From positions 1 to 64,000 of the forward strand of contig JAOACR010000019.1 of NCBI GenBank assembly GCA_026417735.1: a stretch of 64,000 nt of DNA, given 5' to 3'. Below, one piece after another: positions 1-64,000 of the stretch (the first letter of the stretch is position 1; each line of letters opens with the position of its first letter). Position numbers and translations under genes: made by a program. The notes under the pieces were generated by a model that did not search any database, was not told the origin of the DNA, and was given only the letters and a program-made list of their open reading frames with translations. Origin of the DNA: Kiritimatiellia bacterium (GTDB taxonomy: Bacteria > Verrucomicrobiota > Kiritimatiellia > PWTM01).

Positions 1-20
1 AGAGCCGGTACCCGAGCTGG

Positions 21-49
21 GCGTGCGGGGCCTCCGAGACCCCGCACGC
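21..49 (-). other. GC-rich hairpin in leftward leader
   Basis: A perfect 10-bp inverted repeat (gcgtgcgggg / ccccgcacgc) with a 9-nt loop. Read leftward it follows the boxA-like element and the strong promoter. Leader hairpins before 16S rRNA often look like this and serve as RNase III processing stems or transcription-complex signals. No T-tract follows on either strand, so it is not a typical intrinsic terminator. Confidence 0.5.
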
Positions 50-60
50 CTCTGACCGCG

Positions 61-73
61 ATGTCAAAGAGCA
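61..73 (-). promoter_or_regulatory. boxA-like antitermination element
   Basis: On the minus strand the sequence reads TGCTCTTTGACAT. It differs at one position from the E. coli rrn boxA core TGCTCTTTAACA, which binds NusB/NusE. It lies about 70 nt downstream of a near-consensus leftward promoter and just before a stable hairpin. This arrangement is known from rRNA operon leaders. The rRNA genes themselves would lie beyond position 1. Confidence 0.55.
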
Positions 74-149
74 CCGCCGGTCGTCGTCAACCCCAGGGCG
101 TCCGAAACCGACCCCCGAAAAGTCCGAACCGACGCTCCGAATGGAGGCG

Positions 150-178
150 ATCATAGTTTAGGTGGGCGCGGGTGTCAA
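150..178 (-). promoter_or_regulatory. Strong leftward promoter (TTGACA-N17-TATGAT)
   Basis: On the minus strand a perfect -35 (TTGACA, 178-173) and a 5/6 -10 (TATGAT, 155-150) are separated by exactly 17 nt, so transcription should start near 143. It is the best housekeeping promoter in the window. It reads away from the first gene, towards the boxA-like element and hairpin, and therefore probably drives a stable-RNA operon to the left. Confidence 0.7.
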
Positions 179-378
179 GAGGGTGATTTCGGGCGAGGCG
201 GGCGAGGGGGCCAGGGGGTTTAGGCGGTAGGGATGGACTCGAGGGAGAGGGAAGCCGAGCAGGCACTTTTCACGCGAGCGAAACCGGGTGATGGTTGTGC
301 GTGTTCGAGGTGTGGGCGGTTGAGCGCATGCGGGCAATGCGGTTACCCTAAGAGTGTGTCGGAACCAGGAGGCGTGCA

Positions 379-1779
379 ATGAAGCGGAGCTGCAGCGGCG
401 AAGGGACGGGTGGGGGTGCGATCCGTGGGTTGGTGCGGCGTCGACAGTTTTTGAGATCGTGCGCGATCGGGTGGGCGGCGGGCTGTGCACCGCAGATTGT
501 TCGAGCGGAGGTGGTGCGGTGGCCCGGACCGAACTCGCGAGTGGCGTTGGGTGTGATCGGGTGTGGAAATCAGGCTCCGGTCGATTTGGGGGAGTTTCTG
601 CCGATTGAGCAGCTGCAGGTGGTGGTGGTGTGTGATGTGAATCGCGCCAGTCACGGCTACAAGACGCCGGACCAGTATTTGGGGCGTGAGCCGGTGCGGG
701 ATTTGGTGAATTCGTACTACGCGAAATCGACGCGGTCGGGGCAGTATCGCGGCTGTGACATGACGGGGGATTTTCGGGAGGTGCTGTCGCGCAAGGATGT
801 GGATGCGGTGGCGATCATTACGCCGGATCACTGGCATGCGATCATGGCGATCCGGGCGGCGGCGGCGGGGAAGGACATTTACTGTCAGAAGCCACTGGGT
901 CTGACGGTGCGGGACGGGCAGGAGATGATACGGGCGGTGCGTCGGCACCAGCGGATTTTTCAGACGGGGAGTCAGTGGAGGTCCACGCCGGTGATTCGGC
1001 GGTTTTGCGAGGCGGTGCGCAACGGAGCGGTGGGGCGGCCGTTGCGCGTTCGGACGCTGGTGGCGCCGAACAATTTCAAGGGGCCGGGGCCGGGGTGGAA
1101 GCCGGCGCCGGTGCCGGATGGGTTTGACTACGAGATGTGGTTGGGGCCAGCGCCGATGGCGCCGTATCATCCGGACCGGTGTCTGTATCGTTTCCGGTTC
1201 ATCAGCGACTATTCGGGCGGACAGACGACAAACTTTGGGCATCATTCGAACGGTGTGGCTCTCTGGGCGCTGGGGCTGGATGATACCGGGCCGGTGGAGG
1301 TATGGAACCTGGGAGCGGAATGGCCGCCGACGGGTGATTTGTTCGACACGGCGACGAAGGTGCATTTTGGGTGTCGGTTTGAGAACGGTGTGGAGCTGGA
1401 ATGCGTGACGGACCCGCGGCAGTTTGGTGTGCGGATTGAGGGGACGGAGGGATGGATTGAAACGGATGGGCGGCGGATCACGGCGTCGTCGCCGGCGATT
1501 GCGGAGTGGCGGCCGGGGCCGGATTCGATTCGTCTGTATGAGAGCGCGAATCACTACCGGAACTTCATCGAGTGCGTGTTGACGCGGAAGGAGCCGGTGG
1601 AGCCGGTGGAGGTGGGGCATCGGGTGACGACGGTATGCCATTTGGGGAACATTGCGATGAAGCTCGATCGGCGGCTGAAGTGGGATCCGAGGGCGGAGCG
1701 TTTCATCGGGGATGATGAGGCCAACGCGATGTTGAGCCGTCCTCATCGGGCGCCGTGGAGTTACGAGGTGCCGGCATGA
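379..1779 (+). CDS. Tat-exported Gfo/Idh/MocA family oxidoreductase
   Basis: 466-residue NAD(P)-dependent oxidoreductase of the Gfo/Idh/MocA superfamily, probably acting on a sugar or sugar derivative. A twin-arginine signal (RRRQFLR, residues 20-26, then a hydrophobic run ending near residue 43) predicts Tat export. The Rossmann motif GCGNQA is at 61-66, TPDHWH at about 148-153, and the family EKP motif appears as QKP at 170-172, a common variant. The ATG has a clear SD (AGGAGG at 368-373, 5-nt spacing). A weak promoter TTGAGC (320-325) / TACCCT (344-349) precedes it. The stop overlaps the start of the enolase-superfamily gene (ATGA), so the two are translationally coupled and probably act on related substrates. 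The substrate cannot be read from sequence. Confidence 0.88.
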   Translation: MKRSCSGEGTGGGAIRGLVRRRQFLRSCAIGWAAGCAPQIVRAEVVRWPGPNSRVALGVIGCGNQAPVDLGEFLPIEQLQVVVVCDVNRASHGYKTPDQYLGREPVRDLVNSYYAKSTRSGQYRGCDMTGDFREVLSRKDVDAVAIITPDHWHAIMAIRAAAAGKDIYCQKPLGLTVRDGQEMIRAVRRHQRIFQTGSQWRSTPVIRRFCEAVRNGAVGRPLRVRTLVAPNNFKGPGPGWKPAPVPDGFDYEMWLGPAPMAPYHPDRCLYRFRFISDYSGGQTTNFGHHSNGVALWALGLDDTGPVEVWNLGAEWPPTGDLFDTATKVHFGCRFENGVELECVTDPRQFGVRIEGTEGWIETDGRRITASSPAIAEWRPGPDSIRLYESANHYRNFIECVLTRKEPVEPVEVGHRVTTVCHLGNIAMKLDRRLKWDPRAERFIGDDEANAMLSRPHRAPWSYEVPA

Positions 1780-3155
1780 AGCGGCGGGAGTTTCTGGGCG
1801 CGATGGCAGCGCTGGGGGGCGCGGGAGTGTTGGGCGGGACGCATTGGGGAGCGCTGAAGCCGATCCGTATTCGTGCGACGCGGTCGAACTTCGAGCGGTG
1901 CCCGTTGGTGCGTCCGTTTGGCTTCAAAGGCGGGTACATGTCGGAAATCTGGCAGGTCGTGGTTCGGATGGAGAGCGAGTCGGGGGCGTTCGCGACGGGG
2001 ATCGGGACGCAGAGTGTGTTGTGGAGCGATGCGGCGGTATTTGAGGCGAACGCGGAGGCGGCGGGGAACGCGCTGATGTATGCGATGACGGAGCATGCGC
2101 TGCGGCTGGCGCGCGGGAGGGAGTTCCGTCGACCGGACGAGCTCATGGATCAGCTGTATCCGGAGGTGCTGGAGTATGGGCGGCGGATCACGGGCCGGGC
2201 GAATCTGCGGCCGACGTTTGCGCTGAACGCGCTGGTGGCGGTGGATCATGCGGCGTGGTTGCTGTTCGCGAAGGAGAACGGTTTGCGGTCGTTTGATGAT
2301 TTCATTCCGCCGGAGCACCGCGAGGCGCTGGGGTGGCGGCATGAGCGGGTGGCAGCGATTCCGCTGATCTCGTATGGGCTGCCGGTCGAGGAGATCCGCG
2401 CGGCGGTCGAGCAAGGCTATTTCTTCCTGAAGATCAAGATTGGGCAGCCCGGCTCGCAGTCGGAGATGCTGGAGAAGGACAAGGCGCGGATCTCCGCGAT
2501 TCATTCGGCGATCGGCGGGATGCGAACGCCCCACACGAAGGACGGGCGGCTGCCGTATTACTTTGATGCGAATGGGCGGTACGAGAAGAAGGAGACGTTT
2601 CTGCGGCTGCTGGATCATTTACAGGCGATTGGCGCGCTGGAGCAAGTGGCGGTGATGGAGGAGCCGTTTGCGGAGGAGTCAGAGATTGACGTGCGGGACA
2701 TTCCGGTACGGCTGGCGGCGGACGAAACTGCGCACACGGATCGTCACGCGGTGGAGCGCATTGAGATGGGCTACCGCGCGATCGCGGTGAAGACGATCGC
2801 GAAGACGCTGAGCATGACGATGCGGATAGTGTCCGCGGCGCATGCGCGTGACGTGCCGTGTTTCTGTGCGGATTTGACGGTGCATCCGATTCTGGTGGAC
2901 TGGCACAAGAATTTTGCGGCGAGGCTGGCGCCGTTTCCGGGGCTGGGGTTGGGGCTGTTGGAGAGCAATGGGCATCAGAACTACCGCGACTGGGCGGCGA
3001 TGGTGTCGCAGCATCCGCGGGGAGAGGCGCCATGGACGCGGGTGCGGGGGGGCGTGTACGAGCTGGGGCCGGAGTTTTACGCGGAGAGCGGCGGTATTTT
3101 CGAGCCGTCTCCGCATTTTGAGCGGCTGGTGTCGCCGCCGGTGGCCGTCTCGTGA
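1776..3155 (+). CDS. Tat-exported enolase-superfamily enzyme (dehydratase/racemase)
   Basis: 459-residue member of the mandelate racemase / muconate lactonizing branch of the enolase superfamily. The start is the ATG that overlaps the upstream stop, which gives a proper Tat signal (MKRREFLGAMAALGGAG). The barrel carries the expected residues: KxK in FLKIKIG (K219, K221), a metal-ligand Asp in YYFDANG (D264), MEEP (E296), ADET (D316/E317) and a further Lys near 339 (IAVKT). These residues abstract an alpha-proton from a carboxylate, as in sugar-acid dehydratases and epimerases. Coupling to a Gfo/Idh/MocA oxidoreductase suggests an exported two-step pathway on a sugar acid. The exact reaction is unknown. 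Confidence 0.82.
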   Translation: MKRREFLGAMAALGGAGVLGGTHWGALKPIRIRATRSNFERCPLVRPFGFKGGYMSEIWQVVVRMESESGAFATGIGTQSVLWSDAAVFEANAEAAGNALMYAMTEHALRLARGREFRRPDELMDQLYPEVLEYGRRITGRANLRPTFALNALVAVDHAAWLLFAKENGLRSFDDFIPPEHREALGWRHERVAAIPLISYGLPVEEIRAAVEQGYFFLKIKIGQPGSQSEMLEKDKARISAIHSAIGGMRTPHTKDGRLPYYFDANGRYEKKETFLRLLDHLQAIGALEQVAVMEEPFAEESEIDVRDIPVRLAADETAHTDRHAVERIEMGYRAIAVKTIAKTLSMTMRIVSAAHARDVPCFCADLTVHPILVDWHKNFAARLAPFPGLGLGLLESNGHQNYRDWAAMVSQHPRGEAPWTRVRGGVYELGPEFYAESGGIFEPSPHFERLVSPPVAVS

Positions 3156-3171
3156 GCTGAGGGGTGGAGAC

Positions 3172-3199
3172 CCGCCGGCGGCTTACTGGGAGCCGGCGG
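3172..3199 (+). terminator. Candidate terminator hairpin after the enolase-superfamily gene
   Basis: An 8-bp perfect inverted repeat (ccgccggc / gccggcgg) with a 12-nt loop lies 17 nt after the stop codon. There is no T-tract, so it would be a weak or Rho-assisted terminator. Confidence 0.35.
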
Positions 3200-3275
3200 A
3201 GGGTCGGCGGTTCGGCCTTTGGGAGAGGGCGCGGGCGCCGGCGGTGGCAGGGGGATCATCGGCGTGGCCGCGCCG

Positions 3276-3304
3276 TTGATTTGCTTTTGGTGAGGGGTAT
3301 TGTA
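3276..3304 (+). promoter_or_regulatory. Promoter of the suf operon
   Basis: TTGATT (-35) and TATTGT (-10) are separated by 17 nt in a short AT-richer patch, and each matches consensus at 4 of 6 positions. Start would be near 3311, about 19 nt before the first suf ATG. No IscR-like palindrome was recognised. Confidence 0.55.
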
Positions 3305-3329
3305 GCGCTTACCGGATGCTGTGGGGTGT

Positions 3330-3680
3330 ATGCGCGTGAGTGAAGCGGTGAATGGCCCAGCGGTGACCGATGCGGATGCGGCGACGGCGCAACGCATTTG
3401 GGAGGCGTTGACGCGTGTTCAGGATCCGGAGCTGCATGCGGACGTGGTGAACCTTGGGTTGGTGTATGGGGTTGAGGTGAAGGACGGGGTGGCACGGGTG
3501 CGGCTGACGTTCACCTCGCCGGGGTGTCCGTATGGGCCGTATTTGGCGCATCTGGTGCGGGAGGCGGTGCGGGGGGTGCCGGGGGTGCGGGAGGAGTCGC
3601 TGGAGCTGGTGTTTGAGCCGGCGTGGAGTCCGGCGATGATGAGCGAGGATCTGCGGTTGGAGCTGGGATTTGACGTGTGA
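3330..3680 (+). CDS. MIP18-family (DUF59) Fe-S assembly factor, SufT-like
   Basis: 116-residue single-domain MIP18/DUF59 protein. Visible family features are DPEL followed by VNLGLVYGVEV and the TSPGCP loop with the conserved cysteine. SufT/PaaD-type proteins help mature Fe-S clusters on target enzymes. I chose the ATG giving MRVSEAV; a GTG 9 nt upstream is possible. The gene heads the suf operon and is followed after 9 nt by sufC. DUF59 genes are known to co-occur with SufBCD in many phyla, so the role is well supported, although the client proteins are unknown. Confidence 0.82.
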   Translation: MRVSEAVNGPAVTDADAATAQRIWEALTRVQDPELHADVVNLGLVYGVEVKDGVARVRLTFTSPGCPYGPYLAHLVREAVRGVPGVREESLELVFEPAWSPAMMSEDLRLELGFDV

Positions 3681-3689
3681 GGGTGGGCA

Positions 3690-4469
3690 ATGAGTGAACG
3701 CGATCCGATTCTAGAGATTGAGAATCTGGAGGCCGCGGTGGCGGGCCGGCCGATTCTGCGCGGGGTGTCGCTGACGGTGTGCGGCGGCGAGGTGCATGCG
3801 CTGATGGGGCCGAACGGATCGGGGAAGAGCACGTTGTCGAACGTGCTGATGGGTCATCCCGACTACGAGGTGACTGGCGGTACGGTGCGGTTGCGGGGGG
3901 AGGATGTGCTGGGGCTGGCGCCGGAGGAGCGGGCGCGGCGGGGGTTGTTCCTCGCGTTTCAGTATCCGGTGGCGATTCCGGGGGTAACGACGGTGCAGTT
4001 TCTGAAGGCGTGCATTGAGGCGGTTCGGGGGCGGGATGCGGCGAGGGCTGGGGTGTTTCTTCGTGAGCTGCGGGAGACGGCGCGGTTTTTGGAGATGGAC
4101 GAGTCGTTTTTGAACCGGCCGATCAACGAGGGGTTTTCGGGCGGCGAGAAGAAGCGGATGGAAATTTTGCAGATGTTGATGCTGAAGCCGAAGATGGTGG
4201 TGTTGGACGAGACGGATTCGGGATTGGACATTGACGCGTTGAAGGTGGTGGCGCGGGGTGTGCAGCGGGTGGTGGGTCCGGAGGTGGGGGTGTTGATCAT
4301 TACGCACTACGAGCGAATTTTGAACCATCTGCCGCCGGACCACGTGCACATTTTGGTGGACGGGCGGATTGCGCGGTCCGGCGGACCGGAGCTGGTGCGC
4401 GAGCTGGAAGCGCGAGGATACGACTGGCTGCGGGAGCCGGCGGGTGCAGAGGTGGCGGGGGAGGGCTGA
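3690..4469 (+). CDS. sufC: Fe-S cluster assembly ATPase SufC
   Basis: 259-residue ABC-type ATPase that powers the cytosolic SufBCD scaffold complex. Walker A GPNGSGKST, the ABC signature FSGGEKKRMEI and Walker B VVLDETDSGLDID are intact, and the length is normal for SufC (about 250). SufC is soluble and has no membrane partner, unlike transporter ATPases. It sits between the SufT-like gene and sufB, with a 3-nt gap to sufB. Confidence 0.96.
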   Translation: MSERDPILEIENLEAAVAGRPILRGVSLTVCGGEVHALMGPNGSGKSTLSNVLMGHPDYEVTGGTVRLRGEDVLGLAPEERARRGLFLAFQYPVAIPGVTTVQFLKACIEAVRGRDAARAGVFLRELRETARFLEMDESFLNRPINEGFSGGEKKRMEILQMLMLKPKMVVLDETDSGLDIDALKVVARGVQRVVGPEVGVLIITHYERILNHLPPDHVHILVDGRIARSGGPELVRELEARGYDWLREPAGAEVAGEG

Positions 4470-4472
4470 GGG

Positions 4473-5903
4473 ATGCCGACGCTACCGGACGACAACCGTT
4501 TGCTGCGCGAGTACGAGCACGGGTTTGTATCGGCGGTGGAAGAGGAGCTGGTGCCGCCGGGGCTGAACGAGGACATTGTTCGGCTGATTTCGCGCAAAAA
4601 GAACGAGCCCGAGTGGCTGTTGGAGTTTCGGCTGAACGCGCTGCGGGCCTGGCAAAAGAAGAGCGAGCCACGGTGGGCGCGGGTGCAGTATCCGCCGATT
4701 GACTATCAGGCGATTCGCTACTATGCGGCGCCGAAGCGGCTGCGGGCGGGGGAGGAGCTTGATCCGGAGATCGTCAAAACGTTTGAGCGGCTGGGGATTC
4801 CATTGGATGAGCGGCGGCGGTTGGAGGGGGTGGCGGTGGATGCGGTGTTCGACAGCGTTTCGGTGGCGACCACGCACCAGAAGTTGCTGGAGGAGCAAGG
4901 GATCGTGTTTTGTTCGTTTTCGGAGGCGGTGCAGCGGGTGCCGGAGCTGGTGCGGCAGCACCTGGGCAGCGTGGTGCCGCCGGCGGACAACTTTTTCGCG
5001 GCGTTGAACTCGGCGGTATTCAGCGATGGTTCGTTCTGCTACATCCCGCCCGGCGTGAAGTGTCCGGTGGACCTTTCGACTTATTTTCGGATCAACGCGG
5101 CGGGGACGGGTCAGTTTGAGCGCACGCTGTTGATTGCGGACCGGGGCAGCCAGGTGTCGTATCTGGAGGGCTGCACGGCGCCGATGCGGGATGAGAATCA
5201 GCTCCATGCGGCGGTGGTGGAGCTGATTGCGTACGAGGATGCGACGATCCGGTACTCGACCGTTCAGAACTGGTACCCGGGCGATGAGGAAGGGCGGGGT
5301 GGCATTTTCAACTTTGTGACGAAGCGAGGTGAGTGCCGTGGTGCGCGCTCGCGGATTTCATGGACCCAGGTGGAGGTGGGCTCGGCGATTACGTGGAAAT
5401 ATCCCTCGTGCGTGCTGCGGGGGGATGACAGCGTGGGAGAATTTTATTCGGTGGCGTTCACGAACCGACGGATGCAGGCGGACACCGGCACAAAGATGAT
5501 TCACATTGGCCGCCGGACGCGCAGTACGATCGTGTCGAAGGGTATTTCGGCGGGCGAGTCGGTGAACACCTATCGAGGGCTGGTGCAGGTGCTGGCGAGT
5601 GCGGAGCGCGCGCGCAACCATTCGCAGTGCGACAGTCTGCTGATTGGCGACCGGTGCACGGCGAACACGTTCCCGGTGGTGGAGTCGGAGAACAGCACGG
5701 CGATCATCGAGCATGAGGCGACGACGTCGCGGATCAGTGAGGACCAGCTGTTTTACCTGCAGAGCCGCGGAGTGGAACCGGAAACGGCGAGGTCGCTGAT
5801 TGTGAACGGATTTTGCCGGGAGGTCTTCAAACAGCTGCCGCTCGAGTTTGCGGTGGAGGCGGTGAAGTTGCTGGAGATCAAGATGGAGGGGAGCATTGGA
5901 TGA
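4473..5903 (+). CDS. sufB: Fe-S cluster assembly scaffold SufB
   Basis: 476-residue SufB, the scaffold on which the nascent Fe-S cluster forms in the SufBC2D complex. The beta-helix core is recognisable in the stretch around [19 protein letters not shown], in [11 protein letters not shown], and in the C-terminal motif with NTYRGLVQV followed by the HSQCDSLL segment. Length is typical (470-495). The stop overlaps the sufD ATG, giving tight coupling that fits the fixed stoichiometry of the complex. Confidence 0.96.
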
Positions 5904-7213
5904 GCGACGGCGTGGCGATGGTCGGTGCGCCGGCGGTGCTGGTCGAGGGGGTGGAGCGACTGGCTGCCGGGGAGCCGGCGGTGCTGCGCGGGTGGCGGCA
6001 GGGGGCGTTCGAGGCGGCGCTGGCCCGACCGATGCCGCGGCCGACGGACGAGGAGTGGCGGCGGACCGATCCGCGGCGGTTTGATCCGGAGCCGTGGCGG
6101 CCGGTGATCGCCGAGCCAGTGCCGGTGATGGAGGGGCGAGGGGGGGAGCCGGACGCGCTGGAGGAGCCGTTTGATGCGATTGTGACGGTGTGTGCTGGTG
6201 GTTGGAGGGTGACGGACCGCACGGGGGTTTTGGGTGGTGGCGGTTTGCGGGTTCGGCCATTGGCGGAGGTGGTGAGGACAGAGGAGGCGGGCGCAGCCGA
6301 GTTGTGGGAGTTAGCGCCGTCGGTGGGAACGCGTGACCGTCATGAGTTTTTTGGGATGGGGCTCGCATCGCCGGCGATTGTGGTGGAGGCGGCCGCGGGC
6401 GCGCGGTTTGAGCGGGGCGTGCTGATTCGGATGCGGATGCCAGCGGGGGTGGTGTGGTGTCCGTGGCTGGGCGTTCGGGTGGGTGCGGGGGCGATGTTGC
6501 ACTTGACGGAGCGGGTGGAGGGGGTGCCGGACGCGGATGGGTTGCTGATCGAGACGGTGCGTTTTGTGGTTGCGGCGGAGGGGCGGCTGCGCTGGGCGCG
6601 TCTTCAGCGGCTGGGTGCGGGGGTCGCCGGGATGGACTACGTGTTCGGGCGGCTGGGGCGGGATGCGCAGGCGGAGCTGGCGAGCCTGCAGATTGGTGGT
6701 CGTGCGGTGCGCAGTCGCGTGGGTGCGGAGGCGGCCGAGCCGGGTGCAACCGTGAGGCTCGGGGGGCTATCGGTGGGCGTGGGCCGGCAGCATCTGGACC
6801 AGCAAACGGTACAGGTGCATTCGGCGCCGGATACGTCCAGCGATCTGCTCTTCAAGGTGGCGGTGCGTGATCGGGCACACTCGGTGTACCGCGGATTGAT
6901 CGGCGCGCGTCGCGGTGCAGTGCGGATTTCAGCGTTACAGAGAAATCACAATCTGGTGTTGAACGACGGCGCGAGGGCGGATTCGCTTCCGGGTTTGCTG
7001 ATTGACGCGGACGACCTGACCTGCACGCACGGCGCGACGATCGGGAGTTTGGATCCCGACCAGATCCACTATCTGCGGGCGCGCGGGTTGTCCGAGCCGG
7101 CGGCTCGGCGCCTGTTGCTGGAGGGGTTTTTCGAGGAGATTGTGGGGCGTCTTGCGTTGCCCGCGGTGCGTGCGGTGGCGCGGGAGGACCTGCGCACTCA
7201 TCTCGCCAGCTGA
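5900..7213 (+). CDS. sufD: Fe-S cluster assembly protein SufD
   Basis: 437-residue SufD, a SufB paralogue that pairs with it in the scaffold and is needed for iron acquisition in the E. coli system. The C-terminal half carries the family signature ([12 protein letters not shown], then [20 protein letters not shown], then [12 protein letters not shown]), including the functionally important Cys/His pair in CTHGAT. The start is the ATG overlapping the sufB stop; a longer in-frame reading from 5813 lies inside sufB and is unlikely. No sufS, sufU/sufE or sufA follows, and the next gene converges after 9 nt, so the cysteine desulfurase must be encoded elsewhere. Confidence 0.93.
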
Positions 7214-7222
7214 GGTGGGGCG

Positions 7223-8476
7223 TTAGGACGCACCACGCGAGAGGATCGTGGGCAGTTCGCCCAACGCGACCGTTCGCTCTTCTCCGCTTTTCATATGTTT
7301 GAGGCGGCAGGTGCCGCCGGCCAACTCGTCGTCGCCGCGGATTGCCGCCCACGTTGCGCCGGCGCGGTGCGCGGCGCGCATCTGCGCTTTCACGCTGCGG
7401 CCGGACCAGTCGGCGCCGCAGCGGACGCCGGCGGACCGCAGGCGTTCGGCGAGCACGAGATTCTCGGCCGCAGCGCGGTCGCCCACGGAGACCAACCAGA
7501 CGGCGGGGGGCGGATCGGCGGGGGTGGCGATACCCTTCGCCTGCATCGCGAGAACGACCCGCTCGAGCCCGATTGCGAAGCCGACGCCTTCGATTTGGCG
7601 GCCACCGGCCTCAATACGGTAGCGACCGCCGCCGGCGAGCGCATCCTGGGCGCCCAGCGCGGCATGGGTGGCTTCCCAGATGGTGTGCTCGTAGTAGTCC
7701 AGGCCGCGGACGAGACAGCCGTCGAGTTCGGCCTCAATGCCGAGCGCGGATAGCAGCGCGGCGACACGCTCCAGGTAGCGTCGAGAGTCTTCGCCGAGGA
7801 AGGAGGTCAGCGCTGGCAGCTTCGCGATCAGCGAGCGGCAACCGGGCTGCTTGCAGTCGAGCACGCGGAGCGGTTGGCGATCGCAGCGCCGTTGACAGTC
7901 CTCACAGAGCGAGTCGCGGACAGCGGCCAGGTGATGGCGGAGCCCCTCCCGCACGGCGGGCTGGTCGGCGGCGGTGCCGCGTGTATGGATGCGTAGCCGT
8001 GCGTCTCCCAGGCCCCAGGCCTCGAGCAATCTGCGCATCAGCGCGATGCATTCGGCATCGGTCTCCGGAGAGGGCGGGCCGAGCATTTCGACGCCGAGCT
8101 GGTGAAACTGCCGGCGGCGGCCGGCTTGCGGTCGCTCGGCACGGAACATCGGACCCAGGTAATAGAGTCGTGCGCCCGTATCTGCACCGGCGTTGCACAG
8201 CGCCCGGATGGCTCCGGCGGTGCCCTCGGGGCGAAGCGTCACCGAGCGTCCACCGCGATCCTCGAATGTGAACATTTCCTTTTGGACGACGTCGGTCTCC
8301 TCTCCAATCGCCCGGACAAAGAGGGACGTCCGTTCAAGGATCGGCGTGCGCAGTTCTTCGCAGCGGTAGAGGTGGAGGATGCGGCGAGCCTCGGATTCTA
8401 ACTGCTGCCACAGACGAATTTCGGGAGGGCCGAGATCCGCCATCCCTGGCAGCGGCGACCATTCTGCGGAACTCAT
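7223..8476 (-). CDS. hisS: Histidyl-tRNA synthetase
   Basis: 417-residue class II aminoacyl-tRNA synthetase charging tRNA-His. It has motif 1 features near EELRTPILERTSLFVRAIGEE, motif 2 (FRAERPQAGRRRQFHQ), the HisRS signature (LVRGLDYYEHTIWE) and a C-terminal anticodon-binding domain with VSVGDRAAAENLVLAERLR. The usual N-terminal GTRDL motif is altered to GMADLGPPE. I prefer the ATG (MSSAEW) over a GTG 9 nt earlier. It lies 18 nt downstream of the HU-like gene on the same strand, so both are probably cotranscribed. It converges on sufD with only 9 nt between stops. Confidence 0.94.
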   Translation of the reverse strand: MSSAEWSPLPGMADLGPPEIRLWQQLESEARRILHLYRCEELRTPILERTSLFVRAIGEETDVVQKEMFTFEDRGGRSVTLRPEGTAGAIRALCNAGADTGARLYYLGPMFRAERPQAGRRRQFHQLGVEMLGPPSPETDAECIALMRRLLEAWGLGDARLRIHTRGTAADQPAVREGLRHHLAAVRDSLCEDCQRRCDRQPLRVLDCKQPGCRSLIAKLPALTSFLGEDSRRYLERVAALLSALGIEAELDGCLVRGLDYYEHTIWEATHAALGAQDALAGGGRYRIEAGGRQIEGVGFAIGLERVVLAMQAKGIATPADPPPAVWLVSVGDRAAAENLVLAERLRSAGVRCGADWSGRSVKAQMRAAHRAGATWAAIRGDDELAGGTCRLKHMKSGEERTVALGELPTILSRGAS

Positions 8477-8494
8477 CCGAGGCACACGCGGCGC

Positions 8495-8776
8495 TTACCG
8501 TCCGGTAATGGTTTTCCGCATGATGCGGCCGGGCTTGAACTTCACGACCTTCCGACGCGGAATTTCGACGACCTGATCCGGCCGCTTTGGGTTGCGACCG
8601 ATCCGGGGTTTGTGTTCCTTCACGCAAAAGACGCCGAAGTTTCGGAACTCAACAGTGTCGCCCTGCTGCAGCGCCTCGATGATGTGGTCCAGAGTTTTCT
8701 GGAGAACTTTCGCGACATCCAGTTGAGGCAGATTGGTCTCCTGCGCAATGCGAATGACCAGATCGCGTTTTGTCAT
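8495..8776 (-). CDS. HU/IHF-family DNA-binding protein
   Basis: 93-residue nucleoid protein of the HU/IHF family. The pattern is complete: MTKRDLVIRIAQ at the N-terminus, then DTVEFRNFGVF and the beta-arm GRNPKRPDQVVEIP. Such proteins bend and compact DNA as dimers. The start gives a canonical N-terminus and has GAGGT about 6 nt upstream; an in-frame extension to 8830 is not supported. It is upstream of hisS with an 18-nt gap. HU and IHF cannot be told apart from this sequence alone. Confidence 0.92.
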   Translation of the reverse strand: MTKRDLVIRIAQETNLPQLDVAKVLQKTLDHIIEALQQGDTVEFRNFGVFCVKEHKPRIGRNPKRPDQVVEIPRRKVVKFKPGRIMRKTITGR

Positions 8777-8828
8777 GGCTACCTCTTTCTGGGTCCACCC
8801 ACCGGAAATCAGTGGCTCCTTGACCCGC

Positions 8829-8856
8829 AATAATTAGAGCACATCGGGCGGTCCAA
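8829..8856 (-). promoter_or_regulatory. Candidate promoter of the HU-like gene and hisS
   Basis: On the minus strand TTGGAC (8856-8851) is followed by an AT-rich patch reading TAATTATTG (8837-8829), the only AT-rich run near this start. The exact -10 register is uncertain. Start of transcription would give a leader of roughly 50 nt containing the SD. Confidence 0.4.
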
Positions 8857-9293
8857 GGCGAGCCGGGTGCGACCGGCTTCGAGACGAGCAGTGCCGCCGG
8901 CCGGAGTGGGGCGAGAGGGCGGCGGGGTGGGCGGGAGGGAAGGAGGTGGGATCCGGTGCGGCTGCGTGCGGAAGACCGGAGGGCGCAGACGGAACCGGCT
9001 CTCCGCTTTCGCAAGAAAGATGATCAAAAATGGGGTTGTCATCGCTCGAGGAGACGGCGAGCGGATGAAACCTAGTACTTGGAAGGTGGCAGGGGTTGGA
9101 CGGGGCGGAGTTTTTTGGGAGGGAAACAACGGCTCTGCGAAAGCGAACCGATTTCTCGCCGAGTGGTGGAGGACGGAGACAAGGGCGCTGGAGCTCATCG
9201 TGACGGGACGAGAATTCGCAAGATTGAAGAGATCGAAGAGTCTGGAATACTTCTTGCTCTGTTCGGAAGTTTGGCGTGAATGAACAACGAGCG
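8857..9293. other. 437-nt intergenic region without a recognisable gene
   Basis: This stretch separates the divergently transcribed HU-like gene and a secreted-protein gene. Its composition differs from the neighbours, with purine-rich runs and lower GC towards the right end. Open frames exist on both strands but show no recognisable domain and no convincing start signal. A weak rightward promoter may be TTGAAG (9224-9229) with ATACTT (9247-9252). I could not match it to tmRNA, RNase P, SRP or 6S RNA landmarks. Confidence 0.5.
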
Positions 9294-10874
9294 ATGAAAA
9301 CGAGGCAAAGGGAGTGGGTGCTGGGGCTGGTGCTGGCCGTGGCGATTCCGATGGGGCGGGCGGGAGTGGTCGTGGCGCCGTATGCGAATGATTTCGGTGG
9401 TGGGGCAGAGGATTTTGACCGGCAGGCGTCGGCGCGGTGGTCCATTTCGCTCGGGCGACTGCGGTTTCAGGATACTGCGGTGGACACGACGAACGTCGTG
9501 GACTTTGCGACGGTGACGGTGACGAATCTGGGTGGTACGACGCCGACGAATTTTACGATCTCGGTGAAGTTTGAGGTGAGCGGGGCTTCCGAGGCACCGG
9601 CAGGCGCGGGTGAGCGGCTGAGCGTTGGACTGGTGGCGCTGGCGGATCCGGCGCTGACCTCGGGGTATTTTGCGGTGGTGGGGGTGGGGGAGGACATTCC
9701 GGGGTTCGAGGAGGGAATGGCGTTTTACAAGGATCGGCTATTTACGAACCAGACGGCGAACTTTTTCATTCAGGGGCCAGCTTCGGACGGCAGCGAGCGA
9801 TGGAAGCTCACGCTGTTTGGCGAGTATTTGCCTGGCAACCAGCTCCGGCTGCGCTGCGTTGCGCAGAACCTCACCACCGCGGTAGCGGTGACGAATGAGT
9901 GGGTGGATGTCTCGGGCGAACTCCGAGCGGGACGCACGTTTGGGATTGTCGTGGCGCACGCGCGCTATGTGAGCACGGTTTTGTTCGACGATTTTCTGGT
10001 CTCACCCGGGCAGGGAGACGACTCGATCTTTCTGCCGGCGGGGGTGCGGTTCCGCGATGACTTCGATCTGCCCTTGGGGGTGAGCGGGTGGACGATTTCG
10101 GGCGGGCACTTCCCCATTTGGTACGGGGTGACGAACGGCCGGTGTTTTCTGCGTGCGCAAGCGGGCGACATGGCCGGTGCGGTGAACAATCATTTCAATC
10201 TCGTGCAGCGCGACCTGGCGGCGGTGTCCACGGGGGATGTCTGCTGGACGCTGGCGGTGGCCGCGTTTGAGCCAACGAATGATCACGCCCAGGTTGCGCT
10301 GCTGGTGGGGGATGATCCGGATAACTTTGTGCGGGCGGCGTACGGCCGCATGGATGGTGCCCGCCGCATTCGGCTGACGGAGGAAGCGGCCGGCGTGCCG
10401 GTGACGCGGGCGGACGAGCTGCGGGACTTCGGCGGACGAGCGTTCTGGTTGCGGTTGACGCGGCAGGGAGGAATCTACCGTGTGTACTGGAGCACGAACG
10501 GCGTATGGTTTCATCGGGTTGCCGGTGCCGCGACGCGTGACCCGGCGACGCCCGCGTGGTTTGGTTTCTGGGCGGGCGGGGACCTGACCTTCGTGGGGAT
10601 GCCGCCGAACGTCGCCTGGGTGGAAAGCATCGAGGTGCGGGATTTTCCGGACATCCCGCGCATTGTGGGCGTGCCGGTTTCCGGTGTGGCGGCCGTGCAG
10701 GTTCGCAACCTTTATGAGGGTACCACTGCGGCGGTGGAGCGGTGTGTGCAGCTGGCGACCGGCATGTGGACCAACCTCGGCGAGTGGGTGGTTGGGAGTG
10801 ATGCGACCAATTGGGTCGACGCCCTGCCGCCGGCAGGTTCGGGCCGTTACTACCGCGTTCGCGTGCGGCCCTGA
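9294..10874 (+). CDS. Secreted protein of unknown function, LamG/CBM-like modules
   Basis: 526-residue protein with a Sec signal peptide (MKTRQREWVLGLVLAVAIPMG, cleavage probably near GRAG). The mature protein is rich in beta-strand and aromatic residues. Two similar modules of about 200 residues seem present, each starting with a DF/DDF motif (YANDFGGGAEDFD near residue 30; FRDDFDLPLGVSGW near 260) and holding phrases such as FWLRLTRQGGIYRVYWSTNG, typical of concanavalin/LamG-type carbohydrate-binding folds. A GTG 18 nt upstream is an alternative start, and no strong SD is visible. Probably a cell-surface or extracellular glycan-binding protein; no catalytic domain seen. Confidence 0.7.
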   Translation: MKTRQREWVLGLVLAVAIPMGRAGVVVAPYANDFGGGAEDFDRQASARWSISLGRLRFQDTAVDTTNVVDFATVTVTNLGGTTPTNFTISVKFEVSGASEAPAGAGERLSVGLVALADPALTSGYFAVVGVGEDIPGFEEGMAFYKDRLFTNQTANFFIQGPASDGSERWKLTLFGEYLPGNQLRLRCVAQNLTTAVAVTNEWVDVSGELRAGRTFGIVVAHARYVSTVLFDDFLVSPGQGDDSIFLPAGVRFRDDFDLPLGVSGWTISGGHFPIWYGVTNGRCFLRAQAGDMAGAVNNHFNLVQRDLAAVSTGDVCWTLAVAAFEPTNDHAQVALLVGDDPDNFVRAAYGRMDGARRIRLTEEAAGVPVTRADELRDFGGRAFWLRLTRQGGIYRVYWSTNGVWFHRVAGAATRDPATPAWFGFWAGGDLTFVGMPPNVAWVESIEVRDFPDIPRIVGVPVSGVAAVQVRNLYEGTTAAVERCVQLATGMWTNLGEWVVGSDATNWVDALPPAGSGRYYRVRVRP

Positions 10875-11101
10875 CTAGACTGGGCACGACGGCCCCCAAA
10901 GAGGGGCTCCCGCGGTGGGCCGGCGCCGAAACAAATTGGGTACAGCGGCCGCCGGGCAGCAGCGGCGGCGCCCGGCGGTCTTCGGCGACGATGAGGGCGG
11001 CGATCTGCGCGCCCATCCAGAGAGGTTGCTTCGAGCAAGCCTGATGCACTCCCGATCCGCGCGGCGGGCGGGAATTTTTGGGGAAGAGTTCCGGCTGGAT
11101 T

Positions 11102-11914
11102 TTATCGGTCCGATTTCGGGCGGATGGCGGTCTCTTCAGCGCGGCGTGCGAGCAGGGCGACCTCGGCCGCCGGCACAATCACGGCGGCCTGGTTCATTGC
11201 GAAGCCGCGGCCGGCGCCGGCGGCCCGTTGCCGACGCATGACCACGAGGCCGAGCGGGCGGCCGTCGGCGGTGAAAGTCGGAGTGCCGACTCCGCCGACA
11301 AAGCCGGCGCTGAAGAGATAGAGGCGGCGGGGTTTTTCCACCCGCGCAATGATCCGGCAGGTGCCGACCGCCGGGGTCCAGTTGAACAGCTTGCCGGCGC
11401 GCCCCAGTCCGATGATCTCGTCCATCACCTCCGCCTCCGCGCCAGACGCAAAGTCCACGCCCTGCGGGAACGGGGGCGTTGAGGTGTTCGCGGCGGTGTC
11501 GGGGGCCAGAAATGCGAGGTCGAGATCGTCGTCGGTGAGAACCTGTCGCATGGTGACCTCGTCGCCGTCGGGCAGGCGCACGCGGATTTGGGAGACGGTG
11601 CCGCGCGGTGTGACACTTTGCACGCGGCCTCCGACCGGCAGCTCCATTGCGCCGAGTCCGCCGATCGGGTTCAGCGAGGTACTGGAGACGACCGTGAGCC
11701 CGTTGGTGGACAGCACGGTGCCGTAGGTTTCGATGGTTTGCTCCTGTGGGGGCGACTCCTCGCCGGGGACCTCGATTTTCAGCACTGCGGTGACCGGCAC
11801 GATCGCGGCGGCGTGCTCGGCGAGAACGCGGCGAGCAACCGTTTCGAGTGTCCCGGCGGGCACGCGAGCACAAATCACCAGCCACAGCGCGGGCAGCAAC
11901 GTGGTGCGTCTCAT
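11102..11914 (-). CDS. Trypsin-like fold protein lacking the catalytic triad
   Basis: 270-residue secreted protein with an N-terminal signal (MRRTTLLPALWLVICARVPA). The layout follows the DegP/trypsin fold: GTVLSTNGLTVVSSTSL aligns with the segment that normally ends in the catalytic His, DDLDLAFLAPD keeps the Asp position, and GGVGTPTF replaces GNSGGP, so His and nucleophilic Ser are missing. It has no PDZ domain. Its ATG overlaps the stop of the upstream active DegP-like protease, implying coupled synthesis. It may be a regulatory or structural partner of that protease, or an independent periplasmic scaffold. Confidence 0.75.
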   Translation of the reverse strand: MRRTTLLPALWLVICARVPAGTLETVARRVLAEHAAAIVPVTAVLKIEVPGEESPPQEQTIETYGTVLSTNGLTVVSSTSLNPIGGLGAMELPVGGRVQSVTPRGTVSQIRVRLPDGDEVTMRQVLTDDDLDLAFLAPDTAANTSTPPFPQGVDFASGAEAEVMDEIIGLGRAGKLFNWTPAVGTCRIIARVEKPRRLYLFSAGFVGGVGTPTFTADGRPLGLVVMRRQRAAGAGRGFAMNQAAVIVPAAEVALLARRAEETAIRPKSDR

Positions 11915-13944
11915 TGCGGTGTCTCCATGGGCGTGGGGGGCTCGGGCGGGGAATCGCGCCAGTCGGGTTCCAGTTCAATGAAGCGGGTGTGCACGCCGCG
12001 GCGGATGAGGAGCAATGCGAATCGGGGCCGGGCGGCGTGGAGCGCCTGCAGCGCGCGGCGGGCGGCGGCGACGTCGGGTGTGGGCGAGCCGTCCACGGAG
12101 AGAATCAGGTCGCCGGGACGCAGCTCGGCCAGCGCCGGCACACTCGCGGGCGCGACGCGGTCCACGAGTACGCCCGCCACATGGTCGGGGATCTTCAGCA
12201 GTGCGCGGTCGGTCATCGTAAGTTCGCGCACGGTGAAGTCGAGGTGCGGATCCTCGTAGCGTTCGGGCTCGTCGGCGGTGTCGGCGGCCTCCTCGAGGGT
12301 GAGGGTCAGCTCGATGCGCCCGCGGTCGCGCCAGACTTCGAGCGGGACGGTCCGGCCGATGGGGTACTGGCGCACCATCTGGACGAACTCGGTGACGTCT
12401 TCGGGGCGTGGGGCGCGGATGCGCTCGCCGTCGAACCGCAGCAGGATGTCGCCGGCGCGCAATCCGGCGCGTTCGGCCGCGCGGCCGGGGAACACATAGG
12501 CGATGCGGATGCCGTTGGTGCCGCGCAAGCCCAGCGCCTCGGCCAGCTCGTGGGAGACCGGCTGTAGCAGCGCGGGGAAGTCGGGCCGACGCGAGCGTTC
12601 CGGTGGCTGTGGCGGTGGCGGCAGGCCGACGCGCACCACCGTCAGGTAGCGGCCGCGACCGCGTTCAAAGGTGGTGACCACGGGGACCGGATCGGACCGG
12701 CCGTCGAGCCGCCGGCGCGTGTGGGCGCGCAGTTCGGCGACGGTGCGAACGGGTCGGCCATCGGCTTCGACGATGACATCGCCGGGGCGCAGCGCCGGCT
12801 CCGCACGCTCCGCCGGCCCGCCGGGGCGGACGCTTGTCACCCACACGCCGTCGCGGCTGTCGCGCAGCGCCTCGATCGCGGAGAAGAGCGTGAAGTCGCG
12901 CGCGGTGAGGCCCCATTCGCGGAACTCCTCGTCGCGGACAGTTGCCGGTTCCCGCGCGCGCGTGACGACCGTAAGCCGCTGCAGTGCGCCGTCGCGCAGC
13001 GCGATGAGCTCGACGCGTTTGCCCAGCGGCGTCGCCATCACCAGCGCGTTGAAGACCGGCAGATCTTCCGGCATGCGGCCTTGTACGGGGGTGCCGTCGA
13101 ACTCCAGCAGCAGGTCGCCGGGTCGCAAGCCCGCCTCCGCGGCGGGAGAGCTCGGTAGCACCGAGGCGACCAGCGCGCCCTGGTCCACGCTGTAGCTTTT
13201 CGGACGGGGCTGCAGCGTCACCCCGATCCAGCTGCGTTCGACCGCACCGCGGCGGATGAGCTGATCGGCGACGGAGCGGGCGAGGTTGCCGGGGATCGCG
13301 CCGCCGAGGCCGGCAAAACCGATTTCGTTGATGCCGACGATGCGGCCGTCGAGCGAGACGAGTGGGCCGCCGCTGTTGCCGGGGTAGATGCGGGCGTCGT
13401 GGGCGATCCAGCGGACCAGCGCGCCGACGTCCTCGCCGTCGAGCTGAAGGCCGCCTGGCAGCAACAAGGCGGGGTTGCTGACCACACCGCGAGTGACCGA
13501 CTGCGCGACGCCACCGGGGCTGCCCATCGCCAGCACCGGCATGCCGACGCGCAGGGCATCGGAGTCGCCGAACTCGGCGACCGGCAGTGGTTCGGTCGAG
13601 CGCCGCTGGTCGAGCCGCAGCCGGATCACCGCGATGTCGGACAGCGGGTCGCTGCCGACCAGATCGGCTTCGAGCTCTTCGCCGTCCGCGAGCCGGCACA
13701 TCAGGCGGCGGGCGCGACCGGCAACGTGGTGGTTGCTGATGAGGTAGCCATCGCGCCGGATGATCACGCCGCTGCCGGCTGCGCGCAGCTTGTTTAGACG
13801 TCCACCTTCTGCCTCTTCGCGAATGACGTGGATGCGCACCAGTGCGGGGTACACCCGGCGGATCGCGGTGTCCAGATCGGAATCTTCGTGTGCGGCCGCG
13901 GCGACGGAAAGTGCGACGGCCAGCGCCGGCCAACGAGCGACCAT
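11911..13944 (-). CDS. DegP/HtrA-like serine protease with four PDZ domains
   Basis: 677-residue periplasmic protease. A short signal (MVARWPALAVALSVAAAAHE) is followed by a trypsin-like domain with an intact triad: His in SNHHVAG (about 73), Asp in SDIAVIRL (103) and Ser in YPGNSGGPLV (191). Four PDZ-type units follow, each with a GLRPGD-like core: SPAAEAGLRPGDLLLEFDG (about 265-285), PALRPGDVIVEADG, AERAGLRAGDILLRFDG and LAELRPGDLILSVDG. E. coli DegP has two, so this is an extended HtrA relative. An in-frame extension to 14046 lacks a signal peptide and was not used. Likely role: envelope protein quality control or processing. Confidence 0.87.
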   Translation of the reverse strand: MVARWPALAVALSVAAAAHEDSDLDTAIRRVYPALVRIHVIREEAEGGRLNKLRAAGSGVIIRRDGYLISNHHVAGRARRLMCRLADGEELEADLVGSDPLSDIAVIRLRLDQRRSTEPLPVAEFGDSDALRVGMPVLAMGSPGGVAQSVTRGVVSNPALLLPGGLQLDGEDVGALVRWIAHDARIYPGNSGGPLVSLDGRIVGINEIGFAGLGGAIPGNLARSVADQLIRRGAVERSWIGVTLQPRPKSYSVDQGALVASVLPSSPAAEAGLRPGDLLLEFDGTPVQGRMPEDLPVFNALVMATPLGKRVELIALRDGALQRLTVVTRAREPATVRDEEFREWGLTARDFTLFSAIEALRDSRDGVWVTSVRPGGPAERAEPALRPGDVIVEADGRPVRTVAELRAHTRRRLDGRSDPVPVVTTFERGRGRYLTVVRVGLPPPPQPPERSRRPDFPALLQPVSHELAEALGLRGTNGIRIAYVFPGRAAERAGLRAGDILLRFDGERIRAPRPEDVTEFVQMVRQYPIGRTVPLEVWRDRGRIELTLTLEEAADTADEPERYEDPHLDFTVRELTMTDRALLKIPDHVAGVLVDRVAPASVPALAELRPGDLILSVDGSPTPDVAAARRALQALHAARPRFALLLIRRGVHTRFIELEPDWRDSPPEPPTPMETPQ

Positions 13945-14051
13945 GCTGCAGATGTTGGGGCGGGAACGCGAACAAGTCCAGCGCCTCGACAACCGTGGCC
14001 ACGGGGTGAGGCGCCGGGGGAACGGCAGGGGCGGAAGCGGCGGCACGGTTT

Positions 14052-16754
14052 TCAGCGGGCGTTACTGGCGGGCGTTTCGCGAGCCAGCCACAGGCGTACC
14101 GGTCCCAGCAGCCCGGAGGTCTGCACGGGCCACTGGGAGGCGTCAAACGGCCGGTAGCGGATATTCACGAAATTGATGTCGTGAAAATTCTTCCAGCGCA
14201 CGCCGCGCCGGTCGAGGTCCCGAATGCGGTTTGCGGCCAGGTTGGTCACCTCGATTTCGAGCGCGTTTTGGGCGGGGCGCAGCAGATCGGCGGGGAGGGT
14301 CCAGCGGTAGGGGCGTTGGAACCGCGCGCCGAGGTCGCGGCCGTTGAGCCGAACGCGGGCGATGTGGCGCACGTCGCCGAGGTCCAGCAGTACGGCGGCG
14401 CGATCTGCGCCGGTCCAAGCGTTGGAGGCGGTGGGAGCCTGGCGTTCCAAGCCTTGGAGATCGAAGAGCGTCGCATAGAGTGCGGTGCCGGCGAAGGCGT
14501 CGGCCGCCTCGTCACCGCGGCCGGTCCATGGCGCGGCGGATGCGGTTTCAAAGGGCGGGGGGATGGTGGGGCCGCCCGAGACGAACCGCACATGCCAACC
14601 CATCGGTTCCGCCAGCAAGCGATCCGGTTCGAGCCACTGCCATCGGGGCGCGGAGGAGGGGGCGTCGGCGCCGCGATCCCAGGTGCGCACGATGACCGAG
14701 TGACCGGGTTCGATACGGAGGCGGAGCCAAAGGACACCGTCGGGGTCGGACCGGCATTCGGTGATGCCGGACTCGCCGGTGAGGGGGTCGAGCACGCAGG
14801 CGACCGCGACGGGCGGTGGCAGTGCGATCTCGCGATCGAAGGGCGCGTGTCCGTGCCAGGCGAACCACAGCCAGCGCCCGTCCGAGACGCGACGACGAAC
14901 AGACTGCAGGCCCTCACCGGCACCGACAGACGGGATGAAGATGGGGGCGGCGCGGAGAAGGACGTCGAGCGGTCCGGTGATGACGCGTCCTCTTCCTACG
15001 GCGCGTGTGACTGCGCCGGACGTGGGCGAGGGGGCGATGGGAGCCTGATCGAGCCGCGCGCGCAGCTCGACGAGCTGGCGGCGCCGGTCCTCGAGTTGGC
15101 CGAGGCCGGGCACATCCTGCGGCAGCGGTGTCTCCCAGAGTACGGTGGCGCCATCGGCGGCCAGATCAAGGAGGCGCGCCGCTGCGGTTGGGGGCAGGTA
15201 GCGGGTGGCCGGCACCAGTAGCGCGCGCCACTGTGTGCCGCCGGCGGTGGCGAGGGTGCCGGTCGCGGGGGCCGGGCGCAGCCGTGCAAGGCCGCGCTCG
15301 GAGACGTAGTCGAACGCGATCCCGCGGCGCCACAGCTCGCGCGCGACAGCGCCGACGCGCTGGCCGTGGAGCCAGTCACGCTGGTGCACGCCCAGCCAAA
15401 GGGGGGCGACGGATCGGCCGGGGTCGGGAGGTGTCATGAAGAGATCGTCCACCGGCCAGTACAGGAGCAGGTCGGCTTCGGGGCGTCCCTGCTGGAGTAC
15501 GCTTTGTGTGCGTGTCAGGCACGCGTGGAGCGTCGCCGCCTCGCGCCAGAGCGGATTGCGAGGGTTCATCTGGGTCGCGGCATAGAACAGCCAGCCGGGC
15601 CAGGGCGCGTCGTCCGGCGAGTACACGCAGCCGTGCCAGAAGATATGGTTCACGCCCGAGGCGAAGAGGAGGTCGGCCAGACAGCGAAGCTCCTCGAATG
15701 TTTCACAAAAATGCTCGGCGATCCACGTGCCGGTTTCCGCAGAGACCAGCGGCCGATCCGCGAGGTGTGCGGCGGAGGAGGCAAATTTTGCGACGAGCGG
15801 GTCGCGGTCGCCCTCGCCGAAGCGCTCGTCGAATCCGGAGCGGAGCGGGTCGCGATCGCCACGGCCGAACATTTCGGTTTCCGGAATGTCGGCGAGCGCA
15901 TAGAGGTCGAGCAGATTCGCGGCCGCGCCGTGGGCCTGCAGGCGGGTGCGCAGGCCTTGGGCGCGGCAAAGCGAGGTCCACTGAGTGATCACCTCTTCCA
16001 CGGCGAGGTCGGAGAGTGTGGCGCGATAGTCTGCCGCGACGCGCGCGACGCGTTCGCTGGGACCGGCGCCGGCGAGGGCCTCGATCACCTCCTCCGGTGC
16101 GTAACCGCAGCGGCGGCGCCATGCGGCGGGCAGTTCGGGCGCCCAGGTGCAGCCGTAGTATTCGTAGGAGTCGTGGTAGAGCGCCCGCGGCATCACGCCG
16201 CCGGGCGGGACGAATCGTCGGCTCCAGTCCGACAGGTACTCTCGCATCGCGGCGGGCGAGAAAGGGTTGATCATCAGTCCCTCGCCGCCGGGGGCGGAGC
16301 GTTTGACTTTCAAATTCGTCGGTGTGATTTCGATGCGGCCGTTTCGTACTGACCACCGTAGCCCGCCGTGTTCGGGCCGGACGGCGGGTCCGCCGAAACA
16401 CCAGCCGGTGCCGGTGGTCAGGTCTACGCCCAGATCGAGCTGTTCGGCTTCGCGGACGGTGAACGCGAACAGTTCTAGCCAACGGTCCGAGAGGAACGGC
16501 ACGAAGCGGTCTTCCGCACCCCGCGCACCGTACACGGGGATGATATGCACGCCGCCGAGGCCGGCCTCGCGGTGCCGCGCGAGCTCGCGGCGGAGGTTCA
16601 CCTCGTCGACTGCGCTGCCGGGCCACCAGTGGTAGGCCCACGGGCGGGCCTCGCGTCCGGCGACGGGCCAGAGGTTGGTGGCTGGCTGTGCGGTGGAGAG
16701 CGTTGCGGCCAGCAGTGCGGTGGGCAGGTGCGCGAGTGGGCGGCGCGGGTTCAT
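14052..16754 (-). CDS. GH106-like secreted glycoside hydrolase (putative alpha-L-rhamnosidase)
   Basis: 900-residue protein with a signal peptide (MNPRRPLAHLPTALLAATLS). The start of the mature region, PWAYHWWPGSAVDEVNLRREL then GLGGVHIIPVYG, resembles the opening of GH106 alpha-L-rhamnosidases (W-rich strand, then a helix with 'AGIGGV'). A long middle region with typical barrel segments (DSYEYYGCTWAPELP, SAETGTWIAEHF, FWHGCVYSPDDAPWPGW) supports this. The C-terminus has a galactose-binding-like beta-sandwich (LDLGDVRHIARVRLNGRDLG). Acid/base residues were not assigned. The ATG overlaps the smpB stop. The substrate is presumably rhamnose-containing polysaccharide outside the cytoplasm. Confidence 0.75.
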   Translation of the reverse strand: MNPRRPLAHLPTALLAATLSTAQPATNLWPVAGREARPWAYHWWPGSAVDEVNLRRELARHREAGLGGVHIIPVYGARGAEDRFVPFLSDRWLELFAFTVREAEQLDLGVDLTTGTGWCFGGPAVRPEHGGLRWSVRNGRIEITPTNLKVKRSAPGGEGLMINPFSPAAMREYLSDWSRRFVPPGGVMPRALYHDSYEYYGCTWAPELPAAWRRRCGYAPEEVIEALAGAGPSERVARVAADYRATLSDLAVEEVITQWTSLCRAQGLRTRLQAHGAAANLLDLYALADIPETEMFGRGDRDPLRSGFDERFGEGDRDPLVAKFASSAAHLADRPLVSAETGTWIAEHFCETFEELRCLADLLFASGVNHIFWHGCVYSPDDAPWPGWLFYAATQMNPRNPLWREAATLHACLTRTQSVLQQGRPEADLLLYWPVDDLFMTPPDPGRSVAPLWLGVHQRDWLHGQRVGAVARELWRRGIAFDYVSERGLARLRPAPATGTLATAGGTQWRALLVPATRYLPPTAAARLLDLAADGATVLWETPLPQDVPGLGQLEDRRRQLVELRARLDQAPIAPSPTSGAVTRAVGRGRVITGPLDVLLRAAPIFIPSVGAGEGLQSVRRRVSDGRWLWFAWHGHAPFDREIALPPPVAVACVLDPLTGESGITECRSDPDGVLWLRLRIEPGHSVIVRTWDRGADAPSSAPRWQWLEPDRLLAEPMGWHVRFVSGGPTIPPPFETASAAPWTGRGDEAADAFAGTALYATLFDLQGLERQAPTASNAWTGADRAAVLLDLGDVRHIARVRLNGRDLGARFQRPYRWTLPADLLRPAQNALEIEVTNLAANRIRDLDRRGVRWKNFHDINFVNIRYRPFDASQWPVQTSGLLGPVRLWLARETPASNAR

Positions 16755-17248
16755 CGTCGGCGCGCTGCGCGGATCGCGCGCGTCGCTTCCCGGTCGGCCT
16801 CGCGACGGCGGAGCGTCTCGCGCCGGTCCTCGTGGGTTTTGCCGCGGGCGAGGGCGAGTTCGACCTTTGCCCGGCCGCGGCGAAAATAGAGCTTTAGCGG
16901 AATCAAGGTCAGACCGCGCTGCTGCAGGCGGCCGGCGAGCCGGTCGATTTCCCGCCGGTGCAGCAGCAGTCGCCGCGGCCGGCGGGGCTCGTGGTTGTGG
17001 ATGTTGCCGGCCGCGTAGGGCGCGATGTGGCAGTCGACCAGCCACGCTTCGCCCCGCTCGATCTGCGCGTAGCTGCCGGCGAGGCTTGCCTGTCGTGCGC
17101 GCAGCGATTTGACTTCTGTGCCGCGCAGCTCGAGGCCCGCCTCGAACGTGTCGAGGATTTCGTAGTCATGCCGGGCTCGGCGGTGTTCGGCCACCACCTG
17201 AATGCCGTCGGAGCGGCCGGGTGTTGAGGGTGATGGGACGCCACTCAC
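16751..17248 (-). CDS. smpB: tmRNA-binding protein SmpB
   Basis: 165-residue SmpB, which carries tmRNA to stalled ribosomes for trans-translation. Family landmarks are HRRARHDYEILDTFEAGLEL, GTEVKSLRARQASL, LLLHRREID and the basic tail after ARGKTHEDRRETLRRREADR. The start is uncertain: the best codon is a GTG giving a 165-residue product of normal size; a TTG 36 nt upstream is less likely. No SD is evident. Its stop overlaps the start of the GH106-like gene and it lies 95 nt after rpoZ. No tmRNA gene was seen nearby. Confidence 0.93.
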   Translation of the reverse strand: MSGVPSPSTPGRSDGIQVVAEHRRARHDYEILDTFEAGLELRGTEVKSLRARQASLAGSYAQIERGEAWLVDCHIAPYAAGNIHNHEPRRPRRLLLHRREIDRLAGRLQQRGLTLIPLKLYFRRGRAKVELALARGKTHEDRRETLRRREADREATRAIRAARRR

Positions 17249-17343
17249 GCGCGCAGTATCCGGCGCCGTTGCCCGGGCTGGCAAGCCTGCGCGGTCGCCG
17301 GGGATTCAGGGGATCGCGACCGGCAGGTCGAGGGCGCAGCGGC

Positions 17344-17601
17344 TCAGAGGGAGATGGTGGAGTCCCAGGTGGACTGCTCGCGGTGCCGGAGATCCTCCGC
17401 GGTGAACAGCATTTCAACGGTGAGTTTGCCCGTGGCGATCTCTTTCAGCGCGATGTCCATTTTCTCCATGTTCAGGTTGTCGGGTTTCACGAGCGGTCGC
17501 TGGCCGCTGATCAGCTGGCGCACACGCCGTGAGACCATGTTCACGAGCACCTGAACGTTCGGAACGCGTGTTTTCGCCTGTTCAAGATACGTGACGTTCA
17601 T
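17344..17601 (-). CDS. rpoZ: RNA polymerase omega subunit
   Basis: 85-residue omega subunit, which assists assembly of core RNA polymerase around beta-prime. Recognised from NVQVLVNMVSRRVRQLISGQ, PLVKPDNLNMEKMDIALKEI and AIATGKLTVE-like spacing (here EIATGKLTVEML). The ATG (MNVTYLEQAK) has GGAG about 10 nt upstream; an extension of six residues is possible but unlikely. It lies between a VUT transporter gene and smpB, all on the minus strand with short gaps, so the genes probably share a transcript. Confidence 0.85.
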   Translation of the reverse strand: MNVTYLEQAKTRVPNVQVLVNMVSRRVRQLISGQRPLVKPDNLNMEKMDIALKEIATGKLTVEMLFTAEDLRHREQSTWDSTISL

Positions 17602-17679
17602 CCGTCGTCTCCGAATCACCCAAAACGCAGCAGTTTAGCGGCGATGGTGGGCGCGTCAAGCGGTCTGGCGCGTCGGGGT

Positions 17680-18333
17680 TTACGCGTTGTGCGGTCCGCG
17701 GTCGCGCGCCAGCCAGATGAGCGGGATGCTGGCGAGGGTCACCACGCCCTTCACGGCCAGGTTGAGCGTGAAGATTTCGAGGATGGTGTGCGATGGCAGC
17801 ACACCACCGAAGGCGCCGAGGCAGAAGACCAGGTTGTCCAGCGGCACCGCGACCACATTGCTGACGAGCACTCGCGCCCACGGGTGGCGGCGGGTCACCC
17901 GGGTGACAAACCAGTGGTACACTTCGGTATCGGCGAGTTCGCTGAGCACCTCCGCGGCGATCGAGGCCAGCACGATGCGCCAGACGGGGCCGAGGATCGC
18001 CGCGAATTCTCGTCCGAGGCCCCAGGAAGGGTCGGCCGGTACCGCGGCAGCCCAGCGCAGGTAGCCGGCCATGGCCAGGTTGATCACGCCGGCCGCCAGC
18101 ACGATCGCGCGGGCGCCGCGCCGTCCGGTTTCGCGATGCAGCAGGTCGCGCAGCGTGAAAGTCAGCGGGTACACGAAAGTGCCCATGTCCACCGCCAGTC
18201 CGGCGACGACGCCGATTTTCAGGCTGGCGATGTCGGAGAGCATTTGCGCGGCGATGTAGGCGGCGGTGACCAACAGGGCGGCGAGGGGCAGCCGCTCGGC
18301 GCGGTTGGGCAGGGTGGGGGCGATGGTGGTCAT
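17680..18333 (-). CDS. VUT-family (YhhQ-like) queuosine-precursor transporter
   Basis: 217-residue membrane protein with about six hydrophobic segments. The VUT/YhhQ family is visible in IAAQMLSDIASLKI, VDMGTFVYPLTFTLRDLLH, the charged AAEVLSELADTEVYHW motif and SNVVAVPLDNLVF. E. coli YhhQ imports 7-cyano-7-deazaguanine or 7-aminomethyl-7-deazaguanine for tRNA queuosine. The ATG has GAGGA 7 nt upstream; longer in-frame readings have no signal. It is first in a minus-strand series followed by rpoZ, and diverges from the LysM-YkuD gene. Confidence 0.87.
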   Translation of the reverse strand: MTTIAPTLPNRAERLPLAALLVTAAYIAAQMLSDIASLKIGVVAGLAVDMGTFVYPLTFTLRDLLHRETGRRGARAIVLAAGVINLAMAGYLRWAAAVPADPSWGLGREFAAILGPVWRIVLASIAAEVLSELADTEVYHWFVTRVTRRHPWARVLVSNVVAVPLDNLVFCLGAFGGVLPSHTILEIFTLNLAVKGVVTLASIPLIWLARDRGPHNA

Positions 18334-18373
18334 GTTGTCCTCGTTTTGTTGTGGCGGGTGTTCGGGGACCGCC

Positions 18374-18392
18374 GGCCGCCGCAGTGGCGGCC
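18374..18392. repeat. GC-rich palindrome in divergent intergenic region
   Basis: GGCCGCC and GGCGGCC flank a 5-nt loop between the divergent VUT and LysM-YkuD genes. The 13-nt string gccggccgccgca covering its left arm recurs in the palindrome at 35582-35605, also between divergent genes. Could be a small dispersed repeat or chance in GC-rich DNA. Confidence 0.35.
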
Positions 18393-18443
18393 ACCGAGAG
18401 CATAGCATCCGCCCCGGCGGTGGGGACAGGGCTTCGTGCGGGG

Positions 18444-18472
18444 TTGCACCGGTGCGACGTCCACGGCACCAT
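18444..18472 (+). promoter_or_regulatory. Weak candidate promoter of the LysM-YkuD gene
   Basis: TTGCAC and CACCAT are separated by 17 nt. Predicted start is 18479, only 3 nt before the ATG, like several near-leaderless promoters here. Both hexamers match at only 3 of 6 positions. Confidence 0.3.
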
Positions 18473-18481
18473 CGCGCGCGC

Positions 18482-19207
18482 ATGAGAGCGTGCGCATGGT
18501 TTTTCGTCGGGTTGCTGAGTGGCGCGGTGGCGGGCGGGGAGGAGACCGCGCAACTGGCTGCGCAACGGCGGCAGTTGCTCGGTGCGCTGGAGCGCGTGCC
18601 GACGGAGGCGCAACGCGCGGCGGTGCGCGAGCGGCTGGGGGAGGTGCAGTTCCGGCTGCTGGTGGATCCCGGCTGGACGGAGGGCAAGGTTGCGCACGTG
18701 GTCGCGCCGGGCGAAACGCTCGGGCGGATCGCGCGCCGCTACCGTGTGACGGTGGAGCTGCTGCAGCTGTGCAACCCCGGTGTGACGGGTCGGCTGGCGG
18801 TGGGTCAAACGTTGCTGGTGCCGACCGGCACCGTTGAACTGGTGATTTCGAAGGCCGCGAACACGCTGACGGTGCGGCGCAACGGTGAGTTTTTCCGCGA
18901 GTATCGGGTTGCGACGGGCGTCAGCAACTGCACACCGACGGGGGAGTTCACCATCACTGACCGGGTGGAACGGCCGACGTGGTGGCGGCCGGACGACAAC
19001 CGGCCGATCCCGTACGGGCACCCCGAGCATGAGCTCGGTACGCACTGGCTGGCGTGGAGTCTGAAGGGGTACGGTATCCACGGTACGAACAGGCCCGAAA
19101 CGATCGGCACGCAGGCCAGCCGCGGGTGTGTGCGGATGCGCAACGAGGACGTCGCGGAGGTGTATGCGCTGGCGCCGGTGGGCACGCGGGTGATCGTCCG
19201 CGAGTGA
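18482..19207 (+). CDS. LysM and L,D-transpeptidase (YkuD) domain protein
   Basis: 241-residue exported cell-wall enzyme. A signal peptide (MRACAWFFVGLLSGAVAGG) precedes a LysM peptidoglycan-binding domain (about 71-114: VVAPGETLGRIARRY...LQLCNP...VGQTLLVP) and a YkuD domain (115-241). The catalytic motif is complete: HGTN with His200, then SRGCVRM with nucleophilic Cys216. Such enzymes form 3-3 crosslinks or anchor proteins to peptidoglycan. The start is the ATG that directly precedes the signal peptide. It converges on the sodium:solute symporter gene with a 15-nt gap. Confidence 0.9.
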   Translation: MRACAWFFVGLLSGAVAGGEETAQLAAQRRQLLGALERVPTEAQRAAVRERLGEVQFRLLVDPGWTEGKVAHVVAPGETLGRIARRYRVTVELLQLCNPGVTGRLAVGQTLLVPTGTVELVISKAANTLTVRRNGEFFREYRVATGVSNCTPTGEFTITDRVERPTWWRPDDNRPIPYGHPEHELGTHWLAWSLKGYGIHGTNRPETIGTQASRGCVRMRNEDVAEVYALAPVGTRVIVRE

Positions 19208-19222
19208 GGACGACGGCGCCGG

Positions 19223-20905
19223 TCAAGGGGTCGGCGGCGCGGGGCGTCGGGCCAGAGCGGCGAGCAGCGCGCCAGCCAGCAGCAGTGCGATGCCGGTGCT
19301 GGCGCTCAGCGGGGGTGGTGTTCCGACGACGAAGGTGAGCACCGCGGTGAGCAACAGAGCGCCCATCGTGGCCAATGCCGCCGCGACGAGCCGCAGGAAC
19401 GAGTAATCCGGTGCGCGCGCGTCCGCGGCCGCGCCGGCCGACCGAAGGCGCTCGAAGAAGGCATCCACACGCGCGCGCGCCTCGCCGCGGTCCGGCCGCG
19501 CGTACGAGCCGGCGGTCAGGGCTGCGAGCGCGATGCCGCCGGTGAGGAACGTGAGCAGATCGGCGCGCCGCAGGAGGGGGTGAGCGGCGCCGAGCCCAAA
19601 GGCGGCCAGCCCCGCGGCGATGCCGCTCCAGAGCGCCAGCTTCGCGCCCGTTGCCGAGGCGCGCGGCCAGAGCATCCCGGCGAGCATCGGTATTGCGACC
19701 GGGGGCAGGAAGAGACCGAACACTTTGGCCATGGTGTCGAACAGGTCCCTCGACCCCTGCAGGCGGCTCATCAGCAGCGTCAGTGTGCTCACCGCGAGGC
19801 CGACCAGCACGGTGAACACGCGCCCGACGATCACCAGCCGTCGTTCCGGCACGTCCCAACGTGCCCATCGGCGGTAGAGGTCGTTGGTCAGCACCGATGC
19901 GACCGCGTTGTAGTCGCCGGCCAGCGTGGACATCGTTGCGGAGAACATCGCGGCGATCAGCATGCCGAGCATGCCGGCGGGCAGCACGGCGCGGCAGAGG
20001 AGCGGGTAGACCTCCTTTGTGTTGGCGAGTTCGGCGAGGAAGGCGCGTGCAGCCAGCGCGGGCGAGTAGAACAGCGCGGTGCCGACCAGGTAGAGCGCGG
20101 CGACGAGGTAGCCGACGCGCCGCGCGTGGTGGTCGCTGCTGCAGGAGTAATAGCGCTGCACGAGTGCCCACGAGGTGGAGTAGTTCAGGAAGAGCAGCAC
20201 GAAGTAGCCGACGAGGTAGGGGAGGTTGTATGTGGTGTCCGGCCGCACCAGGCGCCAGCCCTCGGGGGGCATCGCGGCGAGCACGGCGGCCAGCCCGCCC
20301 GCGCGTTCCAATGCCAGCCACGGCAATGGCGCAACGGCGGCCAGCAGGATGGCGAACTGCACGAAGTCCGCGACGAGCGCGGCCCAGAGGCCGCCCATGA
20401 ACGTATACGCGAGGATGATCGCCGAGCAGAGGAGAATGCCGGTGGTGAACGGGAAGCCGAGTCCAGCGGAGACGACCGTGCCAATCGCGAAGAGACGCAG
20501 CGAGTCATCGAGCAGACGGGTGGGCAGCCCGAGCCACACCAGCGACTGCCGCAGTCCGCCGCCGTACCGGGTCTGAAGGTATTCGAGCGGGCTGGTCTGC
20601 GCCACCCGCCGCCAACGGCGCGCGAACAGGCGGGCGCTGAGCACCGCGGCCGGCACCGACAGCCATCCGAGCGCGAGACCGACGAGTCCGTACTTGTAGA
20701 CGAGCTCCGAGTACATGATGAACGCGAGCGCGCTGAAGCTCACCATGTAGAACGAGACGCCGCCCAGCCACCACGGCACCTGCCGGCCACCGCCGAAAAA
20801 CTGCGACATCGTGCGCACCCGTTGGCCAAACCAGGCGCCGATGCCGAGCATGACCAGAAAAAAGCCCGCGATGATGGTGTAGTCGGCCGCTCCCAGCGTG
20901 TTCAT
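19223..20905 (-). CDS. Sodium:solute symporter (SSS family)
   Basis: 560-residue membrane protein with about 13-14 transmembrane segments, of the SSS (SGLT/PutP) family. N-terminal features match: a first helix (DYTIIAGFFLVMLGIGAWFG), FFGGGRQVPWWLGGVSFYMVSFSALAF (with the usual 'ggr..pWw..g.s' motif) and the Na-site region near AAMFSATMSTLAGDYNAVASVL. Na-coupled uptake of a sugar or organic acid is likely, but the substrate cannot be assigned. No enzyme gene is coupled to it; it stands alone between convergent and divergent neighbours. Confidence 0.88.
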   Translation of the reverse strand: MNTLGAADYTIIAGFFLVMLGIGAWFGQRVRTMSQFFGGGRQVPWWLGGVSFYMVSFSALAFIMYSELVYKYGLVGLALGWLSVPAAVLSARLFARRWRRVAQTSPLEYLQTRYGGGLRQSLVWLGLPTRLLDDSLRLFAIGTVVSAGLGFPFTTGILLCSAIILAYTFMGGLWAALVADFVQFAILLAAVAPLPWLALERAGGLAAVLAAMPPEGWRLVRPDTTYNLPYLVGYFVLLFLNYSTSWALVQRYYSCSSDHHARRVGYLVAALYLVGTALFYSPALAARAFLAELANTKEVYPLLCRAVLPAGMLGMLIAAMFSATMSTLAGDYNAVASVLTNDLYRRWARWDVPERRLVIVGRVFTVLVGLAVSTLTLLMSRLQGSRDLFDTMAKVFGLFLPPVAIPMLAGMLWPRASATGAKLALWSGIAAGLAAFGLGAAHPLLRRADLLTFLTGGIALAALTAGSYARPDRGEARARVDAFFERLRSAGAAADARAPDYSFLRLVAAALATMGALLLTAVLTFVVGTPPPLSASTGIALLLAGALLAALARRPAPPTP

Positions 20906-21061
20906 GCGACGATCTGGCGCGACGCCTCCGGCACGAGGTCATCATGGAGCGCGGGCGGTGGCTGCCGCAAGCCGGCGATGCGAGGTCAGGGCAAGCTCAA
21001 CGCGCCGCGGCCGCTCCGCCGGGTCCGCGGTGAGTTCCGGATTCGCTGGGGGAGACGTTTC

Positions 21062-21090
21062 TTGACGACGGGCGTAGGCGGGAGTAGGTT
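21062..21090 (+). promoter_or_regulatory. Promoter of the leuA leader
   Basis: TTGACG (5/6 match) and TAGGTT are spaced by 17 nt. Transcription should start near 21097, one base before the ATG of the leader peptide, so the leader peptide would be read from a leaderless 5' end. Confidence 0.55.
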
Positions 21091-21097
21091 CACGGCG

Positions 21098-21196
21098 ATG
21101 AAGGCTGGCGTCGCCACCGTTGCGTTCGGGGTTGGCCTTGGGCGGGTGAACCTGCTGGGGCTTCGCGGGCGCGCGGTGGGTCCGGCGCCGGGCTGA
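21098..21196 (+). CDS. leuL: Putative Leu/Val-rich leader peptide of leuA
   Basis: A 32-codon frame starting MKAGVATVAFG and containing four Leu and five Val codons, with the cluster VNLLGL at codons 17-22. It ends 75 nt before leuA. Ribosomes finishing at its TGA would cover 21172-21183, which is the antiterminator strand; ribosomes stalled at the Leu codons (21152-21163) would leave it free. This position is what a transcription-attenuation leader needs. I infer the function from architecture; the peptide itself has no known homologue that I can name. Confidence 0.55.
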   Translation: MKAGVATVAFGVGLGRVNLLGLRGRAVGPAPG

Positions 21197-21231
21197 GCGT
21201 TTCCCGACGGACGGCATGAGGGCCCACCGCG
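21114..21231 (+). promoter_or_regulatory. leuA attenuator: alternative RNA helices 1:2 and 2:3
   Basis: Four short segments share complementary cores: CCACCG (21114-21119), CGGTGG (21174-21179), CCACCG (21224-21229) and CGGTGG (21235-21240). Segment 2 (21172-21183) can form a 12-bp helix with segment 3 (21220-21231) with a single G-U pair, which would block the terminator (segments 3:4). Segments 1:2 can form a weaker 7-bp helix. This is the classic attenuation logic: Leu starvation stalls the ribosome, 2:3 forms and leuA is read. Confidence 0.6.
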
Positions 21232-21250
21232 GTGCGGTGGGTCTTTTTGT
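21221..21250 (+). terminator. Intrinsic terminator of the leuA leader
   Basis: A 10-bp stem (8 perfect GC-rich pairs cccaccgc / gcggtggg, plus a G-U and a G-C pair) with a 3-nt loop, followed at once by TCTTTTTGTT. This is the clearest Rho-independent terminator in the window. It sits between a leader peptide and leuA on the same strand, not at an operon end, which argues for attenuation. Confidence 0.8.
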
Positions 21251-21270
21251 TGTGCGGGCCGGCGGGTAGC

Positions 21271-22875
21271 ATGGAGCCAGCAAGAATGAACCGGGACGAT
21301 CGGCGGGTTCGGATCTTCGATACGACGTTGCGCGACGGCGAGCAGTGCCCCGGCGCGTCGATGTCGCCGCGGGAAAAACTCGAGATTGCGCGGCAACTGG
21401 CCCGGCTCGGCGTGGATGTGATCGAGGCGGGGTTTCCGGTGATCAGCACGGGCGACTTCGGCGCGGTGGAGGCGATCGCACGGCAGGTACGGGGGCCGAT
21501 CATCGCGGGGCTGGCTCGCTGCGTGCCGAAGGACATTGACGCCGCGGGCGCGGCGCTGAAGCCGGCCGGCCGGCGGGCGCGCATCCACGTGTTCCTTGCG
21601 ACGTCGAAGATCCACCGCGAGTACAAGTTGGGCAAGCCGGAGGACGAGATCCTGCGGCTGGCGGTGGAGGGCGTCCGCCGGGCGCGGCAGTGGGTGGAGG
21701 ATGTGGAGTTTTCTCCGGAGGACGCCTCGCGCACGGAGCGGGACTTTCTGGTGCAGGTGTGCCGCGCGGTGGTCGCGGCGGGTGCGCGGACGGTGAACAT
21801 TCCGGACACCGTCGGCTATGCGACGCCGGACGAGTTTGGCGCGCTGATCCGTCACCTGCGGGAGCAGGTGCCGGAGTTCCAGCGGGGCGAGGCGGTGATC
21901 AGCGTTCACTGCCACAACGATCTCGGGTTGGCGGTCGCCAATTCGCTGGCGGCGGTCCGCAACGGCGCGCGTCAGGTGGAGTGCACAGTGAACGGCATCG
22001 GCGAGCGGGCGGGCAACGCGGCGCTGGAAGAGATCGTGATGGCGCTGAAGACGCGTGCGGATGCGTTCGGACAGCTGACCACCGGCATCCAGACGCGTGA
22101 GATTCTGAAGACGTCCCGGCTCGTCTCGCGGCTGAGCGGCATGGTGGTGCAGCGGAACAAAGCGATCGTGGGGGAGAACGCGTTCGCCCACTCCAGCGGC
22201 ATTCACCAGGACGGCATCCTGAAGAAGCGCGAGACCTACGAGATCATGGACCCGCGCGACGTTGGCTGGGGGCACACGGAGCTGCCGCTGACCAAGCACA
22301 GCGGTCGCCACGCGGTCTCCGCGCGGCTGCGACACCTGGGGTTCCGGCTGTCCGAGCGGGATCTCGACGACATCTTCGCGAAGTTCAAAGAGATCGGCGA
22401 CAAGAAGAAGTTCGTGTACGACGAGGATCTGGTGGCGCTGGTCGAGGCGCGGCTGGACGATGTGCCGCCGACCTGGTCGCTTGACTATCTGGGGTTCAGC
22501 AGCGGCAATCATGCGATTCCGACCGCGACGGTGCGGCTGCGCAGGGCGAAGCCGGCGGCGGTGGTGCAGGAGGCCGGCACGGGCGACGGTCCGGTGCATG
22601 CGGCGATCCGTGCGATTGACCGGATTGTCGGATTGGAGGGCGAGCTGCTTGAGTACGGGCTGCGGGCGGTGTCGCAGGGGACCGACGCGCTGGGCGAGGT
22701 GGTGGTGAAGGTGCGGTTTGACCGCGGCGAGCCGGTGGCGGGGCGGGGCTCGAGCACCGATGTGGTCGAGGCGAGTGCGCGAGCGTACCTGAGCGCGGTG
22801 AACCGCTACCTGTATGGCCGTGCTGCGGCGTTGCGGCGGGGCACGAAGCGCGGCGACGGTGGAGGGCGGCCGTGA
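21271..22875 (+). CDS. leuA: 2-isopropylmalate synthase
   Basis: 534-residue enzyme of leucine synthesis that condenses acetyl-CoA with 2-oxoisovalerate. The DRE-TIM barrel shows DTTLRDGEQCPGASM, the metal-binding HCHNDLGLAVANS and NGIGERAGNAALEE motifs, and the C-terminal LeuA regulatory (dimerisation) domain, where Leu feedback binds, is present (about 390-520). Length matches bacterial LeuA. Starts at 21271 or at the ATG at 21286 are both possible; neither has a strong SD. The stop overlaps the aroE GTG. Expression is probably attenuated by the upstream leader. Confidence 0.94.
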   Translation: MEPARMNRDDRRVRIFDTTLRDGEQCPGASMSPREKLEIARQLARLGVDVIEAGFPVISTGDFGAVEAIARQVRGPIIAGLARCVPKDIDAAGAALKPAGRRARIHVFLATSKIHREYKLGKPEDEILRLAVEGVRRARQWVEDVEFSPEDASRTERDFLVQVCRAVVAAGARTVNIPDTVGYATPDEFGALIRHLREQVPEFQRGEAVISVHCHNDLGLAVANSLAAVRNGARQVECTVNGIGERAGNAALEEIVMALKTRADAFGQLTTGIQTREILKTSRLVSRLSGMVVQRNKAIVGENAFAHSSGIHQDGILKKRETYEIMDPRDVGWGHTELPLTKHSGRHAVSARLRHLGFRLSERDLDDIFAKFKEIGDKKKFVYDEDLVALVEARLDDVPPTWSLDYLGFSSGNHAIPTATVRLRRAKPAAVVQEAGTGDGPVHAAIRAIDRIVGLEGELLEYGLRAVSQGTDALGEVVVKVRFDRGEPVAGRGSSTDVVEASARAYLSAVNRYLYGRAAALRRGTKRGDGGGRP

Positions 22876-23744
22876 GCGGTGGCGGGCGGGACTGGCCGAA
22901 CGCGCAGACGCAGCTGTTCGCGGTGCTGGGGCATCCGGTCGCGCACAGTCTCTCGCCGGTGATGCACAATGCGGCGCTGCGCGAGCTGGGCCTCAACGCG
23001 GTGTACCTCGCGTTCGATGTTCGGCCGGAGGAGGTGCCGGCGGCGATCCGAGGTCTGGCAGCGATCGGTTGCGCGGGGGCGAACGTGACGGTGCCGTTGA
23101 AGGAAATCGCGGCGCGGTGTGTCGTCGCGCTGGACGAGAGCGCGCAGAGGGCCGGCGCGGTGAACACGATCCGGTTCACGCCAGAGGGGCCGGTGGGCCA
23201 CAGCACGGACGGCGAAGGTTTCCTGCGCGGGGTGAGGGAAGCGTTCGACGTGTCGCCGAGGGGGCTGCGAGTGTTTGTGCTGGGCTGCGGCGGTGCGGGA
23301 CGGACGGTTGCGCTGGAGTGTGCGCGGGCCGGTGCCGCAGCGGTCACGGTATGCGATGCGGCGGAGGAGCGGGCCGCACGGCTGCGGGCGGAGCTGCGCG
23401 CCGCTGCGCCGGCGGTGGCGGTGGCCGCGGTGCCGGTGGCGGAGGCCGCGCGGGCTGCGGCCGCCGCGGAGCTCATTGTGCAGGCCACACCGGTCGGGCT
23501 GCACGAGGGCGACCTCTCGCCGCTGCCGCCCGAGGCGTTTGCGCGGGGTGTGCTCGCGTATGACCTCATCTATCACCGGCCCGTCACGCCGTTCATGCGG
23601 GCGGCAGAGAGCGCCGGTGCGCGGGCCGCCAACGGGTTGGGCATGCTGCTGCATCAGGGTGTGCGCGCGTTGGAGCTGTGGACCGGCCGCACGGCGCCGG
23701 TGGACGTGATGCGCGCGGCGCTGGAGCGCGCGGTGTACGGATGA
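22872..23744 (+). CDS. aroE: Shikimate dehydrogenase (NADP+)
   Basis: 290-residue enzyme reducing 3-dehydroshikimate to shikimate in aromatic amino-acid synthesis. Substrate-site motifs GHPVAHSLSPVMHNAAL and NVTVPLKE (catalytic Lys) and the STDGEGF segment are present; the NADP fold has LGCGGAGRTVAL. Start is a GTG overlapping the leuA stop, and the stop overlaps the pilD ATG. Sharing a transcript with leuA would place aromatic synthesis under the same attenuator. Confidence 0.92.
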   Translation: MSGGGRDWPNAQTQLFAVLGHPVAHSLSPVMHNAALRELGLNAVYLAFDVRPEEVPAAIRGLAAIGCAGANVTVPLKEIAARCVVALDESAQRAGAVNTIRFTPEGPVGHSTDGEGFLRGVREAFDVSPRGLRVFVLGCGGAGRTVALECARAGAAAVTVCDAAEERAARLRAELRAAAPAVAVAAVPVAEAARAAAAAELIVQATPVGLHEGDLSPLPPEAFARGVLAYDLIYHRPVTPFMRAAESAGARAANGLGMLLHQGVRALELWTGRTAPVDVMRAALERAVYG

Positions 23745-24568
23745 TCGGGCCGTTCGAATGGCCGCCGGTGGCGATGGCGCTGGTGGCCGGTCTTTTCGGC
23801 GCCTGCGCCGGTAGCTTTCTGAACGTCTGTATCTACCGGATTCCGAAGGATCTTTCGATTGTGCGGCCGGGGTCGCGCTGCCCCGCGTGCGGCACGCCGA
23901 TCGCGTGGTACGACAACATTCCGATTGTGAGCTGGCTGGTGCTTCGCGCGCGCTGCCGGCACTGTCGGGCGCCGATTTCGCCGCGCTACGTGATGGTGGA
24001 GGCACTCGTGGCGGCGCTTTGGGCGGCGCTCGCGTGGCGGTACGGTTGGAGCCCGATGTTCGGGCTCGGCGCGCTCGCAGTCGCCGGGTTGACGCTGGCG
24101 ACGTTTGTGGACCTGGATGAGATGTACATTCCGGACCGCGTATCGCTGGGGGGTGTGGTGGTGGGGCTGGTGGCGGCGTGGCTGTGGCCGGAGCTGCACG
24201 ATGCGGACCGCCGGTGGGTGGGGCTGGCGCGTTCGGCGGTTGGCGCGGCGGTGGGTGCCGGCGTGCTCGCGCTGCTGGCGTGGGCGGGGGAGCGGATCTT
24301 CGGGCAGGAGGCGATGGGAATGGGCGACGTGAAGCTGATGGGCGCGATCGGCGCCTGTTTTGGCTGGCCGGCGGTGCTGTTCACGTTTCTGGTCTCCTCG
24401 CTGTTCGGCGCGGTGGTCGGGCTGGGGCTGGTCGCGCTTCGCCGGCGCGAACTGCGCAGCGCGATCCCGTTCGGGCCGTTCCTGGCCCTCGGTGCGACGC
24501 TCTGGTTGCTCGGCGGGCAGGAATGGTGGGAACTTTACATGGCGACGGTGGGGCGGTGGCGGCCGTGA
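23741..24568 (+). CDS. pilD: Prepilin leader peptidase/N-methyltransferase
   Basis: 275-residue inner-membrane aspartyl protease that cleaves and methylates type IV prepilins and type II pseudopilins. It has the N-terminal GACAGSFLNVCIYRIP motif, the two-pair cysteine zinc site (CPACG and CRHC), the catalytic Asp motifs VDLDEMYIPD and GMGDVKLMGA, and about seven hydrophobic segments. Coupled by 4-nt overlaps to aroE upstream and aroK downstream. No pilin or secretion gene is in the window, so its substrates are elsewhere. Confidence 0.92.
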   Translation: MIGPFEWPPVAMALVAGLFGACAGSFLNVCIYRIPKDLSIVRPGSRCPACGTPIAWYDNIPIVSWLVLRARCRHCRAPISPRYVMVEALVAALWAALAWRYGWSPMFGLGALAVAGLTLATFVDLDEMYIPDRVSLGGVVVGLVAAWLWPELHDADRRWVGLARSAVGAAVGAGVLALLAWAGERIFGQEAMGMGDVKLMGAIGACFGWPAVLFTFLVSSLFGAVVGLGLVALRRRELRSAIPFGPFLALGATLWLLGGQEWWELYMATVGRWRP

Positions 24569-25110
24569 GTTGGGGGGCACCTTCATCGCCGGCGAATCTG
24601 GTGCTGGTGGGGTTCATGGGCACCGGCAAGTCCGCGGTTGGCCGTCGGCTGGCGGAGCGCTGGGGCCGGCGATTTCTCGACATGGACGTGATGATTGAGC
24701 AGCGCGAGGGGCGCACGATCCCGGAGATTTTCCGGGATTCGGGCGAGCCGTACTTTCGCCGCCTTGAGAGCGCGCTGGCGGCCGAGCTGGCCACGCCGTG
24801 CTCGCTGGTGATCGCGGCGGGTGGCGGCATTGTGTTGAATCCTGAAAATATCGCGCATCTTGGCCGGGGGGGCGTAGTGGTGTGCCTGCTGGCCAGTCCG
24901 GAGGCGATTCTGCAGCGGGTGGCGACGGACATGCACCGGCCGCTGCTGCAGGCGCCGGACCGCGAGCGGCGGGTCCGCGAGCTGCTCGAGGCGCGGCGGC
25001 CGTTCTACGAGGCGATTCCGCACCGCGTGGACACGACGGGCCGCTCGGTGGAGGAGGTCGCGGAGCTCGTCGAGCAATTGTATCGGCGCGCAGTTGCGAC
25101 GCAGAACTGA
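24565..25110 (+). CDS. aroK: Shikimate kinase
   Basis: 181-residue P-loop kinase making shikimate-3-phosphate. Walker A GFMGTGKSAV, the shikimate-binding DMDVMIE and FRRLES segments, GGGIV and the LID arginine region (HRPLLQ) are intact. The start is a GTG overlapping the pilD stop (GTGA), which gives a normal-sized protein; earlier in-frame readings lie inside pilD. Together with aroE it supplies chorismate synthesis. It ends the leuA operon and faces a converging gene across two hairpins. Confidence 0.93.
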   Translation: MSWGAPSSPANLVLVGFMGTGKSAVGRRLAERWGRRFLDMDVMIEQREGRTIPEIFRDSGEPYFRRLESALAAELATPCSLVIAAGGGIVLNPENIAHLGRGGVVVCLLASPEAILQRVATDMHRPLLQAPDRERRVRELLEARRPFYEAIPHRVDTTGRSVEEVAELVEQLYRRAVATQN

Positions 25111-25137
25111 CGGCGCGCGGTGCGACCGCAAACGGAA

Positions 25138-25169
25138 CCGCGCCGCTCCGCGGGGGCGGAGCGGCGCGG
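25138..25169. terminator. 14-bp hairpin between convergent genes
   Basis: A perfect 14-bp inverted repeat (left arm 25138-25151, right arm 25156-25169) with a GGGG loop, 27 nt after the aroK stop. No T-tract on either side, but its stability and position between convergent ends suggest a bidirectional terminator. Confidence 0.6.
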
Positions 25170-25176
25170 ACCTGTT

Positions 25177-25197
25177 CGGCGGGCGGGCGGCCCGCCG
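25177..25197. terminator. Second hairpin between convergent genes
   Basis: An 8-bp stem (cggcgggc / gcccgccg) with a 5-nt loop, 7 nt from the larger hairpin and 12 nt before the end of the minus-strand gene. Likely part of the same bidirectional stop. Confidence 0.45.
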
Positions 25198-25209
25198 CGA
25201 ACGATCAGC

Positions 25210-26379
25210 TCAGGCGGTGGGGATCTTCACCCACTTCGCGCCCAGCTTTGACGACTTCACGACCGACTCGATGAAGAGCATCCCGCGCAGCCCTTCGTCC
25301 ACGCCCGGGAAGTCGAGCTCCAGCTCCGTCGGCTTGCGCTTCTCGATACGCGCCTGCAGCACGCTCGCGAAGTTCAGGTAGTGGTTCGCGAACGCCTCGA
25401 TGAACGCCTCCGGATGGCCGAACGGCAGACGCGTCGCGCGCGCGGCGGCGGGGCTCTTCTTGCCGATGTAACCATTGCCGCGCTTCCAGACTTCTTCCGG
25501 CGCGTCAATCCGCCGCACGTACAGGTAGTTCGGGTGCTCCTGATGCCACTCGAGGCTCGCGTTCTCGCCGTGCACCCAGATCGCGAGGTTGTTCTCCTCG
25601 CCGATCGACACCTGGCTGGCGTGCAACACGCCCTTCGCGCCGCCCTTGAACCGGAGCAGCACGTTGCCGTCGTCGTCGAGCTTGCGGCCCGGCACGAACG
25701 TGGTGAGGTCTGCGCAGACGGACTCGATCCGCAGGCCGGTGATGTACTCGGCGAGGTTCGCCGCGTGCGTGCCGATATCGCCCATGCAGCCGGCCGCGCC
25801 GCTCTGCTTCGGATCGGTGCGCCAGGCGGCCTGCATCTGCCCTTCGCGCTCGATCGGACGGGCGAGCCAGCCCTGCGGATACTGCACCACGACCTTCCGG
25901 ATCGCGCCCAGATCACCCTGGCGGACCATGTCGCGCGCGAGCTTCACCATCGGATACCCCACGTAGTTATGCATCAGCCCGAACACGCGGCCGGTGGTCT
26001 CGACGAGCTTCTTCAGCTTGCGCGCCTCGGCGACGTTCAGCGTCATCGGCTTCTCACACATCACATCGAAGCCGGCCTTCAGAAAATCGGCCGCGATCGG
26101 ATAGTGCCAGTTGTTCGGCGTCGTGATCGCGACGAAGTCAATGCGCTCCTCTGGCGGCAGCGCGCGCTCGCTGGCGATCATCGTCTTGTAGTCCGGATAG
26201 ACGCGCTTCGGATCGAGATTCAGCGCCTTGCCCTGCTGAATGCTCTTGTTCGGATCAATGTCAAACGCGCCGGCAACCAGTTCGATCAGACCGTCCAGCC
26301 GGGCCGCCTTGCGGTGCACCTCGCCGATGAACGCGCCCGGGCCTCCGCCGACCATGCCCATTCGGATTTTTCTGCTCAT
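25210..26379 (-). CDS. Gfo/Idh/MocA family oxidoreductase (cytosolic)
   Basis: 389-residue NAD(P)-dependent oxidoreductase. Rossmann motif MVGGGPGAFIG at about 9-19, TTPNNWH, the conserved CEKPMTL with its Lys, MHNYVGYP and the substrate-domain motif GDIGTHAANL are all clear. Unlike the enzyme near the left edge it has no export signal. The ATG is fixed by an excellent SD (AGGAGG about 8 nt upstream). The long upstream in-frame extension overlaps an opposite-strand gene and is rejected. Related enzymes oxidise or epimerise sugars and inositols; the substrate is unknown. Confidence 0.9.
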   Translation of the reverse strand: MSRKIRMGMVGGGPGAFIGEVHRKAARLDGLIELVAGAFDIDPNKSIQQGKALNLDPKRVYPDYKTMIASERALPPEERIDFVAITTPNNWHYPIAADFLKAGFDVMCEKPMTLNVAEARKLKKLVETTGRVFGLMHNYVGYPMVKLARDMVRQGDLGAIRKVVVQYPQGWLARPIEREGQMQAAWRTDPKQSGAAGCMGDIGTHAANLAEYITGLRIESVCADLTTFVPGRKLDDDGNVLLRFKGGAKGVLHASQVSIGEENNLAIWVHGENASLEWHQEHPNYLYVRRIDAPEEVWKRGNGYIGKKSPAAARATRLPFGHPEAFIEAFANHYLNFASVLQARIEKRKPTELELDFPGVDEGLRGMLFIESVVKSSKLGAKWVKIPTA

Positions 26380-26398
26380 GTTACGTCCTCCTGTGCGG

Positions 26399-26427
26399 TT
26401 GGTGTTTGGACCGTCCACGCTACTATA
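26399..26427. promoter_or_regulatory. Divergent promoter region with shared -10 dyad
   Basis: A near-palindromic TACTATAG (26421-26428) gives TACTAT as -10 for the rightward gene (with TTGGTG 26399-26404, N16) and TATAGT (5/6) as -10 for the leftward Gfo/Idh/MocA gene (no good -35). A shared dyad would make the two promoters mutually exclusive. Confidence 0.4.
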
Positions 26428-26443
26428 GCGGCGCGGCAAGGAG

Positions 26444-27373
26444 ATGAAAAGAGGTCGCGGCCGGATCGGGCAGGCGGGGATGCTGGCAGCTGCACTGCTG
26501 GTGCAGGGGGAAACGTGCGGCGCAGCAGGCCCGCGGATCGTACCGGGTTCGCCGGCGCTGGCGGCGATCGCGTTCGAGATCGGTCTCACAGCGCAGGTGG
26601 TCGGAGTGACGCAGTGGACTCGACTGCCGCCCGGCGAGTCGCGACCGGTGGTCGGCGACGCGCATTCGTTGCACGTGGAAGCGCTGCTTGCGGTGCGGCC
26701 GGAGCTGATGGTGCTGCAGGGCGAGCCGCCCGCCGGGCTGGCGCAGGTGCGGCGACTGCGGCCCGGCTTGCGGGTGGAACGCGTCGAGCTCGAGCGCCTC
26801 GCCGACATTCCGCGCGCAGCGCGGCGGCTGCACGAGCTGGCCGGTGGCGATCCGGCGCGCCCGCCGGCGGCGGTGGAACAGTTTGAGCAAACGCTCGAGC
26901 GGTGCCGCCGACGCCCGCCGCGCGCGCACCGCCCGCGGGTGATCTTCGTCGTCGGCACGGAGCGGCCGCTGGTCGCCGGTGCGGGGACGTTTGTCGGCGA
27001 GTTGATCGAGCTGGCCGGTGCTGTGAACGCGGGCGCGGAACTGCCTGGCCGGGAGCGGTGGCGGCCGGCCGAGATGGAGCAGCTCTGGACGGCGCGGCCG
27101 GACCTGGTGTTGGTGCATGCGGCGGCCTCCGAGCGCACGGCTGCCGGCGCCTGGTGGCGACGGCGCTGGCCCGGTGCGGAGCGCGGAGCGCCGCGGATCG
27201 AAACAGTGACAGACCCGGGGTGGGTGCAACCGTCGCTTCGCACCCTCGCGCTGTTGGACGGGCTTGAGGCGTTGCTCGACGCGCAGTCGTTTCCTTCCGG
27301 CGGCGAAGGGGTTGCCCCCGGTGTCCGCGATGCGCAGGATTCGACGCGGAGCGAGGCAGGAGACGGACCATGA
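26444..27373 (+). CDS. BtuF/FhuD-like periplasmic binding protein
   Basis: 309-residue exported protein of the ABC transporter class III substrate-binding fold (helical backbone, BtuF/TroA-like). Residues 1-28 form a signal peptide. Landmarks are RIVPGSPALAAIAFEIGLTAQVVGVTQ, the LLAVRPELMVLQGEPPA segment, a middle linker with coiled charge, and FVVGTERPLVAGAGTFVGELIELAGAVN, as in vitamin B12 and siderophore binding proteins. No permease or ATPase gene is nearby. The SD AAGGAG abuts the ATG without spacing. The stop overlaps the next gene (ATGA). Ligand unknown. Confidence 0.78.
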   Translation: MKRGRGRIGQAGMLAAALLVQGETCGAAGPRIVPGSPALAAIAFEIGLTAQVVGVTQWTRLPPGESRPVVGDAHSLHVEALLAVRPELMVLQGEPPAGLAQVRRLRPGLRVERVELERLADIPRAARRLHELAGGDPARPPAAVEQFEQTLERCRRRPPRAHRPRVIFVVGTERPLVAGAGTFVGELIELAGAVNAGAELPGRERWRPAEMEQLWTARPDLVLVHAAASERTAAGAWWRRRWPGAERGAPRIETVTDPGWVQPSLRTLALLDGLEALLDAQSFPSGGEGVAPGVRDAQDSTRSEAGDGP

Positions 27374-28848
27374 ACACGGATCGACGGGGGTTTCTGATCT
27401 GCGTTGGGGTGGCCGCAGGCGTTTCGTGGCTGGGAGGCTGTCAAATGATTCGGCCCGTGGAACAAAGCGGGCCGGCGTGGAAGCTGCGCGTACGGCCGCG
27501 GGTGCGCGGCGCGTTTCTGTATCCGCCGGCCGAGGTGGTACTGGCCGGCCGCTGCGAGGACAGCTGGGCGCCGCAGCAGTGGTTCACCTGGCCGGGCAAT
27601 CAGTTCGAGCCGGATGTGCAGCGGGCGAAGTTCGAGCGGCAGATCCGGACTATCGCCCAGCGATTGGAGGTGGACGTTCGGTTAGAACCCGGCTCGTTGT
27701 ACACGGACGCGGCGATCGCCGGATGGCTCGAGGCGGCGATCGCGGACGCGCCCGACGCGCTGCTGCTGGTGAACTTCTGGAACAGTTTCAGCCCGAAGTT
27801 GAAGCCGGTACTTCAGCGCTGGACCGGTCCGGTGATCGTGTACCAGCCGGTCGGCGCGAACCATCAGCTGCCGCCGGAGTATCTGCGGCGGGCGCCTCGC
27901 GTGCAGTACATCCACTCGATCGAACACTGGGAGGCGATCGAACGGGGTCTGCGCGCAGTGCGGGCGCGGGTCGCGATGCGGGGGGCGCATCTGCTGCGCG
28001 TCAGCGGCCGCGCGGAGCGGAGGTCGGAGACCGCCGAGCCGTTCTTCGGCACGCGCATCACAACGCTACCGGCCGCAGAGTTCAACAGCCGGTTCGACGC
28101 GCAGCCGTTCACTCCGGAGCTGGAACGGCTGGTGCGGGAGGTGCGGGCGGGCGCGTCGCGCGTTACCGATCTGGGGCCGGGCGCATTCCGGGACGCGGCC
28201 CGGGCGCACCGCACTGTCGAGCGGATGCTCGAGGAGTTTGAGGCCGATGCGATCACGATCGAGTGCCTGTTTCTGAAACACCGCAAGCCGTGTCTGAGTT
28301 TTTCGCTGCTGAACAGCCGGCTGGTGGCCTGCGGCTGTGAGAATGACCTCAACGCGACGCTCACGCTGATGTTCGGCGCGGCGTGCTTCGGCCGACCGGG
28401 CTTCCAGCACAATCCCGAGTTCGACACCGAGCGCAATCTGTATTTCGGTGCGCACTGCACCTGTACGACGCGGCTGGGCGGACCCGCCACGCCGGTAATG
28501 CCCTACGCGCTGCGGCCGTTCTTCCACCAGCTGCCGAAGACCGTGGCGCTGGATGTGCAGTGGCCCGCCGGCGAACGGATCACACTGCTGAAATACCACG
28601 CGGACCGCCGCCGGCTGGACGTGTGGGGCGGGGAGTGCCTCGGATCGCCCGCCGCGCCGCCCACCGGCGGATGTGCGACCCGTGTGCTCGCGCGGCTGGA
28701 TGGCCTCGCGGACGTCTGCGACGCGTACGGCGGACCGCACCCGGTGCTGTTTCTCGGTGACTTCGTCCGCCATGCCCAGACATTTGCGCGACTGTACGAG
28801 CTGGAGACGCGCGGTCCGACGCTCTCCGCGACCGTTTCGGTTGGCTGA
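27370..28848 (+). CDS. Tat lipoprotein with L-fucose isomerase-like core
   Basis: 492-residue protein with a combined Tat signal and lipobox (TDRRGFLI ... LGGC, Cys24), so it should be exported folded and lipid-anchored. The C-terminal half resembles the FucI/AraA sugar isomerase family: a motif around ECLFLKHRKPCLSFSLLNSR, then CENDLNATLTLMFGAACFGRPGF and FGAHCTCTTRL with metal-type His/Cys, matching L-fucose isomerase-like proteins. Sugar isomerases are normally cytosolic, so an exported version is unusual. Coupled by 4-nt overlap to the BtuF-like gene. Function may be binding or isomerisation of a sugar in the periplasm. Confidence 0.75.
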   Translation: MNTDRRGFLICVGVAAGVSWLGGCQMIRPVEQSGPAWKLRVRPRVRGAFLYPPAEVVLAGRCEDSWAPQQWFTWPGNQFEPDVQRAKFERQIRTIAQRLEVDVRLEPGSLYTDAAIAGWLEAAIADAPDALLLVNFWNSFSPKLKPVLQRWTGPVIVYQPVGANHQLPPEYLRRAPRVQYIHSIEHWEAIERGLRAVRARVAMRGAHLLRVSGRAERRSETAEPFFGTRITTLPAAEFNSRFDAQPFTPELERLVREVRAGASRVTDLGPGAFRDAARAHRTVERMLEEFEADAITIECLFLKHRKPCLSFSLLNSRLVACGCENDLNATLTLMFGAACFGRPGFQHNPEFDTERNLYFGAHCTCTTRLGGPATPVMPYALRPFFHQLPKTVALDVQWPAGERITLLKYHADRRRLDVWGGECLGSPAAPPTGGCATRVLARLDGLADVCDAYGGPHPVLFLGDFVRHAQTFARLYELETRGPTLSATVSVG

Positions 28849-28894
28849 CGGAGGGCGGAGGGCGCCGCCGCCGTGCAGCGCGCCCCGCGTGTGG

Positions 28895-28900
28895 TAGATT
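28895..28900 (+). promoter_or_regulatory. -10 element of the radical SAM gene
   Basis: TAGATT (4/6) ends 6 nt before the GTG start, so transcription should begin exactly on the start codon. No good -35 is visible. Confidence 0.35.
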
Positions 28901-28906
28901 GGACGT

Positions 28907-29896
28907 GTGCGGGAGCCGGCGTCCACGACGGTGATGTGCGAGCTCTGCCCCCGACAGTGTGTGCTGGGGCCGGGAGAGCGGGGGGATTGTCGGATCCGGG
29001 CGAACCTCGACGGGCGGCTCGTTGCCTTGACGTGGGGCGCGCCGTGCGCGATTCACTTGGACCCGATCGAGAAAAAACCGCTGTTTCACTTTCTGCCCGG
29101 CACCCCGATTCTTTCGATCGCGACGGCGGGCTGCAATCTGCATTGCAAGAACTGTCAGAACTGGGAAATTTCGCAGGCGAACCCGGAGGATCTGGATGTG
29201 GTGCCGCTGCCGCCCGCCGGGGTCGTCGAGCTGGCGCTGCGCGAGCGCTCCCCCTCGATTGCGTACACCTACACCGAACCGGTGGTCTGGTACGAGTACA
29301 CGCTGGACACCGCGCGGCTTGCTCGCGAACGGGGGCTGCGCAACGTGCTGGTGACCGCCGGGTACCTTCGCGAGCCACCGTTGCGTGAGCTGGCCGCAGT
29401 GACCGACGCGGCGAACATTGACCTGAAATTTATGGATGATCGCCTGTACCGCGAAATCTGCGACGGCGAACTGACGCCGATCCTTCGCGCGATCGAGCTG
29501 TTTGCGGCGCTGGGCGTGTGGGTGGAGATCACGAACCTGGTGATTCCGACGCTGAACGACCGCGATGAGGACCTGAGGGCGGTCGCGCGCTGGGTGCGCC
29601 AGACGCTCGGTCCGGATACGCCGTTGCATTACTCCGCGTTCTATCCTCAGTATCGGCTGCGCCACCTGCCGCCGACGCCGCCGGAAACGCTGCGGCGGGC
29701 TCGCGACATCGGCCGTGCGGAGGGGTTGCGGTACGTCTATGTCGGCAACGTGCACGTGCCGGAGGGCGAAGTGACGCGCTGTCCCGCTTGCGGTGCAGCG
29801 GTGGTACGGCGCGTGCGCTACACGGTGCTGGAGAACCGCGTGGTGGGCGGCGCCTGTGGCGTGTGCGCGGAGAGCATCGCGGGGGTGTGGCGATGA
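28907..29896 (+). CDS. amrS: AmmeMemoRadiSam-system radical SAM enzyme
   Basis: 329-residue radical SAM protein related to pyruvate-formate-lyase-activating enzymes. The SAM cluster motif is TAGCNLHCKNCQNWEIS (C76, C80, C83). An N-terminal Cys cluster (CELCPRQC and GDCRIR) and a C-terminal Cys-rich ribbon (CPACG ... CGVC) are typical of AmrS. In other genomes it sits with AMMECR1 and MEMO1 homologues; neither is in this window. The GTG lies 6 nt after the predicted -10, suggesting a leaderless message; an ATG at 28934 is an alternative. Reaction is not established for the family. Confidence 0.85.
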   Translation: MREPASTTVMCELCPRQCVLGPGERGDCRIRANLDGRLVALTWGAPCAIHLDPIEKKPLFHFLPGTPILSIATAGCNLHCKNCQNWEISQANPEDLDVVPLPPAGVVELALRERSPSIAYTYTEPVVWYEYTLDTARLARERGLRNVLVTAGYLREPPLRELAAVTDAANIDLKFMDDRLYREICDGELTPILRAIELFAALGVWVEITNLVIPTLNDRDEDLRAVARWVRQTLGPDTPLHYSAFYPQYRLRHLPPTPPETLRRARDIGRAEGLRYVYVGNVHVPEGEVTRCPACGAAVVRRVRYTVLENRVVGGACGVCAESIAGVWR

Positions 29897-30063
29897 AGCG
29901 GCGGACATGGCTTCGGCGGGTCTCGCTGGGACCGGCGCTGCTCGGAATGATCGCCGGCGTCCCTGCGCGGTGGGTCCGAGCACGGCCGGCGGACCCGCCG
30001 CTGGGACGCTGGCGGCAGCCCGACCCGATCTCCTGGCGACGTCCCGCGCGTTGGGCGGGCTGA
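29893..30063 (+). CDS. 56-residue Tat-signal peptide coupled to amrS
   Basis: A small protein whose N-terminus is MKRRTWLRRVSLGPALLGM, a twin-arginine-like signal with a short hydrophobic region. About 26 residues follow the likely cleavage site; they are rich in Trp, Arg and Pro (GRWRQPDP, SWRRPARWAG). The ATG overlaps the amrS stop, so translation is coupled. I know no family for it. It could be a small exported peptide, a substrate of the radical SAM enzyme, or the remnant of a longer exported protein. Confidence 0.45.
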   Translation: MKRRTWLRRVSLGPALLGMIAGVPARWVRARPADPPLGRWRQPDPISWRRPARWAG

Positions 30064-30175
30064 GCCGACGGGAGGGTGGCGGCGCCGCGGTTGGGTCACT
30101 GCGACCCTGCGGGGCGGTCCAAGGATTGGAGATGAGCAGCGGAGAAGTTTCCCACCCTTGGAGGCGCTTCGCCGT

Positions 30176-31135
30176 CTACAGCGCGCCAAAGATCGCCTCG
30201 AAGACGAGTTCGATCCGCGGGTCGGGCTCGAAATCTCGCGCCTCCCGAAATGCGACGCCCGGCGCGACCTCGAGGAGCAGCCACGGGCGGCCGAGCGTGC
30301 GCCGGAACCCGTACGAGGCGCTGTAGGACGACTTTCCGCCGCGGGGCGTTTCGGGCCATTCCGCCGCCAGTGACAGACGATGGCCGCGCCCACTCTCCGG
30401 CTGCGCGCGCAGCCACTCGAAGACTTGCACCGGCGTGACGCCGTCCCGGCTTTCCTCCCACTCCAGCCGCGAGATCGAACGGAAGGACCAACCGTTGGAC
30501 CAGTCGCGGCTCCAGCGCAGTTCGGTGGAGGCCCCGAAGCCGTCGGAGGTATACCAATACGCAGTTTCAGTCAGGCGAAGTTCCCACACGCCCAGTGGGA
30601 GACGGTACCGGAAGCGAAGGCGGCCGAAGGTCTGGGGAGTTTCGCTCAGCCGCGCGCCGACATCCGCCGACAGCCGCGTCCGGCGGCTTTCGCGCGCGAT
30701 GTAGCGCAGGCCCGCGTCGGGCTGCGAGGCGTCCAACGTGTCGGCCAGCGGGCTGCGCTCCAGCGGATCGCCGGTTTCGGTCAGGTTGTCGAGGATGAGC
30801 TGGAGTCGCTTCTCCGTTTTCGGCAGGTCGAGCCGGCCGCGGAATCGGGTCACCAGCGACACTCCTTCCGCGCGGTCCCACCGCAGCCCGAGGCCGGCGC
30901 GAACCTGGGAGCCGCCAACGTCGTCTTCGATGCGTTCATCGCCGAAGAAGCGGTCCACGCGGTCGAGCAGCGCCAGCATGTGACGGCTGACATCGGCCTG
31001 CAGCCGGTCCACGGCGGTGGGTTCGGTGATCGCGGCCGCAGCGTCGTGGGGGACAGCGGGTTCGGCGGTGGCCAGGCGGGTCGAGAGCGCCGCAATCGCG
31101 CGCAGCGCCGCGGGACGGACGACGCCGCGCCTCAT
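30176..31135 (-). CDS. Putative outer-membrane beta-barrel protein
   Basis: 319-residue protein with a weak N-terminal export signal (MRRGVVRPAALRAIAALSTRLATAEP). The rest alternates polar and hydrophobic residues in strand-sized blocks ending in aromatic residues (LGLRWDRAEGVSLVTRFRGRLDL, WELRLTETAYWYTSDGFG, YSASYGFRRTLG), as in outer-membrane barrels, and ends in hydrophobic residues (FEAIFGAL). No family was recognised. The ATG overlaps the nadA stop, although no functional link to NAD synthesis is obvious. Confidence 0.6.
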   Translation of the reverse strand: MRRGVVRPAALRAIAALSTRLATAEPAVPHDAAAAITEPTAVDRLQADVSRHMLALLDRVDRFFGDERIEDDVGGSQVRAGLGLRWDRAEGVSLVTRFRGRLDLPKTEKRLQLILDNLTETGDPLERSPLADTLDASQPDAGLRYIARESRRTRLSADVGARLSETPQTFGRLRFRYRLPLGVWELRLTETAYWYTSDGFGASTELRWSRDWSNGWSFRSISRLEWEESRDGVTPVQVFEWLRAQPESGRGHRLSLAAEWPETPRGGKSSYSASYGFRRTLGRPWLLLEVAPGVAFREARDFEPDPRIELVFEAIFGAL

Positions 31136-32172
31136 CCAATCGCGAGCATCCGCTCCACCGCGCGGCGCGCGCGGCTGCGGGTGGGCTCCGGCACATCGAC
31201 CTCGTAGCGCAGGAACTTCAGCGCGTCGCGGGTGTCCTCCATCGTGATCTCGTTCATGTGCGGACAGCGGATGCTGCACATGCGGACCATCTCGCGATCG
31301 GGATGCGCGGCGGCGATATTGTCGCCCATCGCGCATTCGGTGAGCACCAAGTACCGCGGTGCCGGATGCTCCGCGACGTAGCGGATCATTGCGTTCGTGC
31401 TGCCGGCAAAGTCCGCCGCGGCGACGACCTCCGGACTGCACTCCGGATGCGCCAGCACGACGACGTCTGGGAACTGGCGGCGGGCGTTTTCGATATCGGC
31501 GACCGTGAACCGCTCGTGCACCTCGCATCGGCCGGTCCAACCGATCAACTGCACATCCAGCAGACCCTCCGTGCCGCTGATCGGCGTGTGCGAGGGGAAG
31601 ATGATGTGTCGCCCCGTTTCGCGGGCGACGTTCATCGCCAGGTACTGATCTGGCAGGAAAATCACCGTGGGCGAATTCAGCGACTCGACCACCGCCGCCG
31701 CATTGCTCGACGTGCAGCAAATGTCCGACTCGGCCTTCACGTCCGCGTAGGTGTTCACGTAGCTGACCACCGGCACGCCGGGGAAGCGGGCGCGCAGTTC
31801 GCGGACCTGCTCGGCGGTGATGCTGGCGGCGAGCGAGCAGCCGGCACGGGGCGAGGGGATCAGCACGGTTTTGGAGGGGTTCAGGATTTTCGCGGTTTCG
31901 GCCATGAAGCGGACGCCGCAGAACACGATCACGTCTGCGTCGGTGCGGGCGGCCTTACGGCTGAGATCGAGCGAGTCGCCGCGGTGGTCGGGCACGGAGT
32001 AGAACAGCGCGGGCTCCATGTAGTTGTGGGCCAGGATCACCGCGTTGCGTTCGGCCTTCAACCGAAGGATCTCCTCTGCAATCTCGGCTTTGCGTCGGAT
32101 CTCGAAATCCGGCAGCACCCGCCCGAGGCGTTCCCGAAGCTGCTCGTACAGGGATGGAGTGGTCGCGCTCAT
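31132..32172 (-). CDS. nadA: Quinolinate synthase
   Basis: 346-residue Fe-S enzyme that makes quinolinate from iminoaspartate and dihydroxyacetone phosphate for NAD. Family motifs include AVILAHNYMEPALFYSVPDHRGDSLDLS, FCGVRFMAETAKIL, DICCTSSNAA, FLPDQYLAMN and HPECSPEVV. Conserved cysteines in FCGVRF, GWTGRCEVH and IRCPHMNEIT are the likely 4Fe-4S ligands. The ATG follows a good promoter so closely (5-nt leader) that the mRNA is nearly leaderless. Neither nadB nor nadC is nearby. It is followed, with overlap, by a putative barrel protein. Confidence 0.94.
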   Translation of the reverse strand: MSATTPSLYEQLRERLGRVLPDFEIRRKAEIAEEILRLKAERNAVILAHNYMEPALFYSVPDHRGDSLDLSRKAARTDADVIVFCGVRFMAETAKILNPSKTVLIPSPRAGCSLAASITAEQVRELRARFPGVPVVSYVNTYADVKAESDICCTSSNAAAVVESLNSPTVIFLPDQYLAMNVARETGRHIIFPSHTPISGTEGLLDVQLIGWTGRCEVHERFTVADIENARRQFPDVVVLAHPECSPEVVAAADFAGSTNAMIRYVAEHPAPRYLVLTECAMGDNIAAAHPDREMVRMCSIRCPHMNEITMEDTRDALKFLRYEVDVPEPTRSRARRAVERMLAIG

Positions 32173-32183
32173 GCGCCGACGCC

Positions 32184-32212
32184 AACATACGAGCTGCGCG
32201 ACGGGTGCGCAA
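32184..32212 (-). promoter_or_regulatory. Promoter of nadA
   Basis: On the minus strand TTGCGC (32212-32207) and TATGTT (32189-32184) are spaced by 17 nt. Start would be near 32177, 5 nt before the nadA ATG. No NadR-like operator was recognised. Confidence 0.5.
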
Positions 32213-32235
32213 CGTGGGCGGGGACGGCGTCGGAC

Positions 32236-32264
32236 TTGTCGGCTCGGCGCCGGCGGCGTATTCT
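32236..32264 (+). promoter_or_regulatory. Promoter of the tRNA-Ala gene
   Basis: TTGTCG and TATTCT with a 17-nt spacer, with predicted start near 32271, 12 nt before the mature tRNA 5' end. This gives a short 5' leader for RNase P removal. Confidence 0.5.
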
Positions 32265-32282
32265 GAAGTGCCCGTAAGGTGT

Positions 32283-32359
32283 GGGGCGGTAGCTCAGTTT
32301 GGGAGAGCGCCAGAATCGCACTCTGGAGGTCGGGAGTTCGATCCTCCTCCGCTCCACCA
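32283..32359 (+). tRNA. tRNA-Ala, anticodon CGC
   Basis: A full 77-nt cloverleaf with encoded CCA. The acceptor stem GGGGCGG pairs with CCGCTCC and contains the G3-U70 wobble that is the alanine identity element; the discriminator is A. The anticodon stem CCAGA/TCTGG closes loop ATCGCAC, with anticodon CGC reading GCG codons, which are abundant in this GC-rich genome. The T loop is TTCGATC. The gene stands alone, divergent from nadA and convergent with the next gene. Confidence 0.95.
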
Positions 32360-32381
32360 ACCGGCGCGCGGCGTCGCTCTG

Positions 32382-33941
32382 TCAGCGCCGTTGGATCCGG
32401 ATGCGCCGGACTTCTTCTGCACGGAGTTCAAGCTCTATGCCGGCGGCCAGTTCTCGGCCGGTCAGTGTCCGGTCGTCCAGCGCGTAGGTGGCGTCGGGTT
32501 CAACGGTGAACCATTCGGGGAACTGGTTGATGCGCGGGTAGTCGAGCGGCAGGCGCATCAGCTCGCGATGCCGGGGTGTGTCGAAGAGCAGCCGCCCGCG
32601 CCACGCCTGACGGGCGGCAAGATGCAACAGTAGACGCTGTCCGTCGCGGGCGGCGCCCAGCTGCAAGTCCTCACGCCAGGGGATCAGCCGGGCGCCCTGG
32701 GTTTTCCAGAGTGCGAACATCAGCGAGGTGCGCGTGAAGTTCCCATCTCCGTGCCAGCCCTCGACGACGCCATCCGGTTTTTGGAGTGCCCACATCGCAC
32801 GGATTTCGCGCTCGACGTACTCGGCGGCGGCCGCCACGGGTTCGTGCCGCAAAAGTGTGAGCGCGCCCTCGATCGAATCGGCGAGGCTGTCCATGTCGCG
32901 GAAGTACCCTGCCAGACGGGGAAGATTCTGCAGCGCGCGTCGGACCTCGTCGCGCCAGTCAGGGATGTTCTCGAGCAGCTGAAAGGTGTAGATGCCGTCG
33001 TAGTTGTAGCCCCAGTTATCGGTGAGCCGCCCGCTTGGGGGGCCGTCGGGAAGGGTGATCCAGGTCCAGAAGAAGCCGTTCGTGTCGCGGCCCCGCCGGA
33101 GGATCGTCTCGTACAGTTCGCGGAGAGGCGAGCGGTAGGCGTCCCGGCGGTCGGGGCGGGCGTGTGCGACGGCGACGTAGAGTTCCGAAAGCCCGTTGAC
33201 GATTTCGCAGCCGTGGTCGCTCAGCACGAGTCGGCCGGGCGTGCGCGCCGGGTGGCGATCGCCGAGGAGAAGGTGATCGCCGATGCGGATCGCCCACTCG
33301 AGGTGGCGCGGGTCGCCGGTGAACCGGTGGAGCCGTGCGCCAGCCTGCAGCAGATCGCCGAGCACCTCGAGATTCGCGGTCGGCAGCGGACCCTGGGGGC
33401 GCAGCGGCGTGTCGAGCGTCCAGATGTCCTGGATGATCCCGATCATCCGCTCCGACCACGGGGAGGGGCCGAGCCATTCGGTGATCGCCAGCAAGCCGTC
33501 TTTCACGTATTCGGCTCCGTCGAAGACGAGGCTGTCCCACTCCGGCCGGGCACGCCGCCAGCTGCCCGTGGCGAGGAGCCAGTCATCCGGCAGGCGGCCG
33601 ACGCGTGAGGTGAGCCGCTCTTCGGTGCGTAACAACTCGAGGAGACGATGCCGGAGTGGCTCGTCGCCGAGCATGGCCGCAGTGAGCACCATGAACGGGT
33701 AGTTATCTGCGGCGGCATCGCGGCCGTTCCAGTAGGGCGAATCGCGGAGGTTGCGCGGGAACAGGCCGGTGGTTGGATCCGCGTGAGCGAGCCACCCCCG
33801 CACCTGTCGGTATGCGCGGGACCAGGCCTCCGCGGCGGCTTGCGCATTGCTAGCGGCGGCCGTGAAGAGGATTTCGTCCCGGGGGGCGGCGGCGCCGCAC
33901 GCCGTGCTCAGCAGCCAGGCACCGAGAAGGGGGCGGCCCAT
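32382..33941 (-). CDS. Secreted protein, possible alpha/alpha-barrel carbohydrate enzyme
   Basis: 519-residue exported protein; signal MGRPLLGAWLLSTACGAAA. The mature part is mostly helical with repeating aromatic/acidic motifs (DNYPFMVLTAAMLGD, SDHGCEIVNGLSELYVAVA, TDNWGYNYDGIYTFQLL), as in (alpha/alpha)6-barrel polysaccharide lyases, epimerases and glycosidases. The C-terminus forms a short beta domain. I cannot name a family. It follows fucP on the same strand after 237 nt, so it may act on the glycan whose sugars FucP imports. Its stop faces the tRNA 22 nt away. Confidence 0.6.
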   Translation of the reverse strand: MGRPLLGAWLLSTACGAAAPRDEILFTAAASNAQAAAEAWSRAYRQVRGWLAHADPTTGLFPRNLRDSPYWNGRDAAADNYPFMVLTAAMLGDEPLRHRLLELLRTEERLTSRVGRLPDDWLLATGSWRRARPEWDSLVFDGAEYVKDGLLAITEWLGPSPWSERMIGIIQDIWTLDTPLRPQGPLPTANLEVLGDLLQAGARLHRFTGDPRHLEWAIRIGDHLLLGDRHPARTPGRLVLSDHGCEIVNGLSELYVAVAHARPDRRDAYRSPLRELYETILRRGRDTNGFFWTWITLPDGPPSGRLTDNWGYNYDGIYTFQLLENIPDWRDEVRRALQNLPRLAGYFRDMDSLADSIEGALTLLRHEPVAAAAEYVEREIRAMWALQKPDGVVEGWHGDGNFTRTSLMFALWKTQGARLIPWREDLQLGAARDGQRLLLHLAARQAWRGRLLFDTPRHRELMRLPLDYPRINQFPEWFTVEPDATYALDDRTLTGRELAAGIELELRAEEVRRIRIQRR

Positions 33942-34178
33942 CACCCACGGCGCTGAAGCACGGCCAGGGCGACGGCGAACGCCAGCCGGCCACCCGTTTC
34001 CGGCTCCGTAATCGCTGCTGCCATCGTCCTTGCGCCGTTCCGACGGGCTTGAGGTCGAAGCGGCCGGCAGCGGCAAGAGGCGCCTCACCATGTCGTGGAA
34101 CCTGGCGCGCCCGCAACGCAAGATCAAACCTGCCGGCTCGGGTCAGTTGTTGGTGCGGGCGGAGAAGCCTCGCCGGGT
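33942..34178. other. Intergenic region between fucP and the secreted-protein gene
   Basis: 237 nt without a recognisable gene, terminator or promoter. The frame of the downstream gene stays open into it, but that extension would place residues before a clean signal peptide. Confidence 0.4.
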
Positions 34179-35501
34179 TCAGCCGTAGTGGTGGCCGTGG
34201 ATCTTGGAGGTACGGAAGCCATAGATCGCGATGACGATGAAGCAGATCAGCGGCAGCACGAACGAGGTGCGGGTGCTTGAGAGGACCGTGAACCCGAGGT
34301 TCAGCGGGCTCTGGTCCATGATCCAGCCCTGCAGGGGCGGCATGATCGCCCCGCCGCCGATCGCCATGATCAGGCCGGCCGCGCCGAGCTTTGCGTCGTC
34401 CCCGAGGCCCTTCAGCGCGATGCCATAGATCGTCGGGAACATCAGCGACATGCACGCGGACACTGCGACCAGACAGTACAGCCCCGCCATGCCCTTGAGG
34501 AAGATCGTACCCAGAACCAGCGCCCCACCGCCCATCGCCAGCGAGAGCAGCAACCCGCCGGGGCTGAAGAACTTCAGCAGATAGGTGCAGACGAAGCGGA
34601 AGGACACGAACATCGTCATTGCGATCATGTTGTACCACTGGCCAGTTTCTTTCTTCAGCCCCAGCTCGTTTTCCGCGTACTGGATGATGAAGGTCCAGCA
34701 CATGATCTGCACGCCGACGTAGAAGGCCTGGGCGATGACACCCTCGATGTACCGGCCGTTGCGCACCAGCCGCTTCAGTGTGCCGAGAAAATCAATCTGC
34801 TTGTGGTCCTCGCCGGCGACTCGCGGCAGCCGGGAGACGACGAACAGAATCAGCACCAGCAGCACCACCACGCCCAGCCCCAGATAGGGGCCAATGATCA
34901 CGTCCAGGTCGTGCTGGGCGATTTCGTGGAACTTTTCCGGGGCCGCGGCCAGAAGCTGCCGGCGTTCGGCCTCGGTGGCGGGGTTCAGCCGGCGCAGGAT
35001 CATGTTCTTGGCGACGAGCATACCGCTCAGCGAGCCGAGCGGATTGAACGCCTGTGCAAAGTTCAGCCGCCGGGTCGCGTTTTCCTCCGCGCCCATCGCC
35101 AGCACGTAGGGGTTCGCGCTGGTTTCCAGGAACGAGAGGCCACAGGTCATGACGAAGTACGCCAGCAGAAACGCCCAGAACGCCATCAGCCAACCGGCCG
35201 GCGCAAAGAGGAAGCACCCCGCGGAGTAGAGTGCCAGGCCCATCAAAATACCTGCCTTGTACGAGAACCGTTTAATGAACAGCGCCGCCGGAATCGCCAT
35301 CACGCAGTAGCCGCCATAGAACGCAAACTGCACCAGCGAGCTTTGAAAGTTGCTGATGAGAAGAATGTTTTTGAACGCCGCGACCATCGGGTTGGTGATG
35401 TCGTTCGCGAACCCCCACAGTGCGAACAGCGAAGTGACCAAAATGAAGGGCAGCAGGATCTCCCGCGCGACGACCGGCGGATGTCGGGGTGCCTCGTTCA
35501 T
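34179..35501 (-). CDS. fucP: L-fucose:H+ symporter-type permease
   Basis: 440-residue MFS transporter with 12 membrane segments, close in size to E. coli FucP (438). Characteristic stretches are LFALWGFANDITNPMVAAFKNILLISNFQSSLVQFAFYGGYCVMAIPAAL (first helices with the substrate Asp in 'FAND'), FLETSANPYVLAMG and MSLMFPTIYGIALKGLG. FucP-type permeases import L-fucose or related 6-deoxysugars, glucose or galactose. The ATG follows a GGAG. No fucose kinase or aldolase is in the window; the isomerase-like protein at 27370-28848 is exported and so not an obvious partner. Confidence 0.9.
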   Translation of the reverse strand: MNEAPRHPPVVAREILLPFILVTSLFALWGFANDITNPMVAAFKNILLISNFQSSLVQFAFYGGYCVMAIPAALFIKRFSYKAGILMGLALYSAGCFLFAPAGWLMAFWAFLLAYFVMTCGLSFLETSANPYVLAMGAEENATRRLNFAQAFNPLGSLSGMLVAKNMILRRLNPATEAERRQLLAAAPEKFHEIAQHDLDVIIGPYLGLGVVVLLVLILFVVSRLPRVAGEDHKQIDFLGTLKRLVRNGRYIEGVIAQAFYVGVQIMCWTFIIQYAENELGLKKETGQWYNMIAMTMFVSFRFVCTYLLKFFSPGGLLLSLAMGGGALVLGTIFLKGMAGLYCLVAVSACMSLMFPTIYGIALKGLGDDAKLGAAGLIMAIGGGAIMPPLQGWIMDQSPLNLGFTVLSSTRTSFVLPLICFIVIAIYGFRTSKIHGHHYG

Positions 35502-35581
35502 GCCTGCGTTCTCCGTTGCCGGGCTGCCTCGGCGCGCCGGCAGTGTGCGGGATGATGGGCGCAGCGCCGTGTGCCGGTCAA

Positions 35582-35605
35582 GCCGGCCGCCGCACGGCGG
35601 CCGGC
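35582..35605. repeat. 10-bp perfect palindrome between divergent genes
   Basis: GCCGGCCGCC, loop GCAC, GGCGGCCGGC, lying between the divergent fucP and aceE starts. Its left part repeats the 13-nt string found at 18371. It could be a terminator protecting aceE, an operator, or a small repeat. Confidence 0.4.
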
Positions 35606-35607
35606 GC

Positions 35608-35635
35608 TTGCGGTGCGGCCGTGCGGGTGTAGAGT
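35608..35635 (+). promoter_or_regulatory. Candidate promoter of aceE
   Basis: TTGCGG and TAGAGT with a 16-nt spacer; predicted start near 35643 leaves a leader of about 45 nt. The -10 matches that of the heptad-repeat gene further right. GGGAG lies about 6 nt before the ATG. Confidence 0.4.
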
Positions 35636-35687
35636 GTCGCTTTGATCGCGGCCCTCCCGCGGCCGCGCACCCGCGCGGGAGCTTCGG

Positions 35688-38354
<2,667 letters not shown>

Positions 38355-38390
38355 GACGAGCAGGCGGCACATGAACGAGCAGGAGCCGAC

Positions 38391-39974
38391 ATGAGCGAGG
38401 TGTTTGCGATTCCTCCGCTCGGTGAAAATGTCGAGAGCGGGGACCTGGTGAAAGTTCTCGTGAACCCGGGCGACGCGGTTAGCGCGGGGCAGCCGCTGCT
38501 CGAAATCGAGACCGGCAAGGCGACCGTCGAAGTGCCCGCGCCGCGCGCGGGGCGGATTGGGCGGCTGCTGGTCAGCCCGGGCACGAAGGTGACCGTCGGC
38601 CAGCCGGTCTTCGAATGGGCAGGCGAGGGCGGGGACGCGGTGCAGTCACCCGTGGTGCCCACGGAGCCGCGCGAGGCTCCGTCCCGAGCGGAAGGGGTGG
38701 CCGAGACCACGTTCCCCTTGCCAGCGCTGGGGGAGAACGTTGAGCGTGGAACGATCGTGAAACTGCTGGCGGAGGCGGGCGCGGAGGTGCGCGAGGGACA
38801 GCCGCTGCTGGAAATCGAGACCGGCAAGGCGACGGTCGAGGTACCCTCGCCGCGCGCAGGTCGGATCGCCGAGTGGCTGGTACGGGCGGGTGAAACCGTG
38901 GTGGTGGGTGGGGCGGTGCTGCGGTGGGCCACCGGCGATGGGGCGCCCACCGTCCGCCCGGCGCCGAGCGCGGCGCCTCCCCCCGCTCCCGCGCCCCCGG
39001 CGCGGGCGGCCGTGGCCGCACCCGAGCCCGCGGTGGAGCCGCCGCCTGCGGCCGCTCGTGCGGGAGTGCCGGTGCCGGCGGCTCCCTCAGTGCGCCGTTT
39101 TGCGCGCGAAATCGGCGTGGATATCTCCGCGGTGAAGGGAAGCGGCGCGGGCGGCCGGATCACGATCGAGGACGTGAAACGGCATGCGCGCCAGATCAAC
39201 ACCGGCCGCGCGGTTCGTACGCACTGTGCGCTCGAAGCCGAACCTCTGCCGGACTTTACGCGATGGGGACCGGTCGAGCGGGAGAGCATGTCCACCATCC
39301 GCACGATCACCGCGGAACACCTGAGCCGGGCATGGGCAACGATCCCCCACGTCACGCAGCACGACAAGGCGGACATCACCGAGCTGGAGGCGCTGCGCAA
39401 GCGGTTTGCGCCGCGGGCGGAAGCGGCGGGCGGCCGGCTGACGCTCACCGCGATCCTGCTGAAAATTGTTGCGGCCGCACTGAAAGTGCACCCGAAGTTC
39501 AATGCGAGCGTGGACATGCCCGGCCGCGCCATCATTTACAAGAAATACGTCCACATCGGCGTCGCGGTGGATACTCCCCGCGGACTCTTGGTGCCGGTGG
39601 TCCGCGATGTGGACCGGAAAAACATCATACAGATCTCGATCGAACTGACCTCGTTGGCCCAGCGCGCACGCGAGGGTAAGCTTTCGCCGGACGAGCTGCA
39701 GGGTGGCACGTTCACGGTGACCAACCTGGGCGCGATCGGCGGTTCCTTCTTCACGCCGATCATCAATGCGCCCGAAGTCGCAATTCTCGGCGTCGGCCGG
39801 TCGGCGATGGAAAACGTGTGGAGCGGTCCGGAGAGCGTGTGCCGACCGCGCATGATGTTGCCGTTGTCGCTCTCCTACGACCATCGGTTGATCGACGGTG
39901 CCGACGGTGCGCGGTTTATGCGTTGGATCGTCGAGGCGATCGAGGAGCCCATGCTGATCTCTCTGGAGGGCTAG
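38391..39974 (+). CDS. aceF: Pyruvate dehydrogenase E2 (dihydrolipoamide acetyltransferase)
   Basis: 527-residue E2 core protein. Two lipoyl domains (about 3-77 and 106-180) each hold the modified Lys in EIETGKATVEVP (K43, K146); an Ala/Pro-rich linker follows, then a peripheral-subunit-binding domain (SVRRFAREIGVDISAVKGSGAGGRI) and the acyltransferase domain with SYDHRLIDGADGARF. The two lipoyl-coding stretches are nearly identical, so this is a recent or conserved duplication. SD AGGAG lies 6 nt upstream. The E3 gene is not in the window. Confidence 0.95.
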   Translation: MSEVFAIPPLGENVESGDLVKVLVNPGDAVSAGQPLLEIETGKATVEVPAPRAGRIGRLLVSPGTKVTVGQPVFEWAGEGGDAVQSPVVPTEPREAPSRAEGVAETTFPLPALGENVERGTIVKLLAEAGAEVREGQPLLEIETGKATVEVPSPRAGRIAEWLVRAGETVVVGGAVLRWATGDGAPTVRPAPSAAPPPAPAPPARAAVAAPEPAVEPPPAAARAGVPVPAAPSVRRFAREIGVDISAVKGSGAGGRITIEDVKRHARQINTGRAVRTHCALEAEPLPDFTRWGPVERESMSTIRTITAEHLSRAWATIPHVTQHDKADITELEALRKRFAPRAEAAGGRLTLTAILLKIVAAALKVHPKFNASVDMPGRAIIYKKYVHIGVAVDTPRGLLVPVVRDVDRKNIIQISIELTSLAQRAREGKLSPDELQGGTFTVTNLGAIGGSFFTPIINAPEVAILGVGRSAMENVWSGPESVCRPRMMLPLSLSYDHRLIDGADGARFMRWIVEAIEEPMLISLEG

Positions 39975-40001
39975 CGTCTCACCAGGAGCGGTAGCGCCTA
40001 C

Positions 40002-40030
40002 TTGAGCGGCCGCTCTCGCTCCGGTAGAGT
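40002..40030 (+). promoter_or_regulatory. Promoter of the heptad-repeat gene
   Basis: TTGAGC and TAGAGT spaced by 17 nt; predicted start near 40037, two bases before the ATG, so the message is essentially leaderless. Confidence 0.5.
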
Positions 40031-40038
40031 GGGCAAGG

Positions 40039-40434
40039 ATGAAAGAGGAACTGGTCGACGCCATCAAGGCCGCGCTGCTGCCGGAGCTCACCCACATGCG
40101 CGAGGCGATTGTACACCTCACCGCAGAGGTGACGGTGATTCGGGGGCGTTTGGACCAGTTCGAGCGCCGATTTGAACTGATTGATCAGCGCTTTGACGAC
40201 ATGAATCGCCGGTTCGAAGACATTGACCGACGATTCGAGGAAATCGACAAGCGCTTTGAAGAGGTGAACAAGCGCTTCGAAGAGGTGAACAAGCGCTTCG
40301 AAGAGGTCAACAAGCGTTTTGAAGAGGTGAGCGGCTGGATTCGTGATGTGCGCGATGAAGTTCGAGAGGTTCGCACCTACTTGTTCTCGAGCGCGATGCA
40401 GGGCCGGCCGCTGGTCGTCAAAGAGCCCTCATAA
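40039..40434 (+). CDS. Small heptad-repeat coiled-coil protein
   Basis: 131-residue soluble protein. Residues 44-99 form eight consecutive seven-residue units (RFELIDQ, RFDDMNR, RFEDIDR, RFEEIDK, then RFEEVNK three times and RFEEVSG), an ideal coiled coil with hydrophobic positions every 3-4 residues. The last 30 residues (WIRDVRDEVREVRTYLFSS) continue the helix. No membrane segment. Similar small repeat proteins are common in bacteria and oligomerise; function unknown. Start ATG directly follows a good promoter; the GT4 gene follows after 50 nt. Confidence 0.75.
   Translation: MKEELVDAIKAALLPELTHMREAIVHLTAEVTVIRGRLDQFERRFELIDQRFDDMNRRFEDIDRRFEEIDKRFEEVNKRFEEVNKRFEEVNKRFEEVSGWIRDVRDEVREVRTYLFSSAMQGRPLVVKEPS
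40168..40335 (+). repeat. Tandem 21-nt coding repeat
   Basis: Eight in-frame 21-nt units encoding the heptads of the coiled-coil protein. The units coding RFEEVNK at 40258-40320 are nearly identical at DNA level (gaagaggtgaacaagcgctt), which predicts copy-number change by slippage; the earlier units are degenerate. Confidence 0.85.
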
Positions 40435-40484
40435 CTTCCCAGCTACCCACGCCTCGGCGGTTACCAAAGGGACGAAGCGAAGAA

Positions 40485-41687
40485 GTGGTCATCGCAGAGG
40501 GAGGTCCGGCACCCCCGGCAGATCCGCTGAGGATTCTTTTCCTGAGCTGGAACTATCCGCCGGCGCGGGGTGGCATCGAAGAGATGGTCAGCCACCTCCA
40601 CCGGGGTTTGCTCGCCCGGGGCCACCACGTGCATCTGGTCACTGGCTGTTCGATGGAAGCTCCGTGCGAGCCCCATGTGGAGCGGGCGCATCGACCTGGG
40701 CTGGCGTGGTTCGAACTGGCGGCGGTTCGCCACGGTGTCCAGTGGGCACGGCGCCATCATGCCGAGGTGATTCTCTGCGGCAGCGTTGCGGCCGCGCCAG
40801 CGGCTTGGGCGGTCGCCCGCCTTCTTGGCGCACCGTATGTGGTGCCGGCGTATGGGAGCGAGCTGGCGCTGAAGGGATGGTGGCGGCGTGAGGCGGTGGG
40901 ATGGTGGTTCCGGCGCGCGGCGCGCGTGCTGCCGATCAGCCGCGCATCGGCGCAACGGTTGCGCCGGCATCGGGTCCTCGAGGCCAACTGTACGGTCATC
41001 CCGCCCGGCGTCGATGTGGAGCGCTTTGAGCGGCTCGCGGCGGCCCTCCCGCCCGACGAACGGTGGCCGGGTCGCGACATACTGCTGAGCGTAGGCCGGC
41101 TCGTCCGCCGAAAGGGTGTTCTGGAATTGGTGGAGCAGGTGATGCCCACGCTCATCCGCTGGCGACCGAGCGTCCTGTTGGTGGTTGCGGGGGACGATGC
41201 CCGGCAGTCGCTGGTGCATGCCGGGGAGGGCATGCGCGCGAGGATTGAGTCGGCAGTGCGCCGACTGGGGTTGACCGACCACGTGGTGCTGCTGGGGGCG
41301 GTATCGGACGAAGAGCTGGTGGCACTGTACCGCCGGGCGGACCTGTTTGTGTTGCCGGCGCTGGATCTGCCGTACGACGTGGAAGGGTTTGGCATTGTGT
41401 TCCTCGAGGCGGCACTGGCGTCGGTCCCCGCCGTCGCGACGCGCGTGGGCGGTATTCCCGATGCGGTCGAGGATGGTCGCACGGGCCTGCTGGTGGAGCC
41501 GGGCGACTGGCCGGGGTTCGCGATGCGGGTTCTTGAACTACTCGCGGATCGGGTGCGACGAGCGGAGCTGGGCCGTGCGGCGGCGACACGGGCTCGGCAG
41601 CAGTTCGCGTGGCCGGCGATCGTCGCCCGATATGAACGGGTTCTCGCCGAGGTGGCCGGCCGCGGGGCGTCGTTCGGCGCGCGCTGA
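40485..41687 (+). CDS. Glycosyltransferase family 4
   Basis: 400-residue GT-B glycosyltransferase. The acceptor domain begins with ILFLSWNYPPARGGIEEMVSHLHRGL, and the donor domain has LLSVGRLVRRKGVLELVEQ and the EGFGIVFLEAALASVPAVATRVGGIPDAV motif, whose two Glu bind the nucleotide-sugar phosphate. Likely transfers a sugar in polysaccharide or lipid-linked glycan synthesis. Start is a GTG without strong SD. Upstream neighbour is unrelated. Confidence 0.88.
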   Translation: MVIAEGGPAPPADPLRILFLSWNYPPARGGIEEMVSHLHRGLLARGHHVHLVTGCSMEAPCEPHVERAHRPGLAWFELAAVRHGVQWARRHHAEVILCGSVAAAPAAWAVARLLGAPYVVPAYGSELALKGWWRREAVGWWFRRAARVLPISRASAQRLRRHRVLEANCTVIPPGVDVERFERLAAALPPDERWPGRDILLSVGRLVRRKGVLELVEQVMPTLIRWRPSVLLVVAGDDARQSLVHAGEGMRARIESAVRRLGLTDHVVLLGAVSDEELVALYRRADLFVLPALDLPYDVEGFGIVFLEAALASVPAVATRVGGIPDAVEDGRTGLLVEPGDWPGFAMRVLELLADRVRRAELGRAAATRARQQFAWPAIVARYERVLAEVAGRGASFGAR

Positions 41688-41793
41688 CCGCACCACCGGC
41701 TTCGCGTCCTGCGCCAGCATGGCGCGCGCTGGCGCGCGAGGACTGCGAACGTTAGGATTGGGAACGGATACGGACCACAAGGAGGCGCAGAAT

Positions 41794-42474
41794 GTGAGCG
41801 GCCTTGTGCGATGGATGCCCGCCATCCTCGGATTGACGGCGGTTGCCACGTTCGCGCGCACGAACCTGGTATTCAACGGCAGTTTTGACGCGCCGGGCGA
41901 GCCGCTGAAAGGATGGCGCACTCACTATGATCTGCCCGGAGAAAGCTGGTATGCCGAAAACCGCCAGCTGGTGTCGGTGATCTCGGAGGATGCGGGGCGG
42001 CGAAATGTGCTCCGGCTCCACGTCAAAACACGCGACCTCGCGATCAATCAAGGGGTGCGGGCGGACAGCGAGCCGATCCCCTTCGACCCGGCCGTGCGCT
42101 ACCGGTTCTCCGCTGCAGCACGTTCCACCGGCCCGGACTGCCGGATCCTTCTGGAAGGTTATCGGTGGAAGCCCGGTATCCGGCCGCATGAACGTCCCGA
42201 CTTTTCAGAACTGCGCAAGTGCTACAAGTTCGTGCAGCTCTACTTCGGGCCGCAAAAGGCGGGGGACATGGGCGGCGTCGGTCGGGCATGGTCCACGGCG
42301 AGCATGGAAATCCCGGGCGAATTGAGGTCGGATCTGCAGGGCGACATCTACAACACGATTCGGTTTGTCATCGTGCACGTGGTCGCGATCGGCGGACGGG
42401 AGGGCGATCTTTTCGTCGATGACGTCGTTCTGGAACCTCTGGGTCCAGTGCGGGGCGGAGGAGCGCGACGGTGA
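41794..42474 (+). CDS. Secreted carbohydrate-binding-like protein
   Basis: 226-residue exported protein. The start is a GTG with an ideal SD (AAGGAGG at 41779-41785), giving a signal peptide (LVRWMPAILGLTAVATF). The mature protein begins TNLVFNGSFDAPGEPLKGW, as in CBM4/9/22-type jelly-roll modules ('lvpNGdFE.g...W'), and ends with a strand reading GDLFVDDVVLEPLG typical of them. No catalytic domain. A -10 (TAGGAT, 41753-41758) is upstream. The stop overlaps the DUF4175 gene, so it opens the operon. Confidence 0.75.
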   Translation: MSGLVRWMPAILGLTAVATFARTNLVFNGSFDAPGEPLKGWRTHYDLPGESWYAENRQLVSVISEDAGRRNVLRLHVKTRDLAINQGVRADSEPIPFDPAVRYRFSAAARSTGPDCRILLEGYRWKPGIRPHERPDFSELRKCYKFVQLYFGPQKAGDMGGVGRAWSTASMEIPGELRSDLQGDIYNTIRFVIVHVVAIGGREGDLFVDDVVLEPLGPVRGGGARR

Positions 42475-45400
42475 TGAGCCCTGCGTCCGACACCGTGCGA
42501 GAGTTGCTGTGGTTGGGCCGACGGATGCGTGCGCGGGCGGCGACCCGGCTGGGCGCGATGGTGATCGGCGGGACGGCGACGGCGTTGGCGCTGCTGGCGG
42601 CCGGCGATCTCTGGTTGCGCTACGGCCCGGCCGGCCGCTGGGGCGGTTTTGCGGTGGTCGCCGCGGTCGGGGCTGCCGGCGTCGCGGCGGTGGTGCGGCG
42701 TCTCGGCGCGCCGCTGGTGCCCGACGCGATCGCCGCGCGGATCGAGCGCGCCTGCCCCGAGCTGGACAATCGACTCATCAACCGGGTCCAGTTGGCGCGG
42801 CTCGACAGTCCGGATGCGATGATTTTCGCCTACCTTCGCGAGCCGCCGCCCGCGTTGCATCGCATCCCGCCGCGACGGCTGGGTGATCCCACTGAATTCC
42901 GTGCCGCGGTCGGAGCGCTCGCGCTGGCACTGGCGGTGATGGGAGCGGGACGCTGGTGGGGCGGGGCCGCCTGGGTGAACGCAGCGCTCCGCGTGCTGAG
43001 CCCCTGGGCGGATCGCCCCGCGGCGACGCTGGCGACGATCCTCGAGGTGTCGCCCGGCGACGCACGGGCGTTGGTTGGGGAACCGCTGCGTCTGGCCGTG
43101 CGGGTGCGCGGGCGCGCCGGCGTTCCGGTTCGTCTCGATCTCTCGCCGGCCGATGACCGTCGGCGCCGGATCGAGGTGGGACGCGTACCGGCGACCGGCG
43201 AAGCGGCGTTCGAACACCTCATTCCGAGAGTGACCGCCGACCTTGCCTACCGTTTTCTTGCCGGCGATGCGGTGACGCCGGCCCATCGCATCGTCGCGCT
43301 GCCGCCCCCCGCGTTGATGCGGCTGGCCGTGCGGGTCGAGCCGCCCGCCTGGCGGCGAATGGAACCGCGGGAGTGGAACGCACTCGCGGAACGTGTCATT
43401 GCGCCGGAGGGTGCAACGCTGGTGGTCAGCGCGGAGGCGAACCGCCCGATGGCCGCTGCGGAGCTGGTCGGGCCGCTGGCGACCAACTCGATGGAGGTGC
43501 AGGCCGGCGGGCGCCGCTGGGCCGGTTCGATGCCAGCGGGGGGACCGATCACCGTCGCGATTCGGGACTCCGACGGGTTCCGCGCCACCACGACCGTGCA
43601 GGTGGACATTCAGCCCGACCCGCCTCCGGTGATTGAGTTGATCGCGCCCGCCGGCCGCGTGCGGTTGGATGCCGGCGCCCGGCCGCGCATTCAGTTCCGC
43701 GTTCATGACGACAGCGGTGTGGCGCGGGTTCAGCTGGAACAACTGACCGCTGCGGAGACGGCCGCGCCTGCTCGTGTGGTCGCGCAGTGGAACGGCTCGG
43801 GCGCGCCCGAGTTCGAGCAGAGCTGGACACCGGACGATGCCCCCCGCCCCGAGCCGGGCCGGCCACTGGTGTATCGGATTGCGGCGTGGGACACCCATCC
43901 GCTCGCAGGGGATCGTCCGCGCAGCGTCTCTGCGCCGATTGTGTTCGACGCGTTCTTTGTGCCCACCGGCACCGTCGCGGAGAGCTTGCAGCGCGCCTCC
44001 GCCGTAGCGGCGTCCCTCGGCCGGATCGTAGAGCTGCAGCGGGGCAATCTCGAAACCAGCCGCGCGCTCGCGAATGCGTCTGGCCCGGAAGCGTCGGGCT
44101 GGGCAAAAGTGGAGGCGGTGCAGCGGGAGATTTTCCAGATCGCAGAGTCACTGCTGGCGGATCCGTCGCGACCGCTCGGCGCGATGGCGGCGATCGTGCG
44201 CGATCTTCACGCGGGGCCGATGCGCGAGGCGATCGGGCTGGCCGCGCGGGTGCCGCGAGCGGCGGACGCGGAGCGGCCGCGACTCGCCGCGCGGGCGGTC
44301 GCGGTTCAGAGCGCGATTCTGCGCGCATTGACCGCCGCCGAACAGGGTGCGGAGCGGGTCGCCGCACACCGCGCCGCGACTGGTCTGCTGACCATGCTGG
44401 ACGGGCTGGTGCAGGCGCAGGGTGAGGTGCTGGCCGCAACGCGCGGGCTGACCACCGCCCCGCCGCCGCGCGCGCTGGTGACGCGGCAGGACCGCCTCGC
44501 GGAGGACACTGTGGAGTTTGTGGGGGCGGCGCGGCGGGAGGCCACCGAACTTGCCAAGATCGAGGCGGAGTTTGCGCGGCGCGTGGCGCAGGTGGCGGAC
44601 GAATGCGAGCGCCGGCAGGTCGCACGCACCATGCTGGCCGCGGCCGGACACCTCGAGTCTGGCACACCGAGCGCCGCGCTCCCGCTGCAGGAACAGGCGT
44701 TGGCGCATCTTCGTGAGTTCCAGGCCCTGCTCAACCAGTGGCGCGCGACGGAGGCGCAGCAGCGGGAAACCGCGCTGCGCGAGGTGGTCGAGTCCGCGCG
44801 AGAGGCGATGAAACGGCTCGCGGAAGTGCAGGGGAAAGTGGTCGAGGCGATTCGGCAGACCGAACAGCAGAAAGATCGCGCCGACCGCGATATGGAGGAG
44901 TTCCTCGAGGAGCTCGGCGAACTGAAGACGAACATGGCGGAAGCTTTGCTGAAAATCGCGACGGACCTCCACATCTTTCCGGAACTGCCGGTCGGCAACG
45001 ATCTGGTCGCCGACGTGTACCAAATTTATGAGGAAGTTGCTCAGGTGCCCGGCTCCGAGTCTACCGCCGCGACCGAGCTGGGGTTGCAAAAGGAGGATTG
45101 GATTCTCGAAGCGCTCGAGACCGCCACCGAACGGCTCGACGACATGGAGATGTGGCTGGTCTCGCAACCTGACGCGGTGAAGCGCAACACCGAGAACTTC
45201 GACCAGCAGGAACTGCCCCAGATTCCGGTCATTCCCCTCGCGAGCGAGATCGAGGACATTATCGGCGATCTGCTGGAGCAGGAAGAAGACATCATGAGTC
45301 GCGCCGACGATTCGGCGACGAACCAAGGTTCCGCGGACATGCCCGCCGGCTGGGGCATCGCGGAGGGCGAGTTTGCGAACTTCAGCGCGAAGGGGAAATC

Positions 45401-46043
45401 CGGCAACGAGCGGCCCGACCACAAGGACCAGGATGGCCGCTCCATCGTGGGCCGGCAGGGCATGTCGGATGGTGAGACGGTGGCCGGCTCGGGCAAGATT
45501 CACGAGGGGGACAGGAACATCGAGGCCCGGCGCACGCAGGACTCGCCGCAGTCGGGCCAGGTGCAGGAGGAGGGCCATGCGGAGGCGAAAGCGACCGGCG
45601 GCGGCAAGGGTTCCGGCTATAGCGATCGGTTGGGCATGGCCGGCACCGGTCGTCGGGAGGACGCGAAGACCTCTGCGCGTTCCGAGCTGGGGCTGCAGGC
45701 GATGCTGCGCCGGCAGGCCGAAGCGTTGTATGCGAAGGCCTCGCTCGCGCACGTTCGCACCGGTTCGCTCGAAGACGCGGTGCGTGCGATGCAGCAGGCG
45801 GAAGACGCATTGCGGCGTGGGGCGCCAATCCGCGAAGTCCGGGAGTTTCAACGCCGGGCGGTCGAAGCCCTGGCCCGCACGCGCGCAGAACTGGACGGTG
45901 GTCTGTACACGCCCGTGCCGCAGCCGGCGGCCGCGCCGCCGCCGATGGGCGCGGACGAGGCGACCGCGGCCGATGCTGCGCCGCCGGCCTATCGCGACCT
46001 TGTTGCAGAGTACTTTCGTTCGCTGAGTGAGGGGACCCCGTGA
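42471..46043 (+). CDS. DUF4175-family membrane/coiled-coil protein
   Basis: 1190-residue protein. The N-terminus has two or three membrane segments (about 25-75 and 145-165) and the family sequence PELDNRLINRVQLARL. A large extracytoplasmic part with Ig-like strand blocks follows (about 180-480), then a long helical/coiled-coil region (about 490-900, with AKVEAVQREIFQIAESLL, ATEAQQRETALREVVESAREA), and a hydrophilic low-complexity tail (KGKSGNERPDHKDQDGRSIV). DUF4175 proteins neighbour MoxR ATPases in many genomes and may be surface or division-associated. The start is GTG 42471 or ATG 42474; both overlap neighbours. Confidence 0.8.
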   Translation: MMSPASDTVRELLWLGRRMRARAATRLGAMVIGGTATALALLAAGDLWLRYGPAGRWGGFAVVAAVGAAGVAAVVRRLGAPLVPDAIAARIERACPELDNRLINRVQLARLDSPDAMIFAYLREPPPALHRIPPRRLGDPTEFRAAVGALALALAVMGAGRWWGGAAWVNAALRVLSPWADRPAATLATILEVSPGDARALVGEPLRLAVRVRGRAGVPVRLDLSPADDRRRRIEVGRVPATGEAAFEHLIPRVTADLAYRFLAGDAVTPAHRIVALPPPALMRLAVRVEPPAWRRMEPREWNALAERVIAPEGATLVVSAEANRPMAAAELVGPLATNSMEVQAGGRRWAGSMPAGGPITVAIRDSDGFRATTTVQVDIQPDPPPVIELIAPAGRVRLDAGARPRIQFRVHDDSGVARVQLEQLTAAETAAPARVVAQWNGSGAPEFEQSWTPDDAPRPEPGRPLVYRIAAWDTHPLAGDRPRSVSAPIVFDAFFVPTGTVAESLQRASAVAASLGRIVELQRGNLETSRALANASGPEASGWAKVEAVQREIFQIAESLLADPSRPLGAMAAIVRDLHAGPMREAIGLAARVPRAADAERPRLAARAVAVQSAILRALTAAEQGAERVAAHRAATGLLTMLDGLVQAQGEVLAATRGLTTAPPPRALVTRQDRLAEDTVEFVGAARREATELAKIEAEFARRVAQVADECERRQVARTMLAAAGHLESGTPSAALPLQEQALAHLREFQALLNQWRATEAQQRETALREVVESAREAMKRLAEVQGKVVEAIRQTEQQKDRADRDMEEFLEELGELKTNMAEALLKIATDLHIFPELPVGNDLVADVYQIYEEVAQVPGSESTAATELGLQKEDWILEALETATERLDDMEMWLVSQPDAVKRNTENFDQQELPQIPVIPLASEIEDIIGDLLEQEEDIMSRADDSATNQGSADMPAGWGIAEGEFANFSAKGKSGNERPDHKDQDGRSIVGRQGMSDGETVAGSGKIHEGDRNIEARRTQDSPQSGQVQEEGHAEAKATGGGKGSGYSDRLGMAGTGRREDAKTSARSELGLQAMLRRQAEALYAKASLAHVRTGSLEDAVRAMQQAEDALRRGAPIREVREFQRRAVEALARTRAELDGGLYTPVPQPAAAPPPMGADEATAADAAPPAYRDLVAEYFRSLSEGTP

Positions 46044-48244
46044 CCGACCGCCGTGTGCAGCGTCACCGCCCTGTGCGGCGGCCGATCGTCGTAGCCTCGA
46101 TGTTGATGGCGAAGCTGCTGACCACGAACGCTGCCGCGCCGAGCGGGTGGGTCGTCAGCGCGGCGACGCATCGGGTACGGGTCGAAATTGTCCAACCGCC
46201 TTCCAAGCCCGAGGCGGGCGTGGTGGCGATCATCCCCGATGGCGGGGTGCTGCCGGCGCCGGCGGTGCGCGTGGACGCCCGGGATCGAAACGGCCGTCCG
46301 CTCGGCGCCGGCGTGATCTGGCACAACCCCCGCGAGGGACTGGGCATCGTGTTCGAGGCGCCCACGGATGCGGCGGGCCCCGTGGAGCTCTATTTGCAGT
46401 CCGTGCCGAAGGCGGAGAGCTTTTCTGCGGCGGTGCGGCATCTCAAACCCTCGTTGCTGATGTACACCGCTGCCGCGGGCGCGTCGCCGACCCTCAACGA
46501 CGCGGAGGCGATCGGCCGCGAGACGCCGGCCGGCCGGCGCTCGCGGATGGCGGTGGTACCGATTCTGGGGCAGGCCGAGAACCGACTCGGACCGGACGAT
46601 CACTACGTGTCGTGGTACACCGGCTGGCTCGATATCCAGACGCCGGGCCGCTATCAGCTGTGCAGTGTGTTTGACGAGGCCTGCGAGGTTCGCCTGAACG
46701 GCCGGTCGATCATCAAGGTATCCGGCCGTCACGTCCGCCGCGAAAGCGCAAAGGGTGAGTACGGCGAGTGGGTGCACCTGGACCGCGGCCTCCACTCGAT
46801 CGAATATCTGCACTACGAAATCGACGGTCCTCAGGAGGCACACCTCTGCTGGCGGGCGCCGGGTGCCTCTGACGCGGCGCTGCCGGTGACCATTCCGGCG
46901 GGCGCATGGCTGCGTTCCGGTGCCGCGCGCCTGCTGGAGGGCACCCTCCGTGACGGCACGCCCTTGGCGCTTTGGGAGGCTGAACCCGCCGCGTATGTCT
47001 GGACTGCCGAGAAGCCCCTGAACATCTTCCGTTTCCGTGCCGTGGCGCCCGCTCCGCTGCCGGCCGACCTTGCGGTCGAATGGACGTTCGACGGCCGCTC
47101 AACGGTTGCGCTGGCCGCGCCGCTGTGGTTCTGGGAGGACGAGGAGCCGCACAAGGTGACGCTGCGAGTGTCACGCGGCCGCGCGGTGAGCACCGCGTCA
47201 CGCGAGGTGCAGCTGCCGTGGTACCCCCGGCGACTTTCGATGAACGAAGCGGAAGACCGCCAGCTCGTCCGCGATGCGTTTGAGACGCGGCTACTGGCCG
47301 GCCCCGCCGACCGCCGTCCCTGTGCCGACTGGTCCGCGAACATGTGGTCGACCCTGTTCGATGCGCTGGAACTGTACGCCCCGACGCGGGTGCCCGAACT
47401 GATCCTCACGCGTTCGCGGGCTGATCTGCAGCGTCAGCCGCCGGAGCGGCGCTGGAGGGTGGAAGATCTGTACGTCGAGTCGGTCCGGCGGACCAACGCG
47501 GTTGCAGCGCTCGGCTGGATGGAGCAGGCGGCGCGCGAGGAGACCCACAGTGCTCGGCGGATCCACTGGATGGTTGAGCGGGTTCGGGTGCTTGCCTTCG
47601 ACCTTGGCCGTCTGGACGAGGCGCGTGCGCTCGCGCGCGAGGCGGCGGCGCTGCCGCTGGAGGGTGAGCTGGCGGTGCGGGTGGCGGTCGCCGCTGGCGA
47701 CGTGGAGCGGTTGGCGCTCAACCGTGACGCGGCTGCCCGCGCGTACGCGGCCGCGCAGGACCGCTACCGCGCGCTTCAGAAAACTGCCGCGCAGCTGGCG
47801 ACGGTGCGCCGCGAGGCCGATGCGCACCGTTCTCTTGCCGCGCGGCTGGGCGGTGACTGGCGCACCGCGGCGGTCCGCGAGGGGCAAAACCTGGTCACGG
47901 TGGACAATCTGATTCGCCAGGCCGCCTGGGACGAGGCGTACGCGGTGCTGCGCCAGTGGGAACTGGAGTTCCCACTGAGCCGGCTCGACGGAGACCAGCC
48001 GCTCGCGGAGGCGGCGTTTTGGATCGCCGTCGGCGACACGACCCGCGCGCTGCGAATTCTGCGGACGTACCGGCAGCTGGTGGACATGAACAGCCAGCTG
48101 GCACGCGCGATGGAAATGGAACGCCAGTGCTTGATCCGGCTCGATCGCCGCGCGGAGCTGGACGAGCTGGCCAAAGAAATCGAGCGGCGGTTCTCTTCCG
48201 CCGGTGGCGGAGGCGGGCCGCGGCGGCGGGAGATGGCGCGATGA
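46040..48244 (+). CDS. PA14-domain exported protein with helical tail
   Basis: 734-residue exported protein starting at a GTG overlapping the DUF4175 stop. After a signal-like N-terminus (PIVVASMLMAKLLTTNAAA), a beta-rich region follows, then a PA14-type module near residues 190-280 (YTGWLDIQTPGRYQLCSVFDEACEVRLNGRSI, then HSIEYLHYEIDG), which often binds glycans. The last 250 residues are helical, with TPR-like spacing (RVRVLAFDLGRLDEARALAREAAALP). Part of the DUF4175-MoxR operon. Function unknown; probably a surface protein served by the MoxR ATPase. Confidence 0.72.
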   Translation: MTDRRVQRHRPVRRPIVVASMLMAKLLTTNAAAPSGWVVSAATHRVRVEIVQPPSKPEAGVVAIIPDGGVLPAPAVRVDARDRNGRPLGAGVIWHNPREGLGIVFEAPTDAAGPVELYLQSVPKAESFSAAVRHLKPSLLMYTAAAGASPTLNDAEAIGRETPAGRRSRMAVVPILGQAENRLGPDDHYVSWYTGWLDIQTPGRYQLCSVFDEACEVRLNGRSIIKVSGRHVRRESAKGEYGEWVHLDRGLHSIEYLHYEIDGPQEAHLCWRAPGASDAALPVTIPAGAWLRSGAARLLEGTLRDGTPLALWEAEPAAYVWTAEKPLNIFRFRAVAPAPLPADLAVEWTFDGRSTVALAAPLWFWEDEEPHKVTLRVSRGRAVSTASREVQLPWYPRRLSMNEAEDRQLVRDAFETRLLAGPADRRPCADWSANMWSTLFDALELYAPTRVPELILTRSRADLQRQPPERRWRVEDLYVESVRRTNAVAALGWMEQAAREETHSARRIHWMVERVRVLAFDLGRLDEARALAREAAALPLEGELAVRVAVAAGDVERLALNRDAAARAYAAAQDRYRALQKTAAQLATVRREADAHRSLAARLGGDWRTAAVREGQNLVTVDNLIRQAAWDEAYAVLRQWELEFPLSRLDGDQPLAEAAFWIAVGDTTRALRILRTYRQLVDMNSQLARAMEMERQCLIRLDRRAELDELAKEIERRFSSAGGGGGPRRREMAR

Positions 48245-48984
48245 AACGGTGTTGGCCGCTGCTGCAGCGTGCCGCCGTGGTGGCGCTCGCGGATGCGGCG
48301 CTCGTGACGGGGGGGCCGGTCACCGGCACGAAGCAATCCACCCGCCTCTACACCGCGCCCGATCCCTCTGCGGGCGGCGGAATTGTGCTGCGCCTGCCCG
48401 CCACCGCCCCGCCGCTGAGGGCGGCGATCGCGGTGCCCGGGCTCTCCCGCGAACGCGCCTATCTCGGCCGTCTCGGGACGGACGCTCGCAGCGCCGAATT
48501 TGCCGGCCTTCCCACCGACCGCTACGACCTCATGTTGGTGTTCGACGACTGGTTTGCGGAAGGGCTGCTGCTCTCCCGGGACCCCGACTCGCTCGGCGAG
48601 GCCGACCGACGGGCGATCCGCGAGACGGTGGACCGCTCGGTGCCGTTTTTCGACACGAAAGTGATCCATCGCTGCGAGGGCGTGGGCGGCCGGGGCGGGC
48701 GCGCGGCAGCGGTGTTGCAGGAGGTCCGCACGCGGCCGATTACGCTGCAGGACGCCAGCGTCCGCACCGATATCCAGATCCGGAGCCTCAAACTGGCGTT
48801 TTTCGAGGAGGTCGGACCCGGCTGGCATCTTGTGCGCACGCGGGAGCTGCTGCGGCAGGAGGTCGGGCCCGGCGAGACGAAGGGCGTACTGCGGCATGCG
48901 TTCGTGCCGGTGCTGCAGGGCGTCCGCGTGATGGATTCAGTGCGAGATCTCGGCGAGATCCAGTTGCCGCCGAGCCGGAGGTAG
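48241..48984 (+). CDS. Small exported protein of the MoxR operon
   Basis: 247-residue protein with a signal-like N-terminus (LLQRAAVVALADAALVTGG). The body looks like one beta-rich domain (PSAGGGIVLRLPATAPPLRAAIAVPGLSRERAYLG ... LPTDRYDLMLVFDDWFAEGL) reminiscent of carboxypeptidase-regulatory or Ig-like folds, with no catalytic motif. ATG overlaps the upstream stop; the MoxR gene follows after 6 nt. I do not recognise a family. Placement suggests it acts with the PA14 and DUF4175 proteins. Confidence 0.6.
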   Translation: MKRCWPLLQRAAVVALADAALVTGGPVTGTKQSTRLYTAPDPSAGGGIVLRLPATAPPLRAAIAVPGLSRERAYLGRLGTDARSAEFAGLPTDRYDLMLVFDDWFAEGLLLSRDPDSLGEADRRAIRETVDRSVPFFDTKVIHRCEGVGGRGGRAAAVLQEVRTRPITLQDASVRTDIQIRSLKLAFFEEVGPGWHLVRTRELLRQEVGPGETKGVLRHAFVPVLQGVRVMDSVRDLGEIQLPPSRR

Positions 48985-48990
48985 CACGAG

Positions 48991-50385
48991 ATGGCCAGCA
49001 TTATCATTGTCAACGGTCCGCGGGCGGGAGAAACACATGCGCTGAAGCCGCGCGGGCTCGTAATTGGCCGCGGTGACCTCTGTGATCTGCGGCTGCCGGA
49101 CGACCTGGCGGTGTCCACCCTCCATGCGCGGATCGAGCAGCACGGGGAGCGGTGGGTCATCCGCGATCTGGAGAGCGCGAACGGTACCGAGGTCAATGGC
49201 GAGCCGGTCACCGAACGGCCGTTGAACGATGGCGACCTGATCGCGGTCGGCGAGACCCGTTTCCGGTTCAGCGCGGAGACCGGTGCCGCGCCCGCGCGTC
49301 CGGTGGTGGTCGAGCCACCCGCCGCGCCACGATGGCAGCCGCCGCCTGCTGCGCCGGCCACCGAAGAGGAGGTGCGCCTGGTCTCCGAAATGAGCCGCCG
49401 CACCGCCGCGATTCGGGCCGAGGTCGCGAAAGTGATTGTGGGCCAGCAGCGGGTGCTGGAGGAGATCCTGATGGCGATGATCGCTCGGGGGCACGCGCTG
49501 CTGGTCGGCCTGCCCGGCATGGCGAAGACGCTGATGATCCGCACGATCGCCGACGTGCTCGACCTCAAGTTCAAGCGGATTCAGTTCACACCCGACCTGA
49601 TGCCGACCGACATCACCGGCACCGACGTGCTCGACACCAACCGCGAGACCGGCGAGAAGGAGTTTCGCTTCGTCCCCGGGCCGGTGTTCTGCAACATCCT
49701 TCTTGCCGACGAAATCAATCGCACTCCGCCGAAGACACAGGCCGCCCTGCTCGAAGCGATGCAGGAGCATCGCGTGACGGTTGGCAACCGGACCTATCCG
49801 CTGGAGGAACCGTTCTTCGTTCTCGCCACGCAAAACCCAATCGAACAGGAGGGCACCTATCCGCTGCCCGAGGCGCAGCTGGACCGCTTCATGTTCAACA
49901 TCTGGGTCGACTACCCCGCGGAGGAGGAAGAGGAGCAGATCGTCCGCACCACCACCATCGCCAGCGCCGTGCAGCCCGCGAAGGTGCTCGGACGGGACGA
50001 AGTGCTGAAGCTGCAGGAGGTCGTGCGCAAGGTGCCGGTCTCGGAGCATGTGGTGAAGTTCGCGGTGCGGCTCGTGCGGGCGACTCGTCCGACCTCCGAT
50101 CGGGCGCCGGACTTCATCCGCCAATACGTCACCGTCGGTGCCGGCCCCCGCGCCTGCCAGTACCTGGTGCTGGCGGCAAAAGCGCGAGCGGTGTTGGAGG
50201 GCCGGATCCATGTAAGCTGCCGCGACGTGCGCGCCGCCGCGCTGCCGGTGTTGCGCCATCGCATCTTCACTAACTTCACCGCGGACAGCGAAGGCATCAC
50301 CCCGATGAAACTGATTGAACGGCTCCTTCAGACCGTGCAGGAACCCTCCGAGGAAGACTATGCGCCCGTGGCCGCCCGCTCTTGA
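48991..50385 (+). CDS. FHA-MoxR fusion AAA+ ATPase
   Basis: 464-residue protein. Residues 1-95 are an FHA domain ([12 protein letters not shown] ... [10 protein letters not shown] ... [10 protein letters not shown]), which binds phosphothreonine. A Pro/Ala linker (about 96-125) leads to a MoxR-class AAA+ domain: Walker A GLPGMAKT (173-180), Walker [24 protein letters not shown] (D240, E241), sensor 1 [24 protein letters not shown] and the MoxR lid. MoxR proteins act as chaperones activating vWA/metal-centre proteins; ordinary ones lack FHA. Cytosolic, so its clients would be the cytoplasmic parts of partners such as DUF4175. The last 26 nt overlap the next gene. Confidence 0.9.
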
Positions 50386-51307
50386 AATCTGTCTTGCTGC
50401 CGCGCTGTACCGCGCGGCGCTCGCTGCCCCCTGGACCTGGAAAGAGGAGCCGGGAAAGCTCGAGCTGTACGACATCGGAAGCGGCGCGGTGCTCTGGGGC
50501 TTTCACTACGGCGCCAGCGCGACCAAGCCGTTCCTTCATCCGTTGAGCGTCGGTGGCGGCTCGCCGTTGACGGCGCTTCGACCGCCGGACCACCCGTGGC
50601 ACCTCGGTTTGTGGTTCTCGTGGAAATTCATTAACGGCGTGAACTACTGGGAAGAGGACCGCGCCAGCGGGCTAGCTGCCGGCCGTACCACTTGGACCAA
50701 TGTGGTGCTTGAGCGCAGACCGGACGCTTCCGCGGTTGTGACGATGGAGGTCGCCTACCGGCCCGGCGTCGGTGCCCCGGCGGTGCTGAGCGAACGCCGA
50801 CGTCTGCAGTTCGGGGCGCCAGCGACCGATGGCAGCTGGGCGCTCGATTGGGAAGCGGAGTTCACCGTCGGCGAGATGCCCATCGAGCTGGCGGCCTCGC
50901 CGGTCAATCCGGCTCGCACCGCGGGGGGGTATGCGGGGCTGCTCTGTCGCATCTCTGCGGACACGACGGACTGGCACGCGGTGGATGATCGCAACCGAAC
51001 TGATCTGGCGATTCACGGTGAACCAGCGCTCGCGGTGGATTTTCAGATGCGCGCAGACGGAAGGCCGGCGGGGATTGCGATGCTCGACCATCCCGATAAC
51101 CCCGGTTCCCCGGTACCGTGGTTTTTGCGGCTTGATTCCAAGAAGCGGTACGGCCTGTCCGGTCCGGGATTCCTGTTCGCGGGTCCCCGAACGTACGCGC
51201 CGGGGCAGCGGTGGCGTTTGCGTTACCGGGTGATTGTGCATCCAGAGTGGTGGTCCGTTGACCGTCTGCGTCGGGAGCTGGCCAAGTTCAGCTCACCGCC
51301 GAACTAG
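50360..51307 (+). CDS. PmoA-like (DUF6807) exported protein
   Basis: 315-residue protein with signal [22 protein letters not shown]. Family sequence includes [45 protein letters not shown], with the histidines conserved in DUF6807, and [16 protein letters not shown] near the C-terminus, and it ends with a beta-strand block. DUF6807 members are common in PVC and appear near sugar-degradation genes; function unknown. The start ATG lies inside the end of the MoxR gene in another frame. It replaces the DUF58/vWA gene usually found after MoxR. Confidence 0.75.
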
Positions 51308-51742
51308 TGGTGTGCCGGTCCCGCCGCCTTTTTTGCGAGTGTTCTCCGGGCGCGCGGCTCCCCCTCCGGTGGCTTGCTTCCGCTGATCCAGGTTCCGGAC
51401 GCGGTTGGACTGCGGCGTCTGCGGAACGGACGTCCTTCGAGGTTGGAAAGCGCGGTTTTACCCGCGCCGCGACGACCCCCGCTGGCTGGGCACGACGGAC
51501 GGGCGGCACTCGCGCGCCGGTGAGCCGTGGGGCGGGGCTTCGAATGCATTTCTGTGCCGGGCATGGGGGCCAGGTTTGGCGCATTGAAGGACCGGGTGCC
51601 CGCCCGGCTGCGACGCCGGCGCACAGTCATCGTGACATCTTGCTGGACAACCGGGCGCCTCCGGCTGCCGATCATCGCCGCAAGCGTGATACGGCCGCGC
51701 AGGACGGGCCCGTGGCCCGATCGTTCTACGTGCCGGTCGTGT
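51308..51742. other. 435-nt region without recognisable gene
   Basis: Lies between the PmoA-like gene (plus strand) and the glycosyltransferase cassette (minus strand), whose stops converge. Open frames on both strands lack recognisable domains, SD sites or neighbours' codon-position pattern. No T-tract terminator hairpin was identified on either side, though one CCTTTTTT run occurs at about 51327. Confidence 0.5.
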
Positions 51743-52645
51743 TCAAACCCAATAGCCGGGATGGTAACTGAGCCGACGCACCCACGAGCGCGGCAGGCGG
51801 TCGGCGCGATGGCCGAGGATCGTCCCGAGCGCCCGTGCCGCGTTGTATGCGGCGTAGTACGGCCACCAGCGCACCGACTGACGCAACATGTGCCGCGCCT
51901 CCATTCTCAGATATCGACGGCCGGCTCGGACACTGTCGCCGAGCGTGTGGCCGTCAAACACCTGGCGGAGCGCAAACGCGCTGTCGAAATAGCGGCGGAA
52001 GGTTTGCGAGAGGGTGTAGTGGTGGGAATGCAGCACGATCGAGTCGGCCGCGTAAACGATCGCATGTCCTTCCCGCAGCAGATCACGCGAGAGCTGCTGG
52101 TCCTCGCACATCAGCAGGTTTTCGTCGAACGGATGTGCCTGCCAGGCGGAGCGCCGCACTGCGGAGCTGACATTGGAAAAGAAGACCGCGGTCAGGTCCA
52201 ACGGTTGGCCCGGCTGCGCACGGCGCACGACCGGCGGGCCGGGCGGAAAGTGAAACGCGATCTGAAACGCCTCGACCGGATCCACCGGGCCGCGGGGCAG
52301 CCACCTCGAATAGGCCGCCGCGACGGTCGGATCCTCGAACGGTGCGATCAATCGATCGAGCCAGCGGCCATTGGCGGGCAGCGCGTCCTGCGTCAGAAAC
52401 ACCAGCAGTTCGCCGATGGCCTCGCGGGCGCCGAGGTTGCGAGCGCGGCCGTGCCGAAACTTTGTGATCGGCAGCGTGCGCACGCGCTCAAACCGCCGCG
52501 CAATCTCCAGCGTGCGATCGCGCGACATCGAGTCGACCAGAATCACCTCCTCGGGCGGGGCGGGTTGCTGGGACAAGATCGCGGCCAGCAACTCGGGCAG
52601 CCAGCGCTCCGCGTTCCACACCGGAATGATCACCGAGACTTTCAT
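51743..52645 (-). CDS. Glycosyltransferase family 2 (rhamnosyl-type)
   Basis: 300-residue GT-A glycosyltransferase. SVIIPVWNAERWLPELLAAILSQ opens the nucleotide-binding half, EVILVDSMSRDRTLEIARRF holds the sugar-nucleotide acidic residues, and FLTQDALPANGRWLDRLIAPF carries the 'TQDA' version of the DXD motif seen in rhamnosyltransferases. The C-terminal helix region (FDSAFALRQVFDG) is like RfbF/WbbL. The ATG overlaps the upstream GT2 stop. Probably acts third in the series, adding a residue to a lipid-linked glycan. Confidence 0.88.
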   Translation of the reverse strand: MKVSVIIPVWNAERWLPELLAAILSQQPAPPEEVILVDSMSRDRTLEIARRFERVRTLPITKFRHGRARNLGAREAIGELLVFLTQDALPANGRWLDRLIAPFEDPTVAAAYSRWLPRGPVDPVEAFQIAFHFPPGPPVVRRAQPGQPLDLTAVFFSNVSSAVRRSAWQAHPFDENLLMCEDQQLSRDLLREGHAIVYAADSIVLHSHHYTLSQTFRRYFDSAFALRQVFDGHTLGDSVRAGRRYLRMEARHMLRQSVRWWPYYAAYNAARALGTILGHRADRLPRSWVRRLSYHPGYWV

Positions 52646-53628
52646 ACCGCCCCTTCGTGACTCGCCGGCGTCGCGCGGGCACGTCGCCGTGCCAGCGCGC
52701 GGTCGAACACTCGTGACCAGACGATATATCGCGCACAATTCAGCGGTCCTGCGTGTGCGGCCGTCGTCAGCAGGCGTGCCCACGGTACCCTCTGGCGGTG
52801 CGCCAGCGCCAGCAGACACCGATAGGCGGCCCGGGAGAGCGGAGCCACGCGGTCGAGCCAAGCCGCGGAAACCCCCGAGGTGGGCGCCAACTCTCGGAGA
52901 CGGGACTGAACCCGAAGGAACTGCCGCTCCACGTCGTCCGCGTCGCGGGTGCGCACGGACGACTGGGAGGCCGGATGAATGCGGAAATCAGCAAGCGGGG
53001 CGTCGAGGTATACCATCGGTGCCGCGGCCGCGAGCCGGATCCAGAGATCCCAGTCGGCGAGATACCACAAGGTGTCATCCATCGGCCCGACCTGTTCGAG
53101 CAGCGTGCGGCGCGCACAGACTCCGGGCAGCGGAATCGGGTTCTGCATCGCAAGTCGGCGCAGCGAGCCCGGCGCGGAGAGCGGGCGGTCCGCCGGGAAC
53201 GGGCAGCGCCAGCGGCCCAGTGGGCGGCCGGCATCATCCACGAAGCGCGCCGCATGCACGATCCAGCCGGCCGCCGAATGGCGAGCGGCCGCCTGCCGCA
53301 GCGCCGAAAGGCGCCCAGGCGCCCACGCGTCATCCTGGTGCAGGAAGCTCACCCACTCTCCCCGCGCCAGTTCGAGGCCGCGCTGGGTCGCGGCGACCCA
53401 GTTGCCCGAGCGGGGCCCGCTCACCACGCGCAGCGGCAGCCGGCGCGACCACTCGTCGAGCAGCCGGGGCGAGTCGTCCGTCGAACCGTCCTCCACCGCG
53501 ATGATCTCCATCGGCTCCCCGGCCGCGGGGGCAAGCGAGTGGAGTGCGGCGGACAGATGGCGCGCCCCGTTGAATACCGGCATGACGACCGAGATCCACG
53601 GCGACGCGGATGGTGCAACTCCCTTCAC
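52642..53628 (-). CDS. Glycosyltransferase family 2
   Basis: 328-residue GT-A enzyme. Motifs: WISVVMPVFNGARHLSAALHSL, EIIAVEDGSTDDSPRLLDEW and the DXD-type FLHQDDAW. Central acceptor region DTLWYLADWDLWIRLAAAAPMVYLDAPLADFR is typical of this branch. Start is a GTG overlapping the upstream stop (GTGA); the tempting longer frame upstream lies inside the neighbouring GT gene. Coupled on both sides, so it works with the flanking glycosyltransferases on one glycan. Confidence 0.87.
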   Translation of the reverse strand: MKGVAPSASPWISVVMPVFNGARHLSAALHSLAPAAGEPMEIIAVEDGSTDDSPRLLDEWSRRLPLRVVSGPRSGNWVAATQRGLELARGEWVSFLHQDDAWAPGRLSALRQAAARHSAAGWIVHAARFVDDAGRPLGRWRCPFPADRPLSAPGSLRRLAMQNPIPLPGVCARRTLLEQVGPMDDTLWYLADWDLWIRLAAAAPMVYLDAPLADFRIHPASQSSVRTRDADDVERQFLRVQSRLRELAPTSGVSAAWLDRVAPLSRAAYRCLLALAHRQRVPWARLLTTAAHAGPLNCARYIVWSRVFDRALARRRARATPASHEGAV

Positions 53629-54797
53629 CGCCGCCGGCGCATGCCCAGAATGCTGACGAACGCGCCGCTGAAAAGCGTCTGCGTACCCAGCGCAATCAGC
53701 GTCGCGCCGGGGATCACGACGCGCATCGTTGCGGAGTAGTCGAGTTGGCCGAAACCGACCCGCAGCCAGCCGCGGACGGCGAGCGCAATCAACACTACGC
53801 CGATCAATCCGGCCGCGGCGCCGATGGCGAGACCTCGTTCGAGGTTGATGCGCCGCAGCCAACGCTCCAGCATCGGGTCGGGTGGGAGGAACCCCTCCTG
53901 AATGCCAAATAACCGCGTCATCATCGAGAACAGCACGGACTGGTAGCCGAGCATGACCAGCAACGATCCGATCAGCAACGAGTGCGCGTCCGGGCGAATG
54001 CGACCGACCTGGACTCGCCCGTAGACGAGCGCAGCGAGGGCCGTTCCAGTCAGCATCAGTGCGAGCCCTGGACAGAGGAACAACCGCCGCGGCGAGGACA
54101 CCAGAAACAGTCGCAACGTCCGCCATCCGTCGCGGAAGGTTTTCAGGTGCGGCCGCCGCACGCGGCGGCCGTCGGGGTACAACGTGATCGGAAGCTCGCA
54201 CAGGCGAGCACGGGCCATCGCCGCCTTGATCACCATCTCGGTTGCGAACTCCATGCCGATGCACCGCAGCTCGAGGCGGTCGTACAGAGCCCGCGTGAAC
54301 GCGCGCATGCCGCAGTAGACGTCGTGAATCGGTACTTGGAACCATCGCCGCGCCAGCGCAGAGATCGCCGGATTGCCCAGATGGCGGTGCAGCCACGGCA
54401 TCGCGCCGCGCTCAATGCGACCGCCACCGGCGGGCAGCCGACAGCCCTGGACCAGCTCCCAACCCTCCCGCAGTCGGGCAAGAAAACGGGGAATCTCGGT
54501 GAGGTCGTAGCTCTGATCGGCGTCGGCCATCAGAATGAACGGCGCGCGCGATTGCTCGATGCCGGCCATCAGCGCCGCGCCATAGCCGCGTTCGGCCACG
54601 CGAACGACTCGCGCACCTGCCGCCAGCGCCAGCTCCGCGGAGCCGTCCTCGCTGCCGTTGTCGGCGACGATCACCTCGCCGGCAATGTGGTGACGGTCGA
54701 GCGTTTCCCGGGCGGTGCGGACGACCGCGCCCACGGTCTCCGACTCGTTGAGGCAGGGGATGACAATGCTGATTTCGGGCGTCGGTGCGGCCGTCAC
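53625..54797 (-). CDS. GT2 glycosyltransferase with membrane tail (polyprenyl-phosphate type)
   Basis: 390-residue enzyme. The catalytic part (1-240) matches dolichyl/undecaprenyl-phosphate glycosyltransferases: ISIVIPCLNESETVGAVVRTA, VIVADNGSEDGSAELALAAGA, LMADADQSYDL and VYCGMRAFTRALYDRLELRC. Residues after about 255 form four hydrophobic segments, so the protein is membrane-bound and likely makes a lipid-linked sugar donor. The GTG start lies 7 nt after a TATCAT -10, so the transcript is nearly leaderless. First gene of the three-gene cassette. Confidence 0.9.
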   Translation of the reverse strand: MTAAPTPEISIVIPCLNESETVGAVVRTARETLDRHHIAGEVIVADNGSEDGSAELALAAGARVVRVAERGYGAALMAGIEQSRAPFILMADADQSYDLTEIPRFLARLREGWELVQGCRLPAGGGRIERGAMPWLHRHLGNPAISALARRWFQVPIHDVYCGMRAFTRALYDRLELRCIGMEFATEMVIKAAMARARLCELPITLYPDGRRVRRPHLKTFRDGWRTLRLFLVSSPRRLFLCPGLALMLTGTALAALVYGRVQVGRIRPDAHSLLIGSLLVMLGYQSVLFSMMTRLFGIQEGFLPPDPMLERWLRRINLERGLAIGAAAGLIGVVLIALAVRGWLRVGFGQLDYSATMRVVIPGATLIALGTQTLFSGAFVSILGMRRRR

Positions 54798-54804
54798 ATC
54801 CGCG

Positions 54805-54834
54805 ATGATAGGGAGGCTTCCGCGCCTGCGCCAA
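54805..54834 (-). promoter_or_regulatory. Promoter of the glycosyltransferase cassette
   Basis: On the minus strand TTGGCG (54834-54829) and TATCAT (54810-54805) are spaced by 18 nt. Predicted start 54798, one base before the GTG. Confidence 0.5.
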
Positions 54835-55139
54835 GCTGAACCGTCTCGGCGAAGTGGATTGAAGCCTTGTTATGGGCCCACAAGGTGGGCGGATCGGCAA
54901 GCATCTGTGCCCTCGTGGGCAGCCCGCGCGCATGTGTGTGTCGAGCCACCGAGAGTGGGGATGCCGATCTGCTCCGATCGAACAGGCCAACGGCGTATGC
55001 TCGACGATGGGCATTGGCCGAGCCGGATTTTCCCGAAGACCGGATTTCGCTCGAACAAGTTTTGCCGAATCCCCTCGCGTCGGGTTGCCGAGGTTCGCGC
55101 GCAAGCAGCGGAGCAACCCCGCAATGATTCGTTACTGGC

Positions 55140-55159
55140 GCCTCCGCCCTTGAGGAGGC
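55140..55159 (-). terminator. Weak hairpin after ligA
   Basis: A 6-bp inverted repeat GCCTCC / GGAGGC with an 8-nt loop begins 23 nt after the ligA stop. No T-tract, so at best a weak terminator. Confidence 0.3.
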
Positions 55160-55181
55160 AATGGCCGGGCATGTCAACGAC

Positions 55182-57518
<2,337 letters not shown>

Positions 57519-58985
57519 TCACACGCGCGGCAGATCGCCCTCGCCCTTCGTCGGCAGGCGGGTGTCGCCGCTCAGGTGGGCATCCACCGCGCGGGCACAC
57601 TCGCGGCCCTCCGCGATCGCCCACACGATGAGCGACTGGCCGCGCCGACCGTCCCCGGCCGCGAAGATGCCGGGAACACTGGTCGCGTACTGTTCGTCGG
57701 TGCGAATGCAGCCACGGCGGTCCAGTTCGAGCCCGAGCTGGGCGACGATGCCATCCGTCTCCGGTCCGAGGAAGCCCATTGCGAGAATCACCAGGTCGGC
57801 GGGCCACTCCCGTTCCGAGCCGGGCACTGGCTCGAGCGCCGGGGGACCGGCCGTGGCCGGCGAGGCGGCAAACCGCACGTCCACGGTGCGCACCGCGCGA
57901 ACGCGACCGCGGTCGCCGAGAAACTCGATCGCGGAGATCGCGAAGTGGCGTTCGCCGCCCTCCTCGTGGGAGGTGCTGGTGCGTAGCCGCATCGGATAGA
58001 ACGGCCAGGGTTGGTGGGGCGGCCGGCCGACGGGCGGGCGCGGCAGCAGTTCGAAGTTCACCACCGACACCGCTCCCTGCCGGAGCGCGGTGCCGATGCA
58101 GTCGCTGCCGGTGTCACCGCCGCCGATCACGATCACGCGGCGGCCGCGCGCGGTAATGGGATCGGAGAGCGCGTCGCCGGCGACCAGCCGGTTTTGCTGC
58201 GGCAGGTAGTCCATCGCGAAGTAGATCCCCTCGAGCTCGCGCCCCGGGATTGCAAGGTCGCGCGGCCGGGTGGCGCCGATCGCGAGCACGATCGCGTCGA
58301 AGCTGCGTCGCAGCTCCTCCGCGTGCAAGTCCCGGCCGACGTGCACACCGGGCCGGAAACGGATGCCCTCCGCCTCGAGCAGTGCCAGCCTCCGATCGAG
58401 GATGTGTTTCTCCAGCTTGAAATCGGGGATGCCGTAGCGCAGCAGTCCGCCGATGCGGTCGGCGCGCTCGAACACGGTCACCTCGTGGCCGGCGCGATTG
58501 AGCTGCTGCGCGCAGGCGAGCCCCGCCGGTCCCGAGCCGACAATCGCGACACGGCAGCCGGTGCGGCGCACCGGCGGTTCCGGCCGCACCCATCCTTCTG
58601 CGAACGCGCGTTCGGCGATATCGTGTTCGATCTGCTCGATGGTGACGGGCGGCTCGTTGATGCCGAGCACGCACGCTTCCTCGCAGGGCGCCGGACAGAG
58701 CCGGCCGGTGAACTCCGGGAAGTTGTTGGTCGCGTGGAGCCGGCGGGCCGCTTCCCGCCATTCGCCACGCCAGACCAGATCGTTCCACTCGGGAATCAGA
58801 TTGCCGAGGGGGCAGCCGGTGTGGCAGAACGGCACGCCACAATCCATGCAGCGCGCGGCCTGGCGGCGGGACTGCGCTTCGGTCCATGGCACCGGGATCT
58901 CGCGGAAGTCCCGGATCCGCTCCGCGGCTGGGCGCTTGTGGGGCAGCTCCCGCGGATACTCCATGAAGCCGGTGGGTTTGCCCAT
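57519..58985 (-). CDS. gltD: Glutamate synthase, small (beta) subunit
   Basis: 488-residue FAD/NADPH subunit that feeds electrons to GltB for making glutamate from 2-oxoglutarate and glutamine. The N-terminal cysteines ([17 protein letters not shown] and [12 protein letters not shown]) bind 4Fe-4S clusters; FAD site [14 protein letters not shown] and NADPH site [12 protein letters not shown] follow. I chose the ATG with a good SD (GGAGG, 6-nt spacing). It lies 13 nt after gltB. Note the C-terminal [25 protein letters not shown] typical of this family. Confidence 0.95.
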
Positions 58986-58998
58986 GGACAGCCTCCGA

Positions 58999-63569
<4,571 letters not shown>

Positions 63570-63573
<4 letters not shown>

Positions 63574-64000
63574 CGCGTCACCTCCGGCGCAGCCGCAGCG
63601 CAGACTTCGAACGCATGTTTCGGCGTGGGCGAGGGGACCCGTTCGGGATACCGGCCGGTGAAACACCCCACACAGTACCGGCTCGGCGTGGCCAATTCTG
63701 CGCGCAGACCGCCCAGGCTCAGGTAGCCCAGACTGTCGGCGCCGATCATCCGGGCGATCTCCTGTGGCTCGCGCGTGGCGGCGGCCAGCTCCGCGCGTGT
63801 CGGGAAGTCAATCCCGAAGTGACACGGCCAGCGGACCGGCGGCGAGGCGATGCGCACGTGCACCTCGAGTGCACCCGCCTCGCGCAGTGCGCGCACGCGT
63901 CGGCGCACCGTGGTGCCGCGCACCAACGAGTCGTCCACCACCACCACGCGCCGTCCGCGGACCACGTCCTCGACGATCGCCAGCTTGAGGTCCACCGCAT
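63570..64000 (-). CDS. purF: Amidophosphoribosyltransferase (C-terminal part)
   Basis: The 3' part of purF; the rest lies beyond the right edge. The visible 143 codons carry the phosphoribosyl-pyrophosphate site [18 protein letters not shown], then [18 protein letters not shown], the DSLGYLSL motif and the tail [11 protein letters not shown]. The enzyme commits PRPP to purine synthesis using glutamine. The stop overlaps gltB (ATGA), so purF, gltB and gltD probably form one operon. The 5' end cannot be judged. Confidence 0.93.

What the first reader, a model, noticed from the sequence alone, without database searches (positions are those of the whole stretch)
26444..28848. Binding protein coupled to an exported sugar-isomerase-like lipoprotein
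The C-terminal half of the 492-residue protein resembles L-fucose isomerases, but the N-terminus has a Tat motif plus lipobox. Export of this fold is unusual. Its coupled partner is a BtuF/FhuD-like binding protein without an ABC transporter. The pair could sense or modify a sugar in the periplasm.
Basis: partly seen in the sequence, partly recalled or inferred. Interest (0 to 1): 0.5.

Follow-up and report, generated by a model that had tools for sequence, protein, structure and literature searches.

The report
Exported relative of sugar isomerases
A bacterium and many distant relatives carry a protein, marked for export, that is shaped like the sugar-converting enzymes L-fucose and L-arabinose isomerase, which normally work inside the cell; the binding protein beside it looks like a local neighbour and not a lasting partner.

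Summary
The 492-aa protein (27370-28848 +) is real and unusual; the "pair" is not a conserved unit. Its predicted structure (pLDDT 87.4) matches AraA and FucI over nearly the whole mature chain (VIA-align Z up to 29.0, next fold 12.4), though no Pfam or NCBIfam model hits it. It belongs to a family (46-76% identity to the window in 36 aligned) from Verrucomicrobiota-type bacteria, Hydrogenedentota and Planctomycetota. A twin-arginine signal stands in 43 of 43 copies with a complete N-terminus; a lipobox in few. E324, H362 and H457 sit at isomerase ligand positions; the acidic one (FucI D361, AraA E333) is replaced by H347-N348. A second Tat-type FucI-like family is in 28 of 36 such genomes. 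The window's genome also has an ordinary FucI, and FucP lies 5 kb away. The BtuF-like gene overlaps this gene only here and in one sister species; in three other genomes it lies near a divergent Gfo/Idh/MocA gene instead, and the cell has a BtuCD-like permease/ATPase without a binding protein beside it. Best reading: an exported FucI/AraA-type sugar enzyme of periplasmic glycan use; activity and substrate are inferred.

The parts
27370..28848 (+). FucI/AraA-fold protein with export signal (492 aa), called family A here
   Evidence: fold; family
27382..27396 (+). Twin-arginine motif RRGFL (residues 5-9)
   Evidence: Sequence; RR motif in 43 of 43 family members with complete N-terminus
27430..27441 (+). 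Lipobox LGGC (residues 21-24)
   Evidence: Sequence; 5 of 43 rows, this one included, fit the script's lipobox pattern
28339..28341 (+). E324, aligned with FucI E337 / AraA E306 (metal ligands; names recalled)
   Evidence: Invariant in the 37 rows of A1; aligned
28408..28425 (+). H347-N348-P349-E350-F351-D352: the place of the acidic ligand (FucI D361 aligns with N348, AraA E333 with H347)
   Evidence: H347, N348, P349, F351, D352 invariant in A1; aligned
28453..28455 (+). H362, aligned with AraA H350
   Evidence: Invariant in A1; aligned
28738..28740 (+). H457, aligned with FucI H528 / AraA H450
   Evidence: Nearly invariant in A1 (row L043 changes frame near its end); aligned
26444..27373 (+). 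BtuF-like periplasmic binding protein (PF01497); a neighbour, not judged part of the system
   Evidence: orthologues not joined to family A
25210..26379 (-). Gfo/Idh/MocA oxidoreductase, divergent from the BtuF-like gene; neighbour of the BtuF-like gene, not judged part of the system
   Evidence: directly divergent in 4 of 5 genomes, in the fifth (G006) with a 216-aa ORF between

Best explanation
The 492-aa protein is a metal-dependent sugar enzyme of the L-fucose/L-arabinose isomerase fold that is sent through the Tat pathway into the periplasm; in this species it is probably a lipoprotein. Shown by sequence and prediction: the Tat-type N-terminus, the fold, kinship by profile to FucI-like proteins, and three conserved ligand positions. 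Inferred: Tat is used because the protein must fold and take up its metal (Mn2+-like, by analogy) inside the cell; in the periplasm it converts an aldose freed from glycans by exported hydrolases. Because the acidic ligand/base of FucI (D361) and AraA (E333) is replaced by an invariant H-N-P-x-F-D segment, the reaction or substrate probably differs from ordinary L-fucose isomerisation, for which the genome already has a normal FucI. The BtuF-like protein is a separate corrinoid/siderophore-type binding protein whose likeliest partner is the BtuCD-like permease/ATPase elsewhere in the genome.
For: Fold: the 41 Foldseek hits at E<=0.001 are AraA, FucI or D-arabinose isomerase chains; VIA-align Z 25.8-29.0 for these, 12.4 for the next fold. 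Profile: A1 against the FucI-like set A6 99.9%, E 5e-34, lining up CEND with CEGD and the AHC motifs; A6 against AraA 92.8%, against FucI 51%. Export: RR motif in 43 of 43; TatC in the genome. Second Tat-type family B: RR motif in 26 of 26 readable of 28 loci scripted, of 30 fetched; in the window's genome its first-ATG reading overlaps a sulfatase gene by 4 bp and a Gfo/Idh/MocA-like ORF with a twin-arginine start follows two ORFs on. Same-strand picks of 150 aa or more starting 0-100 bp downstream of family A, 7 loci: alpha-L-fucosidase GH29 in 2 (L041, L063), Gfo/Idh/MocA in 2 (L033, with a twin-arginine start, and L050), xylose-isomerase-like barrel in 1 (L025), penicillin amidase in 1 (L021), no Pfam in 1 (L052). 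GH29 in 36 of 36 family-A genomes searched against 36 of 55 relatives, 5 of 5 family-A holders among them included.
Against: The FucI D361/AraA E333 column is not acidic in family A. Direct profile comparison of A1 with AraA or FucI finds nothing; the link rests on intermediates and a predicted fold. Neighbours are not conserved: apart from ORFs overlapping the gene itself, the widest-spread neighbour group is in 10 of 47 rows, and it is the very common Gfo/Idh/MocA group. The fucosidase link is weak: 5 of 36 loci against 0.77 expected, GH29 was picked after looking, and L041 and L063 are both Hydrogenedentota. The window's copy has no glycan enzyme directly beside it. The genome has an ordinary FucI and FucP, so L-fucose itself needs no second isomerase. 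No coordinates were at hand to check the metal site in space.
Confidence: 0.5

Rival explanations
1. It is an exported, non-catalytic sugar-binding protein: an isomerase fold that lost a catalytic ligand and now senses or holds a sugar at the membrane.
For: The FucI D361/AraA E333 position is N348/H347 in all 37 aligned members; lipoprotein signal in this species; no fixed gene partner.
Against: 77 invariant columns across 37 rows from several phyla, many of them in the ligand region; three ligand positions are kept; only 5 of 43 members fit the lipobox pattern.
Confidence: 0.2
2. It is an enzyme, but not an aldose-ketose isomerase: the same metal site used for another reaction on a sugar or sugar acid (epimerisation, lyase chemistry or another conversion).
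For: Replaced acidic ligand plus invariant H347, N348, D352 and invariant cysteines C299, C308, C323, C363, C365; a canonical FucI is already in the same genome.
Against: No member of the fold known to me does this (recalled, not searched); the neighbours seen in some loci fit plain sugar isomerisation as well.
Confidence: 0.22
3. One reading: the binding protein and the isomerase-like protein form one periplasmic sensing or modifying unit.
For: 4-bp ATGA overlap here and in sister species G001/L019, whose isomerase-like protein is 76% identical.
Against: In G003 and G006 both genes exist but lie on different contigs, and in G002 the BtuF-like gene exists while no full-length family A match was found. 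In the fetched DNA of 45 loci only L019 has the pair. The binding protein has a likelier partner, the C18 permease/ATPase.
Confidence: 0.05

Closest known systems
L-fucose isomerase FucI (PF02952 and partners; PDB 1fui, 6k1f)
   Same: Predicted fold over nearly the whole mature chain (6k1f_A: Z 29.0, rmsd 4.4 over 423 residues); E337 and H528 kept as E324 and H457 (ligand names recalled).
   Different: 12-14% identity, 492 against about 590 residues, export signal, no Pfam hit, D361 column holds N348. The window's genome has a separate normal FucI.
L-arabinose isomerase AraA (PDB 2ajt, 4f2d, 7cwv)
   Same: Best Foldseek hits (E 3.5e-22); E306, H350, H450 kept as E324, H362, H457 (names recalled); similar length.
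   Different: 14-18% identity in the Foldseek list; E333 column holds H347; export signal.
Sulfoquinovose isomerase SftI (NCBIfam NF048012)
   Same: Best NCBIfam match of the FucI-like intermediates: L016 E 1.1e-23, family B L010 E 3.5e-15.
   Different: Far below its cut-off (83.7 and 55.7 bits against 700), and the window protein itself does not match it.
BtuF / helical-backbone binding proteins (PF01497), for the neighbour
   Same: The 309-aa neighbour matches over residues 34-229.
   Different: No transporter gene beside it; 52.5 bits against the BtuF equivalog cut-off of 234.

Membership tests
L-fucose isomerase (FucI) | FucI fold over the whole length | tested here: met
   Model residues 38-487 align to 1fui_A, Z 28.8, rmsd 4.2, 415 aligned; a prediction, not a solved structure
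L-fucose isomerase (FucI) | Pfam/NCBIfam FucI models | tested here: not met
   No hit for P0002 up to E 1; none in Pfam among 37 members up to E 10
L-fucose isomerase (FucI) | Metal ligands E337 and H528 (numbers recalled) | tested here: met
   E324 and H457 in the same alignment columns
L-fucose isomerase (FucI) | Ligand/base D361 (number recalled) | tested here: not met
   Column holds N348, invariant in A1; D352 is four residues on and could stand in, untested
L-fucose isomerase (FucI) | Isomerisation of L-fucose to L-fuculose | not testable with these tools
   Needs an assay
L-arabinose isomerase (AraA) | E306, E333, H350, H450 (numbers recalled) | tested here: not met
   Three of four kept; E333 column holds H347
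Tat-exported proteins | RR-x-F/L followed by a hydrophobic stretch at the N-terminus | tested here: met
   43 of 43 members with complete N-terminus. Pfam TAT_signal in 15 of 37 A1 rows at E up to 10, best 1.5e-4, not in the window's row; a number of rows were cut at the start
Tat-exported proteins | Actual transport by the Tat translocase | not testable with these tools
   TatC is present in the genome
Lipoprotein | Lipobox cysteine | tested here: inconclusive
   LGGC in the window; 5 of 43 rows fit the script's pattern, others have P-x-G-C or no Cys there
BtuF (P0001) | PF01497 domain | tested here: met
   58 bits against cut-off 27.5
BtuF (P0001) | Works with a BtuCD-type permease/ATPase | tested here: inconclusive
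   Two FecCD permeases and two PF01497 proteins in the genome; one set is complete at C23, the C18 permease/ATPase has no PF01497 protein beside it

The most novel reading that the evidence does not exclude
Bacteria of the Planctomycetota-Verrucomicrobiota group and Hydrogenedentota run aldose-ketose chemistry outside the cytoplasm: they export a set of FucI/AraA-fold enzymes (families A, B and a third type) through Tat, alongside Tat-exported Gfo/Idh/MocA oxidoreductases, exported sulfatases and fucosidases, so that sugars from sulfated glycans are rearranged in the periplasm before uptake.
Probability: 0.35. Interest if true: 0.7.

Novelty: new variant of a known kind. Interest (0 to 1): 0.5.

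Why it matters
Sugar isomerases of this fold are known as cytosolic enzymes (general knowledge, recalled). A conserved family with an export signal in every complete copy seen, without a Pfam or NCBIfam hit, found across several phyla and often joined by a second such family, points to a periplasmic step in glycan use that these annotation libraries do not name. It is directly testable: the protein can be made without its signal and the candidate ligands are named.

Tried and rejected
Sequence search of PDB with P0002 gave only chance-level hits (best E 0.27), with profile A1 none. Direct hhalign of A1 with AraA and FucI alignments: no match; only intermediates gave it. A cobalamin riboswitch or other Rfam RNA near the BtuF-like gene or the permeases: none at gathering score, tRNAs only. 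A link of family A with the AmmeMemoRadiSam radical SAM gene downstream (28907-29896): dropped, because the sister locus L019 has a queuine tRNA-ribosyltransferase there. Conserved neighbours in general: none found (the last two list only the 25 commonest families). Transfer between phyla: a quick tree of 36 rows (L043 left out) needs 5 changes of phylum label, the least possible, with 5 rows unlabelled and some weak forks, Verrucomicrobiota support 66; so no sign of it, not proof against it. Folds absent from the VIA-align list were not pursued.

Papers: seven searches of the held library. Four returned none; of the other three I saw titles and abstract starts of 20 of 146, 1 of 1 and 12 of 29 papers, and no title spoke of an exported FucI-like protein. 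Of PMC7356697 I saw the listing and passages (12 of 22 places). Papers outside that library were not searched.

The GH29 statistics assume evenly spread genes, use 36 of the 45 loci (the other nine genomes were not searched) and chose the family after neighbours had been seen; L041 and L063 may be one event. The co-occurrence of families A and B follows kinship in part, and some genomes have up to 13 FucI-like matches, so it is not an independent test.

Rows left out: A1 holds 36 of the 45 loci; left out were L035, L036, L039, L048, L056, L059, L060, L061 and L063 (cut, flagged with an in-frame stop, or not chosen). Row L043, whose frame changes near its end, stayed in A1 and so in the structure job.

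Full report
Observation. The window has two overlapping ORFs on the + strand, 26444-27373 (309 aa) and 27370-28848 (492 aa), sharing ATGA. The first matches Peripla_BP_2 (E 1.2e-15). The second matches nothing in Pfam or NCBIfam up to E 1 and only chance-level PDB sequences (best E 0.27). It starts with RRGFL, a hydrophobic stretch and LGGC.

Family. A scan of genome contigs found 45 loci encoding relatives; the record titles name Verrucomicrobia, Kiritimatiellae, Lentisphaerae, Hydrogenedentota/Hydrogenedentes, several planctomycete groups and one Omnitrophota. I aligned 37 sequences (the window plus 36 of the 45) as A1; identities to the window protein are 46-76%. Of the window plus 45 loci, three (L048, L060, L063) lack the N-terminus; all 43 others show a twin-arginine motif followed by a hydrophobic stretch. 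For L037 the script picked a second RR; the true one is visible. Row G003, started too late, appears to be the same contig as L030 and is not counted. Five rows, the window's included, fit a lipobox pattern. Among 58 relatives searched, own genome included, 5 hold a full-length member at 55-100% identity: G000, G001, G003, G006, G013. A quick tree groups the labelled rows by phylum, which fits descent rather than recent spread.

Fold. The predicted structure has mean pLDDT 87.4 and pTM 0.87; residues 20-33, 75-77 and 487-492 are poor. The 41 Foldseek hits at E<=0.001 are AraA, FucI or D-arabinose isomerase. VIA-align gives Z 29.0 for FucI 6k1f_A (rmsd 4.4, 423 aligned) and 25.8-27.3 for AraA; the next fold, type II dehydroquinase, has 12.4 over 130 residues. 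So the likeness covers nearly the whole mature chain, not only its C-terminal half.

Sequence link and site. Eleven FucI-like proteins found by weak similarity in relatives were aligned as A6. A1 against A6: 99.9%, E 5.1e-34 over 285 columns. A6 against AraA: 92.8%, E 4e-7; A6 against FucI: 51%, E 1.5e-4. These E-values are for single comparisons. A1 against either directly: nothing. One member of A6, L016, passes the Pfam Fucose_iso_C cut-off. In a joint MAFFT alignment E324 falls with FucI E337 and AraA E306, H362 with AraA H350, and H457 with FucI H528 and AraA H450 (ligand numbers recalled). FucI D361 falls with N348 and AraA E333 with H347. The family-B rows keep an Asp at the D361 column. 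So three positions are kept and the acidic one is not; D352, invariant in A1, could stand in, which I could not test.

Other exported relatives. The genome has a second FucI-like protein (family B, L010, C18:75082-76623) with its own RR motif. At E<=1e-100 family B is in 6 of 55 relatives (G000, G001 in broken pieces, G002, G003, G006, G013), which include the 5 holders of family A, and in 28 of 36 family-A genomes reached through loci (two of these 36 look the same as G006 and G013). Of 30 family-B loci fetched, 28 were scripted, 26 were readable, and 26 of 26 have the RR motif. A third type in G003, G006 and G013 has it too, while L007, L008, L009, L014 and L016 show no such start. In the window's genome family B, read from its first ATG, overlaps a sulfatase gene by 4 bp and is followed by a WbsX-type ORF (Pfam) and by an ORF with a twin-arginine start that is 27% identical to the window's Gfo/Idh/MocA protein over 129 residues. 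The genome's ordinary FucI (PF02952 match) has no signal by eye and lies between a GH29 gene and an ORF that reads as a Tat-type Gfo/Idh/MocA, with an AraC-like ORF opposite (my reading of the translations). FucP, above its NCBIfam cut-off (553 bits against 280), lies in the window at 34179-35501 (-). The cell thus seems to have a normal L-fucose route, which speaks against family A being simply its L-fucose isomerase.

Neighbours of family A. No neighbour is conserved. In the 7 loci with a same-strand pick of 150 aa or more starting 0-100 bp downstream (L021, L025, L033, L041, L050, L052, L063; picks by a crude longest-ORF rule), 5 of 7 are of kinds that act on sugars: GH29 twice, Gfo/Idh/MocA twice, xylose-isomerase-like barrel once (L063 by a local profile). 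GH29 lies within the fetched DNA of 5 of 36 loci against 0.77 expected. GH29 occurs in 36 of 36 of those genomes and in 36 of 55 relatives. This fits glycan use but is a loose link.

The binding protein. Closer relatives of P0001 exist in G001 (61%), G006 (49%), G002 (48%) and G003 (46%); a partial one in G012 (41%) was not looked at further. A Gfo/Idh/MocA gene 83.5-95.4% identical to the window's lies divergently near it in all four: directly in G001, G002 and G003, and in G006 with a 216-aa ORF between. Only in the window and G001 does family A follow. In G002 and G003 an adenylosuccinate-lyase-like ORF follows in the opposite sense, and in G006 a polysaccharide-deacetylase-like ORF (my reading of the translations). 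The window's genome has two FecCD permeases and two Peripla_BP_2 proteins. One pair is adjacent at C23; the C18 permease with its ATPase has none beside it, and its best NCBIfam model is BtuC, below cut-off (167.9 of 461 bits). P0001 is the only unpaired candidate in this 96.8% complete genome. E. coli btuF is likewise apart from btuCD (recalled).

Conclusion. The isomerase-like half of the finding stands and is broader than described: a FucI/AraA-fold family with an export signal in every complete copy seen. The pair does not stand. What the enzyme does is inferred; the altered ligand position leaves real room for another substrate, another reaction, or a binding role.

Noticed in passing
25210-26379 (-): Gfo/Idh/MocA oxidoreductase, 83.5-95.4% identical in four relatives and divergently near the BtuF-like gene in each; a lasting gene neighbourhood of unknown purpose.
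   Followed up: partly
28907-29896 (+): AmmeMemoRadiSam radical SAM enzyme (TIGR04337, 370.4 bits against 220) downstream of family A; the sister species has another gene there.
   Followed up: partly
34179-35501 (-): L-fucose:H+ symporter FucP (TIGR00885, 553 bits against 280; PDB 3o7q E 1.5e-72).
   Followed up: yes
L065:6503-12215: Sulfatase, Tat-type FucI-like family B, WbsX-type ORF and a Tat-type Gfo/Idh/MocA-like ORF in a row in the window's genome.
   Followed up: partly
L033:8001-10765: Family A gene followed 21 bp on by a Gfo/Idh/MocA gene whose twin-arginine start resembles that of family A.
   Followed up: partly
G078, G080, G082, G092: Genomes with 11-13 FucI-like matches each (reached through planctomycete loci L044, L046, L049, L062): a large unexamined expansion.
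   Followed up: no
G001:C1:28220-29737: Family B is in three pieces with an internal stop in the sister species: pseudogene or assembly error.
   Followed up: no
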